DNA of 64,000 bases from Terriglobia bacterium (GTDB taxonomy: Bacteria > Acidobacteriota > Terriglobia > Terriglobales > Acidobacteriaceae), in assembly GCA_020073495.1 (NCBI GenBank), contig JAIQFD010000002.1:372001-436000 (forward strand). Direction: 5' to 3'. Below, in pieces: positions 1 to 64,000 of this stretch. The notes under the pieces were generated by a model, which saw nothing but the letters and a program-made list of their open reading frames with translations, was not told where the DNA came from and did no database searches. A program made the translations under genes and the position numbers. Each line of letters begins with the position of its first letter. The first letter of the stretch is position 1.

Positions 1-316
1 CCTGCCGCTGGAGAGCCTGCGCAAGTTCGGCGTCAGCGAGGGGGACATCGCCCAGCGCCGGGCGACGCCGCAGTTTCTGGAGCTGATGCGATTCGAGGTG
101 TCGCGGGCGCGGGCCTGGTTCGAGAGCGGGCTGCCGTTGGCGAAGAAGGTGGACCGCGACCTGGCCATCGACATCGAGCTGTTCAGCCGCGGCGGGCAGG
201 AGATCCTCAATGCCATCGAGCGCCAGAGCTATGACGTCCTGAAGGGGCGGCCGGTGATCTCCAAGTCCCGAAAGCTCTGGCTGGTGCTGCGCGCGGCGGC
301 GAGGAAAGTGGCATGA
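1..316 (+). CDS. hpnC: Squalene synthase HpnC, C-terminal part (5' end outside window)
   Basis: The gene is cut by the window edge; the reading frame is open from base 2 and ends in TGA at 314-316. The visible ~104 residues are the C-terminal end of a squalene/phytoene synthase, with the ILNAIERQSYDVL stretch typical of this family. The catalytic aspartate motifs lie upstream, outside the window. HpnC converts presqualene diphosphate to hydroxysqualene. Its stop overlaps the hpnD start (ATGA), so it is translationally coupled in an hpnC-hpnD-hpnE operon. Assignment to HpnC rather than a second HpnD rests on gene order and the C-terminal sequence. Confidence 0.85.
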   Translation, partial: LPLESLRKFGVSEGDIAQRRATPQFLELMRFEVSRARAWFESGLPLAKKVDRDLAIDIELFSRGGQEILNAIERQSYDVLKGRPVISKSRKLWLVLRAAARKVA

Positions 317-1203
317 GGTCGCAGCTGGAGCACGCGTACGCGGTTTGCCGCGGCATCGCCCGCTCGTCGGCGAAGAACTTCTACTACGCATTTCTCGTGC
401 TGCCCGGGGAGAAGCGCGACGCGCTGTGTGCGGTGTACGCCTTCATGCGCTACTGCGACGATATCTGCGACGCGCCGGGAGTCACCCTGGAGCAGCGCAA
501 GGAGAAGCTTGCTGCCTGGCTGGACGCGCTCCATCGTGTGCTGGCCGGGGATGCGACCGACGATCCCGTGCTGATGGCGGTGGCGGACGCGCAGAAGCGC
601 TTCGAGATCCGCTCGGAGCTTTTCGACCAGCTGGTGTACGGAACCGCCATGGACCTGCCCAGCGAAGGCGGCGCGATCGTTTATCGTACCTTCGAAGACC
701 TGCGGAAATACTGCTATTACGTGGCGTCGGTGGTCGGGCTGGTGGCCATCAAGATCTTCGGGTATCGCGATCCCAAGGCCGAAACGCTGGCCGAGGAGTG
801 CGGAGTGGCGTTTCAGCTCACCAACATCCTGCGCGACGTCAAGGAAGACGCGCGCATGGGGCGCCTCTACCTCCCCGAGGAAGACCTGGCGCGGTTCGGG
901 CGGACGCCGGCGGACCTGGATCCGGCGCGCCTGGGCAACGGATTCGATGTGTCCACGGTTCGGCCAGTGCTCGAACTGGTGGCGGAGCGCGCGCGGGGGT
1001 TCTACAACGCCGCCAACGAATTGATGCCGTTGATCGACGAAGACAGCCGCCCGGCACTGTGGACTCTAGTCGAGATCTACCGCCGCCTGCTGGAAAAGAT
1101 CGCCCGCCGCAATTACGACGTCTTCAGCGAACGCGTGCGCCTTACGGTCCCGGAGAAGTTGGGCGTGCTGTCGCGGGGCTTTCTGCTGCGACTGACCGCA
1201 TGA
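313..1203 (+). CDS. hpnD: Presqualene diphosphate synthase HpnD
   Basis: A 296-residue squalene/phytoene synthase family protein that condenses two farnesyl diphosphates to presqualene diphosphate, the first step of the HpnCDE route to squalene. The first Asp-rich motif (DDICD, residues ~49-53) and the second (NILRDVKED, ~171-179), which bind Mg-diphosphate, are both intact, and the length is normal. It starts at an ATG overlapping the hpnC stop by 4 bp, and its own TGA overlaps the hpnE ATG. The protein is soluble or peripheral at the inner face of the cytoplasmic membrane. The main alternative, phytoene synthase, is unlikely beside hpnC and hpnE. Confidence 0.92.
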   Translation: MRSQLEHAYAVCRGIARSSAKNFYYAFLVLPGEKRDALCAVYAFMRYCDDICDAPGVTLEQRKEKLAAWLDALHRVLAGDATDDPVLMAVADAQKRFEIRSELFDQLVYGTAMDLPSEGGAIVYRTFEDLRKYCYYVASVVGLVAIKIFGYRDPKAETLAEECGVAFQLTNILRDVKEDARMGRLYLPEEDLARFGRTPADLDPARLGNGFDVSTVRPVLELVAERARGFYNAANELMPLIDEDSRPALWTLVEIYRRLLEKIARRNYDVFSERVRLTVPEKLGVLSRGFLLRLTA

Positions 1204-2594
1204 ACGCCGCGCCCAAGGTGGCCATCGCCGGAGCGGGTCTGGCGGGACTATCAGCGGGATGCGCGCTGGCAGACGCCGGGTTCCAGGTCACTATCTTAGA
1301 AAAGCGGCCCTACGTCGGCGGACGGGCCTCGTCCTACGAACATCCGGGCACAGGCGAGGTGGTGGACAACTGCCAGCACGTCCTGCTGGGCTGCTGCACC
1401 AACCTGATCGATTTCTACCGTCGCATCGGAGTGGAGCAGAAGATCCGCTGGTACGACCGGTTGACCTTCCTGGAGCCAGGCGGGCGGCGGTCGGACATCG
1501 AGCCGTCGTTCCTTCCCGCGCCGTTCCACAACACGCTGTCGTTCCTGGCGGCGCACTCGCTCGGTTTGGGCGACAAGATGGCGATCGGGCACGCGCTGAT
1601 GTCAATCATGCGCAATCTGCCGGAAGAAACGGATGAGCCGTTCCTGGCCTGGCTCAAGAGCAAACGGCAGACGCAGCGTGCCATCGACCGCTTCTGGAAG
1701 GTCGTGCTGGTGAGCGCGCTAAATGAAGACCTGGACCGCATGTCGATCCGTTACGCGGCGCAGGTCTTTCGCGAATCCTTCCTCAAATCCGCTGCAGGTG
1801 GTCGAATGGGCATACCGAACGTGCCCCTCACGGAACTCTACGGCGCGGCGGGGGAATACATCCGGACACGCGGAGGTGAAGTGAGGCTGCGGGCGGGTGT
1901 GGATGCGATTAAGCCGGAGGCAAACGGGGCACGGCTTTGTGTGACCGGGGGCGAGTTGCTCGCGGACTACGCGATCTCAGCGCTTCCGTTCCAGGCGCTG
2001 GAGAAGGTACTGCCCCAGGACGACGCCGCGGGCCCGCTGCGGCGGATGCTGGGGCGGTTCGAGACCTCCCCGATCACCGGCATCCATTTCTGGTTCGACC
2101 GGCAGATCACCGATCTGGAGCACGCGGTGCTGCTCGACCGCACGATCCAATGGATGTTCCACAAATCGAAGTTGCACGCGCAGGGAAGCGAAGCTGCGCA
2201 CGGCGGAAGCTATGTAGAACTCGTAGTGAGCTCTTCGAAGTCCCTGGTGGACAAATCGCGGAACGATATCCTCGACCTCGCGTTGCGCGAACTGGAGGAG
2301 TTCTTTCCCGGGGTCGCCAACGCCAAGGTGCTGAAGTCAACGGTGATTAAGGAACTGCACGCAACATACTCCGCACTGCCGGAATCGGATGAATATCGCC
2401 CGGGAAATGGGACGGCCTGGCCGAGGCTGTTTCTTGCCGGAGATTGGACCGCGACCGGCTGGCCGGCGACCATGGAAGGCGCCGTGCGCAGCGGCTACAT
2501 GGCGGCGGAGGCGCTGACGAAAGCCATCAGCCGTACGCAGCGATTCTTGATCCCGGACCTGCCTCCGTCCGGACTGATGCGACTCTTCGGCTAG
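1200..2594 (+). CDS. hpnE: Hydroxysqualene dehydroxylase HpnE
   Basis: A 464-residue FAD-dependent amine oxidase/phytoene desaturase-like protein. The N-terminus carries the Rossmann dinucleotide-binding motif GAGLAGLSAG (~10-19), then an acidic strand end (ILEKR) and GGRASS, and the C-terminus has the second FAD contact GDWTATGWPATMEGAVRSG. HpnE reduces hydroxysqualene to squalene, completing the HpnC/D/E pathway. I chose the ATG at 1200 because it overlaps the hpnD stop (ATGA) and directly precedes the FAD motif; the frame stays open upstream only by chance inside hpnD. It is the last gene of the plus-strand operon and converges with the hpnJ cluster. Confidence 0.92.
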   Translation: MNAAPKVAIAGAGLAGLSAGCALADAGFQVTILEKRPYVGGRASSYEHPGTGEVVDNCQHVLLGCCTNLIDFYRRIGVEQKIRWYDRLTFLEPGGRRSDIEPSFLPAPFHNTLSFLAAHSLGLGDKMAIGHALMSIMRNLPEETDEPFLAWLKSKRQTQRAIDRFWKVVLVSALNEDLDRMSIRYAAQVFRESFLKSAAGGRMGIPNVPLTELYGAAGEYIRTRGGEVRLRAGVDAIKPEANGARLCVTGGELLADYAISALPFQALEKVLPQDDAAGPLRRMLGRFETSPITGIHFWFDRQITDLEHAVLLDRTIQWMFHKSKLHAQGSEAAHGGSYVELVVSSSKSLVDKSRNDILDLALRELEEFFPGVANAKVLKSTVIKELHATYSALPESDEYRPGNGTAWPRLFLAGDWTATGWPATMEGAVRSGYMAAEALTKAISRTQRFLIPDLPPSGLMRLFG

Positions 2595-2604
2595 ATCCGT
2601 GCAA

Positions 2605-2985
2605 TCAGACGGCCAGCAACGCCACGCCGCCAGCGACCAGCAGGGCGGCCGCCCAGCGGTGCTGGTTCACGTCCTCCTTCAGGAAAAACTTGGCGGCAAA
2701 GGCGTTGGTGATGAACGTGAGGGAAGCGGCGGCGGGGCCGACCAGGCTCACGTCTGCCCAAGAAAGCGCGACCAGCAGGCTGAAGAACGACACGGCCATG
2801 CAGGCGATGCCGGTGGCAAAGTAGACGTTTCCGGCCACTGCCTTCAGCACCGCCCATAACCCTCGTTCGCGCCACAGTTCGCCGACATGTCCGACTTCCT
2901 TCATGGCGCGGGCGGTCAATACGTCTCCGGCGGTCGAGCTGGCGACAATCACCGCGATCGCGGACCAGGTGTGCATCGGGGACAT
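2605..2985 (-). CDS. Half-size EamA/DMT-family transporter, downstream partner
   Basis: A 126-residue hydrophobic protein with four predicted membrane helices, the size of one EamA repeat (normal EamA transporters have two repeats, ~10 helices). The C-terminal part has the FFLKEDVNQHRW-AALLVAGGVALL pattern typical of the EamA/SMR end helix. Its ATG overlaps the stop of the preceding half-size gene by one base (TGATG), so the two are probably co-translated and form a heterodimer. It lies last in the hpnJ operon, converging with hpnE. The substrate is unknown; movement of a lipid or sugar-lipid intermediate is only a guess from context. Confidence 0.75.
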   Translation of the reverse strand: MSPMHTWSAIAVIVASSTAGDVLTARAMKEVGHVGELWRERGLWAVLKAVAGNVYFATGIACMAVSFFSLLVALSWADVSLVGPAAASLTFITNAFAAKFFLKEDVNQHRWAAALLVAGGVALLAV

Positions 2986-3389
2986 CAGTCGCCTTCCTCG
3001 GTCTCTGGCTGTGCAGGAGTCAAGGAGGGTCCGCGGGTCACGACCGCCACGCCGCCGCTCACCAGCAGGATCCCCAGCCAGCGAGTCAGCGTGACTTGTT
3101 CGTGCAGGAGGAACTGCGCCATCAAGGCCAGCATGACGTATCCCAGGGACGCTGCCGGGAGAACGTACGTCAGGTCGGCCCAGGACAAAGCCGCCATATA
3201 GGAAGCGAAGAAGCCGATCAGCAGCACGATCCCGATAGCCACCCAGGGAGTGAAAACGAAGCTGATGAGGCGGGCGATGTCGGTGGCCGAAAGCGGGCCA
3301 GCCTTCTTCATGGCATAGGAGAGACAGATGTCGCCGCTGGAACCGAACAGGACGATGGCTGCCAGTACCAGGTACTTGCGAAAGCTCAC
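2985..3389 (-). CDS. Half-size EamA/DMT-family transporter, upstream partner
   Basis: A 134-residue protein with about four membrane helices and the same layout as its downstream neighbour: an N-terminal helix with a GDICLSYAMKK segment, an LSWADLTYVLPAASLGYV core, and an end segment FLLHEQVTLTRWLGILLVSGGVAVV. The parallel LSWAD motif in both genes suggests they arose by duplication. It begins 12 bp after the hpnJ stop and is coupled to the second half-transporter by a TGATG junction. Paired small DMT proteins of this type usually act as heterodimers in the inner membrane. Substrate not determinable from sequence. Confidence 0.75.
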   Translation of the reverse strand: MSFRKYLVLAAIVLFGSSGDICLSYAMKKAGPLSATDIARLISFVFTPWVAIGIVLLIGFFASYMAALSWADLTYVLPAASLGYVMLALMAQFLLHEQVTLTRWLGILLVSGGVAVVTRGPSLTPAQPETEEGD

Positions 3390-3401
3390 ACCGGGTCCTT
3401 G

Positions 3402-4916
3402 TTAGACTTCGACCGCTTCGACCGCCGGCTTGGTCTCGGGCTCTGCCTGCGGTTCGGATGTGGGCAGCGGCGTGTGCCTGGCGCGCTGTTCCTTGACATA
3501 GCGGTTGCGCGCCGCGCGCAGCTTGAGGAACGACTTGGCTTCTTTGTAAAGCCGCTTGCGATCGGTGGAGTTAAAGACCGCCTTCCGCACGATGCGGAAC
3601 ACTGCCTTGGGCCTGAAATAATATTCGTCGTAGAAGCGGTGGACCATCTCCATCATGTACTCGCGGGGCATACCCGGGTACTCGATGTGGGCCATCTGGT
3701 GGCCGCCTTCGTCCACCATCGCCTGCTCGTTGATGATGAAGCCGTTCTTCTTGGCGAAGTCGTAGAACTCGGTGCCGGGATAGGCATGCGCCAGCGAGAC
3801 CTGGATGGTCTCGCAGTCGAGTTCCTTGGCGAAGTCGATGGTGCGCCGGATGGATTCGCGATCCTCACCCGGCAGGCCGAGGATGAAGTCGCCGTGGACC
3901 ACGAGGCCGAGTTTCTGGCAGTCCTTGGTGAACTGGCGGGCGCGCTCGACGGTGGCGCCCTTCTTGATGTTCTTCAGGATCTGCGGGTCGCCCGATTCGT
4001 AACCCACAATAAGCAATCGGCAGCCGGCCTCTTTCATCGCCTTCAGGGTCTCGAAATCAGTAGTCACACGAGAGGTGCAGGACCACGTCAGGTTCAGCGG
4101 CTTCAGCTTGCCGCAGAGCTCGATGGTGCGCGCTTTCTGGATGTTGAAGGTGTCGTCGTCGAAGAAGAATTCCCGGACCCAGGGCCAGTATTCCTTGGCC
4201 TTGGCCATCTCCCGGGCAACCGCGTCGGTGGACCGTGTGCGCCAAGGGTGTCCGCTCAGGGTCTGCGGCCAGAGGCAGAAGGTGCACTGCGCCGGGCAGC
4301 CGCGCGAAGTGTAGAGCGAGACAAAGGGATAAAGCAGGAACGGGACGTTGTAGCGGCGGACGTCAAGATCCCGCTGATAGACCGCAGTCACGTCCGGCAG
4401 TTCGTCGAGGTTGGCCACGGCCGGGCGGTCCGGATTGTGAACGATGCCGCCGTTCTTGCGATAGGAGGCGCCGAGAATCTGTTCCAGCGGCGTGCCCTGG
4501 GCGAACTCGACGGTGGCAAAGTCGAACTCGCGGCGGACCACGAAATCGATGGCACTGCACTCCCGCAGGGCGCGCTCCGGCTCGGTGGTGACCGGGGGCC
4601 CAACGAAGGCGATCTTGAGCTTGGGGTTGGCCGACTTCATGGCGGCGGCCAGCTTCTGGTCCCCCTGCCATCCGGGCGTGCTGGTGAACAGCACCAGGAA
4701 CTCGTAGTCCTTGCCGATCTGGATGGTCTGTTCCGCGGAGACGTGGTGAGGCGGCGCGTCGAGCAGGCGCGAACCCTCCAGCATGCCGGCCGGATAGGCC
4801 AGCCATACCGGGTACCAGTACGACTCGATCTCGCGGGTCGCGGGCCAGCGGGAGCTGGCCCCGCCATCAAAGTTCTCAAACGAAGGGGGATTCAGGAACA
4901 GCGTTTTCAGAGCCAT
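3402..4916 (-). CDS. hpnJ: Hopanoid-associated radical SAM/B12-domain protein HpnJ
   Basis: A 504-residue B12-binding-domain radical SAM protein. An N-terminal cobalamin-type domain (~1-165) precedes the radical SAM core, whose 4Fe-4S cysteines are C207, C211 and C214 (CPAQCTFC). The downstream FDDDTFN and LIVGYESGD stretches are typical of this subgroup. The tail (~470-504) is Pro/Glu-rich and of low complexity. HpnJ is known from Burkholderia to make the cyclitol ether head group of bacteriohopanetetrol by ring contraction of the glucosamine form. The neighbouring hpnCDE supports the call. HpnI and HpnK, which act just before it, are not in this window. Confidence 0.88.
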   Translation of the reverse strand: MALKTLFLNPPSFENFDGGASSRWPATREIESYWYPVWLAYPAGMLEGSRLLDAPPHHVSAEQTIQIGKDYEFLVLFTSTPGWQGDQKLAAAMKSANPKLKIAFVGPPVTTEPERALRECSAIDFVVRREFDFATVEFAQGTPLEQILGASYRKNGGIVHNPDRPAVANLDELPDVTAVYQRDLDVRRYNVPFLLYPFVSLYTSRGCPAQCTFCLWPQTLSGHPWRTRSTDAVAREMAKAKEYWPWVREFFFDDDTFNIQKARTIELCGKLKPLNLTWSCTSRVTTDFETLKAMKEAGCRLLIVGYESGDPQILKNIKKGATVERARQFTKDCQKLGLVVHGDFILGLPGEDRESIRRTIDFAKELDCETIQVSLAHAYPGTEFYDFAKKNGFIINEQAMVDEGGHQMAHIEYPGMPREYMMEMVHRFYDEYYFRPKAVFRIVRKAVFNSTDRKRLYKEAKSFLKLRAARNRYVKEQRARHTPLPTSEPQAEPETKPAVEAVEV

Positions 4917-5182
4917 CGTAAGTCTTTTAATACTAACACCCGCATTGGAGAAGCGCGAAAGTTAAAGCAAGGATTGGATTTAGTAAAGCGATTCTCCTGC
5001 ATTCGATGCCAAATGTGCAGCCAAAGCGGCAAAAAGTGCATCCGGCGGAGGCCCCGATTCCCGCTCTGGACCGGTCTTTTCACCGCCGAGAACGCCGAGA
5101 TCGCAGAGAAACTCATTGGCCGCGGATGCACGCGGATGAACGCGGGTCCCTGACTCGGGCAGTGGGAGGGCGCTTTCGCGAT
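4917..5182. repeat. Non-coding spacer with imperfect tandem repeats
   Basis: This 266-bp gap upstream of hpnJ holds two short imperfect repeat tracts: accgccgagaacgccgag followed by atcgcagag (5082-5108), and cgcggatgcacgcggatg followed by aacgcgg (5119-5145). They look like decayed multi-copy intergenic elements. I see no supported gene here. The hpnJ promoter should be in the 4917-5000 part, which is AT-richer, but no clear -10/-35 pair stands out. Confidence 0.5.
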
Positions 5183-5557
5183 TCATTGGGACTCCTTGGT
5201 CTCGCTGGGCTGGGGCGCGAGCTCCAGGTCTCCCGCGGGGGTGAGCTGCAGATGCCGGAGGTTGAAGCTGGCGATCTGGAGTCCGTAGAGCAGGAGAGCC
5301 GCCTTCTTGTAGTTGAGATTGCCGCGGTAAAGGCCGTCCATGACGATCATGACCGCGACCTGGATAGCGTTGGCGTCTTCCAGCACGGGAAGACGGACGG
5401 GACGGTCGTCGGCGAGCGCCTTGTCGTGGAAGTAGCAGAGCTCCTTGCCGGAAGCCGCCGGCGAGCCGCAGCGGTCGCCGTTGGCCTTGAGATGGGCGCA
5501 ACGGGGCGCCTGGCGGGCGCTGAGCGTCCGGGCGTGATTGATACTGACAGATGTCAC
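5183..5557 (-). CDS. Small Cys/His-motif protein of unknown function
   Basis: A 124-residue protein not assignable to a known function. Residues ~20-44 contain C-x9-C-x10-C-x2-H (CAHLKANGDRC, then CYFH), which looks like a small zinc-binding knuckle. The remainder is helical (EDANAIQVAVMIVMDGLYRG, then a KKAALLLYGLQIASFNLR stretch). It has no signal peptide and stands alone between two repeat-rich spacers. The overall pattern recalls small proteins that seem multi-copy in acidobacterial genomes; that is an impression, not something shown here. It may be linked to the surrounding repeats, but function is unknown. Confidence 0.65.
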   Translation of the reverse strand: MTSVSINHARTLSARQAPRCAHLKANGDRCGSPAASGKELCYFHDKALADDRPVRLPVLEDANAIQVAVMIVMDGLYRGNLNYKKAALLLYGLQIASFNLRHLQLTPAGDLELAPQPSETKESQ

Positions 5558-5629
5558 TGGGGTACCCCCTCCCCCTCGATATGTCGGTCTAAAGGACTTA
5601 GCGAGGAAGATATGTCAGGTATGTGGGGA

Positions 5630-5715
5630 AGCGCATAGTACAGAGCACATAGCGCATAGGACAGAGCGCATAGTGCAGGGAGAAGTCCAGAGTTCAGAGT
5701 CCAGAGCGCAGAGAT
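5630..5715. repeat. Imperfect tandem repeat of AGCGCATAG
   Basis: Three exact copies of AGCGCATAG occur at 5630-5638, 5651-5659 and 5665-5673, joined by acagag-like linkers, followed by degenerate CCAGAGTTCAGAGTCCAGAG units up to ~5715. Such simple repeats may be remnants of variable-number arrays. Confidence 0.7.
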
Positions 5716-6010
5716 GAAGGCCACTACATCCAGCTTAGCAAATCGAAGGAAGCAGGCCGCGGGAGGCAGGCTTGCAACTCGCCGCGAATCAGCAGCTTAC
5801 AAGCCTGGGAAAATAGTTCTTGACATTGCTGAAAGCTATACATCGGACCATCTAACCCGCACAAATCAGGCAGCTTACCCGCCCCCGCACGAAAAGGTGA
5901 AAAATGACTTTTTTCAATCAAGGTGGGTGGAATGGCGCAGGCCAAGATTCCGGCGAAGTGACCCGTTCGGCGCCACGCGTCAAGCTAAGCACCCGCCGCT
6001 GAGGCTTGTT

Positions 6011-6041
6011 CCGAATCCAGAACAGGATTCGGATTTTGTTT
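6011..6041. terminator. Hairpin with T-rich tail upstream of the methyltransferase gene
   Basis: A perfect 8-bp inverted repeat, CCGAATCC (6011-6018) and GGATTCGG (6025-6032), with a 6-nt loop is followed by ATTTTGTTT. On the plus strand this has the form of a factor-independent terminator. It sits 79 bp before the methyltransferase start, so an operator controlling the restriction operon is an alternative. Confidence 0.4.
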
Positions 6042-6119
6042 GGAGGAACAGCTTCCCTTACTGCAAAATCAAGCTTCAAACGGCAAGGTGTGTCCGGAGA
6101 GAATCTGCCAACTAGCGTC

Positions 6120-7058
6120 ATGCGGAAAATCAGAACAATTTCTCTTTTTGTTGGGTGCGGCGGGTCGGACTATGCACTCAACCAAACCGGGTTTGACATA
6201 GTTTGGGCAAACGATATCTGGGATTTGGCGTGCAAGACCTACAGGGACAACATCCCTGCGGCCAAGGTCGAAGAGGGTGACATCACCAGCTACTCTCAGT
6301 TTCCTTCCGCGGATTTCCTCGCTGGTTGTTACCCATGTCAAGGATTTACGCAGGGCGGTCGTCGAGAGTGGGGCGATTCAATCAATTATCTTTACCGTGA
6401 ATTTGACCGAGTGCTGAGATTGGTGCTGCCAAAGGTATTCGTCGTCGAAAATGTCAACGGAATGGCGTATGGAGTAAACAAGGACTTATTGAACAATCAA
6501 CTGCGCAGGTATCGCTCGGCCGGATATAGGGTGCACTGGAAAGTTCTTAATGCTAGAGACTACGGCGTCGCCCAGTTCCGCAGGAGAGTGTTCCTCGTCG
6601 GGGTACGATCGGACATCTCCTTCGAGTACTCCTTTCCGCGACCGACGCACGGCGTGGTCGGCGGCGACAAATTCCTCACGCAAAAGGATGCAATCGCAGG
6701 CTTGTCTCGGAGCGCACGAGGAAAATACGATACAGAGCCACTGCACTGGTATTACCTCTCTCGCAAGCGACGGCACGATTGGGACGAAACCGCGCCATGC
6801 ATTGTTGGCCATTGGCGGCACGTCCCGCTGCACCCCTCCAGTCCGCCGCTCAGGCGCGTACATACAGACAAATGGGAATTTGTTCGCGAAGGGCCCGCGC
6901 GCCGGCTCTCTTACCTTGAATGTGCTGCGTTGCAGGGTTTTCCAAGGACTTTCACTTGGAGGCACGGCACTCCTAGGGACAAGTTCCAAATGATTGGAAA
7001 TGCTGTGCCGCCACCACTCTTTCAAGCCGTTGTGAAACAACTGGATGGATTGTGGTGA
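6120..7058 (+). CDS. DNA (cytosine-5) methyltransferase
   Basis: A 312-residue C5-cytosine methyltransferase. Motif I is SLFVGCGGS (~8-16, SAM binding), motif IV is PCQGF with nucleophile C73, motif VI is ENV (110-112), motif VIII is QFRRR (~152-156), and motif X is MIGNAVPPPL near the C-terminus; all key motifs are present. The ATG at 6120 begins just before motif I. Start spacing is uncertain because the nearest purine-rich sequence (ggagag) is ~18 bp upstream. It heads a four-gene operon with a ParB-like protein, a nuclease and Vsr, and would protect host DNA from the linked nuclease. Codon use is AT-richer than the flanking genes. Confidence 0.92.
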   Translation: MRKIRTISLFVGCGGSDYALNQTGFDIVWANDIWDLACKTYRDNIPAAKVEEGDITSYSQFPSADFLAGCYPCQGFTQGGRREWGDSINYLYREFDRVLRLVLPKVFVVENVNGMAYGVNKDLLNNQLRRYRSAGYRVHWKVLNARDYGVAQFRRRVFLVGVRSDISFEYSFPRPTHGVVGGDKFLTQKDAIAGLSRSARGKYDTEPLHWYYLSRKRRHDWDETAPCIVGHWRHVPLHPSSPPLRRVHTDKWEFVREGPARRLSYLECAALQGFPRTFTWRHGTPRDKFQMIGNAVPPPLFQAVVKQLDGLW

Positions 7059-7061
7059 TTC

Positions 7062-8099
7062 ATGCCTAATCAGGATGCGGTCTTCGACTACCAGCACCCC
7101 GACAAACTTCGCTTCGATCCCGACAATCCTCGCTTTGGCGGCGAGTTAGTGGGCAAGTCACAAGACGAGATTCAAGAATATCTTTATGGCAAGCCCCACT
7201 TCGCTGCTGAGCTCGTTGATTCACTCTTGCAGAACGGATATATCGATTACGAACCCCTCATAACCCGAAAAGAAGCAGATCATTACATCGTAATCGAGGG
7301 TAATCGTCGTTTGGCTGCGGTGAGACATATCCTGGCTAACAGCGATCAATACCGCGGACGAAAGGACGACCTTACACGAATTCCGATTCTAAGCTTTCCG
7401 GAAAACCCCTCACCCCAACAAGAAAACGAAATGCGTGTTTACCTCGGCGTGCGGCACCTATTCGGATTCCGGCAATGGCCATCGCTGAGCAAGGCAAAAT
7501 TCTTGGATCAGGAGATTCATTCCAAAGAGGATTTGGGGAAAGTGGTAAAAGAGCTTGGACTTTCAAAACAAGAAATCCGTCGACTCTTAGTTCCCTTTAG
7601 AACCTTGACGACGGCAAAGGAGTCGTTGCCAGAGGACGAGGATTATTGGAAGCTCGGCGAATCACTCAGCCGTACCGGAATTAAGGGATATATCGGGTTA
7701 GATGTCGACAAGGATACTCTTGAGGTTAAGAAGGTCGATCGAAAGAAACTGCGCAGCTTGCTTGGCTTTGTGTATGGGACTTTCGACCCCAAGACCAAAT
7801 TGCGGGATCCCGACACGGCAAAGGTCACCGACACCCGACAACTTTCCCGATTGTCGCAGGTGCTCGACGATGACAAAGCGTCTGCCGCGCTGGAAGCCGG
7901 GAGTAATCTCGATGATGCAATGCTCTTTGTCGAAACGAAGGACGAGAGTGTTAGGCGCCTTAGTCGAATCCTGCAACAGTTGCGGACATTGTTAAGAGAG
8001 GTCTTCGTGCTCAAGCCATCAAGTGTTGAAGGAAAACGGCTATTGGCTCATTTCCGGGAGTTTGAGGCGGCAGCCAAAGCTTTCATCAAACAATGTTGA
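7062..8099 (+). CDS. ParB/Srx-fold protein inside a restriction-modification operon
   Basis: A 345-residue protein whose N-terminal part resembles the ParB N-terminal (ParB/Srx) fold: a DNPRF segment (~21-25), LVDSLLQNGYIDYEPLITR (~51-69) and the signature IEGNRRLAAVR (~78-88), where ParB proteins bind nucleotide. The C-terminal ~230 residues are helical and unassigned; I see no ParB centromere-binding helix-turn-helix with confidence. It starts 3 bp after the methyltransferase stop and overlaps the nuclease gene by 7 bp. No ParA is adjacent, so plasmid partition is unlikely. A regulatory or DNA-targeting role in the restriction system is an inference. Confidence 0.75.
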   Translation: MPNQDAVFDYQHPDKLRFDPDNPRFGGELVGKSQDEIQEYLYGKPHFAAELVDSLLQNGYIDYEPLITRKEADHYIVIEGNRRLAAVRHILANSDQYRGRKDDLTRIPILSFPENPSPQQENEMRVYLGVRHLFGFRQWPSLSKAKFLDQEIHSKEDLGKVVKELGLSKQEIRRLLVPFRTLTTAKESLPEDEDYWKLGESLSRTGIKGYIGLDVDKDTLEVKKVDRKKLRSLLGFVYGTFDPKTKLRDPDTAKVTDTRQLSRLSQVLDDDKASAALEAGSNLDDAMLFVETKDESVRRLSRILQQLRTLLREVFVLKPSSVEGKRLLAHFREFEAAAKAFIKQC

Positions 8100-8884
8100 C
8101 TCCAACCTTCAGGTTCTTCGAAGCAATCTGCTCTGAGTTGTCGGCGACAGAGTCTCGAGTGATAACGGGGCGCGACTTTGAAGCGAAGCTGGGGGATGCC
8201 CCGCTGCTAGCAGAACTCCGCGAGGAGCACCACAGCCCAAGTAGCTTTGAAGCAATGCGATCTGCCGTCGACTTTCTGGCCAAGCACTTTGAGGAGCGAG
8301 GCTCGACGCTTCCGTTTGTGTACGACCATGAATCGGGGAGGTTTACTGCTGGCGACATAGACTTCATCAATTTCATCGAATCGATGGCTAGTATTCGGAG
8401 CAGGGGAGTCCACGCCCAGCAGTTCGAGATCGGAGTCGCCGAGAAACTACTACGCCGAACGACCGGAGCGATTCACCGCGTTGGTCATCCCCGAACTCGG
8501 AACAAGAAACGTGCGGAATTCAATGCTTATCTCAAGGGTCTCGGATTTAGGCCGGAGGTCCTGCTTGGACGGAAAGAGAAGGATGGTGGGCTCGACATTC
8601 TCTGGATGCTTCCGATCGGCGCAATTCCTCACAAGCCGATTGTTTCAGTCCAGTGCAAGAATGCAGTTCTAAAGGAAATCGATATCGAGAGACCGCCAAC
8701 AGGCACAACAAGCGCCTCTTTGGCTTGTCATTCTCGATTTCAGCCACAAGTACACGTGTACTGTGTTTTTTTCAACGACTACATCGACTCTCAGCATCTT
8801 CCAGTCAAGCAGATGAACTTTGTTCCCTTAGGACTGAGTGATTTGGGGGACTTGGTCGGTGCGCCGCGACTCGAGGTGCTTTGA
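8093..8884 (+). CDS. PD-(D/E)xK-type restriction endonuclease (putative)
   Basis: A 263-residue protein not assignable to a named enzyme. The C-terminal half has the nuclease pattern GGLDIL (D168) followed by VSVQCKN (Q187, K189), i.e. D-x18-Q-x-K, as in Mrr- and resolvase-like PD-(D/E)xK folds; an upstream acidic residue around 112-117 may complete the site. The N-terminal ~110 residues are helical and may recognise DNA. It overlaps the ParB-like gene by 7 bp and the Vsr gene by 4 bp if the TTG start of vsr is used. Position between a C5 methyltransferase and Vsr argues that it is the operon's restriction nuclease. Confidence 0.7.
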   Translation: MLTPTFRFFEAICSELSATESRVITGRDFEAKLGDAPLLAELREEHHSPSSFEAMRSAVDFLAKHFEERGSTLPFVYDHESGRFTAGDIDFINFIESMASIRSRGVHAQQFEIGVAEKLLRRTTGAIHRVGHPRTRNKKRAEFNAYLKGLGFRPEVLLGRKEKDGGLDILWMLPIGAIPHKPIVSVQCKNAVLKEIDIERPPTGTTSASLACHSRFQPQVHVYCVFFNDYIDSQHLPVKQMNFVPLGLSDLGDLVGAPRLEVL

Positions 8885-9345
8885 CTGATATGACGACTAC
8901 CAAGGCTCGCAGCGCGAACATGAGGGCAATTAAGTCCGTTCGCAATCGGTCAACGGAGTTGCGGCTCAGAAGCATGTTCATCCGGTTGGGTCTTCGCGGT
9001 TGGTCGGTTCACCCCCCTCGAATCTTGGGAAATCCAGATTTTGTCTTTCACCAAGTAAGGGTCGCCATCTTTGTTGACGGCTGCTTCTGGCACGTCTGTC
9101 CGAATTGCGGACACATCCCGAAGGCGAATCGAACCTATTGGGTCGCAAAGCTTCATAGAAACCTGCAGCGGGACAAGAGCACGAACCGATCGCTGAAGAG
9201 GGCTGGGTATACTGTGATTCGGATGTGGGAGTGTCGGCTCCGCCGCGATCCACAACTCTGCATTCGACGAGTGCAGCGGGCATTAGAGAATCGGCTTTCA
9301 GTTGGTGGGAATCGATTCCCGCGACCCGTCAAGCGTAGCACCTAA
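8881..9345 (+). CDS. vsr: Very short patch repair (Vsr) endonuclease
   Basis: A 154-residue protein (TTG start at 8881 overlapping the upstream stop; an ATG at 8890 is an alternative). It shows the Vsr hallmarks in order: SANMRAIKS (~11-19), catalytic aspartate in GNPDFVF (D53), VAIFVDGCFWHVC (~61-73) with the conserved His, and an N-x-x-YW-x-x-K segment. Vsr nicks T:G mismatches arising by deamination of 5-methylcytosine and initiates repair. It is normally linked to C5 methyltransferases, matching the first gene of this operon. The C-terminal ~20 residues are basic and poorly conserved. Confidence 0.88.
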   Translation: MTDMTTTKARSANMRAIKSVRNRSTELRLRSMFIRLGLRGWSVHPPRILGNPDFVFHQVRVAIFVDGCFWHVCPNCGHIPKANRTYWVAKLHRNLQRDKSTNRSLKRAGYTVIRMWECRLRRDPQLCIRRVQRALENRLSVGGNRFPRPVKRST

Positions 9346-9778
9346 GAGCGCCCTTCGTCGTCCGCAACGGATAAAGCACGGGCAGTACTTCCTCCAAACA
9401 AGAACGGCGCGACTTTCGCCGCGCCGTCTGAGGAGCCGGGCGAGGGCGCCCGGCCTACAAGTTCAACATGAATGTCATCCCGAACCGCTTTAGCGGTGAG
9501 GGAGCTGCTTGTACACAGCGAAGGAACAGCAGGTCCCTCGGGGAGACCTTGGGCTAAAGCCCAAGGCTACCAGCCGCTCGGGATGACACTGGAAAGTGAA
9601 GAAATTGGCCGGGCGGTGACGCCCGGGCTACAGATTCTCCCCTAAGCTGCAGAGGCATTCACGCCCGAAGGGCCTGTGAGCGGTGGTTGTGCTGCCTGCA
9701 TTCGAGGGGTCCATTCGCTCGGCGTGCGAAGACGCGCACCTCGCTCAGGATGACAGGGGGGAGGGCGGTTGCCGCCGG
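9346..9778. repeat. Palindrome-rich intergenic repeat region
   Basis: This gap carries no supported gene. It contains several perfect palindromes: GCCGGGCG...CGCCCGGC (9435-9454), ACCGCTTTAGCGGT (9484-9497), CCTTGGGCTAAAGCCCAAGG (9547-9566) and a CCGGGCG-GTGA-CGCCCGG unit (9607-9629). An outer 10-bp inverted repeat, GTCATCCCGA (9474-9483) with TCGGGATGAC (9578-9587), encloses two of them. CGCTCAGGATGACA at 9742-9755 repeats the right arm. The structure resembles REP/BIME-type elements, inferred from form only. Confidence 0.75.
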
Positions 9779-10519
9779 CTAACGGCGAGCGCCGGCCTGT
9801 GCCGGCCGGGCATCGGTGCGCCGGGCGTGGGCAGAGAGCCGCCAGAGCTGGCGGAGGTACGCCACTACCACGCGGGTGCTCAGCTTCGACGTTCCGGCCC
9901 GTCGGGTCCGGAAAGTGTACGGGACTTCGCGCAGCGCCTTGGGCCTGAGGTGGGCCGCAATCTCCAGCAGGATCTTGAAGCCGCTGCCATTCAAATCCGC
10001 GCGCACGCGCTGGAAGTCCTGTCGACGAAGCATGAAGTATCCGGAGAGGGGATCGTGCAGGCGCAGGCCCAGCGTCCAGTGCGCCAGCCTGGTCGCAACG
10101 CGGGATTCCATGCGTCCGATCAAGCCCCATTCGCCCGTACCGCCCTCGGCGATGTAGCGGCTGCCGATCACGAGGTCAGCGCCGTTCTCGATCTCTTGCA
10201 TCATGAGCGGCAGGATGGCAGGGTCGTGCTGCAGGTCGGCATCGATACAAGCCAGCAGTTCGCCACGTCCGGCCTGGAAGCCGTCGATCACCGCGGCGCT
10301 CAGAGCGCGCGTCCCGGAGCGGCGAAGCACGCGGACATGCGGATCTCGAGCGCCAATTTCCTCCACGGCGTTCGCGGTGCCGTCGGGCGATGCGTCGTCC
10401 ACGAACACCAGTTCATGATCCACGCCGGCGAGGGCGCGTCCGATCTCCTCAGCCAGCGGCACCACGTTTTCGCGCTCGTTGTAGGTGGGAGAGATGACGC
10501 TGAGTCGCACGCGGCTCAC
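9779..10519 (-). CDS. Dolichol/polyprenol-phosphate mannosyltransferase-like glycosyltransferase (GT2)
   Basis: A 246-residue GT-A fold family 2 glycosyltransferase of the DPM1 subgroup. Visible motifs are SVISPTYNERENV (~7-19), VFVDDASPDGT (~39-48), the metal-binding DAD in CIDADLQHDP (~91-100), and DPLSGYFMLRR. It lacks C-terminal membrane helices, so it is the soluble single-domain form. It would transfer a sugar from a nucleotide-sugar to polyprenyl phosphate at the inner membrane. Its start overlaps the stop of the upstream permease gene by 4 bp, so the two are co-transcribed. The C-terminal ~20 residues are Arg/Ala-rich and unconserved. Confidence 0.85.
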   Translation of the reverse strand: MSRVRLSVISPTYNERENVVPLAEEIGRALAGVDHELVFVDDASPDGTANAVEEIGARDPHVRVLRRSGTRALSAAVIDGFQAGRGELLACIDADLQHDPAILPLMMQEIENGADLVIGSRYIAEGGTGEWGLIGRMESRVATRLAHWTLGLRLHDPLSGYFMLRRQDFQRVRADLNGSGFKILLEIAAHLRPKALREVPYTFRTRRAGTSKLSTRVVVAYLRQLWRLSAHARRTDARPAQAGARR

Positions 10520-11712
10520 TCGTAGTGCAAGGACTCAGTCGGTTGGAGCCTGGCAGCCCGATTCGCCGGCAGGTAGCCGAAGACGATGCCGAAGGCGCAC
10601 GTCACCAGAAACGCCAGCATCACGGAGATGCCGGAGATGGGCACGTGCAGGTTTCCGGGGAGGAACGGCTGGATGATGACCGGGATGCTGGTCGCGATGA
10701 GGATGCCGATGATGGCTCCCGTGCCGCTGATCATGAAGGCCTCGATCAGGAATTGGTACTGGATCTCGCGTCGTCTCGCTCCTACCGCCATGCGGATGCC
10801 GATCTCCCGGGTGCGCTCCGTGACCGTCACCAGCATGATGTTCATGATGCCTACGCCGCTGATGGTGAGGGCAATCAAGGCGACGAACAGGAGCACGAGG
10901 GTCAGCGACCAGGAGATCTTCCCCGCGGCCTCGAGGAGGGAAGTCAGATTTTCGACCACGTACACGGCGTCGGGGCGATGGCGGTTCCTCAGGATCTCGC
11001 GCACGCGCCGCGTGACGTAGAGCACATCCTCCGGCTGGGCCGCCTGAACGTACATGGTGCGGATGAACGCTTGCCCCATGTAATACTTCATGAGAGGGAA
11101 GGGCACGATGATGGATTCCGGCGTGATCTCCGATTGGCCGAAGGTGGCGACGCGCTCGCGGAAGACGCCGATGATGGTGAAGGTCAAGTCGCCCACCTTG
11201 ATGGTCGCGCCCACCGGTTCCCGGCCGTAGAGGCGGGAGAGCTGTTCGCTGATGAGGCAGGCCTTGCTGTAAGTCTCCATGTCCACGGCGTCGAAGTAGC
11301 GGCCGCGGAGGATCTCGAGGTTGCGGATCACCTGGAATTCTTCGGTAACGCCGATCAGGCTGACTGCGCGTTCCTTGCCATTGATCACCATGGAGAGCAG
11401 CTGGTCGTTGGTGCCGGCCACGTGCTTGGCCTGGGGGATGGTGTCGTGCACCGCGATCATGTCCTCGGGGGAGATCTGGTCGGCGAGGGGAGTAGTCTGG
11501 CCGGAGCCGCCGCCCACCAGGTAGGCATACACCAGGTTGGAGCCGACGCCCTCGATCTGGGCCATGATGTACCTTTTGCCGGTCAGCGCCACGGTGACCA
11601 CCATCACGATGCAGGCGCTGCCCAGGATGACTCCGATCATGGTCAGGGCGGCCTTCATCTTGTCAGCGCGCAGAGCGTCGAGAGCGAGTCTCCAGGATTC
11701 AGCGTGGTTCAT
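10516..11712 (-). CDS. MacB-type ABC transporter permease
   Basis: A 398-residue FtsX/MacB permease. A first membrane helix (~20-45, MIGVILGSACIVMVV) is followed by a large periplasmic MacB domain (~45-270) and three C-terminal helices (~275-390) including the TERTREIGIRMAVGARR loop characteristic of the family. The usual ATP-binding partner is not adjacent. Such permeases work with a MacA/HlyD adaptor and TolC, and genes of both types lie 1.6-5 kb away at 13287-16897 on the same strand, separated by a plus-strand methyltransferase. Substrate (lipoprotein, peptide or lipid) unknown. The gene reads into the DPM1-like glycosyltransferase. Confidence 0.85.
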   Translation of the reverse strand: MNHAESWRLALDALRADKMKAALTMIGVILGSACIVMVVTVALTGKRYIMAQIEGVGSNLVYAYLVGGGSGQTTPLADQISPEDMIAVHDTIPQAKHVAGTNDQLLSMVINGKERAVSLIGVTEEFQVIRNLEILRGRYFDAVDMETYSKACLISEQLSRLYGREPVGATIKVGDLTFTIIGVFRERVATFGQSEITPESIIVPFPLMKYYMGQAFIRTMYVQAAQPEDVLYVTRRVREILRNRHRPDAVYVVENLTSLLEAAGKISWSLTLVLLFVALIALTISGVGIMNIMLVTVTERTREIGIRMAVGARRREIQYQFLIEAFMISGTGAIIGILIATSIPVIIQPFLPGNLHVPISGISVMLAFLVTCAFGIVFGYLPANRAARLQPTESLHYE

Positions 11713-11759
11713 GCTCGGGAAAAATGATAACAGGCGCGGGACAGGCCCTCGCAGGGCGC

Positions 11760-12527
11760 ATGATAAACTTCTGCTTACTCCCAGGCCACTCTAGAGGACT
11801 TTTGGCAGCCGCCGTCGAGCCAGCCCAGAGATTCGCCTCGCCTCGCGAGGAACTGCGCGCCTACCTTGCGGAACGTGCGCAGGAGGCCGGGGGCTCCGAT
11901 CTGATCACCGACTGGAATGCAAAGCCAAGGCACACCCCCGACGAGATCGAGGGCTTCTACCGGGATACGAACGCCTACCTTTTCGACCTGACGGAGTGGC
12001 ACGCCGGCAAGCGGTATCCGTACGCCGACATTATCGGCGACTTCGCCGCCAAGCACGGTTGCCGGCGATTGCTCGATTTCGGGTGTGGCATCGGCAGCGA
12101 CGGCCTGCGGCTGATCGAGCGCGGCTTCGAGGTCAGCTTCTGCGACTTCCCCAATGCCTCGACCGAGTACCTGGCGTGGCGCCTGAAGCAACGCGGGTGG
12201 AAGTCACGGATCTTCTACGCGGGCGAGGATGAGCTGCCGGCGAACGATCTGACCTTCGCCGTGGACGTCATTGAGCACCTGGTGAACGCGCCGAAAACCA
12301 TCGGCGACCTGGCCTCGCGGGCCCGCGCGATGGTGTATCACGTCCCCATCACAACGCAGAAACGCAAATACCCGATGCACTTCGACGTGGACCGTGGCGC
12401 GCTCAGCCGGGCCATGCGCGAGCAGGGCTTCCGCCGGGTACGGGATTTTTCCTTCGTGAGGTATCCGCTGGCGGTCGCGATGTTCTGGGAGGGGCCCCAG
12501 TTCTGGCTTCGAGGCGCTAGCCGCTAG
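11760..12527 (+). CDS. Class I SAM-dependent methyltransferase
   Basis: About 255 residues with a Rossmann methyltransferase core: motif I LLDFGCGIGSDGL, an acidic strand-2 end (FCDFPN), and DLTFAVDVIEHLVNAP (motif IV region). The substrate is unknown; such proteins often modify small molecules or lipid/sugar intermediates. The start is uncertain: ATG 11724, ATG 11760 and TTG 11802 (after agagga) are all possible, and the conserved part begins after ~40 residues. The 3' end overlaps the convergent lgt gene by 11 bp. It is divergent from the MacB permease across a short promoter region. Confidence 0.75.
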   Translation: MINFCLLPGHSRGLLAAAVEPAQRFASPREELRAYLAERAQEAGGSDLITDWNAKPRHTPDEIEGFYRDTNAYLFDLTEWHAGKRYPYADIIGDFAAKHGCRRLLDFGCGIGSDGLRLIERGFEVSFCDFPNASTEYLAWRLKQRGWKSRIFYAGEDELPANDLTFAVDVIEHLVNAPKTIGDLASRARAMVYHVPITTQKRKYPMHFDVDRGALSRAMREQGFRRVRDFSFVRYPLAVAMFWEGPQFWLRGASR

Positions 12528-13290
12528 CTGCCAGCCGCCGCTTCTTCATTCCACTAAGAACAAGCAAAAGGACGACGCCGGCGATGGCAGAGCCCGCGCT
12601 GGCGATCTGGGCATTGGTCAAGCCCAGCCAAACGCGCGGGTTGATGCGGATGAATTCCACAAGGAAGCGGGCGGCGCCGGTGAGAATGAAGTACTCGCCC
12701 AGGATCCAACCCGCAGGGCGTTCACCATTTGCCGACTTTGTTGCCTCCCGCCACAGCCAGAGGAAGATCAGGACGGCGCCCAAGAACTCGTAGATGGGCG
12801 TCGGGTGAACGCACTGACTGGTGGGAACCAGGCCGTTGGGAAATCGCATGCACCAGGGCAGGGAGGTCGGGATGCCGTAATCGCCGTCCCCGGAGAGGAG
12901 GCACCCGATGCGCCCGACGCCGTAGCCGATCGCCGCCGCGGGGCTGCACGCATCCAGCAAGGTGAAAATCGGGATCTTGTAGTACATCGCAAAGATCGCG
13001 ATCACTAGCAATCCGCCGAGGACCGCCCCGAACCAGGCGAAGCCCGAGGCGCTGAAGAACATCCGGACGGGATGGGCGAAGAATTCCGCGGGCCTTTCGA
13101 GCAGGTGATAAAGCTTCGATCCCGCGAGACCGGCCAGGCCGATGAGCAAGATCATGTTCAGCGGATCGCCGGGCAACCTGCGGCGACGCATGTCGGCTTG
13201 AAGCGACAGGTATCCGCAGACGAGGCCGGCCCAAACCATCAGCCCGTAGGTCCCGAGCCGCAGAGGCCCGATGTGGAGGAAGGGAATCAT
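12517..13290 (-). CDS. lgt: Prolipoprotein diacylglyceryl transferase Lgt
   Basis: A 257-residue polytopic inner membrane protein with about seven helices. It carries the Lgt signature region around GYGVGRIGCLLSGDGDYG (consensus GRxGNFxNGE/D) and the later RFLVEFIR segment. Lgt transfers diacylglycerol from phosphatidylglycerol to the lipobox cysteine of prolipoproteins. The Asn and Glu positions of the E. coli signature are replaced here (C-L-L-S-G-D), as in other non-proteobacterial Lgts. Its ATG overlaps the stop of the TolC-like gene by 4 bp, so it is the last gene of an envelope operon. Confidence 0.9.
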   Translation of the reverse strand: MIPFLHIGPLRLGTYGLMVWAGLVCGYLSLQADMRRRRLPGDPLNMILLIGLAGLAGSKLYHLLERPAEFFAHPVRMFFSASGFAWFGAVLGGLLVIAIFAMYYKIPIFTLLDACSPAAAIGYGVGRIGCLLSGDGDYGIPTSLPWCMRFPNGLVPTSQCVHPTPIYEFLGAVLIFLWLWREATKSANGERPAGWILGEYFILTGAARFLVEFIRINPRVWLGLTNAQIASAGSAIAGVVLLLVLSGMKKRRLAASG

Positions 13291-14570
13291 TTCGCCGCCA
13301 GGGCCCAGTTCTCGAGTCCGCCGGTGGCGCGCAGGAACGCCAATTGGGCTTTCTGGAGCTCGAAACTGGCGTTGAGATAGGCGGCATACTTGTCGTGCTC
13401 GGAGGCGCGGGCATTCTCCTGGTCCCGGAGCGTTGCGGCCCCGGCCTCAATCTTCGCCCCCACGGCGTCCACATCGGCCAGGGACAGTTGATGTTCCAGC
13501 TTCGCGATGTCGCGTGCAACGATCAACTGGCGGACCAGGCGCTGGAGCTTCAGGGTTTCGGTCGCGACCTGCTCTCGGACCCCATCCGCCTGGCGACGCG
13601 CCTTGATAGCTTCGGCATCGGCGGCCTCTGCGTGGGCGCGCTGGGAAAAATTGAGGATGGGAAAGCGGATCTCCGCCCCCACGGTCACATTGTTGCGCTG
13701 AAAGCGGAGAAAGAATTGGTCGTAATTATTGAAGCGCGCGAGGACGGCGTACTGGCCGGCCAGGTCGATCATGGGGAGAAGCTGCTTGTGCTCGCCGCGA
13801 GCGCGGATCTCCTGGGCCTTGGCCTGCGCATCGGCAAGCTGCACGGCCGGACTGCTGCTGGTGGACCTGGGAATTGCGTCAGCGTCTTGCGGAGGAGCCG
13901 GGAGGTCCGGGATTGATTCCGGCATGGTCTCGATGGAATCGGCGGGTAGGCCTGTCAATTGCGCGAGGCGGAGGCGTAAGAGGTCGGCGGAGCCCTGCGT
14001 TTCCGCGAGGCGCATACGCACGCGCGCGGTGCTGAGCTGGGCGCGCGTGAGCTCGACCTGGCTGTCGACACCTTCCTGGATGCGCTGCCGCGTGATGTCC
14101 TCCGCTTTTGCCGTAGCCTGCTGCTGCTGGCGCAGGACACTGATCTCGCTGACCAGCTGGTCGAGCTGGATATAGGTGAGCGCGGTCTCCTGCATGACCT
14201 GGTCGCGGCTGTCCTGCTTGCGGAACTTGGTGGCGTCCCACTCGGTGCGGGCGGCACGCATGAAATCGCGATTCGCCAGGTTGAGTACGTACTGTTGCGT
14301 GGTGACGTTGAAAATGGCCGGCGCCGCGCCCTCCAGGCTCAGGGGGAACCCGTTGGTGTAGCCGAGGCCGGATCCCACCACCACCTGCGGCAGATAGAGA
14401 TTGCGCAGCTCAAGGTAAGACTGCTGGGCGCGAAGCTGTTCGGCGGCGGCGATGGCGGTCACGCCGCTGTGCTGCAGGGCCAATTCGATCGCGCGCCGGA
14501 AAGGAATCGGCTCGGCCCGGGCCGTTCCCAGCAAGATCACGCAGACGAGGACGATTCGCAGAACTCTCAT
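13287..14570 (-). CDS. TolC-family outer membrane efflux protein
   Basis: A 427-residue outer membrane factor. I set the start at ATG 14570 because a good Shine-Dalgarno (aggtgg) precedes it and it opens a clean signal peptide (MRVLRIVLVCVILLGTARA); 16 more upstream codons are open but lack these. The mature part has the two OEP repeats, rich in long amphipathic helices and coiled coil (ALTYIQLDQLVSEISVLRQ), which form the TolC barrel and periplasmic tunnel. It lies in an operon HlyD-like, TPR, TolC-like, Lgt and should pair with the HlyD-type adaptor for export. Confidence 0.85.
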   Translation of the reverse strand: MRVLRIVLVCVILLGTARAEPIPFRRAIELALQHSGVTAIAAAEQLRAQQSYLELRNLYLPQVVVGSGLGYTNGFPLSLEGAAPAIFNVTTQQYVLNLANRDFMRAARTEWDATKFRKQDSRDQVMQETALTYIQLDQLVSEISVLRQQQQATAKAEDITRQRIQEGVDSQVELTRAQLSTARVRMRLAETQGSADLLRLRLAQLTGLPADSIETMPESIPDLPAPPQDADAIPRSTSSSPAVQLADAQAKAQEIRARGEHKQLLPMIDLAGQYAVLARFNNYDQFFLRFQRNNVTVGAEIRFPILNFSQRAHAEAADAEAIKARRQADGVREQVATETLKLQRLVRQLIVARDIAKLEHQLSLADVDAVGAKIEAGAATLRDQENARASEHDKYAAYLNASFELQKAQLAFLRATGGLENWALAAK

Positions 14571-14705
14571 GGCACCACCTATGAAGCCCGCAAAATGAGG
14601 GGCAGGCGAGTATAACAAGCCGACAGAAGGCAGGAGGCATCAGGCAGCGAGAGGAAACAGCCGCAGATCTCTCTGCGGTTTTGCGTTTCCTGGCGGTGTG
14701 AACTA

Positions 14706-15671
14706 CTACTGGCCGAGGCGCTTGAGGGCGTTCCGTGCGTCGGAGAACTCGCTGTTGAGGTCCAACGCGGCGCGATACTCCGCAAGCGCAGAAATCTTCT
14801 GCCCCTGCTTTTCCAGGATGTTCCCGAGCAGATAGTGGGCCTGGAAGGCGGGCGCCTCTTCCACCTTGTTGTCCGAACTCAGGTAGTGGCGCACCAGCTT
14901 GGCGGCATCGGAAAGGTTGCGGTCGGAGCGGTAGAGGATGTACGCGGCATCGTAGAAGACTTCGCTGCGCTTATTGTCGGCGGCGATGGCCTGATCGATG
15001 GCGTGTTGCATGTCGTCGCTACGGCCGGTGCGGTAATAGAAAGACGCCATGTCGAGCCAGCGTCCGCCCTCACCGTTACTGGCGGTGACGGCGGCGCGGT
15101 ATTCCTGCTCGGCGGATTTGAGATCTTTGTCCTTCTCCGCCAGCAGGCCCTTGATCCAGTGAGCGGCCGCAGCATCCCTGCGGGATAACTGCTCGGCCTG
15201 GCGGCGAGCCTTGTCCTTGCCTCCGCCGACGATGCCGGGGGCTTCGGTGTAGAACTCCGCCAGATCGGACTGAGCACCGACGTTGTTAACGTCCAGTTGT
15301 ACGGCCTTTTCGAATTCGGTGCGCACCTTGCCGGCCAACATCAGGGCGGTGAACCAACCGGAGCTCTCGGCCTTCAAGCCGTAGGAGCGGCCCAACCAGA
15401 GGTGATAGTCGCTGCTGTCCGGGTTGAGTGCGACCGCCCGCTTGGCAGCGTTGATGGCGTCGTCCCAGCGGGCCTTCGCATAGTACGAGCGACAGAGCAA
15501 GTGCCATGCCTCGGCATCAGTGGGCGAAGTGGAAGTGCGTGTCTTGAGAGCCTTGACCGCATCATCCACGCGTCCCGCAGAGAGAAGTTCTTCCGGCGTA
15601 GAAGACGCGGCGAAGGCCACCGTGGCCAGAAAAGATGCCAGGAAACAGATAAGGACCAACTGCCTTCTCAT
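14706..15671 (-). CDS. Exported TPR-repeat protein
   Basis: A 321-residue protein with a signal peptide (MRRQLVLICFLASFLATVAFA) and several tetratricopeptide repeats: one unit around 29-95 (AEAWHLLCRSYYAKARWDDA), others at ~165-235 and ~270-318 (LLGNILEKQGQKISALAEYR). It is probably periplasmic and acts as a protein-interaction scaffold. It overlaps the HlyD-like gene upstream by 4 bp and is followed 136 bp later by the TolC-like gene, suggesting a role with that export machine. No catalytic motif is visible. Confidence 0.75.
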   Translation of the reverse strand: MRRQLVLICFLASFLATVAFAASSTPEELLSAGRVDDAVKALKTRTSTSPTDAEAWHLLCRSYYAKARWDDAINAAKRAVALNPDSSDYHLWLGRSYGLKAESSGWFTALMLAGKVRTEFEKAVQLDVNNVGAQSDLAEFYTEAPGIVGGGKDKARRQAEQLSRRDAAAAHWIKGLLAEKDKDLKSAEQEYRAAVTASNGEGGRWLDMASFYYRTGRSDDMQHAIDQAIAADNKRSEVFYDAAYILYRSDRNLSDAAKLVRHYLSSDNKVEEAPAFQAHYLLGNILEKQGQKISALAEYRAALDLNSEFSDARNALKRLGQ

Positions 15672-16897
15672 TGCTGGACTATCCTCACATCCATCCCGTC
15701 TTTCAACACCTGGCCGCGCACGGAACCCAACGCAACCACTGCCTTGTCGCCAAGTCCGCTGGTGATCTCGATGCGGGTCAGGTCGGAGACACCGGTATCG
15801 ACGTATCGGCGAAGCAACGCTCCCTTGCTCACTTCGTACACGAACTTCCTGCTGTCGTGCTGGTGGACGGCCTCGCGGGGGACGAGGAGCGCGTCGTCGC
15901 GCCTGGCGGTGGTGATGGTCACGTTTACATTGATGTTGGGCAGCAGCTTTAGATCCTGATTATTCACTGCGCAGGTGACTTCGCCCACCGTGCGCGTCCC
16001 GTGCACAAGGACGGTGCTGGGAACGCGCGTGACTTTCCCTTCCCAGGTCCGGCCGGGCTGGCCTTCCCAGGTGATGTTGACACGCTGGTCGTTGGCGAGG
16101 CGGCCGATGTCGGGCTCGTCCACGAACGCGCGCACCTGGACGGTGTGGAGGTCCGCGACCTGCACGAGCAGATCGCCGGTATTCACGAAGGCGCCGTGAC
16201 GAGCCGGGAGGGAGTAGACGATACCGTCGCGGGGCGCAGTCACGTTGGCGTCACGGAGAACTTCCTGGGCGGCTTGGTACGCGGCCTCCGCCTGATCCGC
16301 CTGGGCGTGGACCCGGGCGACTTCGGGCTTGGAGTAACGCCCGCCCCCGGCCTTCTGTTCAAGAACCGAAAGCTGTGCCTGTGCGGTCTGGAGTCGGGAC
16401 TGGGCGGCGTCGACCTCCGCCGGCGAGGCCGCTCCCCGCTCTTGCAGGCGGCGCATCGCGTCCAGATTGCGCTGAGCGGCTTCGCGCTCAGCCCGCGCCT
16501 TCACCAGGTCGGACCTGGTGGTCAGGACCTCTTCGTGGGTCCCGCCCGATCTCACAGCCTGGAGGTCTGCCTCGGAGGCTTTGAGCTGGGCCTGGGCCTT
16601 GGCGGCCTGGGCACGGGCCTCGGCGTCATCGAGTTGGAGGAGGAGCTGCCCGCGCTTAACCCGGTCGCCTTCATGGACCAGGACCCGTTTGACGGTCGAG
16701 GGGGAGGCAGCGTGGGCCTCGAAGTTGTCCATGGGCTCGATCTTCCCGTTGGTGGTGATGGTGCTGGCGATGGGGCCCCGAGCGGCCTGCTCGGCGCGGA
16801 TCGGAACCTCCCCCCGGCGAAGGGAGACAAAGGCGCCTAGAATCACGATCGCCACTATGATCCCGGCGACCACCACCATGAGCCGATGATGATTCAT
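15668..16897 (-). CDS. HlyD/MacA-type periplasmic adaptor (membrane fusion protein)
   Basis: A 409-residue adaptor protein. The ATG at 16897 is chosen because it follows a purine-rich site (aggcgagg) and opens a single membrane anchor (LMVVVAGIIVAIVILGAFVS); upstream in-frame codons are open but improbable. After the anchor come a lipoyl/barrel-sandwich half (VLVHEGDRVKRGQLLLQLDD), a long alpha-hairpin coiled coil (~85-195), the second lipoyl half (VTAPRDGIVYSL) and beta-barrel domains. It bridges an inner membrane pump and the TolC-like protein encoded two genes downstream. The pump could be the MacB-type permease at 10516-11712. Confidence 0.85.
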   Translation of the reverse strand: MNHHRLMVVVAGIIVAIVILGAFVSLRRGEVPIRAEQAARGPIASTITTNGKIEPMDNFEAHAASPSTVKRVLVHEGDRVKRGQLLLQLDDAEARAQAAKAQAQLKASEADLQAVRSGGTHEEVLTTRSDLVKARAEREAAQRNLDAMRRLQERGAASPAEVDAAQSRLQTAQAQLSVLEQKAGGGRYSKPEVARVHAQADQAEAAYQAAQEVLRDANVTAPRDGIVYSLPARHGAFVNTGDLLVQVADLHTVQVRAFVDEPDIGRLANDQRVNITWEGQPGRTWEGKVTRVPSTVLVHGTRTVGEVTCAVNNQDLKLLPNINVNVTITTARRDDALLVPREAVHQHDSRKFVYEVSKGALLRRYVDTGVSDLTRIEITSGLGDKAVVALGSVRGQVLKDGMDVRIVQQ

Positions 16898-17200
16898 TAA
16901 ACCTCGCCTACCCGAAGGCGGCAAATAAGCCCAGCAAAACCTTAAGTATAGCGGACTTTCTATAGCCAACGCTCGAACCCGCTGGCCCCATTGTCACACT
17001 TGGTACCGCCGTGGGAACGCGCCTGAAATACTGCATTTCCGACTTGAAAGCGGCCTTTCAGCCTGCAATCGAGCCTTTTCCTTAGATGCGAGGAACCGCC
17101 AAGAGTCGCCTGCGGGGAGACAGCGCCAGCTCCGAGGAAGGTTCGGCCGGTCTCGTGCCCCCGTGGTGGATTCGCTCAACCCGCTGCTAGAATCGGCTTG
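16898..17200. other. Divergent spacer between the efflux operon and queF
   Basis: A 303-bp gap between divergently transcribed genes that should hold two promoters. On the minus strand TATACT (forward agtata, ~16945-16950) is a possible -10 for the HlyD-like gene, without a convincing -35. I find no riboswitch-like element before queF (no preQ1 aptamer pattern) and no gene. Confidence 0.4.
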
Positions 17201-17596
17201 ATGCCCAAGAAGCCGCGGTATACGCCGGAGCATGCCCAGGCCGGTCTCGACCATGTGCTCCCCGAGATCGAAACCTGGCCGAATCAGTTCCCGGCGTATG
17301 AGATCGTCATCGATATTCCCGAGTTCACGTCGGTATGCCCCAAGACCGGGCTGCCGGACTTCGGCGTCCTCACCATCCGCTATATGCCGGTCCAGGGGTG
17401 CCTGGAATTGAAGTCGCTGAAGGAGTACCTGCTGTGCTACCGCAACCTGGGCATCTTCCAGGAGAACGTCGTCAACCGAGTGCTGGAAGACGTCGTGCGC
17501 GCCTGTAAACCCAAGTGGGCGGTGGTGAAGGGGGATTTCCGTCCGCGGGGCGGGATCGGCACGACGGTCGAGGCGCGCTGGCCGCGGCCGAAATAG
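17201..17596 (+). CDS. queF: NADPH-dependent 7-cyano-7-deazaguanine reductase QueF
   Basis: A 131-residue unimodular (short) QueF of the T-fold superfamily. The nucleophilic cysteine is C46 in TSVCPKTGLPDFG, and the NADPH-binding family signature appears as LELKSLKEYL (~69-78; consensus E-S-[FL]-K-L-Y). It reduces preQ0 to preQ1 in queuosine biosynthesis. The ATG at 17201 is preferred over the in-frame TTG just before it. Other queuosine genes (queC, queD, queE, tgt) are not in the window. The gene is monocistronic, followed 97 bp later by an MFS transporter. Confidence 0.92.
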   Translation: MPKKPRYTPEHAQAGLDHVLPEIETWPNQFPAYEIVIDIPEFTSVCPKTGLPDFGVLTIRYMPVQGCLELKSLKEYLLCYRNLGIFQENVVNRVLEDVVRACKPKWAVVKGDFRPRGGIGTTVEARWPRPK

Positions 17597-17693
17597 TGGC
17601 AAGTCGCGAGTGCCGGGTACCGAATTGTGAAATGTGCTCGCAACTCGGGACTCGCAAGTCGGTACTTCCTACGATATATTCGCCCAACTCAGG

Positions 17694-18935
17694 ATGGCAC
17701 CCAAGCTCTACCCGCGAACCACGCTGGCCCTGCTGACCGCAATCAATTTCATCAATTACATCGACCGCTCAGTGCTGTTCGCAGTGCAGCCGCTGATCCA
17801 GGAGGAGTTCCGGCGAAGCGACCGCGCGTTCGGGTTCCTGACCACCGCGTTCTTCTTCTCCTACATGTTCTTCGCGCCGGTGGCGGGCGTGCTGGCGGAC
17901 CGCTATCCGCGGCGGATCATTATCGTGACCGGCATCGCCGTCTGGAGCGGCGCGACGCTGCTGACCGGGGTGACGCACGAGTTTTCGACCCTGCTCATCC
18001 GGCACACCATCGTGGGCATCGGCGAGGCCAGCTATGCGGCCATTGCGCCGGCATTCATCGCCGACCTGTTTCCCGAGCACAAGCGCGGGCGGATGCTGTC
18101 CATCTTCTACCTGGCCATCCCGGTGGGCACGGCGGTGGGCTACGTGGTCGGGGGCCACCTGGGGCACCATTACGGCTGGCGCACGCCTTTCTACGTCGCC
18201 GCCGCACCGGGCTTTGTGCTGGCGGCGCTCATGTCGCTGGTGCCGGAGCCGCGGCGTGGCAGCCACGATCTGCTCGAGGAGACCGCCGAGCGGGCGACCT
18301 TGTGGGGACTTGCCCGTAACGGGGCGTTCTGGAGCGCCAGCCTGGGCATGGCCATGATGACCTTCGCGCTGGGCGGCATGCAGGTGTGGATGCCCACCTT
18401 CCTCTCGCGCATGCGCGCCATGCCGCTGGACCGCGCGGACTGGTTCTTTGGCGTCAGCATAGCCGTTAATGGAGTGGTGGCGACGCTTTTCGGCGGATGG
18501 CTGGGCGACCGGTTGCTCCGGCGAACTTCCGCGGCGTATTACTTTGTCTCGGCCGTGGGCATGGCGATCGGGGTGCCTTTGATGTTCGCCGCGATCTATG
18601 GCACCGGGGCCTTGATGTTTCCGGCGATCGTGGCTGCGGAATTCTTTTTGCTGGTCAACACGGGCCCATTGAATGCGGCCGTGGTGAACTCGGTGGGAGC
18701 CCACATCCGCTCCAGCGCCATCGCCGTGAACCTGTTTGTCATCCACCTGCTGGGCGACGCGTTCTCGCCCACGCTGATGGGCTGGATCTCCGACAAAGCG
18801 AACCTGCAAACCGCGTTCCTCTCCGCCATCTTCGCCATCGCCCTTTCCACCGCGATCTTGTTTTACGGGATGCGATTCGCCCCGAAATTGCGACCGGAGC
18901 AGCTGGCGGCGAATCCAACCGGGACAGGACACTGA
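17694..18935 (+). CDS. MFS transporter, Spinster-like
   Basis: A 413-residue major facilitator with 12 predicted helices. The start ATG at 17694 gives a normal N-terminus (MAPKLYPRTTLALLTAINF); an extra in-frame extension to 17634 is improbable. The first helices contain NFINYIDRSVLF, and the loop 2-3 motif is GVLADRYPRR (consensus GxxxDRxGRR); IGEASYAAIAPAFIADLFP is characteristic of the Spinster/sphingosine-phosphate-like subgroup. It sits in the inner membrane; substrate is unknown. Its TGA overlaps the ATG of the downstream glycosyltransferase by one base, so the two are coupled. Confidence 0.85.
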   Translation: MAPKLYPRTTLALLTAINFINYIDRSVLFAVQPLIQEEFRRSDRAFGFLTTAFFFSYMFFAPVAGVLADRYPRRIIIVTGIAVWSGATLLTGVTHEFSTLLIRHTIVGIGEASYAAIAPAFIADLFPEHKRGRMLSIFYLAIPVGTAVGYVVGGHLGHHYGWRTPFYVAAAPGFVLAALMSLVPEPRRGSHDLLEETAERATLWGLARNGAFWSASLGMAMMTFALGGMQVWMPTFLSRMRAMPLDRADWFFGVSIAVNGVVATLFGGWLGDRLLRRTSAAYYFVSAVGMAIGVPLMFAAIYGTGALMFPAIVAAEFFLLVNTGPLNAAVVNSVGAHIRSSAIAVNLFVIHLLGDAFSPTLMGWISDKANLQTAFLSAIFAIALSTAILFYGMRFAPKLRPEQLAANPTGTGH

Positions 18936-20116
18936 TGCATACCTTCTCTTGGATCTTAGGGCTGCTGCTGGGGGCAGTGTGGTTGCACCGGCTGCTGGAT
19001 GCGGCGATCGGGATGCCCGCTATCCCGGACATCGCACGTCCGGAGTGGGATGGCGCACCCAGTGACGCCTCGGTGACGGTGATCGTCCCGGCCCGCAACG
19101 AGCAGGAGCACATCGAGGGGGCCCTACGGTCGCTGCTGGGGCTGGAGTATCCGCGGCTGGAGATCATCGCGGTGGACGACCGCTCGACGGACACGACCGG
19201 CCGGGTCATGGACCGAATCGCTGCCGAGGACGGCAGCGGGCGGCTGCGGGTGATCCACATCGAGGAATTGCCTGCCGGCTGGCTCGGCAAGACGCACGCC
19301 ATGTGGCTCGCCTCCCAGAAGGCAGGTGGCGACTGGATCCTGTTCACCGACGCCGACGTCGTCTTCCGCCCAGACGCATTGCGCCGCGCCCTGCGCTACG
19401 TCGAGCAGCAGAAGGCCGACCACCTCGTCATTTTCCCCACCATTGAGATGAGATCGGCGGGCGAGCGCATGATGATCGCCTTTTTCCAGGCGCTGTTTAC
19501 CTTCGGTCATCGGCCATGGAAAGTGGCCGACCCCAAGACTCGCGACCACATGGGGGTGGGCGCATTCAACCTGTTGCGCCGCAGCGCGTACCAAAACATC
19601 GGAACCCACGAAAAGCTGCGCCTGGCGGTCATCGACGACATGAAGCTCGGCGAACTCATCAAGCAGAACGGGTTCGCGCAGCGCAACGTCTTCGGCACGG
19701 ACCTGCTATCGATCCATTGGGCCAAGGGCGGGATGGGAGTCGTGCACAACCTCACCAAGAACATGTTCGCGCTGATGCTGTTCCGCTGGCCGCGGGCCGT
19801 CGGCGCGGCGTTCCTTCTGGGTCTGTTCAACCTGGGCCCCTTCCTGGGATTGCTGCTGGCGCACGGCTGGGCGAAGGCGGGTTACGGAGTGGCGACGTTC
19901 GTGATCTTCGCGCTGTATGTGGGCATGTCCACGAAAACGAAGATCTCTCCCATCTACTTCCTGGCGCACCCCATTAGCTCGGTCATGTTCGTGTTCATCC
20001 TGCTGCGCTCCACCTTCCTGACGCTGTGGCAGGGTGGCGTGGTGTGGCGGGGAACAAAATATCCGCTGGAGGAGCTGCGGGCAGGCATGCTGGGCGGAGA
20101 ATTCACCCCGCTCTAA
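18935..20116 (+). CDS. Membrane-associated GT2 glycosyltransferase
   Basis: A 393-residue protein with an N-terminal membrane helix (~1-20), a GT-A domain (VTVIVPARNEQEHI, VDDRSTDTTG, and LFTDADVVF with the DxD-like metal site), and at least three C-terminal helices (~280-370). The WLGKTHAM segment and MGVGAFNLLRR are typical of lipid-directed GT2 enzymes related to HpnB and carotenoid glycosyltransferases. Acceptor unknown; a membrane lipid is likely. ATG 18935 overlaps the MFS stop (TGATG). Calling it hpnB would be over-reading, although hopanoid genes occur in the same window. Confidence 0.75.
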   Translation: MHTFSWILGLLLGAVWLHRLLDAAIGMPAIPDIARPEWDGAPSDASVTVIVPARNEQEHIEGALRSLLGLEYPRLEIIAVDDRSTDTTGRVMDRIAAEDGSGRLRVIHIEELPAGWLGKTHAMWLASQKAGGDWILFTDADVVFRPDALRRALRYVEQQKADHLVIFPTIEMRSAGERMMIAFFQALFTFGHRPWKVADPKTRDHMGVGAFNLLRRSAYQNIGTHEKLRLAVIDDMKLGELIKQNGFAQRNVFGTDLLSIHWAKGGMGVVHNLTKNMFALMLFRWPRAVGAAFLLGLFNLGPFLGLLLAHGWAKAGYGVATFVIFALYVGMSTKTKISPIYFLAHPISSVMFVFILLRSTFLTLWQGGVVWRGTKYPLEELRAGMLGGEFTPL

Positions 20117-20127
20117 CCACGCCCGGG

Positions 20128-20577
20128 TTATCTCTGTTCGATGTCTGTGCTGGTGGTACTGCGCTTGGTTCTCGTCTGGCCGGGGCTGTAGCGGCCTTTC
20201 CTGGAGACGTCGAATTCCTTGGGGACGGGCGGCAGCTTGGCAGCCTCGCCTTTGAGTTGGCGCGCGTCCCGGATGATGATCTCGGGCACGCCCTTGTACT
20301 CCAGCACCCGGCCATGGACCTCGATGGTCCTGCCGGCGAGCATGCGGACGTCGCCCACGTCGCGCAGGTCTCTGGTGAAAACCACGGCAGCGAATGGGCA
20401 GTTCCTGCGCTCTTCGCAGAAATTAAGGAACCACGCAGCGCCTGAGGGACTCTGTTTGACGCTCAGCACCTTGCCGGTGATGCAGACGGTCGAGCCGAGC
20501 TTCTTTGGAGCTTCGGTGAAGGGCAGGCACGCAGCGTTACCAAGGCTCGTAATCAGGAGGATCAGCGCGAGTCTCAC
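20128..20577 (-). CDS. Exported OB-fold (tRNA_anti-like) protein of unknown function
   Basis: About 149 residues. A GTG at 20577 gives a signal peptide (VRLALILLITSLGNAACLPF); the open frame extends upstream to 20691 but without a plausible signal sequence. The mature part reads like a single OB-fold domain: STVCITGKVLSVKQSPSGA, a central DLRDVGDVRMLAGRTIEV, then GRVLEYKGVPEIIIRDARQL. This resembles the nucleic-acid-type OB domains found in small exported bacterial proteins. The C-terminal ~25 residues are basic and low-complexity. Convergent with the GT2 gene. Function unknown. Confidence 0.6.
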   Translation of the reverse strand: MRLALILLITSLGNAACLPFTEAPKKLGSTVCITGKVLSVKQSPSGAAWFLNFCEERRNCPFAAVVFTRDLRDVGDVRMLAGRTIEVHGRVLEYKGVPEIIIRDARQLKGEAAKLPPVPKEFDVSRKGRYSPGQTRTKRSTTSTDIEQR

Positions 20578-20697
20578 GACGGCGCAAGTGTAAAGACACG
20601 GCAAGCGAGAAGTCTGTGACGTAAGAAAAATGCTTCCAGCGGCTTCGCCAGTCCCCAGGATGACGCCGGCGGGACTCAGACGCCGCGCCAAGCGGCG

Positions 20698-21225
20698 TTA
20701 TTTCGTGGGCTCCATCTGGAGCGTGTTGTTGAAGATGTTGAAGTAGTTGAAAAGTCCGATCGCGACCGCCAACTCGACGATCTCTCCCTCGTCGTAGTGC
20801 TTGGAAAGCTCGGACCAGAAGGCGTCGTCGACCGCCTTGGAATCGATCGTCATACGTTCCGCCAGCTCGAGGGCCGCCTTTTCCCGGGGCGAAAAATCGG
20901 ATCGCGTCCGGAAATCGAAAAGATTCCGGATCTGCTCTTCGCTCCATCCTTGGCGTCCTGCCAGGACGCTGTGCGAGGCCAGTCAATACTCGCAGTGGTT
21001 GATCTGCGAGACCCGCACAAAGAGGAGTTCCTTGAGCTTGATACCGGTGGTGCCGGTGCCCATGACCGCCTTGAAATGATCGATCATGGTCTTCACGATG
21101 TGGGGCCGATGGGCCACGGTGCGGAACATGTTGGGGATGTTGCCGCGCTCCTTCAGAAAGGCGTCGAAGATGGCCTGGACCTGCTCATCGACTTGGGAGC
21201 GGTCGAGCCGGGAGATTCTTGACAT
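20698..21225 (-). CDS. AhpD-like (carboxymuconolactone decarboxylase family) protein with in-frame TGA: probable selenoprotein
   Basis: The frame from 21225 to the TAA at 20698-20700 is 175 codons with one in-frame TGA at 20983-20985 (codon 81). The protein is an AhpD/CMD-fold peroxidase-like redox enzyme. The TGA sits exactly where the family has the second cysteine of its CxxC-x3-H site: NHCEY-(TGA)-LASHS, i.e. C78-x-x-U81 with H85. The 94 codons after the TGA continue the family (SEEQIRNLFDF, then an ELAVAIGLFNYFNIFNN end). A SECIS-like hairpin follows the TGA. I read it as a selenocysteine protein rather than a pseudogene. The start ATG 21225 lacks a clear ribosome-binding site. Sec machinery is not in the window. 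Confidence 0.78.
20953..20969 (-). promoter_or_regulatory. SECIS-like hairpin downstream of the in-frame TGA
   Basis: On the coding (minus) strand, 13 nt after the TGA, GCGTCCT (20969-20963), loop GGC and AGGACGC (20959-20953) form a perfect 7-bp stem. The apical loop begins with GG and lies 20 nt from the TGA. This fits the known bacterial SECIS pattern: upper stem of at least 4 bp, a G in the first two loop positions, and 16-37 nt spacing. Confidence 0.65.
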
Positions 21226-21236
21226 AATGAAAGTCT

Positions 21237-21272
21237 AGCAGCGGACAAGCGTCACGGATGTGATCCGCTGCT
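21237..21272. promoter_or_regulatory. 9-bp inverted repeat upstream of the AhpD-like gene
   Basis: AGCAGCGGA (21237-21245) and TCCGCTGCT (21264-21272) are perfect complements with an 18-nt spacer. The element lies 12 bp upstream of the start codon, so it could be an operator or a 5' leader hairpin. Confidence 0.4.
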
Positions 21273-21310
21273 CCCGGAAAGGCGCCGGCAGCGGCGGGGC
21301 AGGCAGGGAA

Positions 21311-21333
21311 GCGGGCCCGGAGGCCGGGCCCGC
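21311..21333 (-). terminator. Strong GC hairpin after the STAS gene
   Basis: GCGGGCCCGG (21311-21320) and CCGGGCCCGC (21324-21333) form a perfect 10-bp stem with a 3-nt loop, 8 bp beyond the STAS stop codon. There is no T-run, so it may be a hairpin-only terminator or an mRNA 3'-end stabiliser for the anti-sigma operon. Confidence 0.5.
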
Positions 21334-21341
21334 AAGACCGG

Positions 21342-21689
21342 CTACTTGGTGAACGCCGCGATGGCGGTCGCTTCGTCGTCCTTGACGTCGAAAACGGTGT
21401 ACAGCTTGGTGATCTGGAGCAGGTCGTGCACCTTCTTGGTCAGGTTGAGCAGCTTGAGCTCACCGCCCTGGTTACGAACGGTGGTGAAGGCGCTGACCAA
21501 CTCGCCGATGCCCGAGCTGTCGATGTAGGTGACATCGCCGAGGTTCAGCAGGATCTTCTTGCTCCCCTTGCCGACCAGGTCGCGGACGGCATCGCGCAAG
21601 ACAACGCTGCCCTCCCCGAGGGTGATGCGTCCGCTCAGGTCCACGATCGTCACGCCGTCCATCTGCCGTGTGCTGGCCTTCATCGTCAC
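21342..21689 (-). CDS. Anti-sigma factor antagonist (STAS domain)
   Basis: A 115-residue single STAS domain, the usual size of SpoIIAA/RsbV proteins. The phospho-acceptor region is VTYIDSSGIGELVSAF, with the serine in DSSG that a partner kinase phosphorylates. GTG 21689 is preferred as start because AGGAGG lies 7 nt upstream and GTGA overlaps the stop of the kinase gene; ATG 21683 is the alternative. The unphosphorylated form would bind the RsbW-like kinase encoded just upstream and release a sigma factor. The sigma factor itself is not adjacent. Confidence 0.88.
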   Translation of the reverse strand: MTMKASTRQMDGVTIVDLSGRITLGEGSVVLRDAVRDLVGKGSKKILLNLGDVTYIDSSGIGELVSAFTTVRNQGGELKLLNLTKKVHDLLQITKLYTVFDVKDDEATAIAAFTK

Positions 21690-22135
21690 TTGGATTCCTC
21701 CTTGGTGCCCGCGGGCGTCCCGCCGGCCACCTTCTTGATCAAGGTAATTTCGCTTCCCGGGTCCAAGATGCGGATGCGCACCTCGTCCATGAATGCACGC
21801 ATGAGAAAGATCCCCCGGCCGGACTGCTTGAGCAGGTTCTCCGGCGCGAGCGGATCGGGGATGCTGTTCAAATCCACCCCCCTGCCCTGGTCGGTGATCC
21901 GTATGACCAGCTCTCCCCCGGTGTTCTCGTAAGAGAGGGTCATTTTTTTCTTCGGATCATATGCGTTTCCGTGGAGGACGGCGTTGACCGCCGCCTCCCG
22001 GACCGCCATCGAGATCCTCTGACACTCGTCCTCGTCGAAGCCGGCTTTGGCTGCGAGCTGAAGAGAGAGTTCCTCCGCCTTGTTTACGCTGTCTAAAGTC
22101 GACTCGAGCGTGTAAGAGACCCGGTTCCCGGTCAT
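21686..22135 (-). CDS. Anti-sigma regulatory factor, RsbW-like serine kinase
   Basis: About 149 residues of a GHKL/HATPase_c domain. The N box is MAVREAAVNAVLHGNAYDP (metal-binding Asn/His), the G1 box ITDQGRGVDL and the G2 box SGRGIFLMRAFMDEV. These anti-sigma kinases bind a sigma factor and phosphorylate the STAS antagonist, here encoded immediately downstream with a 4-bp overlap. ATG 22135 is chosen; an in-frame TTG at 22141 is possible. Cytoplasmic. Target likely a SigB/SigF-type stress sigma factor, not seen here. Confidence 0.88.
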   Translation of the reverse strand: MTGNRVSYTLESTLDSVNKAEELSLQLAAKAGFDEDECQRISMAVREAAVNAVLHGNAYDPKKKMTLSYENTGGELVIRITDQGRGVDLNSIPDPLAPENLLKQSGRGIFLMRAFMDEVRIRILDPGSEITLIKKVAGGTPAGTKEESK

Positions 22136-22191
22136 TTTCAAGAAGCTTTACCGTCCACTGTCGGCAGTCGCTGGAGCGAGTGTCTCCCGGG

Positions 22192-22262
22192 AACCAATTC
22201 CGAAGTCCAGGACGCATTCACCGGGAATTGGTTAGTTTGCCTAGGGGGTCGCCAATTGTCAA
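22192..22262 (-). promoter_or_regulatory. Putative promoter with adjoining inverted repeat for the anti-sigma operon
   Basis: On the minus strand TTGACA (22262-22257) is followed by a 17-bp spacer and CAAACT (22239-22234). Directly after the -10 begins a perfect 10-bp inverted repeat, AACCAATTCC (22233-22224) with GGAATTGGTT (22201-22192). The -35 is perfect but the -10 matches only half the consensus. The repeat would lie at the transcript start and could be an operator or leader hairpin. Confidence 0.45.
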
Positions 22263-22365
22263 TGTTACCCCTGTCAGTCCGGTGTGGGCGAGCCTGGTGA
22301 GGGCGGAAACTTCGTTGCATGTCACGACTGACAACTGAGACCCGATTCGGTATTCTCGGCACAGG

Positions 22366-23610
22366 ATGATGACGGTCGCGCTATCGGAGCTGCTGGGAGC
22401 GCCCGTGCTGGATTCTTCCGGCCGGGTCGGCGGACGGGTGCGCGAGATCGCCATGTGCCCGCAGGAAGACGCGGTCCGGGTTTCCGGCATCATCGTGAAG
22501 ACTCCGGAAGGCGAACGGGTGCTGCCGCCGCGCGCCCTCCAGGCATTGGAGCGGAGCGGGGTGCGGGCGTCCGCTCCCGCAGCAGAGTGGCAGCCATTCA
22601 TTGGCGGGGAAGGGTTCCTGCTGCTCTCCCGCGACCTGCTTGACCAGCAGATCATCGACGTGCACGGCCGCAAGGTGGTGCGCGTCAACGACGTGGACCT
22701 GGTCGAGGACCACCATAACGCGCACGTCGAGCTGAAGGTCTCCGGCGTAGACGTCGGCGCCCGCGGCGCCATACGGCGCCTGCTGAAAGGGCTGGTGCCC
22801 GGGGTAGCCTTGCACGCCCTGGTATCCAAGATCCCGCCGCGCATCATTCCCTGGGAGTTCGTCGACCTGATCGAAACCGACCCGGCGCGGCGCGTGAAGC
22901 TGAAAATCGAGCACGAGCTCCTTTCCAAGCTGCACCCCGCCGACATCGCCGACATCGTCGAAGAACTCGCTCCCGCCGAGCGCGAAGCCGTGTTCGAAAC
23001 GCTGGACGAGCACGTCGCCGCCGAAGCGCTGGAGGAGGTCGATCCCAAGCTGCAGGTAAAGATCATGGAGTCGCTCGACTCCGACCGGGCCGCGGACATC
23101 GTCGAGGAAATGGATCCGGACGCGGCCGCGGACCTGCTGGGAGACCTGCCCAAGGAGACCTCGGACGAGATCCTGGAGGAGATGGAGCCGGAGGAACGCG
23201 AGGAAGTCGCAGAGCTGCTCGAGTTCCGCGAAGATACTGCAGCCGGCCGCATGACCACCGACTACCTCGCCATGGGCGCCGGGGCTACGGTGCAGGACGC
23301 GGTCGAGACCCTGAAACAGTTCGAGGGCGGGATCGAGAGCGTCGGCACCATCTACCTGCTCGGCCCCGATGCCAAGTTGCTGGGAGCAGTTCCGCTGGCA
23401 AGGATCGTGGTCTCTCCAGCAGGCACGCCCTTGCAGCAAATCACTCTGGAGCCGCTGATCTCCTGCCACGCCGGGGCCAGTGAGAAGGAAGTGGCAGAAC
23501 TGTTCGACAAGTACAACCTCCAGACCCTTCCCGTGCTGGACGACGCGGGCCGCATGACCGGGGTGATCACCGCCGACGACGTCATCAGCCTGCTGCGCAG
23601 CAAACTTTAA
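22366..23610 (+). CDS. MgtE N-domain/CBS-pair protein without a transport domain
   Basis: A 414-residue soluble protein. The N-terminal ~165 residues look like two PRC-barrel-like units (LLGAPVLDSSGRVGGRVREI, QQIIDVHGRKVVRVNDVDLV). Residues ~180-300 form the acidic MgtE intracellular N domain (LHPADIADIVEEL, LPKETSDEILEEM), and ~300-414 a CBS pair (HAGASEKEVAELFDKY, LPVLDDAGRMTGVITADD). The MgtE membrane domain is absent. In MgtE these parts sense Mg2+ and gate the pore. It ends 76 bp before an Nramp-type transporter gene and probably regulates it. Confidence 0.85.
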   Translation: MMTVALSELLGAPVLDSSGRVGGRVREIAMCPQEDAVRVSGIIVKTPEGERVLPPRALQALERSGVRASAPAAEWQPFIGGEGFLLLSRDLLDQQIIDVHGRKVVRVNDVDLVEDHHNAHVELKVSGVDVGARGAIRRLLKGLVPGVALHALVSKIPPRIIPWEFVDLIETDPARRVKLKIEHELLSKLHPADIADIVEELAPAEREAVFETLDEHVAAEALEEVDPKLQVKIMESLDSDRAADIVEEMDPDAAADLLGDLPKETSDEILEEMEPEEREEVAELLEFREDTAAGRMTTDYLAMGAGATVQDAVETLKQFEGGIESVGTIYLLGPDAKLLGAVPLARIVVSPAGTPLQQITLEPLISCHAGASEKEVAELFDKYNLQTLPVLDDAGRMTGVITADDVISLLRSKL

Positions 23611-23686
23611 TTCTCGATTCATCTGGCACGATTCGCGGTCCGCGTTTATTCTGGCTCGGCTGTGAACCCTACATGCGAAGCCGGAC

Positions 23687-24937
23687 ATGAGGAAGCTGAG
23701 ACGCTGGAAGACCCGGACCCTGCTGTTCCTGGCAGTCGTCGGGCCGGGCTTTATCACGGCAAACGTCGACAACGATGCCGGTGGCATCTGGACGTATTCG
23801 GCTGCCGGCGCGCAGTTCGGCTACGCGTTGCTGTGGACCATGATCCCCATCACGGTCGCGTTGATCGTGGTCCAGGAGATGTCCGCGCGCATGGGCGCGG
23901 TCACCGGCAAGGGCCTTAGCGACCTTATCCGCGAAGAGTACGGCCTGCGCATCACCGTCCTGATGATGGCTGGACTGTTGATCACCAATTTCGGCAACGT
24001 GGTGGCCGAATTCGCCGGAATCGCCAGCAGCCTGGAACTGTGGCATGTTCCCCGGCAGGTGAGCGTCCCGGTCTGCGCATTCATCGTGTGGCTCATGGTG
24101 GTGAAGGGCAGCTACAAAAGCGTCGAGAAGATCTTCCTCACCGCCTCGTTCTTTTACTTCGCGTACATCCTTGCCGGAGTGCTGGCGGGGCCGCATTGGA
24201 GGGAAGCTGCGGCCGCAACCTTCCGGCCGCCATCCGCGAGGTCGTTCGACAACTCCGCGTACCTCTACATGGTGATCGCGCTGGTCGGCACTACGATCGC
24301 GCCCTGGATGCAGTTCTACCTCCAGGCCTCGATCGTGGAGAAGGGAGTGACCGCGCGCCAATACGGGGCCTCGCGGCTGGACGTGATCTCGGGCTGCATC
24401 TTCACCGACGTGGTCGCGTGGTTCATCGTGGTGGCTTGTGCCGCGACTCTCTATGTCCACGGGGTGCGCGACATCGGGAGCGCCGCGGACGCCGCCCAGG
24501 CCTTGCGCCCGCTCGCCGGGGACTACGCGTACATCCTCTTCTCGGCGGGGCTGTTCAATGCTTCGCTGTTCGCGGCGTCGATCCTGCCCATCTCGACGGC
24601 TTACACCGTCTGTGAAGGCCTTGGGTTTGAATCCGGCGTGGGGAAGAAGTTCAGTGAAGCGCCGTTCTTCTACTGGCTTTACACCATCCTAATCGCGGCG
24701 GGAGCGGGTGTGATCCTGGCGCCGAATATCCCGCTGGTGAAGCTCAGTATCCTGTCGCAGGTGGTCAACGGCATGGTGTTGCCCTTCGTGCTCATTTTCA
24801 TGCTGCTGCTGGCGAACAAGCGCGAGCTCATGGGCGAGCACACCAATTCGCGGCTCTTCAATGTGATCGCATGGGTGACGACCTTCGTCATGATCGCGCT
24901 CACCATCGGCTGGTTCCTCACCCTGAGAGGAAAATAG
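23687..24937 (+). CDS. Nramp-related divalent metal transporter with altered metal site
   Basis: A 416-residue polytopic protein with about 11 helices and the Nramp/SLC11 fold. Helix 1 reads GPGFITANVDNDAGGIW, so the canonical DPGN metal motif is replaced by DNDAG (~28-32). In helix 6 the canonical MPH region is replaced by IAPWM (~204-208). These changes suggest a metal preference different from Mn/Fe, possibly Mg2+ as for Nramp-related Mg transporters, which is an inference. The upstream MgtE-N/CBS gene supports a Mg2+-linked role. The mntH symbol is withheld because of the altered site. Confidence 0.85.
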   Translation: MRKLRRWKTRTLLFLAVVGPGFITANVDNDAGGIWTYSAAGAQFGYALLWTMIPITVALIVVQEMSARMGAVTGKGLSDLIREEYGLRITVLMMAGLLITNFGNVVAEFAGIASSLELWHVPRQVSVPVCAFIVWLMVVKGSYKSVEKIFLTASFFYFAYILAGVLAGPHWREAAAATFRPPSARSFDNSAYLYMVIALVGTTIAPWMQFYLQASIVEKGVTARQYGASRLDVISGCIFTDVVAWFIVVACAATLYVHGVRDIGSAADAAQALRPLAGDYAYILFSAGLFNASLFAASILPISTAYTVCEGLGFESGVGKKFSEAPFFYWLYTILIAAGAGVILAPNIPLVKLSILSQVVNGMVLPFVLIFMLLLANKRELMGEHTNSRLFNVIAWVTTFVMIALTIGWFLTLRGK

Positions 24938-24940
24938 GCC

Positions 24941-25333
24941 CTAAAGGATTTTCCCCGCCGCCAGATCGCGGACCATCTCCAGGTCCGCCTCGAGGAAGTC
25001 GTAGGCGGGGAGTTCGGAGCGGTCCACCCAGCGCATGTCGCGGAAGATACGGTTTTCGAGGTCGCCGTTGTATTTCTCCACTAGGTAGAAGCGCAGATTG
25101 ACCGCCCCGCCATTCTTGTAGGTGTGCTGGATCCGGGCCACCTCGGGACCGATCGTGGGCACCACGCCCAGTTCTTCCTCGATCTCCCGGACCAGGGCAT
25201 CGTGCGGCTGCTCGCCCTGTTCGATTTTTCCGCCGGGAAACTCCCACTTGAGCGGCATGGGCTGATGCCGCGTGCGCTGGCAGATGAGGATCTTGTTGTC
25301 ATGGAGGAACAGGGCAGCGACGACTTGCTTCAT
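24941..25333 (-). CDS. Nudix hydrolase, MutT/CTP-pyrophosphohydrolase-like
   Basis: A 130-residue Nudix protein. The Nudix box spans ~31-53: GGKIEQGEQPHDALVREIEE followed by ELG, matching Gx5Ex7REUxEExGU. The N-terminal segment (QVVAALFLHDNKILICQR) is the usual first strand pair of the MutT group that cleaves oxidised or non-canonical nucleoside triphosphates. ATG 25333 is chosen because the upstream part of the open frame (to 25501) is a Pro/Ser-rich shadow with no homology features. The stop converges with the Nramp gene after only 3 bp, and a GAF-domain gene lies upstream. Confidence 0.88.
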   Translation of the reverse strand: MKQVVAALFLHDNKILICQRTRHQPMPLKWEFPGGKIEQGEQPHDALVREIEEELGVVPTIGPEVARIQHTYKNGGAVNLRFYLVEKYNGDLENRIFRDMRWVDRSELPAYDFLEADLEMVRDLAAGKIL

Positions 25334-25379
25334 CGCGAGAGAATCCTGTGCTGTGCGGGAGTGGGGCCTGTGGGGATCC

Positions 25380-25871
25380 TCATGAGGCGGTCTTCTCGAA
25401 ATAGCGGCCCACCAATTCGGCGCAGTGCTCCACGAGCCGGCGGTCATCGGCATCGAATGCGGCCGGGGTGTGGCTGTCGATGTCGAGTTCGCCCACGACA
25501 CGGCCCTTCGCGTACACGGGAGCCACGATCTCGGACCTGGTTGCGATCGAGCACGCCAGGTAGCGGGGGTCCTTGTTCACGTCGTCGACCACCACGGTTT
25601 CGCCGCTGCTGGCGGCCGCGCCGCAGACGCCTTTGTCCAATGGGATACGCTTGTGCGGAGTCGGCGCGCCGATATAGGGACCGAGCACCAGCATGTCGGG
25701 TGCGCCCGTGCGTCCCTTTTCGATCATGTAGAAGCCGACCCAGTTGTACTTGGGCAGGCGCTCCATCAGCCGCGCCACAATGATGCTCATCAGTTCCTCG
25801 ACGGTGCGCGCCCCTTCGGCCACGCGGTCGAGTTCCTGAGCCAACTGTCGCGTATCGACGGCGAAAGGCAT
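25380..25871 (-). CDS. GAF-domain protein, free methionine-R-sulfoxide reductase-like
   Basis: A 163-residue single GAF domain whose signature matches fRMsr: DKGVCGAAA (C83), YLACSIATRSEIVAPV (C107), and VGELDIDS. In E. coli fRMsr the two corresponding cysteines plus a third upstream are used; that third position is not Cys here (GPYIGAPTPHKR). The reaction would be reduction of free methionine-R-sulfoxide in the cytoplasm, if two cysteines suffice. Otherwise it is a small-molecule-sensing GAF protein. It is followed by the Nudix gene 46 bp downstream; both would protect against oxidative damage. Confidence 0.75.
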   Translation of the reverse strand: MPFAVDTRQLAQELDRVAEGARTVEELMSIIVARLMERLPKYNWVGFYMIEKGRTGAPDMLVLGPYIGAPTPHKRIPLDKGVCGAAASSGETVVVDDVNKDPRYLACSIATRSEIVAPVYAKGRVVGELDIDSHTPAAFDADDRRLVEHCAELVGRYFEKTAS

Positions 25872-25978
25872 CGGCTCATTGTAAAGCAGTCGCCAGTGCT
25901 CCGGACCGGCTACTTAGAGCTGCGGAGCGTGCGGAAAACGCGGAAGGGCATGCATGACCCCTCCGCGTTTCTCCGTTC

Positions 25979-28060
25979 TCAGGCCGAGAGCGGAAGTTTG
26001 CGCACACGCTTGCCGGTGGCGGCCGCCATGGCGTTGAGCACGGCCGGGGCAAGCGGCGGCAATCCGGGTTCGCCGATCCCGCCCGGCTTCTCGCCGCTCT
26101 TCACCAGGTGCACTTCCACGTTGGGGACATCGTTCAGGCGTGGGACCTCGAAATCGTGGAAGTTGCTCTGTTGCGCGCGGCCGTTCTGGACGGTGATGGC
26201 CGAGCGCATGCCGGACAGCCCGAACACCACGGCGCTCATGATCTGGGCTTCGATGATCGCGGGGTTCACGTACATCCCGCAGTCCACGGCCGCGACCACG
26301 CGACGCAGCCGGGGTATGCCGTGCTCCAGAGAGACCTCGGCCACGTGCGCCACATAGGTGCCGAACGAGAACGCCATGGCGATGCCCTGGGCCCGTCCAC
26401 CGGCCGGCTTGCCCCATCCGGCTTTTTCCGCCGCGAGCTTCAGGACCCCGGCGGCGCGAGGATTGGCGATGGCGAGGCGGAATTCCAGCGGATCCGTTTT
26501 CGCCGCCGCCGCGAGCTCGTCTATGAAAGATTCGGTAGCGAGCGCGTTCTGAGAGGCGTACACCGAGCGCCACCATCCCGCCGGCACGCCGGTGTTGGCC
26601 ATCACATAATCGACGAGCAGGTTGGGGATGGAGTAACGAAGCTCCACCGCGGCATCGAGCGCATCCTTGTCGAGCGCCCCCGGTTTAACCCAGCCGCGCT
26701 GGCCACCGATGGAGGGCGCGACCACGCGATGCTTCCATGCCACCAGTTTCCCCTTCGCGTCCAAGCCGCCGCTGAGCACGTGGTAGCTGGCCGGCCGGTA
26801 CCAGTCGTGCTGCATGTCGTCCTCGCGCGACCATACGACCTTCACCGGCGCACTGATTGCCTTCGAGACCGCGAGGGCATCGAGCGCGTAATCAGATTCG
26901 GCACGTCGACCGAACCCGCCGCCGAGGAAGGTGACGTGAACCTTGATCTGCTCAGGCTTGACGTCGAGCAGGCTGGATCCTTGTTCGCGCAGGTTCTCGG
27001 GAAACTGGGTCGGAGCCCAAACTTCTATGTCGTTGCCCTTCACGCTGGCGGCGCAATTCATCGGCTCCATGGTGGCGTGCGCCAGGAAAGGAACCTCGTA
27101 GGTCGCTTCGATTTTTTGTGCGGCTTGGGATAGCGCGGAGCCCGCATCACCGTGCTTCTCTCCGACGTTGGCTTCTCCCTTGGCCAGTTCAGCGAAGCGT
27201 TGGCTGATGTCGGCGCTATTCATGCGGGCGTGCGGGCCTTCGTCCCAGGTGATCTCCAGCGCCTCGCGGCCCTTGTGCGCCGACCAGTACGAGTCGCCGA
27301 CGACAGCCACGCCGCTCGATACCTGGACCACGTGTTTCACACCCGGCACGGCCTTGGCTTTGGCGGCGTCGAACTTTGCCACCTTGCCGCCAAACACAGG
27401 GCAGCGAGCGATGTTGGCGACCAACATGCCCGGCAGGCGGACGTCTATGCCGAACTGGGCCTTTCCGCTGACCTTTTCGCCCAGGTCGGTGCGGGGCAGC
27501 GGCTGGCCGATGATCTTGAAGTCCTTTGGGTCTTTGAGCTTTACGTTTTTGGGGACCGGCAGCTTCGCGGCGGCTGCCGCGAGCGACCCGTAGCTGGCAC
27601 GCTTGCCTCCGGGACCGGTCACGAAGCCTTTGTCGGTATGGCAGGCGCCGGCGTCGACACTCCACTCCTTGGCCGCAGCGGCGACCAGCATGGCGCGCGC
27701 GGTCGCGCCGGCCTTGCGGAGCTTCTCCAGCGAAGTGCGCACGCTGGTGCTGCCCCCGGTCAACTGCTGGCCGTACTTCGGATCGCCCATCGCCTGTTTG
27801 ACAGCCACGTGCGCGAAATCCGCGTCCAACTCTTCGGCGACGATCATGGGGAGCGACGTGCGTACGCCCTGGCCCATCTCCGACTTGGCGCACGTGATGG
27901 TCACTTTGCCCGCGGGATCGATCTGCAACCACACGTTGGGCTCGAAGGCTGCCGGATCATTCGGGGCGGCCTGAAGACTGGAGGGTAGATGGAAGCCGAT
28001 GACAAGCCCCGCTCCTGCGGCGCCGGTCACCTTGAGGAAGTCACGGCGGGTGGTTTTCAT
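25979..28060 (-). CDS. Molybdopterin-binding large subunit of an IorB/xanthine dehydrogenase-type hydroxylase
   Basis: A 693-residue exported molybdoenzyme subunit of the isoquinoline 1-oxidoreductase/aldehyde dehydrogenase group. It starts with a Tat signal ([17 protein letters not shown]). Moco-binding segments include [34 protein letters not shown], and a C-terminal [18 protein letters not shown] with the conserved active-site Glu. The electron path continues through the 2Fe-2S subunit encoded immediately upstream (4-bp overlap). Substrate not predictable; aldehydes and N-heterocycles are typical. The first 110 residues of the longer open frame (to 28396) are a shadow; ATG 28060 is the start. 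Confidence 0.88.
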
Positions 28061-28509
28061 CGCGCACCTCCCGTGGCGGCCCGATGGATCGCCGCGCGGA
28101 TCCGCTGATAAGTGCCGCAGCGGCACAGGACGGGCGACATGGCATTGTCGATCTGTGCGTCCGTGGGTCTGGGCGTCTTGGCCAGCAGAGCTGCCGCAGT
28201 CATGATCTGGCCGGATTGGCAGTATCCGCACTGCGGCACCTGCTCCGCGATCCACGCCTGCTGGACGTGGCCGGCCGCCAGCCCTTCGATGGTCGTGACC
28301 TTCTTGTTGCCGACCTCGGAGATCGCGGTCTGGCAGGAGCGCGTGGGTTCGCCGTCCAAATGGACGGTGCAGGAGCCGCACACTCCCATGCCACATCCGA
28401 ACTTTGTTCCGGTCAGTCCCAGGTGGTCGCGTAGGACCCAGAGCAACGGCGTGTCGGAAGCGACATCCACCGAATAGGACCTGTCATTCACCGTGAGTTT
28501 GATTGCCAT
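28057..28509 (-). CDS. 2Fe-2S small subunit of the molybdenum hydroxylase
   Basis: A 150-residue protein with two 2Fe-2S clusters. The plant-type cluster uses CGMGVCGSC plus a later SCQTA, and the second uses [11 protein letters not shown] with LCRCGTYQ. This is the IorA/CoxS arrangement. ATG 28509 gives a normal N-terminus ([12 protein letters not shown]), whereas the open frame continues upstream without meaning. It is translationally coupled to the large subunit (ATGA overlap). It has no Tat signal of its own, so the complex would be exported by the large subunit's signal. Confidence 0.9.
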
Positions 28510-28632
28510 CACAGCCTCCGTTGCAGAACTTGGAGAACACGAAGTGTGCTCCTGCCATCTGAGGATTGGCAAGGACATCGTCAAAGACGAAATCGCTGGG
28601 GCTGGGTTACAAACGCTTGGCGCGGGGCGCAG

Positions 28633-28827
28633 CTAGACGATGGGGCGGGGCGCGGTGCGGCTGATGGTCTCGATCTGCTCGAACGTCAGGTCTCGGCCTT
28701 TGTTCAGCTCATCCCAGTGGAAGCAGGGCCGGCACAGGGATTTACAGGTCGAGGTGACGAACAGGAACAGCGACTCCAGTTCCTTCTTACGGAAGACGGA
28801 GAGCAGGTATCCCCCGTAATCCCCCAC
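28633..28827 (-). pseudogene. Truncated radical SAM protein (N-terminal fragment)
   Basis: A 64-codon frame (GTG start) ending in TAG. It carries the cluster motif STCKSLCRPCFHWDEL (C-x3-C-x2-C) and FEQIETISRTAP, which is the normal beginning of a ~300-residue radical SAM enzyme; everything after the first helix is missing. The following sequence to 28510 shows no continuation in another frame. It is therefore a remnant, or a very short protein whose expression is doubtful. The -10-like TATAAT on the minus strand (28841-28836) is in place. Flanked by nifU-like and hydroxylase genes. Confidence 0.6.
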
Positions 28828-28839
28828 TAAGCGGGATTA
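28817..28839. promoter_or_regulatory. Inverted repeat between the radical SAM remnant and the NifU-like gene
   Basis: TAATCCC (28817-28823) and GGGATTA (28833-28839) form a 7-bp inverted repeat with a 9-nt spacer, overlapping TATAAT-like sequences in both orientations. It may be an operator in a divergent promoter region. Confidence 0.35.
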
Positions 28840-28855
28840 TAGTGGATTGGCCGCC

Positions 28856-29236
28856 ATGTATTCGCCGCAGGTGATCGACCATTTCGAGCATCCCCGCAAC
28901 GCGGGCGAGATGGAGCATCCGTCCGCGTCGGCGCGAGTCGAGAATCCCGCCTGCGGCGACGTCATGGAATTGGCGCTGCGCGTGAAGGATGGCCGCATCG
29001 CCGAGGTTCGATACCGGACCAAAGGCTGCGTCACCGCGATCGCCTGCGGCTCCGCGTTGACCGAAATGCTCAGCGGTCGCAGCGTGGCGGAGGCTGGCAC
29101 CATCCGACGGGAGGGGCTTGTTGAAGCTCTGGGCGGCTTGAGCGGTGAGACCATGCACGCCAGCCATCTCGCCATGGACGCGCTCCGGTCGGCTCTACGG
29201 CAGCTTCGCCAGGAACCTGGAGCGTTACCTTCGTAA
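28856..29236 (+). CDS. NifU/IscU-like iron-sulfur cluster scaffold
   Basis: A 126-residue IscU-type scaffold: YSPQVIDHFEHPRNAGEM at the N-terminus, NPACGD with C33 and D35, and KGCVTAIACGSALTEML with C58 and an extra C64. The third ligand of standard IscU (LHC in the last helix) is replaced by H101-A102 (MHASHLAMDAL). Such divergent NifU-like proteins occur outside the isc and suf operons, and this one also lacks a cysteine desulfurase neighbour. It lies beside the Fe-S/Mo hydroxylase genes and could serve their 2Fe-2S clusters, an inference. Confidence 0.82.
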   Translation: MYSPQVIDHFEHPRNAGEMEHPSASARVENPACGDVMELALRVKDGRIAEVRYRTKGCVTAIACGSALTEMLSGRSVAEAGTIRREGLVEALGGLSGETMHASHLAMDALRSALRQLRQEPGALPS

Positions 29237-29292
29237 ACCCGGAGAGTGATCGCGGTCACATCTTCGCATATTCGAAATGCGCCAAAGTCACA

Positions 29293-29652
29293 ATGTCGGC
29301 TCCCTGGCCGACGAGGTGCAACTTGCGACGATCCGCAGCATTGTTAATTCTGCTTATCCTGTGTGCAGCTCCGCTTTGCGCGCAGGACGAAGCTGCCGCC
29401 CTGTTCAAGTCCAACTGTGCCCACTGCCACAACATCAACGGTGACGGCAGGACAGAGGCCGCCAAGAAAATGCGGATCCCCGACCTGCGCTCCCCGGAAA
29501 TCCAGAACATGAGTGACGAAGCACTCTTTCAGACGATCGGGAACGGCACGCAGCACAAACAGTATCCCCACACCTTTCTGAGGAAGGGAATGACTTCGGC
29601 TCAGGTGCGACAGCTCGTGGACCATATCCGCACGCTGAAGACGAAGCGCTAG
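29293..29652 (+). CDS. Small periplasmic c-type cytochrome
   Basis: A 119-residue monohaem cytochrome c. A signal peptide (~12-30, SAALLILLILCAAPLCAQ) precedes the haem-binding CAHCH (~42-46). The axial methionine is probably in the FLRKGMTSAQVRQLVDHIR segment near the C-terminus, as in class I cytochromes. It is periplasmic and could accept electrons from the exported molybdenum hydroxylase encoded 0.8-3.3 kb away, as cytochrome subunits do in related aldehyde dehydrogenases; that link is inferred from position. The stop overlaps the convergent HAD gene by 4 bp. Confidence 0.85.
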   Translation: MSAPWPTRCNLRRSAALLILLILCAAPLCAQDEAAALFKSNCAHCHNINGDGRTEAAKKMRIPDLRSPEIQNMSDEALFQTIGNGTQHKQYPHTFLRKGMTSAQVRQLVDHIRTLKTKR

Positions 29653-30365
29653 AGGGGGTCGGGACGGTACACGGTCCAGCCGCTGCGGGCGGCGAGGGGC
29701 TCGAAGTCAGGATTGGGATTGATAGCGAATCCGTGGCGCGCCAGTACGAGCATGGCGGCGTCGTGGACGGAGTTGCCGAAGGCGGCGTCGACGGAAGCGC
29801 CGATCAGCTCGCGCACCACGGTGGCTTTACCTTCGTCGGTGGGCACACGGATCAGCCGCCCGGTAGCGCGGCCGTTCTCGATGGCGACGCAAGCCGCGAG
29901 GATGCGGTCGGCCGGGACGTCGAACTGCGAAGCGCTCGCCCGGATCACCCATTCGTTCGTCGACGATACGGCCCAGAGCTGGCAGCCGTTCCCGGCCAGG
30001 CGGTGGGTCAGGTGCTGCATCTCGGGGAAGATGCGCCTCGCCACGACTGTTTCGAAGAAGCGCCGGGCAGCGGCGAAGATTTCCTCTTCCCCGATTCCTG
30101 CGTGGATGGTGACCATCTCGCCGCACATTGTCTCTTCTCCGACCTTGCCGGCCTTGTAGTCGTCATAACGGGGCAGCGCCCAGCGGGCCACATCTTCGGG
30201 GATCAGGCCCTGCTCGATCTCCCAGTAGAAAAAATCGGCTCCGGCATCGCCCTCCCAGAAGGTGCCGTCGCAATCGAAGACTGCGACGCGGGGATTGAGT
30301 CGCAGCACCGAGTCAACGAATCGTTCGGCGCGGTCAGAGATGTTTCTGGGAGTGGCGAAGGTCAC
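29649..30365 (-). CDS. HAD-superfamily phosphatase (SerB-like)
   Basis: A 238-residue haloacid dehalogenase-fold hydrolase. Motif I is VAVFDCDGTFWEGD, motif II the serine in LWAVSSTNEWV, motif III K in TDEGKATVV, and motif IV AFGNSVHDAAML. The helical cap inserted after motif I (~50-120) resembles phosphoserine phosphatase-type enzymes. Substrate unknown. The start overlaps the stop of the mocA-like gene by 4 bp, so it is the third gene of an xdhC, mocA-like, HAD operon, which may point to a phosphate ester connected with molybdenum cofactor metabolism. Confidence 0.82.
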   Translation of the reverse strand: MTFATPRNISDRAERFVDSVLRLNPRVAVFDCDGTFWEGDAGADFFYWEIEQGLIPEDVARWALPRYDDYKAGKVGEETMCGEMVTIHAGIGEEEIFAAARRFFETVVARRIFPEMQHLTHRLAGNGCQLWAVSSTNEWVIRASASQFDVPADRILAACVAIENGRATGRLIRVPTDEGKATVVRELIGASVDAAFGNSVHDAAMLVLARHGFAINPNPDFEPLAARSGWTVYRPDPL

Positions 30366-31045
30366 GGTTGGGGAAGGCGCTGGTAGTCCTCGGGCGTGTC
30401 AACGTTGGTCACGACGCCGGGGTCAGTCACTGGGAAGTAGAGGATGCGGCTCTGGACGGAGTGCTCGACGTCGCGCGCCGTCGAGCCGGCGGGCGCTTTC
30501 AGGAAGGCCTCGATCATCTCCCGCCCAATGACGACGGGATGGCCATGCTTGCCCTCGTACTCCGGCACTACCGCCCACTTGCCTTCTTCAGACGCCTCGC
30601 GGAACCCCGAGCAGAGCGCGCGCAGGGTCTCGGGTGAGCAAGGAGGGCGGTCCACCAGGGTCACGATGGCCGAATCGCGCCCGCGGTTCAACACCTCGTG
30701 CAAACCGACTTGCAGGGAGCTGAACTGCCCGCGTTCCGGATGCTGGTTCACGACCAGGCTGGCGCTCGTGGAGTAAACCACAGGCGCGATGGAATCGGAA
30801 TTCTTGCCGCCCACGACGATCACCAGCTCGGAGAACGGAGTCAGCAAGGAAATGGCCGCAAAAAGAAAGGTCTGGGTGTGCGGCGGTGCGGCCACCCGCG
30901 CGAACTCGGAGATCGCCTCCGTGGGGCGATAGCTCTCCCCTCCGGCAGGGACGGGTGGCCAGGGCAGTAGAGCCTTGTCGCGTCCCATACGGGAAGATTC
31001 GCCGGCGGCCAGGATCACGCCGCAGAGGCTGGGCGAACGGGCCAT
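30362..31045 (-). CDS. MocA/MobA-like molybdenum cofactor nucleotidyltransferase
   Basis: A 227-residue NTP-transferase fold protein with the signature GVILAAGESSRMGRDKALL (~9-27). MocA and MobA add CMP or GMP to Mo-molybdopterin; xanthine dehydrogenase-family enzymes take the cytosine form, so MocA is more likely here. An unusual ~28-residue insertion follows the signature (PVPAGGESYRPTEAISEFAR and onwards), where relatives are compact. Metal-binding aspartates are in TLVDRPPCSPE and NVDTPEDYQ. It lies between xdhC and a HAD phosphatase and probably serves the Mo hydroxylase at 25979-28509. Confidence 0.8.
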   Translation of the reverse strand: MARSPSLCGVILAAGESSRMGRDKALLPWPPVPAGGESYRPTEAISEFARVAAPPHTQTFLFAAISLLTPFSELVIVVGGKNSDSIAPVVYSTSASLVVNQHPERGQFSSLQVGLHEVLNRGRDSAIVTLVDRPPCSPETLRALCSGFREASEEGKWAVVPEYEGKHGHPVVIGREMIEAFLKAPAGSTARDVEHSVQSRILYFPVTDPGVVTNVDTPEDYQRLPQP

Positions 31046-31094
31046 GAGGCAACGATAGCAGAACGGGGTGAGAGCGGGTAGGAGTTCGGAGCGC

Positions 31095-31925
31095 CTATCT
31101 GTCCTGGCCCGCCGGCTCGGTACGCGCGGGACGTTTCATGTGGGGAGGGCCGGCTTCGACGCCCCGGCGGACTGCGATCAGCTCGGCGACGATGGCGACG
31201 GCGATCTCCTCCGGCGTGATGGCGCCAATGTCGAGTCCCACGGGCGCGTGCACGCGCTCCAACTTCTCACGCGCGATGCCTTCCCGCTCCAGTTCCTTGT
31301 AGATCTCGATGACCTTGCGCTTGGAGCCGATCATGCCGATGTAGCGCGCCGGAGTGCCTGCGGCCCAGCGCAAAACGCGCATGTCGTCCCGGTGCCCGCG
31401 GGTGACGATCACTAGGTACGAGTTCTCATTGAGGGAGAGTTGGGAGCAGGCGTGATCGAAGTCGTCGGCGTGGATCTCGCGGGCCTCAGGGAACCGCTCG
31501 CGGTTGGCGTAGGCCTCGCGGTCGTCCACTACGGTGACATCGAAGCCGGCTTGCCGCGCCACCTTGTACAGGTGCAGCGACACGTGTCCGGCACCGAAAA
31601 GATAAAGCTGCGGCACTGGCATCACAGGCTCCACGAAGACGTCGAGCGTACCACCGCAGACCAGTCCGGAGTCGTACTTGGGATTGTTGTTGAGATTGAA
31701 GGTCAGGGTGCGGGGCTTTTCCTGCTCCATCACTTCGCGGGCCGCCTGCCAGACCTCCGCCTCGACGCAGCCGCCGCCGATGGTGCCCACGATCGAGCCA
31801 TCGTCGCGCACCAGCATCTTGGCGGTCTCGAACGACGGGATGGAGCCGCGAACGTTGACGATAGTCGCCAGTGCCCCGCGCCGTCCTTCGCGCCGCAGTT
31901 TCACGATCTCTTCGTAGAGGTCCAT
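31095..31925 (-). CDS. XdhC/CoxF-family molybdenum hydroxylase maturation protein
   Basis: A 276-residue XdhC-family protein. The N-terminal XdhC/CoxI domain (~10-80) has RGALATIVNVRGSIPSF and GTIGGGCVEAEVW, and the C-terminal XdhC Rossmann domain (~105-245) has LFGAGHVSLHLYKVA. These chaperones bind molybdenum cofactor and insert its sulfurated form into xanthine dehydrogenase-type enzymes. It is first in a minus-strand run with mocA and a HAD phosphatase. The C-terminal ~25 residues are basic and variable. The likely client is the hydroxylase encoded 3-6 kb downstream on the same strand. Confidence 0.88.
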   Translation of the reverse strand: MDLYEEIVKLRREGRRGALATIVNVRGSIPSFETAKMLVRDDGSIVGTIGGGCVEAEVWQAAREVMEQEKPRTLTFNLNNNPKYDSGLVCGGTLDVFVEPVMPVPQLYLFGAGHVSLHLYKVARQAGFDVTVVDDREAYANRERFPEAREIHADDFDHACSQLSLNENSYLVIVTRGHRDDMRVLRWAAGTPARYIGMIGSKRKVIEIYKELEREGIAREKLERVHAPVGLDIGAITPEEIAVAIVAELIAVRRGVEAGPPHMKRPARTEPAGQDR

Positions 31926-31973
31926 GCCAAGCCGTGATTATTCGATGCCACGCACCGTCCAGTCAATCCAGCA

Positions 31974-33530
31974 TCAGTTCCAGTGCTTCCAGCGCTCCCA
32001 TCTCTGCCGTATATCGAACCTGGGGCCGCGGCAAAGATAGATGGGCTGGTTCTCTTCGCCCATGCCGAAGGGATGGTAGTGCACGATGGGCGCCTCCCAG
32101 GAAGTGCAGAGACGCTCGACGTCGTCCTGATCCCACTGAAGCAAGATGAGCGCGGCGTAGGTCTGCTGCGGAGGTCCCCAAAAATAGTGATTCTGGTGGT
32201 CGGAGAAAGCGGAGGGCAGACCGTACTTGGGACCGAAGAGGTGCAGGGCGCCGGCTTCTCCGTAATTCACGGCGAAAATGCCCGCCTGGGCTCGCTCGGC
32301 AGGCGGCAGCGAATCGTAAATTTGAGCCACCTCGCGGCTGAGCTCTTCCCATCCGAACTGGTCACCCATGGGCTGCGGCAAAGGGCCTTCGTGGTGGACC
32401 TCGGCCTTGCGCGGCTTGAACCCCAGGGCCTGCGAGTACGCCAGATAGTTTTCGGGCGAGAGCATCCAAGTCGCGAGCGGCACCGCGGGGATCGTAAGGA
32501 TGGCGATGGCGGCAGCCACTGCTGCGCGCGTCCATGCCGCGCGGTCTCGCAGCCAGCCTTCTAGCAAGACGCTTCCGCCGGCGAAGAGCATGGGGTAGAT
32601 CGGAAAGAGGTAGTAGTCCTTGGCGTGGGCGAGCTCCATGGTCACGAAGAAGACCAAGAACGTGATCCCAAGCGCGCGCCAGCGGCGGTCGCGCAGGAAG
32701 TAGATCAGACCAGCCAACCAGACAGGGAATAGCGCAGGATGCAACGAGACGATCTGTTGCACGGTAAAGGCAACCGGTCCGAGAACCACGTTCTTGCCCT
32801 GGCGACGGACGTTTTCCAGATCTTCGAGAGTGGGAAAGTGATGCCGGATCTGCCAGACAAGGTTGGGCAGGAAGATTGCGACCGCGATGGCGCCTGCGAT
32901 CCACATCCATGGCTTCAGGAACTCGCGGCGGTGCGGCGTCAGAAGCAGGGCAATGGTGACGGCGAAGCCAAAGAACAGGGTGGAGTGTTTGTTCTGGAGT
33001 CCCAAACCGGCGAGGAGGCCGAACCACAGCCACCGGCGCGAGTTTCCGGCGCGCAGAATGCGCGCTATCACCAGGGCGCAGCCCATCCAGAATAGCGGCT
33101 CCACGGCATTCATGGTCATGAGGCTGTCGGTGGCGATCCTCGCGGGACAGAGAAGTATGGTGAGGCCGGCAAGGAACTGGGCGTAGCGGCTGCCGCCGAG
33201 TTCTCGAGCGATCAGGATGGCGAGGATGATGGTGCCGGCGCCGGCAAGAGCCGGGATGATGCGGAGCGTGGCGAGCGACCCGCCCATGAGTAATGCCAGC
33301 TTTGCGTACAGCGCGATCAGTGGCGCGGCGTCCACGTAGCCCCAGTCGAGATGGCGCGCCATGTCGAGGTAGTAGAGCTCGTCGCGGAAGTAGCCGTAGT
33401 GACGCAGGCTGGTAAAGGCGTGCAGCGCGATCTTGGCGACGACGAAACCGGCGGCCGTCCCCAACGCGAGCCGGGGAAGGCGGTCGTTCGTGTCCTGGGA
33501 GGGAACCTCGACCGGAGCGGTAACGGACAT
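31974..33530 (-). CDS. Glycosyltransferase family 39 (ArnT/PMT-like) membrane protein
   Basis: A 518-residue polytopic protein with about 11 membrane helices and a soluble C-terminal domain (~400-518). The first periplasmic loop has YFRDELYYLDMARHLDWGYV, where the acidic pair corresponds to the GT-C catalytic motif. Further signs are LVWQIRHHFPTLEDL and AHAKDYYLFPIYP. Such enzymes use polyprenyl-phosphate sugars made by DPM1-type transferases (one is encoded at 9779-10519) to glycosylate lipids or proteins at the periplasmic face. The acceptor is unknown. The gene is monocistronic. Confidence 0.82.
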   Translation of the reverse strand: MSVTAPVEVPSQDTNDRLPRLALGTAAGFVVAKIALHAFTSLRHYGYFRDELYYLDMARHLDWGYVDAAPLIALYAKLALLMGGSLATLRIIPALAGAGTIILAILIARELGGSRYAQFLAGLTILLCPARIATDSLMTMNAVEPLFWMGCALVIARILRAGNSRRWLWFGLLAGLGLQNKHSTLFFGFAVTIALLLTPHRREFLKPWMWIAGAIAVAIFLPNLVWQIRHHFPTLEDLENVRRQGKNVVLGPVAFTVQQIVSLHPALFPVWLAGLIYFLRDRRWRALGITFLVFFVTMELAHAKDYYLFPIYPMLFAGGSVLLEGWLRDRAAWTRAAVAAAIAILTIPAVPLATWMLSPENYLAYSQALGFKPRKAEVHHEGPLPQPMGDQFGWEELSREVAQIYDSLPPAERAQAGIFAVNYGEAGALHLFGPKYGLPSAFSDHQNHYFWGPPQQTYAALILLQWDQDDVERLCTSWEAPIVHYHPFGMGEENQPIYLCRGPRFDIRQRWERWKHWN

Positions 33531-33610
33531 CAGATATCGGACTCCCGCACGGACTTTATGTTAGCTTTCTACGTTTCGTCATCCCGAAAAGTTCATTGCA
33601 GGAGAGCGCC

Positions 33611-34633
33611 ATGAAAGCCATCCGCTATCACGAGTTCGGCGGGCCGGAGGTCCTGCGCTACGAGGACGCTCCCGACCCGGTGTTGCGCAAAGACCAGGTT
33701 CTCATTCGCGTCAAAGCCTGCGCGCTGAATCATCTTGACCTCTGGTGCCGCAAAGGGCTGCCCAACTTGAAGCTGCCCCACATCAATGGCAGTGATGTCG
33801 CGGGCGACGTTGCCGAAGTGGGTGAGTACATCAAAGGCATCAACGTCGGCCAGCGCGTGCTGCTGGCGCCCATGACCTTCTGCAATCATTGTGCGCAGTG
33901 CGTCATGGGACGGCAGAGCTCTTGTCGTGAATTCACCGTGCTGGGGCATATGAACGACGGCGGCAACGCCGAATACATCGCCGTACCCCAGGTCAACGTC
34001 ATCCCTATTCCCAACGACCTCACCTACGACGAAGCGGCCAGCGTTCCCCTAGTCTTCCTGACCGCCTGGCACATGCTGGTGGGACGCTGCCAGGTCCAGC
34101 CGGGAGATTTCGTGCTGGTCTGGGGTGCGAGTTCGGGCGTGGGTACGGCGGCCATCCAGATCGCCAAGCTGTTCAACGCCAAGGTCATCGCGACCGCGGG
34201 AAACGAGGCCAAACTGGACCAGGCGCGTGAACTGGGCGCCGACTACACCATTGACCACTACAAGCAGACGGTCTCCGACGAGGTGAAGAAGATCACCGCC
34301 AAGCGCGGGGTGGACATCGTGTTCGAGCACGTGGGCAAAGCCACCTGGCAGGAGAGCATGAAGTCGATGCGCGCCGGGGGGAAGCTGGTGACCTGCGGCG
34401 CTACCACCGGCCCCGAGGCCAGTTTCGACATCCGCTTCCTGTTTTCGCGCCAGCTTTCGTTCCTGGGCTCGTACATGGGATACATGGGAGAACTGCACGA
34501 GGCGCTCAAGCACGTCTTCAGCGGCAGACTGAAGCCGGTAGTGGACAAGACCTTCCCGCTGCGGGAGGCGCGCGCCGCGCACGAGCGCCTGGAGAAAAGC
34601 GAGATGTTCGGCAAGATCGTGCTGAATCCGTGA
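33611..34633 (+). CDS. Zinc-dependent alcohol dehydrogenase-family oxidoreductase
   Basis: A 340-residue medium-chain dehydrogenase. The GroES-like N-terminal half has the structural-zinc-type cysteine cluster [16 protein letters not shown] (~96-111), and the catalytic-region C-x-L-N-H-L-D segment (CALNHLDLW). The Rossmann part has [18 protein letters not shown] (~177-194), indicating NAD(P)H binding. ATG 33611 follows a purine-rich ggagag. The mixture of zinc motif and quinone-reductase-like NADPH loop means the substrate class (alcohol or enone/quinone) is open. Downstream is nuoB, 64 bp away. Confidence 0.85.
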
Positions 34634-34697
34634 CCCGGAGTCTCGCGCTGCACGATGGGCATCTAAAGGAGTGAGCGGTTACAATAGCGAGTTGCAA

Positions 34698-35273
34698 ATG
34701 AGCGAGCACCTCAATCCGGAAGCCGAACGCGTCACCAACCCAGCCGGCGACTCACAGGGGGAGCGGCAGGTCCGCTCGGTGACGTTCGGAAGCGACACGC
34801 CTGAGGGCGTGGTCCTGACCAGCCTGGACAAGGCGGTCAATTGGGTGCGAAAAAGCTCGCTCTGGCCGATGAGCTTCGGCCTGGCCTGCTGCGCCATTGA
34901 GATGATGTCCATGGGTGCGTCGCGCTTCGATATCGCGCGTTTCGGCGCGGAGGTGTTCCGGCCGTCGCCGCGCCAGGCCGACCTCATGATCGTAGCCGGC
35001 CGGGTCTCGCAGAAGATGGCGCCGGTCATCAAGCAGCTCTACGAGCAGATGCCAGAGCCCAAGTGGGTGATCTCGATGGGCGCCTGCGCGACGTCCGGCG
35101 GAGTCTTCAATAACTACGCGCTGGTGCAGGGCGTGAACCAGTGGATCCCCGTGGACGTGTATGTTCCCGGATGCCCGCCCCGCCCTGAGCAGCTCATCTA
35201 CGCCATCATGGTTCTGCAGGACAAGATTATGAAAGAGCGGGGCAGCTTGAAGCGCGCGCTGAACCTGGCGTAG
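34698..35273 (+). CDS. nuoB: NADH-quinone oxidoreductase subunit B (NuoB), stand-alone gene
   Basis: A 191-residue complex I subunit holding cluster N2. The ligands are visible in order: [11 protein letters not shown] (tandem cysteines), [12 protein letters not shown], and [12 protein letters not shown]. The N-terminal ~35 residues are a variable extension. ATG 34698 is chosen; GTG 34671 is in frame but overlaps its own Shine-Dalgarno-like aaaggag. No other nuo gene is adjacent: it sits between a dehydrogenase and a decarboxylase. It either supplies complex I encoded elsewhere or is a second copy. Confidence 0.9.
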
Positions 35274-35372
35274 CTCACCCGCGCCGGGACCATTTTCCCT
35301 AGCACGATTTGCCGGATATCTGCGCTTCGCTCCGTCCAGCGGTGGAGTGACGTCGTAGAATAACCGCGCGAC

Positions 35373-36788
35373 ATGAACCCCCTAGAACTCTCACCGGAGA
35401 AATTCCGTCGGCTCGCTCAGCGCGCCGTGCAGGACGCGACCGACTACTTGTCGGGGATCGAGCGCCGCTCCACGTTCCCTCGAACCTCGGGGGACCAGAC
35501 CCAGAAGACATTTGCGGGGCCGTTGCCAGAGCAGGGAATGGGCTCCGCGGCCTTCGATGCGGTAAACCAGATCTTCGAGCATTCGCGCCCGGGCAATGGC
35601 CGCTTTTTCGGGTACGTCTTCGGCTCGGGAGAATCGGTGGCTTCCGTTGCGGACCTGGTGGCCAGCGTTGTCAACCAGAACGTCACCGCGTGGCGATCCG
35701 CCCCGGCGGCGGTCACCATCGAGCGCACGGTCGTGAGTTGGCTCGCCGAAGCAATCGGATGCCAAGGATTCACCGGCAGCCTTTGCGGCGGGGGCTCGTC
35801 CGCCAACCTGATGGCCCTCGCCATGGCCCGGGAGGCGAAAGCACCCGCAAACCAGAAAGGCGCGCAGCCGGGGATCGTCTACGCCTCCGATCAAGTGCAC
35901 ATGTCCATCCCCAAGGCGCTTGCTTTGCTCGGCCTGGGACACGACAGCCTGCGCCTGCTTCCGACCGACGAAGGCTACCGGTTGCGTGTCGAAGATCTGG
36001 CGCAGGCGCTCGAGTCGGACAGCCGGGCAGGGAAAAGGATCATCGCCATCGTGGCGTCGGCGGGAACGGTGAACACCGGCGCCATCGATCCGCTGCCCCA
36101 GATGGCCGAGCTGGCTGAGCGATACGGCGCCTGGTTCCACGTCGACGGGGCCTACGGGGCGCTCGCCGCACTGGCCGTGCCCGAGAGGTTCTCCGGGCTG
36201 GCGCGCGCCGATTCGCTGTCGCTCGATCCGCACAAGTGGCTCTACCAGCCGGTCGACTGCGGATGCCTGTTGTATCGCGATGCGGCTGCCGCGCAGGCCG
36301 CATTCTCCCACACAGGTGATTACGCCAAGGCGCTGTCACAAGACCTGCTCGAAGGATTCGCGTTCTTTGAAGAGTCGCTGGAACTGTCCCGTCGCTTTCG
36401 TGGGCTCAAATTGTGGTTGTCGCTCCGCTATCACGGGATGGCGGCATTCCGCGAAACGATCCGGCGCGATCTGGAGCATGCGCAACGGCTGGTCCGCAAA
36501 ATCGCCGCTGCTCCCGAACTCGAGCTTCTTTCTCCCACCGAACTGAGTGCCGTCTGCTTCCGCTACAAGCTGGGCAGCGATCTGGACGGCTACAACAGCG
36601 CGATCCTGCGCCGGGTCATCGAGCGCGGTCGCGTCTACATCTCGAATGCCACGCTGCGCGGTCGGTTCGCGCTGCGCGCCTGCTTCGTCAACCATCGCAC
36701 GACGGACGCTGACGTGGACGCCATCGTCGACGAAGTGCTGGCGGCGGCCGCCGAGGTCCGTCCCGTCACAAGATCCCATGGCTCGTAA
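35373..36788 (+). CDS. PLP-dependent group II amino acid decarboxylase
   Basis: A 471-residue aspartate-aminotransferase-fold enzyme of the aromatic amino acid/glutamate decarboxylase family. The PLP lysine is in SLDPHKWLYQP (about residue 288); upstream GSSANLMALAMAR and WFHVDGAYGALA (Asp that holds the pyridine nitrogen) are intact. Substrate is uncertain (aromatic amino acids are commonest). Its end overlaps the GHMP kinase gene by 11 bp, so the two are co-expressed. Start ATG 35373 is the first in-frame Met. Length and motifs are normal. Confidence 0.88.
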   Translation: MNPLELSPEKFRRLAQRAVQDATDYLSGIERRSTFPRTSGDQTQKTFAGPLPEQGMGSAAFDAVNQIFEHSRPGNGRFFGYVFGSGESVASVADLVASVVNQNVTAWRSAPAAVTIERTVVSWLAEAIGCQGFTGSLCGGGSSANLMALAMAREAKAPANQKGAQPGIVYASDQVHMSIPKALALLGLGHDSLRLLPTDEGYRLRVEDLAQALESDSRAGKRIIAIVASAGTVNTGAIDPLPQMAELAERYGAWFHVDGAYGALAALAVPERFSGLARADSLSLDPHKWLYQPVDCGCLLYRDAAAAQAAFSHTGDYAKALSQDLLEGFAFFEESLELSRRFRGLKLWLSLRYHGMAAFRETIRRDLEHAQRLVRKIAAAPELELLSPTELSAVCFRYKLGSDLDGYNSAILRRVIERGRVYISNATLRGRFALRACFVNHRTTDADVDAIVDEVLAAAAEVRPVTRSHGS

Positions 36789-37812
36789 CGATTCTCCCAG
36801 CAGCGTGATCGCGCATGCCCCATGCCGCGTGGACTTGGCGGGCGGCACGGTGGATATCTGGCCGCTGTACCTCTTCCATCCCGGGGCATTGACCGTCAAT
36901 TTCGCGGTCAATGTCCGCACTCGCTGCCAGGTCCGGCCCCTGCGCGGGCGGGAGATCGTGCTGCGCTCGCTCGATACCGGCCGCGAAGACCGTTTCCGCA
37001 ACCTCGACGCACTGTGCGGCGCGCACAGGTTCAACCACCCTCTCGCCGGTCTCCTGACGCGCTTCTTCTCCCCGGTAGGCGGGTTAGAGGTCGTGACGCA
37101 TTCCGAATCTCCCGCGGGGGCCGGCATCTCGGGTTCTTCGGCGCTGGTGATCGCCACCACCGCTGCGCTCGCCCGCTACACCGGGCGGAAGGTTTCTTTG
37201 GAGGAGATCCGCGTGATCGCCCAGAACGTGGAGGCGCAGCTGATCCGCGTTCCCACCGGCTGCCAGGATTACTACCCGGCGCTGTACGGCGGCGTCAGTG
37301 CCATCCGCCTGGAACCCGACGGGATCCACCGCGAAGCCATTGCTGTCGATCCCGCTGAGATCGACCGCCGCTTCCTGCTGGTGTATACCGGTGCGCCCCG
37401 GCAGTCCGGCATCAACAACTGGGAGGTTTTCAAGGCGCACATCGGCGGCGATCGCAAGGTGTTCCGCAACTTCGAGGAAATCGTCTCCATTGCCCGCGCG
37501 ATGCACCAGGCGCTTGCTGCGGCCGACTGGGAGGAAGTCGCACTCCTGCTGCGGACAGAGTGGAAGCTGCGGAAGACCAACGCTCCTGGGATCAGCACCC
37601 CGCTGATCGACCGGCTCATCGTTGCCGCCGGACGCCAGGGCGCACTGGCAGCCAAGGTTTGTGGTGCCGGGGGCGGCGGCTGCATCGTTTTCCTGCTGCA
37701 GGAAGGCGCGAAAGAGCGGGTGGCTGAGGTCATGCGGCGGATGGGCGGTCAGGTGCTGCCTTCGGGCGTCGCCCGCGACGGCTTGATCGTCAGGAGCAGG
37801 AGGCGCACCTGA
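36778..37812 (+). CDS. GHMP-family sugar kinase
   Basis: A 344-residue GHMP kinase. Motif 1 is APCRVDLAGGTVDIWPLY (~14-31), the phosphate loop motif 2 is SPAGAGISGSSALVIATTAA (~110), and motif 3 is AAKVCGAGGGGCIVFLL. The LAGGTVDI sequence recalls kinases of heptose or fucose-type sugars rather than mevalonate. The start ATG 36778 lies inside the 3' end of the decarboxylase gene (11-bp overlap). Coupling to a decarboxylase is unusual and the joint pathway is not evident. A CPBP protease gene follows after 17 bp. Confidence 0.82.
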   Translation: MARNDSPSSVIAHAPCRVDLAGGTVDIWPLYLFHPGALTVNFAVNVRTRCQVRPLRGREIVLRSLDTGREDRFRNLDALCGAHRFNHPLAGLLTRFFSPVGGLEVVTHSESPAGAGISGSSALVIATTAALARYTGRKVSLEEIRVIAQNVEAQLIRVPTGCQDYYPALYGGVSAIRLEPDGIHREAIAVDPAEIDRRFLLVYTGAPRQSGINNWEVFKAHIGGDRKVFRNFEEIVSIARAMHQALAAADWEEVALLLRTEWKLRKTNAPGISTPLIDRLIVAAGRQGALAAKVCGAGGGGCIVFLLQEGAKERVAEVMRRMGGQVLPSGVARDGLIVRSRRRT

Positions 37813-37829
37813 GCTACTCGTGGTATCAC

Positions 37830-38717
37830 ATGGAAGACGGCCGCCTACGGCCGTTCTGGCGCTTCTCCATCTCCGTCCTCGTTTTCTTCGCGGCGAACTT
37901 CGTGGCCAGTTCACTGGCCGCGCTGATCGGTGGCCAAGACACGAAGCTGGTGCAGGCGGTTTTTCGCCCCGCACTCATGGCTGCGCTGCTTCTCGGGTAC
38001 GGGGGGATGCTGCGCGCGTTCGATGGCGTCGCTTCCCACCGGCTGGCTGCGATGGGCCTTCCCGGCGGGTGGAGGGCGCTTCGACATGCTCTGGCGGGAA
38101 TAGGGGTGGGAGCGGTGATGGCGATCATCACGGTCGCCGTAATCGCCTCGGCCGCTGATCTGAAGGTCGAGGCCAAGCCAATCCAACATGCGGCCTCGCT
38201 GTTCGTCATCGAGGTCTTCGTAGTGCTCAGTACCGCGGCCATGGCAGAAGAGGTGGCCTTTCGCGGCTACCCGTTCCAACGTCTCATTGAAGTTACGGGC
38301 CGGGGCGGCGCGATCGCGGCATTCTCCGCCGCGTTCGGGGCAGTTCACCTGAAAAATCCGCATGCGACGACGATAGGTTTCCTCAATACGGTCCTCATCG
38401 GCGTAGTGTTCGCCATCGCGTACCTGCGGGCGCGCACGCTCTGGCTTCCCTGGGGCATGCATTGGGCGTGGAATTTCTTACTGGGTGCGGTGATCGGACT
38501 GCCGGTCAGCGGTGTGGACATGTCGATCGGCTTCCGCACGCGGGCCCTCGGGCCGGTGTGGATCACAGGAGGCGCCTACGGGCCCGAAGCCTCGCCCGCC
38601 TGCACGATTGCCGTTGCGGTGGCTCTGGTGGTCGTGCTCGTTGCCTTCCGGGGGAGCAAGATTCCATTGAACAAACCGGCGGACGTAACCTCAGCCGGCG
38701 GCATCCAATCTATGTAG
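37830..38717 (+). CDS. CPBP-family intramembrane metalloprotease
   Basis: A 295-residue membrane protein with about eight helices, carrying the CPBP/Abi motifs: EEVAFRGYPFQ (motif 1, ~146-156), FGAVHLKNP (motif 2 with His) and HWAWNFLLG (motif 3, H-x3-N). These residues bind zinc in Rce1-like proteases. CPBP proteins act in prenylated-peptide cleavage, bacteriocin maturation or immunity; the role here is unknown. It lies 17 bp after the GHMP kinase and may be in its transcript. The start is within an apparently short leader. Confidence 0.85.
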   Translation: MEDGRLRPFWRFSISVLVFFAANFVASSLAALIGGQDTKLVQAVFRPALMAALLLGYGGMLRAFDGVASHRLAAMGLPGGWRALRHALAGIGVGAVMAIITVAVIASAADLKVEAKPIQHAASLFVIEVFVVLSTAAMAEEVAFRGYPFQRLIEVTGRGGAIAAFSAAFGAVHLKNPHATTIGFLNTVLIGVVFAIAYLRARTLWLPWGMHWAWNFLLGAVIGLPVSGVDMSIGFRTRALGPVWITGGAYGPEASPACTIAVAVALVVVLVAFRGSKIPLNKPADVTSAGGIQSM

Positions 38718-38794
38718 TGCCAGGAGCTTTGCCCGGCATTGCTATTCGCCGAAAAATGGCGAATGATATGTGCAAACACACCCACGAGCCGTTT

Positions 38795-39832
38795 ATGCCC
38801 CGTCACCCAGCCTTGATTGCTATTTTCGTGCTTCTCTTCCTCGGCATGGCCTGGGCGGACAAAGGCAAGAACAAGAACCAAGGGTCGCATCCCATCAGCC
38901 AGACCGGCCGGTTCGACATCATCCGGGCCCTCAACGGAGAATTGGTTTACATCCGCAAGCCGTTCCCCATGGGCACACAAGGGCTGACCATCACGCCCAG
39001 AGGGAAGCTGGTACCCGACGGCAAGGATCTCGAGCAGCTAGTGGCCGTCCATGGCCCTGCGGCCAAGCCGGGAGATCGCGTCCGCATCAGCAACCTGATC
39101 ATCAAGGACAAGGTGATCATCTTTGAGATCAATGGCGGTCCCAAGCACAAGAGGAAGTGGTATCACAACCTCGAGGTCGGAGGCGCTGGGGGCAGCACGC
39201 CTGTTGCGCCGCAGCCGGATGAACAGGCGTGGGGATCGTTCGTCGCGCTGCAATTCGACAAGTTCGTTCCTCAGATCACGGCGGACGAACTGAAAGAACG
39301 GCTCGCCGGGGTGTTCGACTTCCACGCCATGTCGTCGTTTGAGGCCTACCTCGAGGCCATCCCGTCCAAGGCCAGGGATGCCATCAAGAACCATCAGGTG
39401 CTGGTAGGGATGAACCGGCAGATGGTGCTCTACTCCATCGGTCGGCCTCCCCGGAAAGTGCGTGAGAAGGAAGGCGCGACCGAGTACGAGGAATGGATCT
39501 ACGGCGAGCCGCCCCAGGAGGTAAAGTTCATCCGCTTCGTCGCAGATGAGGTCGCGCGAGTGGAGATCATGAGCGTGGACGGCCAGAAAGCTGTCCGCAC
39601 GGCGAAGGAGATTGATCTCCGGCAGGAGACCCAGCAGGCGGCAACCAAGCCCGCGCCTCCTCCGGCCACAGCGCCCACGTTGCGTCGTCCCGGCGAGGAG
39701 GCGGAAGGAACCGGCGCGACGGCGAACCCACCAGCGCCGCGCAAGCCGGGCGACATCTCACACGACCCCGACGCTCGGCCCGGTACGCCTCAGCCCGGGG
39801 AGCCCGGAGGCCCTCCGCCTCCTCCACGGTAA
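38795..39832 (+). CDS. Exported protein of unknown function with a Pro-rich tail
   Basis: A 345-residue protein. ATG 38795 opens a signal peptide (MPRHPALIAIFVLLFLGMAWA); in-frame ATGs at 38756 and 38768 would add 13 or 9 residues before it. The mature part has no recognisable catalytic motif: a first domain (TGRFDIIRALNGELVYIRK), a central region with FVPQITADELKERLAGVFDF, and a segment like the SmpA/lipoprotein repeat (VGMNRQMVLYSIGRPPRKVR, followed by EYEEWIYG). The last ~90 residues are Pro/Gly/Ala-rich and disordered. Probably periplasmic. Confidence 0.65.
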   Translation: MPRHPALIAIFVLLFLGMAWADKGKNKNQGSHPISQTGRFDIIRALNGELVYIRKPFPMGTQGLTITPRGKLVPDGKDLEQLVAVHGPAAKPGDRVRISNLIIKDKVIIFEINGGPKHKRKWYHNLEVGGAGGSTPVAPQPDEQAWGSFVALQFDKFVPQITADELKERLAGVFDFHAMSSFEAYLEAIPSKARDAIKNHQVLVGMNRQMVLYSIGRPPRKVREKEGATEYEEWIYGEPPQEVKFIRFVADEVARVEIMSVDGQKAVRTAKEIDLRQETQQAATKPAPPPATAPTLRRPGEEAEGTGATANPPAPRKPGDISHDPDARPGTPQPGEPGGPPPPPR

Positions 39833-39880
39833 TCGCCACTTGCGGTTGGCGTCCCGTGCCCTGGGTCTTACACTGGTGCA

Positions 39881-41521
39881 GTGAAGATCGCCTTGGGCCA
39901 GATCAACCCCACGGTCGGGGATTTCGATCGCAACGCGGCCAAAATCATCCAGGTCTCTGAGCAGGCGCGTCAAGCCGGCGCCAGCCTGGTTGTCTTTCCG
40001 GAACTCGCGATCTGCGGCTACCCGCCTCGCGACCTCGTCGAGAAGCCCAGCTTCGTCGCCAAGAACCAGGAGATGGCCCGGAAGGTGGCCGAGGCCACGC
40101 GCGGTATCTCCGTGATATGCGGGCTGGTGACTCCCGCCAAGACAGAGACCGGCAAGTCGGTCATGAACTCGGCTGCGCTGCTCCGCGATGGGCGCGTTGA
40201 GTTCGTCCAGTCGAAGATGCTCCTGCCCACCTACGACGTGTTTGATGAAGTCCGCTACTTCGCTCCCGCCTCGAGGCAGGAATTGCTCCCGTTCTGCGGC
40301 CATCGGCTTGCCCTGACCATCTGCGAGGATGCGTGGAACGATAAGCATTTCTGGCACAAGCGGCTCTACAGCGTGGACCCGGTCGAGCGGCTGCTGGGTG
40401 CGGGAGGGACCTTCCTGCTGAACGTATCGGCTTCGCCGTTTCACATCGGCAAGAGGGAACTGCGATTCAAGATGCTGCAGACCATCGCCACCACGTACAA
40501 GGTGCCGGTGGTCTTTGTCAACCAGGTGGGCGGCGACGACAGCCTAGTCTTCGACGGCTCCAGCTTTGTCGCCGCGCCGGACGGACACGTCGTCGCGCAG
40601 GCCAGCTCCTTCGAGGAGGACCTGGTTTGTTTTGACACCGATACGCTGATCGGGGACATTCATCCGCAGGTGGAAGGGATCGAAGCCAGCGCCTACGCTG
40701 CGTTGGTGCTGGGTACGCGCGACTACGTGCGCAAGTGCGGCTTCGCCCGGGTGATCATCGGCTTGAGTGGCGGCATCGATTCCGCGTTGACCGCGTGTCT
40801 GGCTGTCGATGCGCTAGGAGCGGAAAACGTGACCGGCGTCAGCATGCCGGGTCCCTACTCCTCGCGCGGCAGTATCGACGACGCGCGCACTCTCGCCTCC
40901 AACCTCGGAATCCGTTTCGAAGTGGTGCGCATCACGGAGGTCTTCGACGCCTACTGCGAGTTGCTGAAACCGGTCTTTGCGGGCAGGGAAGAAGACGTGA
41001 CGGAGGAAAATCTCCAGTCGCGCATCCGGGGGACCGTCCTGATGGCGCTCTCCAACAAGTTCGGCGCCCTCGTACTGAGCACGGGCAACAAGTCGGAACT
41101 CGGTGTAGGCTACTGCACGCTGTATGGCGACATGGTGGGGGGGCTGGCGGTCATTTCCGATGTGCCCAAGACCCTGGTGTACCGCCTCAGCCGTTATGTG
41201 AACGCTCGCCGGCCGGTGATTCCCCAGGACACGCTGGAGAAGGCTCCGTCGGCCGAGCTACGGCCGGACCAGACGGATCAGGATACCCTCCCGCCCTACG
41301 ATATCCTCGACGTCATCCTGGAAGACTACGTCGAGTCATGCCGGACGCCGGAGCAGATTGCAGGCGACCACGGGTTCGATATCGCAGTGGTGCGCTCGGT
41401 CATCCGGATGGTCGAGCGCAGCGAGTATAAGCGGCAGCAGGCCGCACCCGGGTTGAAGATCACGGAAAAGGCGTTCGGCGCCGGCCGGCGCTTCCCCATC
41501 GCCCAGAAATCCGAACTCTGA
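39881..41521 (+). CDS. nadE: Glutamine-dependent NAD+ synthetase
   Basis: A 546-residue two-domain enzyme. The N-terminal nitrilase-type glutaminase (~1-265) has the catalytic triad in FPELAICGYP (Glu), QSKMLLPTYDVF (Lys) and ICEDAWND (Cys). The C-terminal NAD synthetase domain has the PP-loop IIGLSGGIDSALTA. It makes NAD+ from deamido-NAD+, ATP and glutamine in the cytoplasm. The start is GTG 39881, directly before KIALGQINPTVGDF. Length and motifs are normal. A DsbA-like gene follows after 12 bp, so they may share a transcript. Confidence 0.93.
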   Translation: MKIALGQINPTVGDFDRNAAKIIQVSEQARQAGASLVVFPELAICGYPPRDLVEKPSFVAKNQEMARKVAEATRGISVICGLVTPAKTETGKSVMNSAALLRDGRVEFVQSKMLLPTYDVFDEVRYFAPASRQELLPFCGHRLALTICEDAWNDKHFWHKRLYSVDPVERLLGAGGTFLLNVSASPFHIGKRELRFKMLQTIATTYKVPVVFVNQVGGDDSLVFDGSSFVAAPDGHVVAQASSFEEDLVCFDTDTLIGDIHPQVEGIEASAYAALVLGTRDYVRKCGFARVIIGLSGGIDSALTACLAVDALGAENVTGVSMPGPYSSRGSIDDARTLASNLGIRFEVVRITEVFDAYCELLKPVFAGREEDVTEENLQSRIRGTVLMALSNKFGALVLSTGNKSELGVGYCTLYGDMVGGLAVISDVPKTLVYRLSRYVNARRPVIPQDTLEKAPSAELRPDQTDQDTLPPYDILDVILEDYVESCRTPEQIAGDHGFDIAVVRSVIRMVERSEYKRQQAAPGLKITEKAFGAGRRFPIAQKSEL

Positions 41522-41533
41522 GGAAGGGATCTC

Positions 41534-42460
41534 ATGCGACGTCTTCTTTGCCTGGCCGTCTCCGTGCTTGTGCTTTTGTCCGCAACTCTCGCGCAAGAAG
41601 GCGGGAAGAAGAGATCCCCTTCCTCGCCTCCGCCTGTTCTCCTCCCCACCCAAGATACGGTGAACGCCTACATGCATCGCATGTTCGGCTACGACCCCAA
41701 CGTCAAATGGACGATCCTGTCTATCGCCGAGTCTGAAGTTCCCGGGATGGCGCTGGTGGTCCTGCGGGTCGGAGAGGGGGAAGGCCGGCTCACGCAGTTA
41801 TTCGTGTCCCAAGACGGACGACATGCGATCGTCGGCGAGGCGCTGCCCTTCGGCGACGATCCTTTCGCGGACGACCGGGCTCGTTTGGCGCGCGAGGCCC
41901 AAGGACCTTCGATCGGCGACGCGAAGGCCCCCGTGACCATTGTCGAGTTCAGCGACCTGCAATGTCCGAACTGCAAGGCGGCACAACCGCTGATCGACCG
42001 TCTTCTCGCTGAGGTGCCCACCGCGCGCCTCGTATTCCAGCATTTCCCGCTGGAGGCGCTCCACCCCTGGGCGTTCAAGGCAGCGTCCTTCGCCCACTGC
42101 GTAGCGCAGCGCAAGCCCCGCACCTTCTGGACCTTCATCCGCTCCGTCTATGACCACCAGCTCGACATCACCCAGGCGAATGCCAGCGACAAGCTCAAGG
42201 AACTGGTCAATGCGTCCGGGCTGGATGGGGTCGCCGTCGCCCGTTGTGTCGTCTCTGACGTAGCCAAGGCGGAGGTGCGAACTTCGATGGCGCTGGGCAA
42301 GGCGCTCGGCGTCTCAGGGACACCCACGCTGTTCATCAACGGCCGAAAGATCCAGAACCTGGGCCAGATCCCCTACGAGACCCTGAAAAAGCTGGTCGAG
42401 TTCGAAGCCAGTGAGGGACAAAAGATACGAGCGCCTGCCGCATCTGAGCCCGACCAGTAA
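41534..42460 (+). CDS. Exported DsbA/DSBA-like thioredoxin-fold protein
   Basis: A 308-residue protein. A signal peptide (~1-20, LLCLAVSVLVLLSATLA) is followed by a ~100-residue N-terminal domain and a DSBA-type thioredoxin domain beginning near 130 (PVTIVEFSDLQCPNCKAA, active-site cysteines C144 and C147). The cis-proline loop is SGTPTLFING (~255). It resembles periplasmic disulfide oxidoreductases of the DsbA/BdbD type; the N-terminal domain may be a dimerisation region. It is preceded by nadE. Likely role: disulfide formation or reduction in exported proteins. Confidence 0.82.
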   Translation: MRRLLCLAVSVLVLLSATLAQEGGKKRSPSSPPPVLLPTQDTVNAYMHRMFGYDPNVKWTILSIAESEVPGMALVVLRVGEGEGRLTQLFVSQDGRHAIVGEALPFGDDPFADDRARLAREAQGPSIGDAKAPVTIVEFSDLQCPNCKAAQPLIDRLLAEVPTARLVFQHFPLEALHPWAFKAASFAHCVAQRKPRTFWTFIRSVYDHQLDITQANASDKLKELVNASGLDGVAVARCVVSDVAKAEVRTSMALGKALGVSGTPTLFINGRKIQNLGQIPYETLKKLVEFEASEGQKIRAPAASEPDQ

Positions 42461-42499
42461 AAGCGGCTCACGCCGGCTTTCGCCTCAACGCGGGAGTCG

Positions 42500-43495
42500 C
42501 TAGGCGCCCGGCGAGGCCTCGCGCATGCGTCGCGCCGACGTCTCCGATGTCACCGGCGTGAAGTACACCTCTTTGAACGTATAAGACTTCGATTTCTTGT
42601 CCAGGATGGGTAGGATCTCGATGTGCCAGTGGTAGTCGTCGTCGATGGTCTTCCAGTAGTCGAGCACCTCGGACTTGTGCAGGGTGTTAGGCGAAGTGTG
42701 AAGCACCATGTGGAAGTCCTCGGTGATTGTTCGCATGCGCGTGAGTGTGCGCCGTAGCAGAGCCGCCATGTCGCGGAGCGTGCCCGGCTTGGAGAGAGCC
42801 ATGCGCTCGAACGACGCTTCGTGCACGCGCGGCATGAGCCAGGTCTCGTAGGGCACGCGCGGCGCGTACGGGCAAGTGGCGATGTAATCGCCTCGTGCCT
42901 CGACCACGCGCACCGCACTCTGCTCCTCCTGCGCCAGGATGTCGCAGAATACGCAGCGTTCTTTCTGGGCAAAGTATTCACGGCCGGCGCGCAGCTCGTA
43001 GAGCACCCGCCGCGGCACGAAGGTGGTGGCTGTCAGTTGCGAGGTCGGATGATGAAACTCCTGCCCCGAGGCGGCTCCGTGGTTCTTGAAGATGGTGACG
43101 TGCTTAAAGCGCCGGTCGCGTTTCAGGTCCGCGATGCGATGGGCCGCCAGCAACAGGAACTGCTCGATCTCGGGGTCGCTAGCGCTCCACAGGCAGCCAT
43201 CGTGTCGCGGGTTTTCCACCAGCACCTCGTGCGCCCCAACGGTCCGCATGCGGTCGTACAGGCCCTCACCGCGACGCTGCGGGTCCCCTTCGACGTGGTA
43301 GAGCGCCTTTGGGTGCACCACCGCGCGCGCCGACCACGGCCCCCCGTCCAGCGATGGCATGGAGGAAATCACGTGGGGTTGTTTGGGAGCGTTGGCGCAG
43401 TACAGGCACGCCTGCTCGCTCAGGGGCTCAAGCTCCGCAGGGTCATCGCCCGTGATGACCCAGGAACGTGTGATGGGGTCTTTACGGAGTTCCAT
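42500..43495 (-). CDS. galT: Galactose-1-phosphate uridylyltransferase
   Basis: A 331-residue GalT of the HIT superfamily. Zinc ligands appear as CLYCANAP (~31-38) and CVFCDIL (~182-188). FKNHGAASG is the typical N-terminal strand of the fold, and the HIT-type active site is DDYHWHIEILP, where HWHIE replaces the HPHGQ-like site of E. coli, as in many bacterial GalTs. It exchanges UMP between UDP-glucose and galactose-1-phosphate. Divergent from mutS across a promoter region. Other Leloir genes are absent. Confidence 0.82.
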   Translation of the reverse strand: MELRKDPITRSWVITGDDPAELEPLSEQACLYCANAPKQPHVISSMPSLDGGPWSARAVVHPKALYHVEGDPQRRGEGLYDRMRTVGAHEVLVENPRHDGCLWSASDPEIEQFLLLAAHRIADLKRDRRFKHVTIFKNHGAASGQEFHHPTSQLTATTFVPRRVLYELRAGREYFAQKERCVFCDILAQEEQSAVRVVEARGDYIATCPYAPRVPYETWLMPRVHEASFERMALSKPGTLRDMAALLRRTLTRMRTITEDFHMVLHTSPNTLHKSEVLDYWKTIDDDYHWHIEILPILDKKSKSYTFKEVYFTPVTSETSARRMREASPGA

Positions 43496-43599
43496 AGACT
43501 TCGGTCATTGGTCCTTGATCTTTGCGGCGATTAGTTTACACACCGCATAGCGCATCACGCCAATGCCGGCGATCGATCTGAGAGCATAGACCAGCGACT

Positions 43600-43608
43600 T
43601 GTTATAAT
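43600..43608 (+). promoter_or_regulatory. Extended -10 promoter of mutS
   Basis: TGTTATAAT matches the extended -10 form TGnTATAAT, 28 bp upstream of the mutS ATG. No good -35 is present at the 17-bp distance, which is normal for extended -10 promoters. It lies between the divergent genes galT and mutS. Confidence 0.5.
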
Positions 43609-43636
43609 CCGCGCACCGGCCCCTGTTGCCCGCGCG

Positions 43637-46246
43637 ATGACCGAGCCGTCCACTCCGCTCATGCGGCAGTACGCCGCCATCAAGAAGGAGCATCCCAACG
43701 CGCTCCTCTTCTTCCGGCTGGGAGATTTCTACGAGCTCTTTTTTGAAGATGCGGTGATCGCAGCCCGCGAACTCCAGATCACCCTCACTTCTCGCAACAA
43801 GGAGAAGGGCATCGCCGTGCCCATGTGCGGCGTGCCCTACCATGCCGCCGAGGGCTACCTGGCGAAGCTCATCCGCAAGGGCTACAAGGTCGCCATCTGC
43901 GACCAGATGGAGGATCCGCGCAAAGCCAAGAGTATCGTGCGCCGGGAAGTGACGCGCGTGGTCACGCCGGGCACTGCGGCCGACGCCTCTCTCAGTTCGG
44001 AAGAGAACAATTTCCTTGCCGCTCTGGCCCGTGTCGGGGAGGCGGTCGGATTTGCCGCCCTCGATCTCTCGACAGGGGAGTTTCGCGCCACCGAGTTCAG
44101 CGGCGACGACGCCGAGCGCCGCGTCTGGGAAGAACTCCAGACCCTGCGCCCCCGGGAAGTGCTCTACGCTTCCTCGCTGCCGCTGTTCGAGCGCAGGACG
44201 GAACGCGTGGGCGCCACGTTTGCCGAGACCCCGCTTGACGATTGGGTCTTCGCACCCGATCACGCAATACCGCTGGTGGAAAACCAGTTCGGTGTGCTCT
44301 CGCTCGAAGGCTTTGGCCTCGCCGCCCGTGCGGCGGCGGCAACGGCCGCCGGCGCGGTGCTGCACTATATCCGTTCCACCCAGCGGGGCACGCTCGACCA
44401 CGTGGACCGCATCGGCTACTACGAACGCCAGAATTGCCTGGTGCTGGACGCCGTCACCGTGCGCAACCTGGAACTGATCGAGCCGCTCTTCGCCGGCACC
44501 AGCGACGATGTCACCCTGTTCCGGACCCTGGACGCCACCATCACTCCCATGGGCAAGCGCCTGCTGCGGGCGTGGATGCTGCGCCCTGCGATCGACGCTG
44601 GGGAGATCCGCCGACGTCTCGACGCCGTGGAGGTGCAGGTCCGGGAAACGATCGCGCGCGAGGAGTTGCGGCGCGCCATGGACGGCGTACTCGACCTCGA
44701 GCGGCTCCTGAGCAAGGTGACGTTGGAGTCGGCCAACCCGCGTGACCTGCTTGCGCTGGCGGGATCACTGCGCCGCGTTCCCAACATTCGCGCCGCCGTC
44801 GCCCGCCTCAGCGCCGAACGTCTAGCAGCGTTGCACGGCCTGCTCGACGAGCTACGGGATGTCAGTGATCTGATCGAGCACACGCTGGTGGACGAGCCGC
44901 CACTCTCTTTCGCCGAGGGAGGCGTCGTCCGTGCCGGTGTGGATGCGGAACTCGACCAGCTCCGCGACCTCAACCGCAACAGCAAGCAGTACATCGCGCG
45001 CATCGAGGAGCGCGAGCGCCAACGCACCGGCATCGGCTCCCTAAAGGTAAAATTCAACAGCGTTTTCGGCTACTACATCGAGATCTCCAAGCCCAACCTG
45101 CACCTGGCCCCTGCCGACTATGAGCGCAAGCAGACCCTGGTCAACGCCGAGCGCTTCACTACGCCCGAACTGAAGGAATACGAAACAAAGATTCTCGAAG
45201 CGCAGGAGAAGATCGTCGAGATAGAGCGGCGGATCTTCGCCGAGCTGCGGGGATTCATCGCCGGGCAGGCCAAGCGGATCCGGCAGACCGCGCTGGCGCT
45301 GGCCGAGGTGGATGTGATCGCCTGTTTTGCTCACCTCTCCGCCAACCGCGACTATTGCCGGCCGGAGTTTGACGAAACCGCCGACCTCGAGATCGTGCAG
45401 GGACGCCACCCGGTCATCGAGCGCCAGGAGATCATGCAGTCGGCCGACCGCTTCGTGCCCAATGACCTCTTCCTGAACTCGACCACGCAGTCCATCCTGA
45501 TCTTGACCGGCCCCAACATGGGCGGCAAGAGCACCTATCTTCGCCAGGCGGCCCTGATCGCGATCATGGCGCAGATGGGCTCGTTCGTGCCCGCATCGCG
45601 CTGCCGCCTGGGCGTAGTGGACCGCATCTTCACCCGCATCGGGGCCAGCGACAACCTGGCGCGCGGCCGCTCCACGTTCATGGTCGAGATGACCGAAACC
45701 GCCGCCATCCTCAACACGGCCACGCCCCGCTCACTCATCCTGCTCGACGAGGTGGGCCGTGGGACCGCCACCTACGACGGCCTGGCAATTGCTTGGGCAG
45801 CGATCGAGTACATCCACGCGCGCACGCGCGCCAAAACTCTGTTTGCTACGCATTACTTCGAACTGACCGAGTTGGCGGAGCGACTTTCGGGCGTGAAGAA
45901 CTATCACGTCTCGGTGAAGGAGAGCGCCGGCGGGATCATCTTCCTGCGCAAAGTCGAGCCCGGGGCCGCCGACCGCAGCTACGGCATCGAGGTCGGGAAG
46001 TTGGCCGGGTTGCCCATCGAGGTAGTGGAGCGCGCACGGGAGGTGCTGAAGGAGCACGAGGACGCCGAGCAGCGCGTCACGGCCCACCTGGCGAACGACG
46101 AAGTCGCGCCGCCCTCCATGCAGCTCACCATGTTCACCCCGCTCACGCAGAAGATTGTGGACCGCATCAAGGCCACCGACCTCGACCGCCTGAGCCCGCT
46201 CGAGGCCCTCAATCTGCTGCACGAACTCAAGAAGCAATTGGGGTGA
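43637..46246 (+). CDS. mutS: DNA mismatch repair protein MutS
   Basis: An 869-residue MutS. The mismatch-binding domain I carries [14 protein letters not shown] with the F-x-E residues (F31, E33); connector, core and clamp domains follow. The ATPase domain has Walker [14 protein letters not shown] (~625), Walker [11 protein letters not shown], and [10 protein letters not shown]. The C-terminal helix-turn-helix dimer tail is present. It binds mispaired bases and recruits MutL. Start ATG 43637 agrees with an extended -10 at 43600. MutS1-type; mutL is not in the window. A small membrane protein gene follows after 3 bp. Confidence 0.95.
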
Positions 46247-46249
46247 GAC

Positions 46250-46579
46250 GTGATTGCATCCCTGATTTTCGAAGTGATGGACAAGGAGCCTGCGCTGTGG
46301 TGGTTTTTCCTAGTGTGCGGATCGACAGGCGTTGTTGGGTTCGTTCTTTGTCGGTGGAGAGCCTGGACTGGACTGTTTGCGTTACCGCTCGCAATAGTGT
46401 TTGCATACATGATTACAGATGAACTTCGCGATCCATACGTTGGTCCGGCAATTTTGAAAGAAGCAGGACATCGTTACTTCGTCGGAGCCTATCTCGCTGC
46501 TGCGTTAGCAATCCTGCTGCCTCTATTGGGATTGGCCTTGCGATTCCGGGCAGGCCGAGTAGATTCGGCTCATGTCTGA
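46250..46579 (+). CDS. Small membrane protein of unknown function
   Basis: A 109-residue protein with about three predicted helices (LWWFFLVCGSTGVVGFVL, AWTGLFALPLAIVFAYMI, and YLAAALAILLPLLGLALRF). It has no recognised domain. Base composition is clearly lower in G+C than the neighbouring mutS and nagZ. The GTG start at 46250 is 3 bp after the mutS stop; a later ATG (46277) is possible. Its end overlaps the nagZ start by 8 bp, which supports it as an expressed gene in this operon. Possibly a recent insertion or orphan. Function unknown. Confidence 0.55.
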   Translation: MIASLIFEVMDKEPALWWFFLVCGSTGVVGFVLCRWRAWTGLFALPLAIVFAYMITDELRDPYVGPAILKEAGHRYFVGAYLAAALAILLPLLGLALRFRAGRVDSAHV

Positions 46580-47654
46580 TCTCCGCGAGCAAGTCGGGCA
46601 GCTTCTGATCTTCGGCTTCGATGGTGCGGGAATCAGTGCTGGCCTCCGCACGGCGATCAGCACCCTGAAGCCCGGCGGGATCATCCTGTTCGCACGCAAC
46701 ATCGTGGAGCCGCGGCAGACGTGGGAACTGCTGAATGAGACACGTTCGCTGGCGCGCACGCCCATGTTTCTGTGCGTGGACATGGAGGGCGGCACGGTGG
46801 ACCGGCTCAAGGACGTGGTTGCTTCCGCTCCGGCAGCGGCCGACGTATTCGCCACCGGGAGCAAGAAGGCTTTTCGCCGGCATGGACTCCTGATCGGGGA
46901 GGAATGCCGTGCGCTGGGTTTTAACGTGGACTTCGCGCCGGTGCTGGATCTCGGCTGCGAGCCTTCGCGCGGCGTGCTCACGTCGCGCACAGTGTCGGCC
47001 AAGCCCAAGGAGACCGTCACCTACGTGAAAGAGTTTCTGAAAGGACTTGGCGAGGCGCGGATCCTGGGATGCGGGAAGCATTTCCCGGGTCTCGGTGAGG
47101 CGACCCTGGACACCCATCACGAACTGCCGATGGTCCCGAAGAAATGGCGGCGGCTGTGGAATGAGGACCTCTACCCATACCGAAAGCTGCACAAGAATCT
47201 GCCCTTCATCATGGTTGCCCACGCCGCCTACCCCGACGTGACCGGCGACCGCACGCCTGCCTCGATCTCGCGCAAGTGGATCACCGACATTCTTCGGAAG
47301 AAGATCGGCTATCGGGGTCTGGTGGTCTCTGACGACCTGGAGATGGGAGGCGTTCTTGCGGCCGGATCCATCGAGCATGCAGCCGTCGAAAGCATCCGTG
47401 CGGGCGCCGACATGTTCCTGGTTTGTCACAACGAGGAGCACGTCTGGGCGGCCTACCGCGCGGTCGTGCACGAGGCGGAGCGAGACAGGAAGTTCGCGGA
47501 GCAGGTGCGGCTAGCCGCCCGCCGCGTCCTTGACTTCAAGAATCACGAAAGGGAATTGCGCCGATTCCCGTCGGCGCCGTCCGATCGCAAGCTACGCAAG
47601 CTGCGGGAAGCGATGTCCCGATTCACAGAAACAGTCCGTGAGGCGACCTCGTGA
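46572..47654 (+). CDS. nagZ: Beta-N-acetylhexosaminidase NagZ (GH3)
   Basis: A 360-residue glycoside hydrolase family 3 protein. Visible motifs are GGIILFARNIV, VDMEGGTVDRL, the substrate-assisting loop CGKHFPGLGEATLDTHHELP (~159-178, with the NagZ-type D-x-H) and the nucleophile region VVSDDLEMGG (~255-264). It removes GlcNAc from anhydromuropeptides in peptidoglycan recycling. The overlap with the downstream anmK (4 bp) gives direct metabolic coupling: NagZ releases anhydroMurNAc, AnmK phosphorylates it. The protein is cytoplasmic, with no signal peptide. Confidence 0.9.
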   Translation: MSDLREQVGQLLIFGFDGAGISAGLRTAISTLKPGGIILFARNIVEPRQTWELLNETRSLARTPMFLCVDMEGGTVDRLKDVVASAPAAADVFATGSKKAFRRHGLLIGEECRALGFNVDFAPVLDLGCEPSRGVLTSRTVSAKPKETVTYVKEFLKGLGEARILGCGKHFPGLGEATLDTHHELPMVPKKWRRLWNEDLYPYRKLHKNLPFIMVAHAAYPDVTGDRTPASISRKWITDILRKKIGYRGLVVSDDLEMGGVLAAGSIEHAAVESIRAGADMFLVCHNEEHVWAAYRAVVHEAERDRKFAEQVRLAARRVLDFKNHERELRRFPSAPSDRKLRKLREAMSRFTETVREATS

Positions 47655-48838
47655 TCGTCGCCGGAGTGATGAGCGGTACCTCGGCGGATGGCATCAACGT
47701 GGCCATCGCCCGCTGCTTCGGACGCGGCCTGCACACCCGGTTCGAGGTTCTCGCCCACAGCGAGTTCCCCTACCCATCGGCGATCCGCCGCATGATTCTG
47801 AGTACGATGAACGCCCGCCAGGCAAGCGTGGCCGACCTCGCGCGCCTGAATTTCCTTCTCGGGGAGCTCTACGCCGACGCTGTGCTCCGGGCCCAGAGGC
47901 GCGCACGCGTCGACGTGGAACTGATCGGCTGTCACGGCCAGACCCTTTACCACCAGGGCGAACCCGCGCCGTTCCTGGGACGCAAGCTCGCCTGCACTTG
48001 GCAGACAGGCGAGGGCGCGGTGCTCGCCGCGCGTACTGGCATTCCCGTAGTTTCCGATTTCCGCCCTGCGGATATGGCCGCCGGAGGCAAGGGCGCGCCA
48101 CTGGTTCCGTTCCTCGACTACCTCGTCTATCGCCATCGTCGCCGCGGCCGCATCGTGCAGAACATCGGAGGCATCGCCAACCTGACCGCCATACCTGCCC
48201 GCGCGACGCTTGAGCAGGTCATCGCCTTCGATACCGGTCCCGGTAACATGGTCATCGACGCCGTCACAAATCAGCTCTTTGGCGTCCCCTACGATCGGGA
48301 TGGCCGCATCGCCGCCCGCGGCAAAGTTCTGGAAAGTGTTCTGCGCGAAGCACTCCGCCACCCCTTCTTCCGCAGGAAACCGCCCAAGACCGCCGGCCGG
48401 GAGCAGTTCGGGCGCGAGTTCGTCACGCGCTTCCTGCGCCTCCGAGGCCGAGCGCCGCAGGAAGACATGGTGGCCACCGCAACGGCGCTCACCGCTCGCA
48501 CCATCGCCGGGGCGGTGCGCCGCTTCGTATTGCCGTCTTCTCGCCGCTTGCATCGAGGGCGCCTCGTTCGCGGGACCGACCCCGGTCATTACCGCGACTA
48601 CATCGCGACCGGCGGCGGCGCCAGGAACAAGACCCTCATGCGCATGATCGAAGCCGAGATCGTCCCGCTCGGTCTCCGCCTGCGCGATCCCGAAGACTTC
48701 GGCGTCCCCTCGGTAGCAAAGGAGGCCGTTGCCTTCGCCGTCCTGGCGTACCAGACATGGCGGCGACGGCCAGGAAATATCCCAGCAGCCACAGGCGCAC
48801 AAGAGCCCACCATCCTAGGCAAGGTTTCGTATGTGTGA
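47651..48838 (+). CDS. anmK: Anhydro-N-acetylmuramic acid kinase
   Basis: A 395-residue AnmK of the hexokinase-like ASKHA fold. GVMSGTSADGINVAIAR (~5-21) is the N-terminal ATP/phosphate motif, CHGQTLYHQGE and FDTGPGNMVIDAV follow, and the C-terminal ATGGGARNKTLM is the adenosine motif. It converts anhydroMurNAc with ATP to MurNAc-6-phosphate. It overlaps nagZ by 4 bp. The start is GTG 47651. Length is near the usual ~370 residues. A peptide-binding lipoprotein gene follows 49 bp after its stop, completing a cell-wall recycling block. Confidence 0.92.
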   Translation: MIVAGVMSGTSADGINVAIARCFGRGLHTRFEVLAHSEFPYPSAIRRMILSTMNARQASVADLARLNFLLGELYADAVLRAQRRARVDVELIGCHGQTLYHQGEPAPFLGRKLACTWQTGEGAVLAARTGIPVVSDFRPADMAAGGKGAPLVPFLDYLVYRHRRRGRIVQNIGGIANLTAIPARATLEQVIAFDTGPGNMVIDAVTNQLFGVPYDRDGRIAARGKVLESVLREALRHPFFRRKPPKTAGREQFGREFVTRFLRLRGRAPQEDMVATATALTARTIAGAVRRFVLPSSRRLHRGRLVRGTDPGHYRDYIATGGGARNKTLMRMIEAEIVPLGLRLRDPEDFGVPSVAKEAVAFAVLAYQTWRRRPGNIPAATGAQEPTILGKVSYV

Positions 48839-48887
48839 ACAGGCTGGAGTTCACCGCGGGGGAGGCGGGGGGCTCGGAGGATTCCTT

Positions 48888-50432
48888 TTGTGTTTTCTCC
48901 GTCTGCGTCCTCCGGTTCTTCCGTGGTTGTTCTTATCGTTCGTGGCATGCTTGTTGCTGACCTCCTGTGCCGAGCGACCCGATCCCAACACGCTGGTGAT
49001 GATCATTGAATCCAGCCCTGCGAACCTCGACCCCCGGGTGGGCACGGACGCGCAGTCCGAGCGAATCTACAAGCTGATCTTCGACGCTCTCCTGGTGCGC
49101 GACGAGCACTTCAACCTTCGCCCCGGCCTGGCGGAGAGCTGGGAGATCCCGGACCCGGTCACCTATGTCTTTCATCTGCGCCACGGCGTCCGCTTCCACG
49201 ACGGCCGCCCCCTGACCGCTCGCGATGTGAAGTGGAGCTTCGACAGCGTCATGAACGGGACGGTCATCAGCCCTAAGGCGAGCACCTACCGCACGGTCGA
49301 CCGAATCGACGCGCCCGACGATTACACCGTCATTTTCCATCTGAAGGAACCTTTCGCGACCCTGTTGTGGAACATCTCGGACGGGGCCATCGGAATCGTC
49401 CCTTACGGCAGCGCCCGCGGATTCAACACGCGCCCCATTGGCAGCGGACCGTTCCGTTTCGTTCGTCTGGATCAGGACAGGGAAGTAGTGCTGGAACGCA
49501 ATGACAGCTACTGGGGCGACAAGCCGAAGATCCGCCGCGTGGATTTTCTGGTCGTTCCGGACACCACCACCCGGGCGCTGGAGCTGCGCAAGGGTTCCGC
49601 CGACATCGCCCTCACCTCGCTCACAGCCGACATGATTGCGGCGCTCAAACAGGAAGCCGGCGTAGTGATTCAGCAATCACCAGGGACGGTGTACAGCTAC
49701 CTCGCCATAAATCTGCGCGACCCCATCCTGAAAGATGTCCGCGTCCGCCAGGCACTCGCCTACGCCATGGATCGCCGGCCCATGATCCATTCCTTGTGGC
49801 GCGACCAGGTTCGTCCGGCCTCCAGCATCCTGCCGCCCCAGCACTGGGCCTATAACGCTGACGTGCCCACCTACGAGCACGACCCGGCGCGCGCCCGCCG
49901 GCTCCTCGACCAGGCTGGATATCGCCCCGGCCCCGACGGCATCCGCTTTCACCTGACCCTGAAAACCTCGACCGAAGAATCCACGCGCCTGTTCGCCGCG
50001 GTGCTCCAGGAACAGCTTCGCGAGGTGGGGATCGCGCTCGACATCCGCACCTTCGAATTCGCCACCTTCTATGCCGATGTGCAGAAGGGCGCCTTCCAAC
50101 TGTTTTCGCTCCGCTGGATCGGCGGCAACGAGGACCCCGACATCTTCGAGCACGTCTTTTATTCCACCAGCACGCCGCCCAAGCGCGCCAATCGCGGCTA
50201 CTATTCCAACCCGCGCGTGGACGCTCTCATCGATGAAGGCCGCCGCGAACTGGACCAGGCCAAGCGCCGCCAGATCTATGCCGAGGTCCAGCGCATCGTC
50301 GCCACGGACCTGCCGTACATCAACCTTTGGTATTACGACAACGTCGTGGTGCATTCCGGCCGGCTGAAAGATGTGGCCGTCAGTCCCTCTGGGAATTACG
50401 ATTTCCTGCGCACGGTCGAGTTCGCCCGCTAA
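48888..50432 (+). CDS. Peptide-type ABC transporter substrate-binding lipoprotein
   Basis: A 514-residue family 5 (OppA/DppA/MppA) solute-binding protein. I place the start at TTG 48888 because a Shine-Dalgarno (cggagg, 48875-48880) lies 7 nt upstream and it opens a lipoprotein signal with lipobox LLTSC. An in-frame ATG at 48831 overlapping anmK would add 19 Gly-rich residues. The mature part has the family landmarks GVRFHDGRPLTARDVKWSFD, PIGSGPFRF and RQALAYAMDRRPMI. After nagZ and anmK it probably binds murein peptides or oligopeptides. No permease genes are adjacent. Confidence 0.85.
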   Translation: MCFLRLRPPVLPWLFLSFVACLLLTSCAERPDPNTLVMIIESSPANLDPRVGTDAQSERIYKLIFDALLVRDEHFNLRPGLAESWEIPDPVTYVFHLRHGVRFHDGRPLTARDVKWSFDSVMNGTVISPKASTYRTVDRIDAPDDYTVIFHLKEPFATLLWNISDGAIGIVPYGSARGFNTRPIGSGPFRFVRLDQDREVVLERNDSYWGDKPKIRRVDFLVVPDTTTRALELRKGSADIALTSLTADMIAALKQEAGVVIQQSPGTVYSYLAINLRDPILKDVRVRQALAYAMDRRPMIHSLWRDQVRPASSILPPQHWAYNADVPTYEHDPARARRLLDQAGYRPGPDGIRFHLTLKTSTEESTRLFAAVLQEQLREVGIALDIRTFEFATFYADVQKGAFQLFSLRWIGGNEDPDIFEHVFYSTSTPPKRANRGYYSNPRVDALIDEGRRELDQAKRRQIYAEVQRIVATDLPYINLWYYDNVVVHSGRLKDVAVSPSGNYDFLRTVEFAR

Positions 50433-50441
50433 AGTAGTGCT

Positions 50442-50999
50442 ATGAGGATCGACGAGCAGATGCCCGAGTACGACGTCCATGCGTCCCACCGGGTGCGAAT
50501 CCGGGCCTCGGCGGAAGAGACCTGGCGCGCCCTGCTCTCGTCCGACCTCGCGGGTTCCTTGCTGGTACGCATCCTCATGTCCGTGCGCTCTGGACGGCTA
50601 TTGCGCCGCGGCCAGAAACGACCGCTGCAGGAGCGCTTGGCGGGAACCGGCTTCGTGGAGCTCGCGGAGTCCCCGAATCAGGAGATCGTGATCGGCCTAG
50701 CGGGCCGATTCTGGCGTCCCGATGGCGGCCGGTGCTTCGATCTCGCCCCGTCCGACTTCGTTCCTTTCTGCCGGCCGGGCTACGCCAAGGTGGCCTGGAA
50801 CTTTGCGATCGAGCCGCACGGATCCGGCTGCTTTCTTTCCACCGAGACGCGTGTGAAGTGCTACGGGCGAGCCGCGTTGCGCAATTTCCGCACCTATTGG
50901 ACGGTGGTCAAACCGTTCTCCGGCCTTATTCGCCGGGCTATGCTCGAGCAAGTGAAGCGCGCCGCCGAAGCCGCTCCTTCCTCTGCCGCCGGCGCCTGA
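50442..50999 (+). CDS. SRPBCC-like protein of unknown function
   Basis: A 185-residue protein that looks like a START/SRPBCC ligand-binding domain: SHRVRIRASAEETWRALLSS at the beginning is the typical first strand-helix, and AIEPHGSGCFLSTETRVKCY the late strands, followed by a long C-terminal helix (GLIRRAMLEQVKRAAEAA). No catalytic residues can be named. ATG 50442 is 9 bp after the lipoprotein stop, so it may be the last gene of the recycling run. Cytoplasmic; a small hydrophobic ligand is plausible but unproven. Confidence 0.65.
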   Translation: MRIDEQMPEYDVHASHRVRIRASAEETWRALLSSDLAGSLLVRILMSVRSGRLLRRGQKRPLQERLAGTGFVELAESPNQEIVIGLAGRFWRPDGGRCFDLAPSDFVPFCRPGYAKVAWNFAIEPHGSGCFLSTETRVKCYGRAALRNFRTYWTVVKPFSGLIRRAMLEQVKRAAEAAPSSAAGA

Positions 51000-51076
51000 G
51001 CGCCCGCCACGGGGCGTCGAATCCCGCGTGGTACCATCGAATCTGAAAGCCTCGGTGGAGAGCGGAGCAGACCAGA

Positions 51077-51877
51077 GTGCGCATCGTTTTCGTAGGCGAC
51101 ATTTTCGGGCGGCCGGGCCGCAACGTGGTGCGGGACCACATCCGCGACATCGCCCAGACCCGCCGCGCGGATCTCGTGATCGCCAATGCCGAGAACGCTG
51201 CGGCCGGCTTCGGCATCACTCCATCCATCGCCGAGGAGCTTCTCGGCCTCGGCATCGACGTCCTGACCACCGGCAATCATATCTGGGACAAGAAGGAGAT
51301 CATGCCGTACTTGAAGTCGGCGGATGGAGATTTGAAGAGTCGCGCGCGTCGCGTTTTGCGGCCGGCAAACTATCCCGCCGGCGCCCCAGGCCACGGCCTT
51401 TTCGAAGGCGCCACCGCGTCCGGCGTGCCGTATGCCATCCTGAATCTCCAGGGGCGCGTATTCATGGGGGGCAACGACGATCCCTTCCGCACCGCGGACG
51501 CCCTGCTCTCCGGCATCAAAGCCAAGGTCGTGCTGGTGGACATGCACGCCGAAGCGACTTCCGAGAAGATTGCCATGGGATGGTTCCTGGACGGACGTGT
51601 GACCGCCGTGGTCGGCACCCACACGCACGTGCCTACCGCGGACGAGCGAGTGCTGCCGAAAGGGACGGCGTATATCACCGACGTGGGCATGACCGGCCCC
51701 TACGACAGCGTCATCGGTGTGGAAAAGGAAATGATTTTGCAGCGCTTCCTCACCAACATGCCGGCCAAGTTCGAGCCCGCAACCGGCGATGTGCGCCTCT
51801 GCGCCGTGGTCATCGATTGTGATGAGGCCACGGGGCGGGCTCGCTCCATCGAGCGGCTGGTGTTACGGGGAGAGTGA
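51077..51877 (+). CDS. YmdB/TIGR00282-family metallophosphoesterase
   Basis: A 266-residue calcineurin-like phosphoesterase of the YmdB group. The dimetal ligands are in FVGDIFGRPGRN (~4-15), IANAENAAAGFGIT, TGNHIWDKKE, VDMHAEATSEK and VVGTHTHVPTADE. Bacillus YmdB hydrolyses 2',3'-cyclic nucleotides and affects biofilm formation. The start is GTG 51077. It is apparently monocistronic, with a secretin gene 98 bp downstream. In many bacteria it sits beside rny (RNase Y); that gene is not here. Cytoplasmic. All ligand positions are conserved. Confidence 0.9.
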   Translation: MRIVFVGDIFGRPGRNVVRDHIRDIAQTRRADLVIANAENAAAGFGITPSIAEELLGLGIDVLTTGNHIWDKKEIMPYLKSADGDLKSRARRVLRPANYPAGAPGHGLFEGATASGVPYAILNLQGRVFMGGNDDPFRTADALLSGIKAKVVLVDMHAEATSEKIAMGWFLDGRVTAVVGTHTHVPTADERVLPKGTAYITDVGMTGPYDSVIGVEKEMILQRFLTNMPAKFEPATGDVRLCAVVIDCDEATGRARSIERLVLRGE

Positions 51878-51975
51878 TGCCAGAGTACGCCCCCGACGCA
51901 TGCTTCAACTGCTGTAGCGACCTGCTCGCGACCTCCTGACCCGGGCCCCTCTGTCTCGCGGTACAATCGCAAAAC

Positions 51976-53796
51976 ATGCGGAGGCTCTCCACTTTCCTGT
52001 TCCTGGCGCTGGCGCTCCCGGCATGGTCTGCGGATACGACCAAGCCAGCCTGCCCCGCCGCGGATGGCGGCAGCTGCGTCGCTTCCCCCGAGGATCAGAA
52101 GCAGGCTCGCAAAGCGTTCACCCGAGGCGTCCGGCTGCGCGACAACGATCAGACCGAGGAGGCGTTCGACGAATTCAACCACGCCTCACGCCTGGTCCCC
52201 GACAACGTCGAGTACGCGACCGCTCGCGAGATCGTCCGCCAGCAGCTTGTGTACGACGCCCTCCAGCGCGGCAATGGATACATGCTGAACCGTCAGCAGG
52301 TGGAGGCGCTGGCCGAGTTCCGGACCGCCCTGGAGCTCGATCCGAAGAATGACTTTGCTTTGCAGCGCATGCGCGACGCTCTTGGCGAGGAGTCGCCCCA
52401 GTCGTCACCCGCGCTGCGCTTGGCCGCCTCGGTGGATGATGTCCAGCTCCAACCGCGTCCCGTGACCGCCAGCTTCCATTACAAGGGAGACACGCGCGGA
52501 CTGATCGAGGCCATCGCCTTGACATTCAACGTCACCGTCTTCTTCGATGATTCGTTCCAGGCGAAGCAGGCCAAGGTCGATGTCCCGGGTCTCGGCTTCT
52601 ACCAGGCGATGTTCGTGGCGGGCAAGCTGGGCAAGATCTTCTGGGTGCCCGTTTCCGAGAACCAGTTCCTGGTGGCCTCCGACACTCCCGAGAACCGGCG
52701 TCGCTTCGAGCGAATGTCGCTGCGCAGCTTCTACGTCTCCGACGCCACGTCGCCCCAAGCGCTGACCGAACTTCAGAACATGCTGCGGGCGGTGTTCGAT
52801 ATCCGGCACATCTCCACCCAGGCGAACAAGTCGATCCTCACCATCCGCGCGCCCAGAGACACTGTGGAAGCCGCCAGCCGGTTCTTGGAGGGACTCTCCG
52901 GCGGGCCGCCGCAGGTCATGCTCGACATTCAGGTGTACGAGATCAGCACCGACGCATTGCGAGACCTCGGGGTCACGTTGCCGCTGCAATACACGCTCTT
53001 CAATCTCAGCAACGTGCTGAGCCAGTTGCAGAATCAGCCCAACATCCAGGACCTCATCAATCAATTGTTTAGCGGCGGCGGCATCAACCAGGCAAACTCT
53101 CAGGCAATCCAAGGTTTGCTGGCGCAGCTTCAGAACCAGGCGAACTCGATCCTCTCCAATCCGGTCGCTACCTTTGGCGGTGGCATCACGCTGATGGGCC
53201 TTGCCATCAAGCCCGCTAAAATCGCGGTGAACTTCAACCAGAGCACGGTCAAGAGCCTGGAGCATTTGACCATGCGCGCCCGGCAGGGTGACACGTCCAG
53301 CATTCTGATCGGCACCCGCTATCCTATCTTGAACGCCAGCTTCAGCCCCATCTTCAACACCCCGCAGATCGCCCAGGTCATTCAGAACAACTCGTTCCAG
53401 GCGGCGTTTCCCTCGTTCACCTTCGAGGACCTGGGGCTGACCGTGAAGGCGACCCCACAGATTCACGCGACCTCCGACGTGACCCTAAAGATGGAGATGC
53501 ACATCCGTGCCCTTGGGAGCCAGACCTTCAATGGCATTCCCGTCATCGCCAACCGCGAGTACGATGGGACCATCAACCTGAAGAATGGCGAGACCGCTCT
53601 CATGGTGGGATATGTCACGCGGTCGGAACAGCGTTCGCTGACCGGCTTGCCGGGTCTCGGACAGGTCGTCGGCCTCGGCCTGATAGCCAGTGAGGAAATC
53701 GACGAGAAGGCTTCCGACGAGCTCCTTGTCCTGGTCACCCCGCACATCATCCAGTCAGCCGAGCACCAAAACCTGGAAGTCTGGATGTCGAAGTAG
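51976..53796 (+). CDS. Secretin-domain outer membrane protein with TPR N-terminus
   Basis: A 606-residue exported protein. A signal peptide (~1-18, LSTFLFLALALPAWS) precedes a TPR-like region (~35-135), two secretin N-type domains (~150-280, ITFSTNVTVFF-like strand TFNVTVFFDDSF) and a C-terminal secretin core (~390-600, VGYVTRSEQRSLTGLPGLG, followed by ELLVLVTPHII). Secretins form the outer membrane channels of type II secretion and type IV pili. An unusual Gln/Asn-rich insertion lies at ~345-395 (QNQPNIQDLINQLFSGGGIN). No other secretion genes are adjacent. Confidence 0.85.
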   Translation: MRRLSTFLFLALALPAWSADTTKPACPAADGGSCVASPEDQKQARKAFTRGVRLRDNDQTEEAFDEFNHASRLVPDNVEYATAREIVRQQLVYDALQRGNGYMLNRQQVEALAEFRTALELDPKNDFALQRMRDALGEESPQSSPALRLAASVDDVQLQPRPVTASFHYKGDTRGLIEAIALTFNVTVFFDDSFQAKQAKVDVPGLGFYQAMFVAGKLGKIFWVPVSENQFLVASDTPENRRRFERMSLRSFYVSDATSPQALTELQNMLRAVFDIRHISTQANKSILTIRAPRDTVEAASRFLEGLSGGPPQVMLDIQVYEISTDALRDLGVTLPLQYTLFNLSNVLSQLQNQPNIQDLINQLFSGGGINQANSQAIQGLLAQLQNQANSILSNPVATFGGGITLMGLAIKPAKIAVNFNQSTVKSLEHLTMRARQGDTSSILIGTRYPILNASFSPIFNTPQIAQVIQNNSFQAAFPSFTFEDLGLTVKATPQIHATSDVTLKMEMHIRALGSQTFNGIPVIANREYDGTINLKNGETALMVGYVTRSEQRSLTGLPGLGQVVGLGLIASEEIDEKASDELLVLVTPHIIQSAEHQNLEVWMSK

Positions 53797-53807
53797 CCGA
53801 GGATTCC

Positions 53808-54188
53808 TTGAGCAGCAGCAACCACCCGCCGACCGTCCGCCGCATGAAGACATACACGGGGACGACCGGCTACGTGTACCAGTACTACTTCGTGGGGAAA
53901 CGGACTGCGCTGGAAAACGACCCCGACGCACCCGCAACCGAGTTCATCTTCGACATCACTCCAGACCGCAAGACGATGTACGGCACCAGCGTCTTTCTGA
54001 AGCAGGAGGGGCTGGATGTCTGGGCCGGGCAGCACGGCCGTCTGCTCACCGATCCGGAACAGTACGCCGCAGCCAAGTTACGTCTGTTCCAGGCCTTCGA
54101 CGTGGTCGAAAACATCCGCGAGCATCTGCGGTTGGTGATCGACGGGGGCAATATCGAAGCGGTCCTGTCGTCGTTGGACCTGGGCTAG
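53808..54188 (+). CDS. Conserved-looking protein of unknown function
   Basis: A 126-residue soluble protein. The TTG start at 53808 has a purine-rich site (gagg) 7-8 nt upstream; ATG 53844 is an alternative. The sequence is ordered and compact (GTTGYVYQYYFVGKRT, EFIFDITPDRKTMYGTSVFL, RLFQAFDVVENIREHLRLV) but I cannot assign it to a family; repeated aromatic residues suggest a small alpha/beta domain. It begins 11 bp after the secretin stop, so it may be co-transcribed. The end overlaps the convergent NTF2-like gene by 4 bp. Confidence 0.6.
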   Translation: MSSSNHPPTVRRMKTYTGTTGYVYQYYFVGKRTALENDPDAPATEFIFDITPDRKTMYGTSVFLKQEGLDVWAGQHGRLLTDPEQYAAAKLRLFQAFDVVENIREHLRLVIDGGNIEAVLSSLDLG

Positions 54189-54646
54189 CGCCGGCGCGGC
54201 TTTTTCCCCGGCGCGGGATGCGGGCGTCCGGAGGACTGGTCCACCATCACGATCTTCCATTCCTTGCCCCGCCGCTCCAGCACGAACACCGTCCACATCA
54301 CCATATCGCCCTTGGCGGCGGAAGAGAGCGTGGTCTTGGTGTAAGCCCAGGCGATATCTGCCGAAGCGCTCAGCCTCACGATCTCCCACCGGGATGCCGG
54401 GGCAGGGTGCGCGAAGTCGGGCACCAGGCGGCGGTCACGGAACTCCTCCCAGCCGTCACGTCGTGAGCCCTCCAGGATCGACACAACGTCATTGCCGACG
54501 GTCTTCTGCACGTGGGCCACGTTGCGGTCGCGCATGCCGTCCTGGAAGGCGGTGATGACCGCCCGCACCTCGTTCTCCGGCGTATCCGCCCAGGCGGGCC
54601 GGCAGCTGAGAAGCGCCAGGATGGAGAGCAGGGCCGCAGCGCGCAT
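54185..54646 (-). CDS. Exported SnoaL/NTF2-like (DUF4440-type) protein
   Basis: A 153-residue protein. ATG 54646 opens a hydrophobic signal with a cysteine (ALLSILALLSCRPAWA), so it may be a lipoprotein or simply exported. The mature part has the SnoaL-like features: NEVRAVITAFQDGMRDRNVAHV (helix 1), WEEFRDRRLVPDFAH, and strands ADIAWAYTKTTLSS and FVLERRGKEWKIVMVDQSS. These folds bind small ligands; no function can be given. It is divergent from the ccsA-like gene across the region that contains a CRP-type palindrome. Confidence 0.75.
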   Translation of the reverse strand: MRAAALLSILALLSCRPAWADTPENEVRAVITAFQDGMRDRNVAHVQKTVGNDVVSILEGSRRDGWEEFRDRRLVPDFAHPAPASRWEIVRLSASADIAWAYTKTTLSSAAKGDMVMWTVFVLERRGKEWKIVMVDQSSGRPHPAPGKKPRRR

Positions 54647-54769
54647 GAATCCTCCGGGTCCGGGTTCAGACCCGGCTGGACACAGCTTACGGAGCCTCTG
54701 GCGCGGCCGGAATTGCCTGCCGAGGTACGCACCGCAGCCTATAATCGGGTGTTCTCTAAACACAGGTTG

Positions 54770-54787
54770 CTGTGACGCAGGTCACAG
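54770..54787. promoter_or_regulatory. CRP-type operator upstream of the haem operon
   Basis: CTGTGACGCAGGTCACAG contains TGTGA-N6-TCACA, a perfect match to the CRP/Fnr-superfamily consensus, with 7-bp arms. It lies 39 bp upstream of the ccsA-like ATG and 124 bp from the divergent NTF2-like gene. Upstream of it is a -10-like TATAAT at 54740-54745; in that case the site would be downstream of the transcript start. Confidence 0.6.
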
Positions 54788-54825
54788 TGAGTTCTGCGCT
54801 CATCGGAGATGCTAAGGTTACGGAT

Positions 54826-55641
54826 ATGCCGCTTCTTTGGCTCAGGGTAGCGACAGCCTTCTACGGCTTGGGTTTGCTCCACGCATTCATCGCTCTTACC
54901 CGCCGCAATGAGTCGCTCTCGCGCATCATCATGCCGGTCATGGGACTCGGCTTCGTCTTCCACTTCGTCTCGCTGACCGAAGGGTTCGTGCAGGCGGGGC
55001 GCGTTTTTCCGGCATCCATCCATAATTCCGAGTCGCTCCTCGGGTTCCTCCTGATGGTGTTCGTTTTCGGCGCGTTTCTGCGCTCGCGCAACAACGCCTT
55101 CGGGATCTTCATCTTTCCCGTCGTCTTCCTGCTCACGTTTTCCGCCGCGGTGGGACAGCAACCGCCGCAGTTCAGTTCGCCGCTGTTGCGCAGCGGATGG
55201 ATCTTCATCCACGTCGCCCTGATCTTTACCGGCTACGCGGCCCTGTTCTTCAGCTTCGCCGCCAGCCTGCTGTACCTGCTCCAGCAGCGGACGCTCAAAG
55301 CCAAGCAGATCAGCGGGCTGATTTCGCGGCTGCCGGCGCTGGAGACGATCGACCAGATCGGCTACCGCTCCCTGCTGCTCGGGTTCCCGTTCATGACCTT
55401 CGGTCTGATCGCGGGTGCGGTGATCGCACAGTCCACTTTCGGCCCGACCTACTTCCGTGACCCCAAGATCGTCCTCTCGGTCCTGATGTGGGCGGTGTAC
55501 GTCGTCTTGCTCTACATGCGGTGGAACGCCGGGTGGCGCGGACGTCGCGCCGCCTACGTTTCGGCCTTCGCCTTCACCACGGCGCTAGTGGTCTGGGTGG
55601 CGAACAACTTCAGCGCCGTGCACAAATTCGTCGAACGATGA
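54826..55641 (+). CDS. Cytochrome c assembly protein, CcsA/HemX-like
   Basis: A 271-residue membrane protein with about eight helices. The CcsA/CcmC core is visible: FHFVSLTEGFVQAGRVFP, HNSESLLGF, and LRSGWIFIHVALIFTGYAALF, with conserved His residues for haem handling. ATG 54826 is preferred (Shine-Dalgarno aagg at 8 nt); a GTG at 54772 is in frame but inside the operator palindrome. It overlaps hemA by 4 bp (ATGA). HemX-like proteins at this position are linked to glutamyl-tRNA reductase control or haem export for cytochrome c biogenesis. Confidence 0.85.
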   Translation: MPLLWLRVATAFYGLGLLHAFIALTRRNESLSRIIMPVMGLGFVFHFVSLTEGFVQAGRVFPASIHNSESLLGFLLMVFVFGAFLRSRNNAFGIFIFPVVFLLTFSAAVGQQPPQFSSPLLRSGWIFIHVALIFTGYAALFFSFAASLLYLLQQRTLKAKQISGLISRLPALETIDQIGYRSLLLGFPFMTFGLIAGAVIAQSTFGPTYFRDPKIVLSVLMWAVYVVLLYMRWNAGWRGRRAAYVSAFAFTTALVVWVANNFSAVHKFVER

Positions 55642-56912
55642 AATTCCGGCTCATCGGCGTCAATCACAGGACCGCGCCGGTCGAAGTGCGCGAGCGCTTT
55701 GCCATCCCCGAATCGCGGCTCCCCGACGCCCTGCAAAGCCTGTGCCGGTATCCCGGGATCACGGAGGGGCTCATCCTCTCCACTTGCAACCGCGTCGAGT
55801 TCCTCGCCCACGCCGAGAACGGCGGCGAGGCCGACCTGCGCGGCTTCATCCGTGAATACTTCGCGGTCGATCCTACGGAGTTCGAAAAATATCTCTACGA
55901 GTACCGCGACGACGATGCGGTGCGCCACCTCTTCCGAGTGGCCTCCAGCCTCGATTCCATGATCGTCGGCGAGCCCCAGATCCTCGGCCAGGTCAAAGAG
56001 GCTTACACGGCGGCTCGCGCCGTGGGGGCTGTCAACTCGCATCTTGACGCGCTGGTGACCCGCGCGTTCGCTGTCGCCAAGCGCATCCGCAGCGAGACCC
56101 AGATCGGGACCTCGGCGGTCTCGGTCGCATCCGTCGCCGTCGATCTGGCCAAGAAGATCTTCGGGGAGCTGGGCGGCAAGGTGGTCTATCTCGTCGGCGC
56201 CGGCAAGATGAGTGAGCTCGCCGCCCGCCACCTCCTGGCCCACGGGGCGGAGCAGATCCTGGTCTCCAACCGCACCTACGAGAAAGCCCAGGACATGGCG
56301 GAGGCGTTCGGCGGCCAGGCCGTCCTTTTCGAGCAGCTTTACGACACCGTGGACAAGGCCGACATCGTCATCAGTTCCACGGGAGCACCGCATTTCATCT
56401 TCCGCCGCGAGCATGGCGAGGCCTTCCTGCACCGGCGAAAGAACCGCCCCATGTTCTTCATCGATATCGCGGTCCCGCGCGACGTCGATCCGGAGATGAA
56501 TAAGCTGGACGGCATCTTTGTCTACGACATCGACGACCTGCAGCAGGTGTCCGCCCAGCACATCGCGGACCGCCGACGCGAAGCCGACCGCGCCGAGGCC
56601 ATCGTCACCGACGAGGTCCGCCGTTTCCAGGACCGCCTGAAGACCCTCAGCGTGGTTCCCACGATCGTCTCCCTCCAGGAGCACATGGAGAACATCCGCC
56701 AGGCAGAGATCGAGCGCGCCCGTGGCAAGCTGGGCCAGCTGTCGCCCGAGCAGGAACAGGCGGTGGACGCCATCACCCGCGGCATCATCAACAAGGTGCT
56801 GCATACCCCCATCACCACGCTCAAGAGCGCGGCCAAAGACCCCGAAGCCACCACTCTGATCTCGGTCATCCGGCGGATCTTCAACCTGCGCAGTTCGAAA
56901 GAGGAGAACTAG
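55638..56912 (+). CDS. hemA: Glutamyl-tRNA reductase
   Basis: A 424-residue HemA: the N-terminal catalytic domain has GVNHRTAPVEVRERFA and the nucleophilic cysteine in LSTCNRVEFLA (~50), followed by the NADPH-binding domain (YLVGAGKMSELAARHL) and a C-terminal dimerisation spine. It reduces glutamyl-tRNA to glutamate semialdehyde, committing C5-pathway carbon to tetrapyrroles. Start ATG 55638 overlaps the ccsA-like stop. Order hemA, hemC, hemD is typical. All motifs intact; length normal. Confidence 0.95.
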   Translation: MKFRLIGVNHRTAPVEVRERFAIPESRLPDALQSLCRYPGITEGLILSTCNRVEFLAHAENGGEADLRGFIREYFAVDPTEFEKYLYEYRDDDAVRHLFRVASSLDSMIVGEPQILGQVKEAYTAARAVGAVNSHLDALVTRAFAVAKRIRSETQIGTSAVSVASVAVDLAKKIFGELGGKVVYLVGAGKMSELAARHLLAHGAEQILVSNRTYEKAQDMAEAFGGQAVLFEQLYDTVDKADIVISSTGAPHFIFRREHGEAFLHRRKNRPMFFIDIAVPRDVDPEMNKLDGIFVYDIDDLQQVSAQHIADRRREADRAEAIVTDEVRRFQDRLKTLSVVPTIVSLQEHMENIRQAEIERARGKLGQLSPEQEQAVDAITRGIINKVLHTPITTLKSAAKDPEATTLISVIRRIFNLRSSKEEN

Positions 56913-56918
56913 CGCGGA

Positions 56919-57854
56919 ATGGCCAAACTTCGCATCGGTTCGCGCGGCTCCCAACTGGCCCTCTGGCAGGCCAACCACGTTAAAGCTTTACTTGAGGGTC
57001 AGGGACACCAGGTCGAGATCGAGATCATCAAGACCACGGGCGACAAGATCACCGAGGTGGCGCTCGCCAAGGTCGGCACCAAGGGGATGTTCACCAAGGA
57101 GATCGAGGAGGCTCTGGAAGAAGGCCGGGTGGACCTGGCGGTCCATAGCCTGAAAGACCTGCCGACCGAGCTGCAGCCGCAATTTGAACTGGCCGCCGTG
57201 ATGAAGCGCCAGGACCCGCGCGACGCATTCCTGTCGGTCGATTACGCCAGCTTCAAGGATCTGCCCAAGGGCGCGCGCGTCGGCACCAGCAGCCTGCGCC
57301 GCCAGGCGCAACTCAAGGCGATCCGTCCGGACCTCGACATCCATCCGTTGCGCGGCAACGTGGACACGCGCCTGCGCAAGCTCGAGGAAGGGCAGTACAA
57401 GGCCATCATCCTCGCCTCTGCCGGCCTCAACCGGCTGGGATTGACCAAGCGCGTGCGCGAGATCATTCCTCCGGACGTAGTCTGTCCCGCGGTGGGCCAG
57501 GGAGCCCTCGGCATCGAGTGCCGCTCGAACGACTCCCGCACGAAAGAATTGCTGCGATTCCTCGACGATGCTCCCACGCGCCGGGCTTGCGCTGCCGAGC
57601 GCGCCCTGCTGCGCACACTGGGCGGCGGCTGCCAGGTCCCGATCGGGGCTCATGCGGAAACCGTGGACGGCCTTCTCCGCCTTACCGCCGTGGTCGCCCG
57701 TCCCGACGGCTCGCTCGTTCTTCGCGAGCAGCAGACCGGCGGCGACCCGGAAAAACTGGGCGTCGAAGTCGGCCGCGCGCTCCGCAAGAAGGGCGCGGAA
57801 CAGATCCTCCGCGAAGTCTACGGCGAGGTGGTCACCACCCCGCAGCAGCCATGA
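56919..57854 (+). CDS. hemC: Porphobilinogen deaminase (hydroxymethylbilane synthase)
   Basis: A 311-residue HemC. It has the N-terminal [22 protein letters not shown] (substrate-binding), [14 protein letters not shown], and the dipyrromethane-cofactor cysteine in [14 protein letters not shown] (~244). It polymerises four porphobilinogens to hydroxymethylbilane in the cytoplasm. It starts 6 bp after hemA and overlaps hemD by 4 bp, so the operon is translationally coupled. Length and key residues are normal. Confidence 0.95.
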
Positions 57855-58663
57855 GCGGCGACTCTGGTGGGTTACAGCCACCGTCCGCTGTCCGAAACCC
57901 ACTGAAGGGCAAACGGATTCTCATCACCCGCGCCAAAGAACAAGCCGGCGCTCTCGCCGAGCAGCTCCGGGCGCTGGGCGCTACCGTCGTAGAGATACCC
58001 TCCATCGAGATCCGCCCGCCGCGCTCCTTCGAGCCTCTCGACAACGCCATCCGCGGCATTCGCGACTATGACTGGCTGATCCTGACCAGCGTCAACGGCG
58101 TGCGCGCCCTAATGGAACGCCTGGAACAGGCGAAGCTCCCTCCTGCACATCTTTCGAGCCTGAAAATCGCCGCCATCGGGCCGGCGACGAAGAAGGCCAT
58201 TGAGGCCCGCGGGCTGACCGTCTCGGTCATGCCCAAGCAATACATCGCCGAATCGGTGGTTGAGGCTTTGCGAGAAAATGTGGAAGGGAAGCGCGTGTTG
58301 CTGGTACGCGCCAAGGTTGCGCGGGACGTCATTCCCCAGGAGCTACGAAGTGCTGGCGCGACGGTGAATGTGGTCGAAGCCTATCAGACGGTCGTGCCCC
58401 AGGCCTCCCGCGAGCGCCTGCGCGACGTGCTCTCCCGGCCGGGGCAGCAGCCGCACGCGATCACCTTCACCAGCTCATCGACTGCGAAGAACTTTCTCGA
58501 GCTCTTGGGCGAGGACAACAAGTACCTCCTCACCGGGGTCATCCTCGCGTCCATCGGTCCCGTCACTTCCGCGACACTCCGCACCCTCGGTCTGACCGTG
58601 CATCTGGAAGCGCGCGAGTACACCATTCCAGGCCTGGTGAAAGTCCTCGCCGAAGAACTCTGA
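57851..58663 (+). CDS. hemD: Uroporphyrinogen-III synthase
   Basis: A 270-residue HemD with the two-lobe fold: [20 protein letters not shown] at the start, [19 protein letters not shown] in lobe 1, [20 protein letters not shown] at the hinge/lobe 2, and [17 protein letters not shown] near the end. HemD sequences are poorly conserved, but gene order after hemC makes the assignment firm. It cyclises hydroxymethylbilane with inversion of ring D. ATG 57851 overlaps the hemC stop. The stop is adjacent to the convergent potassium channel gene. Confidence 0.9.
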
Positions 58664-59842
58664 TCAGAAGTGTTCGCCGCGCTTGGACGCGCAGGCGGGC
58701 GCCGCCATCCCCGCGATGCGTCCCCACGCGCTGGTCTGCCAGTTGTCGGCCTGCTGCGAAGTCGGCATCCAGCGGGGAAGCTGGATGCTCATGTAATCGG
58801 CGAGGGCGAAGACGTACGGTTCATACATGGCGCGCAATTCTCCCAGCCGCCGTTCCGCCTCCGGGCCATCGCCCAGCTTCAGACCGGCGGACGCCAGGAA
58901 TGCCCGCAGCCCCGGGATCTCCTCCGCTGGCAGGCGGTCCTGCGGGGGCGCTTCCGGGTTGGTCCGGAAAATCTGCGCCAGGTCCACGACCGTATGCCGC
59001 GCGATGGCGAAGGTCAGCTTGGCCTGGCGCGGAGGAACGCCATCGACGCCGATCATCACCAGCGCGCACGCGTCCAGGATGGTGGTCAGCGCGGTCAGCC
59101 ACGATTGGTTGTCATGCTGCGAGCGGAAGTAACAGAGGACGGGATAGGAAAGATGGCTCTCGAGCAGCTCCGCCGCCCATCCTTCCCAGTCGCGCAGCCA
59201 ATCATTCAGCGAATCCAGGCTGCCCTCGACAGCGTGCCGCCGCAAAAGCTCCCCGGCGCTCGGAGGCGAACCGGCGCGCGCGTCCAGCAGCGTGATGTTG
59301 GTCTCCCGGCGGGAAAAGTTCTGGTAGATGGTGGGCAGATAGCCGATAGAGACGGCCAGGAAACCGAACCCGATCCCCGCTTCGAGGACCGTCAGGAGTC
59401 TACCGAGAGGCGTGTGGGGCGTGACGTCGCCGATCCCGAGGGTGAAGAATGTGGTCCCGCTGAGATAGATGTCCGTCCAGAACCCTCCGTACGGCGCTTG
59501 CGACTGCGGGCCGGTGCCGGCCGCCCAATGCAGCAAGCCGAACCCGAACATCAGACCAGCGGCCCAAACAGCAAGCAATCCCAGCAGCGAGGCTGGCCCA
59601 TACACGCTGAGCAGTGTCTCCCGCAGCCGGCGGTTCTTGACGGTGCGCACGACGGTGACCCACGGGATCCAGGTCGATCGGTAATAGAGGCGAGTCAGCC
59701 GAATGTGGCGCGTCACCCGGCGCGGCAGAACGATGGTCTCGAACCCCTCCCACAAAACCAGCAGCACCAGCACGACGCCGACCACGCTTGCCGCGATCAC
59801 CATAAGAGGATATGGATGGCACCCGACCACCCTGGGATTCAC
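58664..59842 (-). CDS. Two-pore-domain-type (Ion_trans_2) potassium channel protein
   Basis: A 392-residue membrane protein. About three to four helices occupy the N-terminal half, with the pore segment TTFFTLGIGDVTPHTPLG; the filter reads TLGIGD (~134-139) instead of TxGYGD. A soluble C-terminal half (~190-392) of unknown fold follows; it is not a recognisable RCK domain and may be a sensor. The ORF starts at GTG/ATG 59842 next to the S9 peptidase stop. Probable K+ channel, selectivity uncertain because of the filter substitution. Confidence 0.75.
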   Translation of the reverse strand: MNPRVVGCHPYPLMVIAASVVGVVLVLLVLWEGFETIVLPRRVTRHIRLTRLYYRSTWIPWVTVVRTVKNRRLRETLLSVYGPASLLGLLAVWAAGLMFGFGLLHWAAGTGPQSQAPYGGFWTDIYLSGTTFFTLGIGDVTPHTPLGRLLTVLEAGIGFGFLAVSIGYLPTIYQNFSRRETNITLLDARAGSPPSAGELLRRHAVEGSLDSLNDWLRDWEGWAAELLESHLSYPVLCYFRSQHDNQSWLTALTTILDACALVMIGVDGVPPRQAKLTFAIARHTVVDLAQIFRTNPEAPPQDRLPAEEIPGLRAFLASAGLKLGDGPEAERRLGELRAMYEPYVFALADYMSIQLPRWMPTSQQADNWQTSAWGRIAGMAAPACASKRGEHF

Positions 59843-59856
59843 TCTCGCGGCGGCGC

Positions 59857-61827
59857 TCAGTCCAGGGAGCAGCCGCAGTCGGGCACGGGCACGTGTTTCT
59901 TCAGGAATTCGGCGATCCGCTTGTTGGAGTCGATCTGGTTCTCGATGCGGGAGAAGCCGTGCCCTTCGTTCTCGTAGATCGTCAGGGCGGCCACGCCGCC
60001 ACGCTTCATGAGTTCGTCCGCTATCTGCTGCGACTCCTCTTTCGGGCAGCGCGGATCGTTACCCCCGGCCAGGATCAGCAGCGGCGCCTTGATTTTGTCG
60101 ATGAAGAAGATCGGGGAACGCTCTGTCCACAGGTCCTTGTTCTTCTCCGGATCTCCCATGGTGGCGCGGTCGCTTTCCTGGAGCTGTGGGTCCTCGTTCT
60201 TGAACTCGGTGAACCAATTGACGAAGGGCACGATGGGCACGCCTGCCGCCCAGAGGTCGGGCGCCTTGGTCACGGCCATCATGGTCAGGTACCCGCCGTA
60301 GCTCCCGCCCATTGCGACCAGCTTCTTTGGGTCCACGTACCCGGTCTTCTTGATCCACTCTACTGCGGCGAGCGCATCAGCCAAATCGCCGCCGCCCATG
60401 TCCATCTGGTTCGCCTGGAGGAATTCCTTACCGTATCCCGTACCTCCGCGATAGTTCGGCGCAACGACCACGTATCCCTGGTTCACCAGGAATTGGATTT
60501 GGCGGTTGAAACCGTTCACCGTCTGCGATTGCGGCCCGCCGTGGATGTACACGATGGCGGGCAGCTTGTTCTCCCGTGGCATGTTGTAGGGGATGTAGAC
60601 GAACGCCGAGATCTGCCACTTGCCATCCGTGCTCGGATAATGCACCAGGAACGGCTCGACCAGGTCCCCCGACCGTACACCGGCGACAAGCGAGTTCGTG
60701 ATCTGCTTCGATTGTTTGCTGCGCAGGTCGTACACCCAAACGTCATTCGGCGCCTTGGGACCATTGTGGTAATACAGGATCCGCGAGCCATCGCGGCTGA
60801 ATTCCGTGTTGGCGCCGCCACCCGGCACGTTCAGCCCCTTGGGCAAGGGAAGAGCCTGCGAGTGCTTGGTCGCGAGCTCATACAGGTAAAGGTCGACATT
60901 ACCGTCCACATTCGCGGTGAACGTCGCGACCTTGCCATCAGGCGAGAAATTGCCGCCCGAGATTTCCCATTTATCTTGCGTGATCCATCCGACCTTCTTC
61001 GTCGCGATGTCGAGCAGCGCAACGTTCTCGTAGCCGTTGGCGGCATTCGATGTGACCAGCAGCGTCTTTCCGTCCTCCGACCAGTCGTTGACCTCCCAGA
61101 GCTGCTCTCCGTTGTGCTCCGTAAGGTTCGTTCTTTGTCCGCTCTTAAGGTCGATCGTCCAGACGTTTGCGTCGCGTCCGTTGGCGTGCGCGAGCGTAGC
61201 TGCTATCCGTTTTCCGTCCTTCGACCACAGTGGCCGCCAGTACGACCATTCCTTCGGCGTGTCCGAGGTCAGGGGCCGTGGCCGCCGCGTCAGCATGTCC
61301 ATCAGGTGGATCTCGAAATTCGCTCCCGTCTTCGGCTTCACGACGTAGGCCAGCGTCTTGCCATCCGGCGACCAGGCCGGCCCTTCCTCGGCGATCTCGG
61401 GGGTGTTGGTGATGTTGGTGACGTCCCCGTTCGCCGTGCTCACCAGGAACAGGTCCCACTGCTCGTTGCCGTTGGTGTCAGACTGGTAGGCAATGTACCG
61501 GCCATCTGGCGACCAGGCCGGCGCTCCCTGCCGCTGCTCGCTGACGGTCAACTGCTCCGGCCATCCGCCGTCGGCGGGGACGGTCCAGATGTTGTTCCGT
61601 CCGCTGATGTTGCTGACGAACGCGATCCGTTTCCCGTCGGGCGACCACGACGTGCCTCCGACAATGCGCGTCATGTATAGCTTGTCGACGGAGAAGGTGA
61701 GCAGGTCCTGCTTGGGCTTGCTCTTGACCTGCTGAGGGTCGGTGATGAACTGCGAGGTGAGCGTCATTTGTCCGAGAACTTCCGTTGCCATCAGTAGCAC
61801 CACAAAGAGGATCGGTAGGTTGCGCAT
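59857..61827 (-). CDS. Prolyl oligopeptidase-family (S9) exported peptidase
   Basis: A 656-residue protein. A signal peptide (MRNLPILFVVLLMATEVLGQ) is followed by a beta-propeller with repeated WSPDGKR-type units (~50-370), then an alpha/beta-hydrolase domain. The catalytic serine is in GGSYGGYLTMMAV (~507), the Asp in LAGGNDPRCPKE and the His in YENEGHGF. This is the dipeptidyl/acylaminoacyl peptidase arrangement, probably periplasmic. Propeller repeats explain the strong internal repetition of the DNA. The gene is downstream of nth on the minus strand. Confidence 0.9.
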   Translation of the reverse strand: MRNLPILFVVLLMATEVLGQMTLTSQFITDPQQVKSKPKQDLLTFSVDKLYMTRIVGGTSWSPDGKRIAFVSNISGRNNIWTVPADGGWPEQLTVSEQRQGAPAWSPDGRYIAYQSDTNGNEQWDLFLVSTANGDVTNITNTPEIAEEGPAWSPDGKTLAYVVKPKTGANFEIHLMDMLTRRPRPLTSDTPKEWSYWRPLWSKDGKRIAATLAHANGRDANVWTIDLKSGQRTNLTEHNGEQLWEVNDWSEDGKTLLVTSNAANGYENVALLDIATKKVGWITQDKWEISGGNFSPDGKVATFTANVDGNVDLYLYELATKHSQALPLPKGLNVPGGGANTEFSRDGSRILYYHNGPKAPNDVWVYDLRSKQSKQITNSLVAGVRSGDLVEPFLVHYPSTDGKWQISAFVYIPYNMPRENKLPAIVYIHGGPQSQTVNGFNRQIQFLVNQGYVVVAPNYRGGTGYGKEFLQANQMDMGGGDLADALAAVEWIKKTGYVDPKKLVAMGGSYGGYLTMMAVTKAPDLWAAGVPIVPFVNWFTEFKNEDPQLQESDRATMGDPEKNKDLWTERSPIFFIDKIKAPLLILAGGNDPRCPKEESQQIADELMKRGGVAALTIYENEGHGFSRIENQIDSNKRIAEFLKKHVPVPDCGCSLD

Positions 61828-61835
61828 GAGCTGTC

Positions 61836-62681
61836 CTAGGGTTTTGCGGTCTTATGCTTTTCCACCGTGCTCCATGTCTTGTCCGCGGCGTGGCAGAGGT
61901 TCTCCAGGGGGCAATCGGCGCATTTGGGCGTACGCGCGACGCACAGCGCCCTCCCGTGGTGGATGATCTGGTGCGAGAAATCGATCCACTTCGCCTGCGG
62001 GATCACCTTCATCAGGTCCTGCTCGATCTTCTGCGGGTCATCGTTCTTGGTCAACTCCAGCCGCCGCGAGATGCGGTGTACGTGGGTATCGACCACCACC
62101 CCTACCGCTTTATGGAACCACGTACCCAGGACCACATTCGCGGTCTTGCGGGCAACGCCGGGCATCTCCAGCAGCTCTTCCATCGTGTCCGGCACCTGCC
62201 CTCCGTGCCGTTCCACCACCGCCTTGGCCGCGCCGACGATGGACTTGGATTTGTTCCGGAAAAATCCTGTTGAGCGGATATCCGGTTCGAGCTGCTCGGG
62301 CTTGAGTCGCGCAAAATCCGCTGGAGTCGGATACTTTTCAAAGATGACTGGCGTGACCATGTTCACGCGCGCGTCCGTGCACTGCGCCGATAGGATGGTC
62401 GAGACCAGCAGCTCCCACGCGGATTTGTGGTGCAGCGCACAGGTAACGCCCGGATACCGTTCGTCCAGCCGCCGCAGGATCTCGCGCACGCGATCCGGCG
62501 CAACCGGGTTGTAACCCGCGGGTGGCTGGCCTGTCGCCGGCTTCGGTGCCTTCGCCTTGGCGGCCGGCCGGACTTCTTTTCTTCCCTTCGTGGGCGTGAT
62601 CGTGGGGCGGGCCAGCGCCTTGCGCGCTCCTTCGTGCCGTCCCGTCTTTGCGGGCTGTCGGGGGATGACTCCTCGGACCAT
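61836..62681 (-). CDS. nth: Endonuclease III
   Basis: A 281-residue base-excision glycosylase/AP lyase. The helix-hairpin-helix is EMPGVARKTANVVLG with the catalytic lysine in GVARK, and the catalytic aspartate in VVDTHVHRISRRL. The 4Fe-4S cluster ligands form CVARTPKCADCPLENLC (C-x7-C-x2-C-x5-C). It removes oxidised pyrimidines. The N-terminal ~65 residues are a basic, Pro/Ala/Lys-rich extension not found in E. coli Nth; the true start could be internal (conserved part from ~residue 60). A short spacer precedes the S9 peptidase. Confidence 0.9.
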   Translation of the reverse strand: MVRGVIPRQPAKTGRHEGARKALARPTITPTKGRKEVRPAAKAKAPKPATGQPPAGYNPVAPDRVREILRRLDERYPGVTCALHHKSAWELLVSTILSAQCTDARVNMVTPVIFEKYPTPADFARLKPEQLEPDIRSTGFFRNKSKSIVGAAKAVVERHGGQVPDTMEELLEMPGVARKTANVVLGTWFHKAVGVVVDTHVHRISRRLELTKNDDPQKIEQDLMKVIPQAKWIDFSHQIIHHGRALCVARTPKCADCPLENLCHAADKTWSTVEKHKTAKP

Positions 62682-62734
62682 AGCGACCCACGAGATTACA
62701 ATGGCGCCTGTACCCGCTACAATGACCGATTCCT

Positions 62735-63607
62735 GTGGGAAAAAGAACGCCGATCACGAATGCTGACATACAGGCCGCCCGTAAACCCCTGCCCGCGCTG
62801 CCCCTGACCATCGAAGGCTCCAGCGTCTTGCACCAGATGATGCGCGTCCGGTGGTCTGCTTGGCGCAAGGTTCCGGCAGGCGAAAAGCAGGCCTTGGTCA
62901 AGGAAGCCGCTGCTGCCCTCGAGCCACTCGAGCAGACCGGCGAGACGGCTCTCTACTCCATGCTCGGGCACAAGGGTGACTTGATGCTTGTCCACTTCCG
63001 CGACTCCTTCGATGAGCTCAACGCGGCCGAGATACGACTGCAGAACCTGCAGCTGGCCGACTACCTGGAACCCTCGACTTCGTACCTCTCCGTCGTTGAG
63101 CTCGGTCTCTACGAATCTACCGTGAAGCTCTACAGGTCCCTGGTCGAGCGCGGTGTCGAGCCCAACACACCGGAGTGGAACAAGGAAACGGAAGAAGTCA
63201 TGGCCCGGCAGAAGCAGGCGATGTCGGCGCGCCTGTTCCCCAAGATCCCCGATTCGCGCTACATCTGCTTCTACCCCATGGACCGTCGCCGCGGGGAAGA
63301 CAAGAACTGGTACACCCTCCCCATCGAAGAGCGGCAGCGCCAGATGGACGAGCACGGCCAGGTCGGCCGCCGCTATGCCGGCAAAGTGCAGCAGATCATC
63401 ACCGGCTCCATCGGCTTCGACGACTGGGAGTGGGGCGTGGACCTCTTCGCCCAGGACCCGATGATCTTTAAGAAGCTGATCTACGAGATGCGTTTCGACG
63501 AGGTCAGCGCCGTGTACGCGCTCTTCGGCACCTTCTACGTCGGCATTCGTGTGCCCGGCGCTCAACTCGGCAAACTGCTCAGCGGGGAGGCGCCCGGCAG
63601 GGGCTAG
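62735..63607 (+). CDS. hemQ: Coproheme decarboxylase HemQ (chlorite dismutase family)
   Basis: A 290-residue chlorite-dismutase-fold protein of the HemQ type. Landmarks are ICFYPMDRRRGEDKNWY (catalytic tyrosine region), EHGQVGRRYAGKVQQ (with the proximal-side His) and GSIGFDDWEWGVDLFA. HemQ decarboxylates coprohaem to haem b in the coproporphyrin-dependent pathway. The start is GTG 62735 (no in-frame ATG). It belongs to the same pathway as hemA, hemC and hemD at 55638-58663, but is transcribed separately, divergent from nth across a short promoter region. Confidence 0.88.
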   Translation: MGKRTPITNADIQAARKPLPALPLTIEGSSVLHQMMRVRWSAWRKVPAGEKQALVKEAAAALEPLEQTGETALYSMLGHKGDLMLVHFRDSFDELNAAEIRLQNLQLADYLEPSTSYLSVVELGLYESTVKLYRSLVERGVEPNTPEWNKETEEVMARQKQAMSARLFPKIPDSRYICFYPMDRRRGEDKNWYTLPIEERQRQMDEHGQVGRRYAGKVQQIITGSIGFDDWEWGVDLFAQDPMIFKKLIYEMRFDEVSAVYALFGTFYVGIRVPGAQLGKLLSGEAPGRG

Positions 63608-63655
63608 CGCGGCGGTCATTGACGCCGCGCCTCACGGCGGCTACCCTGATGCCCT

Positions 63656-63883
63656 ATGGCAGTCAAATCCATACAGCTCGGACAAGTCTGGCGTAATAAC
63701 GAAGACGGGCAGAACTACCTTGTGACCAAGCTCTACAACGAACTGTTCACGCAGTACGCCATGCTGCGCCCGGCCAGCGCGGCGGCCGCCTCGACCGACA
63801 CCATTCGCGTCAAGGTGCTGAAGGGCGCCGATGGCGCTTCACTGCCGGGGTATACCTACGCGCAGGAATCCCAGGAGTTCTGA
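63656..63883 (+). CDS. Small conserved-looking protein of unknown function
   Basis: A 75-residue protein (ATG 63656, 49 bp after hemQ). It is a compact beta-rich sequence: QLGQVWRNNEDGQNYLVTKL, FTQYAMLRPASAA, and TIRVKVLKGADG, ending in Glu/Phe. There is no signal peptide, helix bundle or cysteine. The GQVWRNNEDGQNYLVTKLY opening resembles small single-domain proteins that read like a DUF951/SH3-type barrel, but I cannot assign it. Possibly co-transcribed with hemQ. Function unknown. Confidence 0.6.
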   Translation: MAVKSIQLGQVWRNNEDGQNYLVTKLYNELFTQYAMLRPASAAAASTDTIRVKVLKGADGASLPGYTYAQESQEF

Positions 63884-63902
63884 TCGCACCCAACGAGCCC
63901 TT

Positions 63903-64000
63903 ATGCAACCGTTCGCTTGCCCGCACTGCGGCTCCCACAGCTACACGATCCGGCTCGCCGGGTGCAATGTGACCAATGCTACGCTGGAAGAGACCCTCGT
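63903..64000 (+). CDS. Zinc-ribbon protein, 5' part (3' end outside window)
   Basis: The gene starts at ATG 63903 and runs off the window end. The visible 32 residues begin MQPFACPHCGSHSYTIRLAG, an opening with a C-x2-C zinc-ribbon half, so a small metal-binding protein is likely. It follows the 75-residue protein after 19 bp on the same strand. Too short to assign further. Confidence 0.5.
   Translation, partial: MQPFACPHCGSHSYTIRLAGCNVTNATLEETL

Follow-up and report, generated by a model that had tools for sequence, protein, structure and literature searches.

The window analysed here is a stretch of 64,000 nucleotides, and its minus strand carries a frame (21225-20698) of 80 codons, one TGA, a further 94 codons and a closing TAA. 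This translation agrees with the initial annotation, in which the frame had been described as open for 175 codons except for the TGA at codon 81. The ORF obtained from a standard gene caller at the gene is 80 amino acids long, the truncated product that had been foreseen. The TGA stands in the context NHC78EY-TGA81-LASH85 (NHCEY-U-LASHS if selenocysteine, Sec or U, is read), which places C78-x-x-U81-x3-H85 at the CxxC-x3-H site of AhpD proteins, as had been proposed. The features of the gene, with the evidence for each, are as follows.

20698..21225, minus strand: predicted AhpD-like selenoprotein gene, 175 codons with TGA as Sec, then TAA (translation, profile matches, homologue alignment, structure model)
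20983..20985, minus strand: in-frame TGA, codon 81, predicted to be read as selenocysteine, the second residue of CxxU (translation; TGA or Cys in homologues)
20992..20994, minus strand: Cys78 codon (TGC), putative resolving thiol (translation; Cys in 68 of 68 aligned TGA genes)
20971..20973, minus strand: codon of His85 (CAC), by homology the histidine of the proton relay (kept in 62 of the 68 TGA genes aligned; PMC3141380)
21028..21030, minus strand: codon of Glu66, by homology the glutamate of the proton relay (the same residue in 27 of 27 rows; spaced like Glu36/Cys51 in PA0269)

Family, fold and known relatives

The read-through protein matches the Pfam family CMD / AhpD-like (PF02627) with 49.2 bits, over the gathering cut-off of 23. 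Against TIGR01926 (peroxidase-related enzyme) it scores 79.0 bits, 2.8 below the cut-off of 81.8, and it is therefore filed as AhpD-like and not scored as a TIGR01926 member; among its relatives, 8 of the 9 scanned orthologues lie over this cut-off, with L044 (73.8) and the paralogue L087 (75.0) under it. The match to NF053654 (GroundWater_YciW, a YciW-related (seleno)protein) is nearly full-length, but at 91.5 bits it is far below the curated equivalog cut-off of 310, as are the matches of 10 scanned relatives. A structure model of the read-through protein has the AhpD fold (mean pLDDT 86.8), and its best PDB fold match is 3c1l (TM 0.86), the antioxidant defence protein Mlr4105 of Mesorhizobium loti. 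This is the nearest solved fold and matches over the whole length, although identity in the aligned chains is 25-27% and the entry title names no Sec.

The best PDB sequence matches are to the AhpD-like protein PA0269 of Pseudomonas aeruginosa (2ijc, 2o4d), which has Cys instead of Sec and a shorter chain than the window protein. The available text of PMC3141380 gives relay residues for comparison from both PA0269 and M. tuberculosis AhpD, and the proton relay of PA0269 (Glu36, Cys48, Tyr50, Cys51 and His55) has the same spacing as E66, C78, Y80, U81 and H85 of the window protein. The AhpD-like pattern of Glu, Cys, Tyr/His, Cys(Sec) and His is found throughout the 27 close-orthologue rows, window included, in which E66, C78, Y80 and H85 are invariant and position 81 is U or C (U being read as C for this comparison).

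This selenoprotein family has been known since 2005, and the window gene is a further member of it. In that year 27 AhpD-like COG2128 sequences with CxxU were reported from the Sargasso Sea (PMC1088965); a 2006 table has a row for AhpD-like with 2, and the same source lists 4 selenoproteins of 3 families for Acidobacteria, which its available text does not name (PMC1794560); and the 2008 GOS survey counts 299 sequences as "AhpD-like 1" (PMC2398784). The statement in the initial annotation that such proteins are known from metagenomes is borne out by the 2005 and 2008 papers, in the text available from each, and AhpD-like selenoproteins also appear in reviews of 2022 and 2026 (PMC9312934, PMC13188914). 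As these sources describe the AhpD-like selenoproteins (COG2128/TIGR01926), the window gene shares with them the domain, the CxxU motif and a SECIS-like hairpin after the TGA, and differs from those of 2005 and 2008 in host group, which is probably Acidobacteriota for the window gene. Our literature searches, which also covered the available text of PMC12013277, turned up no paper that names these orthologues in Acidobacteriota. What is added here to the known family is a well-supported group of orthologues that recurs in many related genomes.

Homologues and the SECIS-like hairpin

Matches to the read-through protein were found in 52 of 61 genomes (its own and 60 relatives). Of 114 fetched loci, 110 were aligned; BLAST found no match for L081, L113 and L142, and L137 could not be aligned across codon 81. 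Ten additional loci were retrieved and are outside every count. In the 110 aligned matches, which include the window gene and one duplicate (L138, of L048), codon 81 is TGA in 68, TGC in 32, TGT in 8 and Ala in 2, and 107 of the 109 distinct aligned loci, window gene included, have TGA or Cys, the remaining 2 having Ala; L138 was removed from the hairpin counts and from the Cys count. The match table has about 141 rows, about 31 of which, none marked TGA, lie outside the fetched set. Its 69 rows marked TGA were all fetched, and 67 of them, the window's own included, were aligned and carry the TGA at codon 81 without exception; the TGA rows missed by BLAST, L081 and L113, both contain the CxxU motif. 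At identities of at least 45%, TGA is found at codon 81 in 24 loci, again with the window's own. Cys occupies the codon in homologues L032, L033, L051 and L053, and L051-L053 are 56-68% identical to the window protein. On a quick tree of 28 rows, several of whose forks are unresolved, two changes of the Sec/Cys label are required.

Comparison with the same-genus copy gives 9, 4 and 30 differences at first, second and third codon positions before the TGA and 14, 12 and 32 after it, mostly third-position changes in both halves, and the 3' flank is identical at 69 of 200 positions in an ungapped comparison. The corresponding pN/pS is 0.125 before the TGA and 0.284 after it, and for 11 other homologues the ranges are 0.303-0.471 on its 5' side and 0.291-0.430 on its 3' side, values that come from ungapped comparison with synonymous sites near saturation in most cases. 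These patterns indicate purifying selection on both parts of the frame, the 94 codons past the TGA as well as the 80 that precede it. The family-like sequence that had been noted past the TGA can be aligned to homologues, and the homologue check proposed at the outset, with TGA or Cys kept at codon 81 and the downstream part conserved, left the original reading standing.

Downstream of the TGA lies the following element.

20953..20969, minus strand: bacterial SECIS-like hairpin, 7-bp stem, loop GGC at 20960-20962 (stem search, covariation; fits the bSECIS constraints in the available text of PMC13188914)

The stem is perfect over its 7 bp, GCGTCCT (20969-20963) pairing with AGGACGC (20959-20953), with 13 nt between TGA and stem and 20 nt between TGA and loop; the stem, loop and spacings given in the initial annotation match these coordinates. 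The constraints printed in PMC13188914 are a loop of 3-9 nt, a stem of 4-16 bp, G in the first two loop bases, a spacing of 16-37 nt and an MFE of at most -7.5. The hairpin lies within them, with its 3 nt loop GGC, 7 bp, 20 nt and a folding energy of -9.9 kcal/mol for the 17 nt by themselves, the longer stretch having a competing fold: 45 nt including the TGA, folded freely, prefer a pairing other than the SECIS stem, at -15.6 kcal/mol. For the window gene the total folding energy past the TGA is not below that of synonymous recodings (z -0.21), and by this measure 2 of 24 close orthologues reach the 0.05 level; over all genes the mean z is -0.95 for TGA (n=68) versus 0.32 for non-TGA genes (n=41). 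Total folding energy is uninformative as a SECIS test for the window gene, whereas a position-specific stem test with synonymous recoding is informative. By the latter, the hairpin score of the window gene is reached in 1 of 1000 recodings, and 56 of 68 TGA genes reach the 0.05 level versus 0 of 41 non-TGA genes.

The chance level was taken from the window itself, on both strands, with 300 bases at each end excluded and G required in the first two loop bases. Among its 1588 TGA triplets, 36 are followed by a hairpin scoring at least 6 and 15 by one scoring at least 7; restricting the count to TGAs flanked on each side by 60 or more open codons leaves 102, just 2 of which, the TGA of the window gene among them, have a hairpin scoring at least 6. 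The other of the two (17771, minus strand) lies in a frame antisense to ORF 17634-18935 (plus strand), which looks like a transporter gene. A hairpin alone is not rare (about 2%), so the significance comes from the homology of both halves together with conservation and covariation.

Hairpins scoring at least 6 follow the codon in 60 of 68 TGA genes versus 1 of 41 non-TGA genes of the first sample (23 of 24 versus 0 of 4 at identities of at least 45%), and in the second sample, of 28 loci, a hairpin was found in 15 of 15 TGA genes versus 1 of 13 non-TGA genes. In the alignment of the 24 TGA orthologues, 97.0% of cells pair along the 7-bp stem, both sides have changed at 5 of the 7 stem pairs (1 of 500 shuffles as high), and there are 17 double-change cells where shuffling gives 4.3 on average (none of 500 shuffles reached 17); when the partner is slid by 1-3 columns, pairing drops to 31.5-58.9%. 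The conserved stem is absent from one close TGA orthologue, L026, and a score of at least 6 is missing in 8 of the 68 TGA genes. The non-TGA genes that do reach this score are L088 in the first sample and L170 in the second.

Some further observations concern this region. In L170, a TGC (Cys) AhpD-like gene whose genome (G220) has selA, a 6-bp hairpin with loop GGC stands at the SECIS position; possibly this gene has undergone a recent Sec-to-Cys change and the hairpin is a fossil SECIS. A distant AhpD-like TGA subgroup (L098, L107, L110, L111, L114 and L121; PYU-LDSHAYFLR and similar) has no score-6 hairpin in the tested range, and its SECIS may have another geometry. Rfam gave nothing meaningful at the site, its three matches all being far below their gathering scores; one, a miRNA match on the stem itself but on the opposite strand, was set aside as chance.

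Selenocysteine machinery and gene neighbourhood

The source genome (8 contigs, 3.70 Mb, listed completeness 100%) was searched for selA, selB, selC and selD, the refuting test that the initial annotation had set beforehand. It contains selA (566 bits), selB (337.1 bits, plus a C-terminal part), selD (376.3 bits, with an in-frame TGA) and one tRNA typed as SeC by ARAGORN, with anticodon TCA (UCA) and 65.5 bits in Rfam; the host machinery of a bacterial selenoprotein (SelA, SelB, SelD and tRNA-Sec) is present. Two further genes of the genome bear on selenium use.

G000:C4:415672-416595, plus strand: selD, locus L018 (one in-frame TGA, at position 41 of the translated stretch, context AAGUASK)
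G000:C4:574641-575138, plus strand: second AhpD-like gene, locus L087 (TGA at the same site, 8-bp hairpin with loop GTC, convergent to selB)

From its in-frame TGA, selD appears to be a selenoprotein gene itself. A convergent AhpD-like/selB pair within 300 bases of each other was observed in 8 of 45 genomes with selB over the cut-off (G000, G004, G005, G007, G010, G011, G012 and G015), and in G007, G010 and G011 the selB-convergent gene has Cys instead of Sec. At L037 (G044:C141:9143-9655, plus strand), 34 bases lie between the end of the match to the window gene and the match to selA, which is convergent to it.

Across genomes, a TGA match was found in 35 of 47 with selA or selB over the cut-off versus 2 of 14 without, and at a completeness of at least 90% in 31 of 40 versus 0 of 8; these counts accept any AhpD-like match, weak ones included, and the Fisher test ignores shared ancestry. 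The two TGA matches without selA or selB over the cut-off are in G048 (73% complete) and G050 (54% complete). In G001, the same-genus relative with TGA, selB was found and selA was not. In a class sample of 200 genomes, 34 have a match at E<=1e-40 and 24 a close orthologue (E<=1e-70), 7 of these 24 being also in the first sample. Fifteen of the close orthologues have TGA, all in genomes with selA, and nine have Cys, eight in genomes without selA and one (G020) with it. Inspection of this second sample covered 28 of 30 loci, the other 2 being already in the first set, and left out 7 of 37 match rows, which had no locus. Among the other 10 genomes of the class sample, which have weaker matches, TGA with selA occurs in G124 and G195, and Cys in G218 and G136 (without selA) and in G068 and G220 (with selA); G063, G097, G186 and G128, all with selA, are marked TGA by the class-sample search. 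Cys forms therefore occur in genomes with selA, namely G020, G068 and G220.

Two conserved genes lie upstream.

21342..21689, minus strand: STAS-domain protein (anti-sigma antagonist type), conserved upstream neighbour (Pfam STAS; adjoins the gene in 19 of 28 loci)
21686..22141, minus strand: HATPase_c_2 protein (RsbW-type anti-sigma kinase), conserved upstream neighbour (Pfam HATPase_c_2; adjoins the gene in 19 of 28 loci)

The 19 loci comprise 18 TGA forms and 1 Cys form, and the pair is upstream on the same strand in all except L041, where it is inverted. At nine loci (L026, L032, L033, L036, L037, L040, L043, L044 and L053), three of them Cys forms, the flanking sequence examined, about 1.5 kb in most cases, showed no such pair. 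A shared operon of the pair and the gene was not accepted, given the 116 bases between STAS and the gene and the failure to find the pair at these nine loci; the neighbourhood may be inherited gene order. Where the STAS neighbour was found in family f1 relatives, it is about 80-96% identical, above the identity of the AhpD-like protein itself. A convergent glycosyltransferase follows the gene in 11 of 28 loci.

Predicted selenocysteine at codon 81 and its alternatives

The apparent stop of this small redox enzyme gene, carried by a soil-type bacterium, almost certainly encodes selenocysteine. The explanation that we hold with very high confidence is a 175-residue AhpD-like (COG2128/TIGR01926-type) thiol oxidoreductase whose UGA81 would be translated as Sec by means of the hairpin and SelB. 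The sequence evidence for it consists of the conserved UGA/Cys pair, the co-varying SECIS-like hairpin, coding selection past the UGA and the Sec machinery, together with the predicted fold; it is from these that we infer actual Sec insertion at codon 81. SelB with Sec-tRNA(Sec) would bind the hairpin, whose stem begins 13 nt past the UGA, and deliver Sec at that codon, and when selenium is absent the product would be the 80-residue fragment. The read-through protein would fold as an all-helical AhpD-type domain. The fold match and the relay spacing of PA0269 suggest that the U81 selenolate, helped by Glu66, Tyr80 and His85, makes the attack on the substrate, a hydroperoxide or a compound of disulfide type, and that Cys78 then resolves it as an Se-S bond, to be reduced by a cellular reductant; the order in which U81 and C78 act is proposed on this basis, and so are substrate and reductant.

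An otherwise ordinary AhpD gene of the Cys type that shows a nonsense change, whether as a pseudogene or through sequencing error, would fit the Cys homologues at the same codon (L032, L033, L051 and L053). Such a change would hardly place TGA at that codon in 24 loci of at least 45% identity, nor leave purifying selection after the TGA and a hairpin that co-varies, and conservation practically refutes this reading, which we regard as having a negligible chance of being right. The TGA could also be a true stop, the functional product being an 80-residue N-terminal piece, perhaps with a separate downstream product. The 80-aa ORF of the standard caller agrees with this and is also what the Sec model expects without selenium, but His85 and the C-terminal helices of the fold come after the TGA, and the codons there are conserved in the same frame; we consider a true stop very improbable. 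UGA can in general be misread as another amino acid, and a changed code or ordinary read-through might insert Cys, Trp or some other residue here. However, of the window's 88 frames that reach 250 codons (mechanical frames, not all of them genes), TGA closes 46 and so appears to be an ordinary stop, the Sec machinery is present, and TGA genes track selA/selB, which together leave this reading with almost no likelihood.

The remaining alternative accepts a selenoprotein and places its main reaction elsewhere than in hydroperoxide reduction, for example in reductive dehalogenation of the Bmp8 type or in a redox switch for RsbW/STAS. The debrominase Bmp8 (6ohi, 6ohj) is indeed among the sequence and fold matches, and an RsbW-type kinase and a STAS protein adjoin the gene in 19 of 28 loci. 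The nearest sequence and fold matches, however, are AhpD-like proteins described as antioxidant, peroxidase-related or uncharacterised, while inherited gene order may suffice to explain the RsbW/STAS pair, which was not found in the flanks of 9 of 28 loci and is inverted in one. We judge such a reaction unlikely, though plausible enough to be kept in view. More speculative, and to our minds improbable, is a lineage-wide selenium-dependent stress circuit in Acidobacteriota, with several AhpD-type selenoproteins per genome, one tied to RsbW/STAS by gene order and another convergent to selB, in which selenium supply or peroxide load would be sensed via U81 and passed to the general stress response.

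With selenocysteine as the preferred reading of codon 81, the truncation of the gene at 80 residues by a standard caller implies that selenium use in the phylum may be under-counted. The Sec, CxxC and TxxC forms stand side by side in genomes with and without selA, and they offer a natural series for asking what selenium buys an AhpD-like enzyme. Eight close orthologues in selA-lacking genomes (L148, L150, L151, L152, L155, L159, L160 and L164) have Thr at 78 and Cys at 81, which suggests that the residue at position 81 is the indispensable one.
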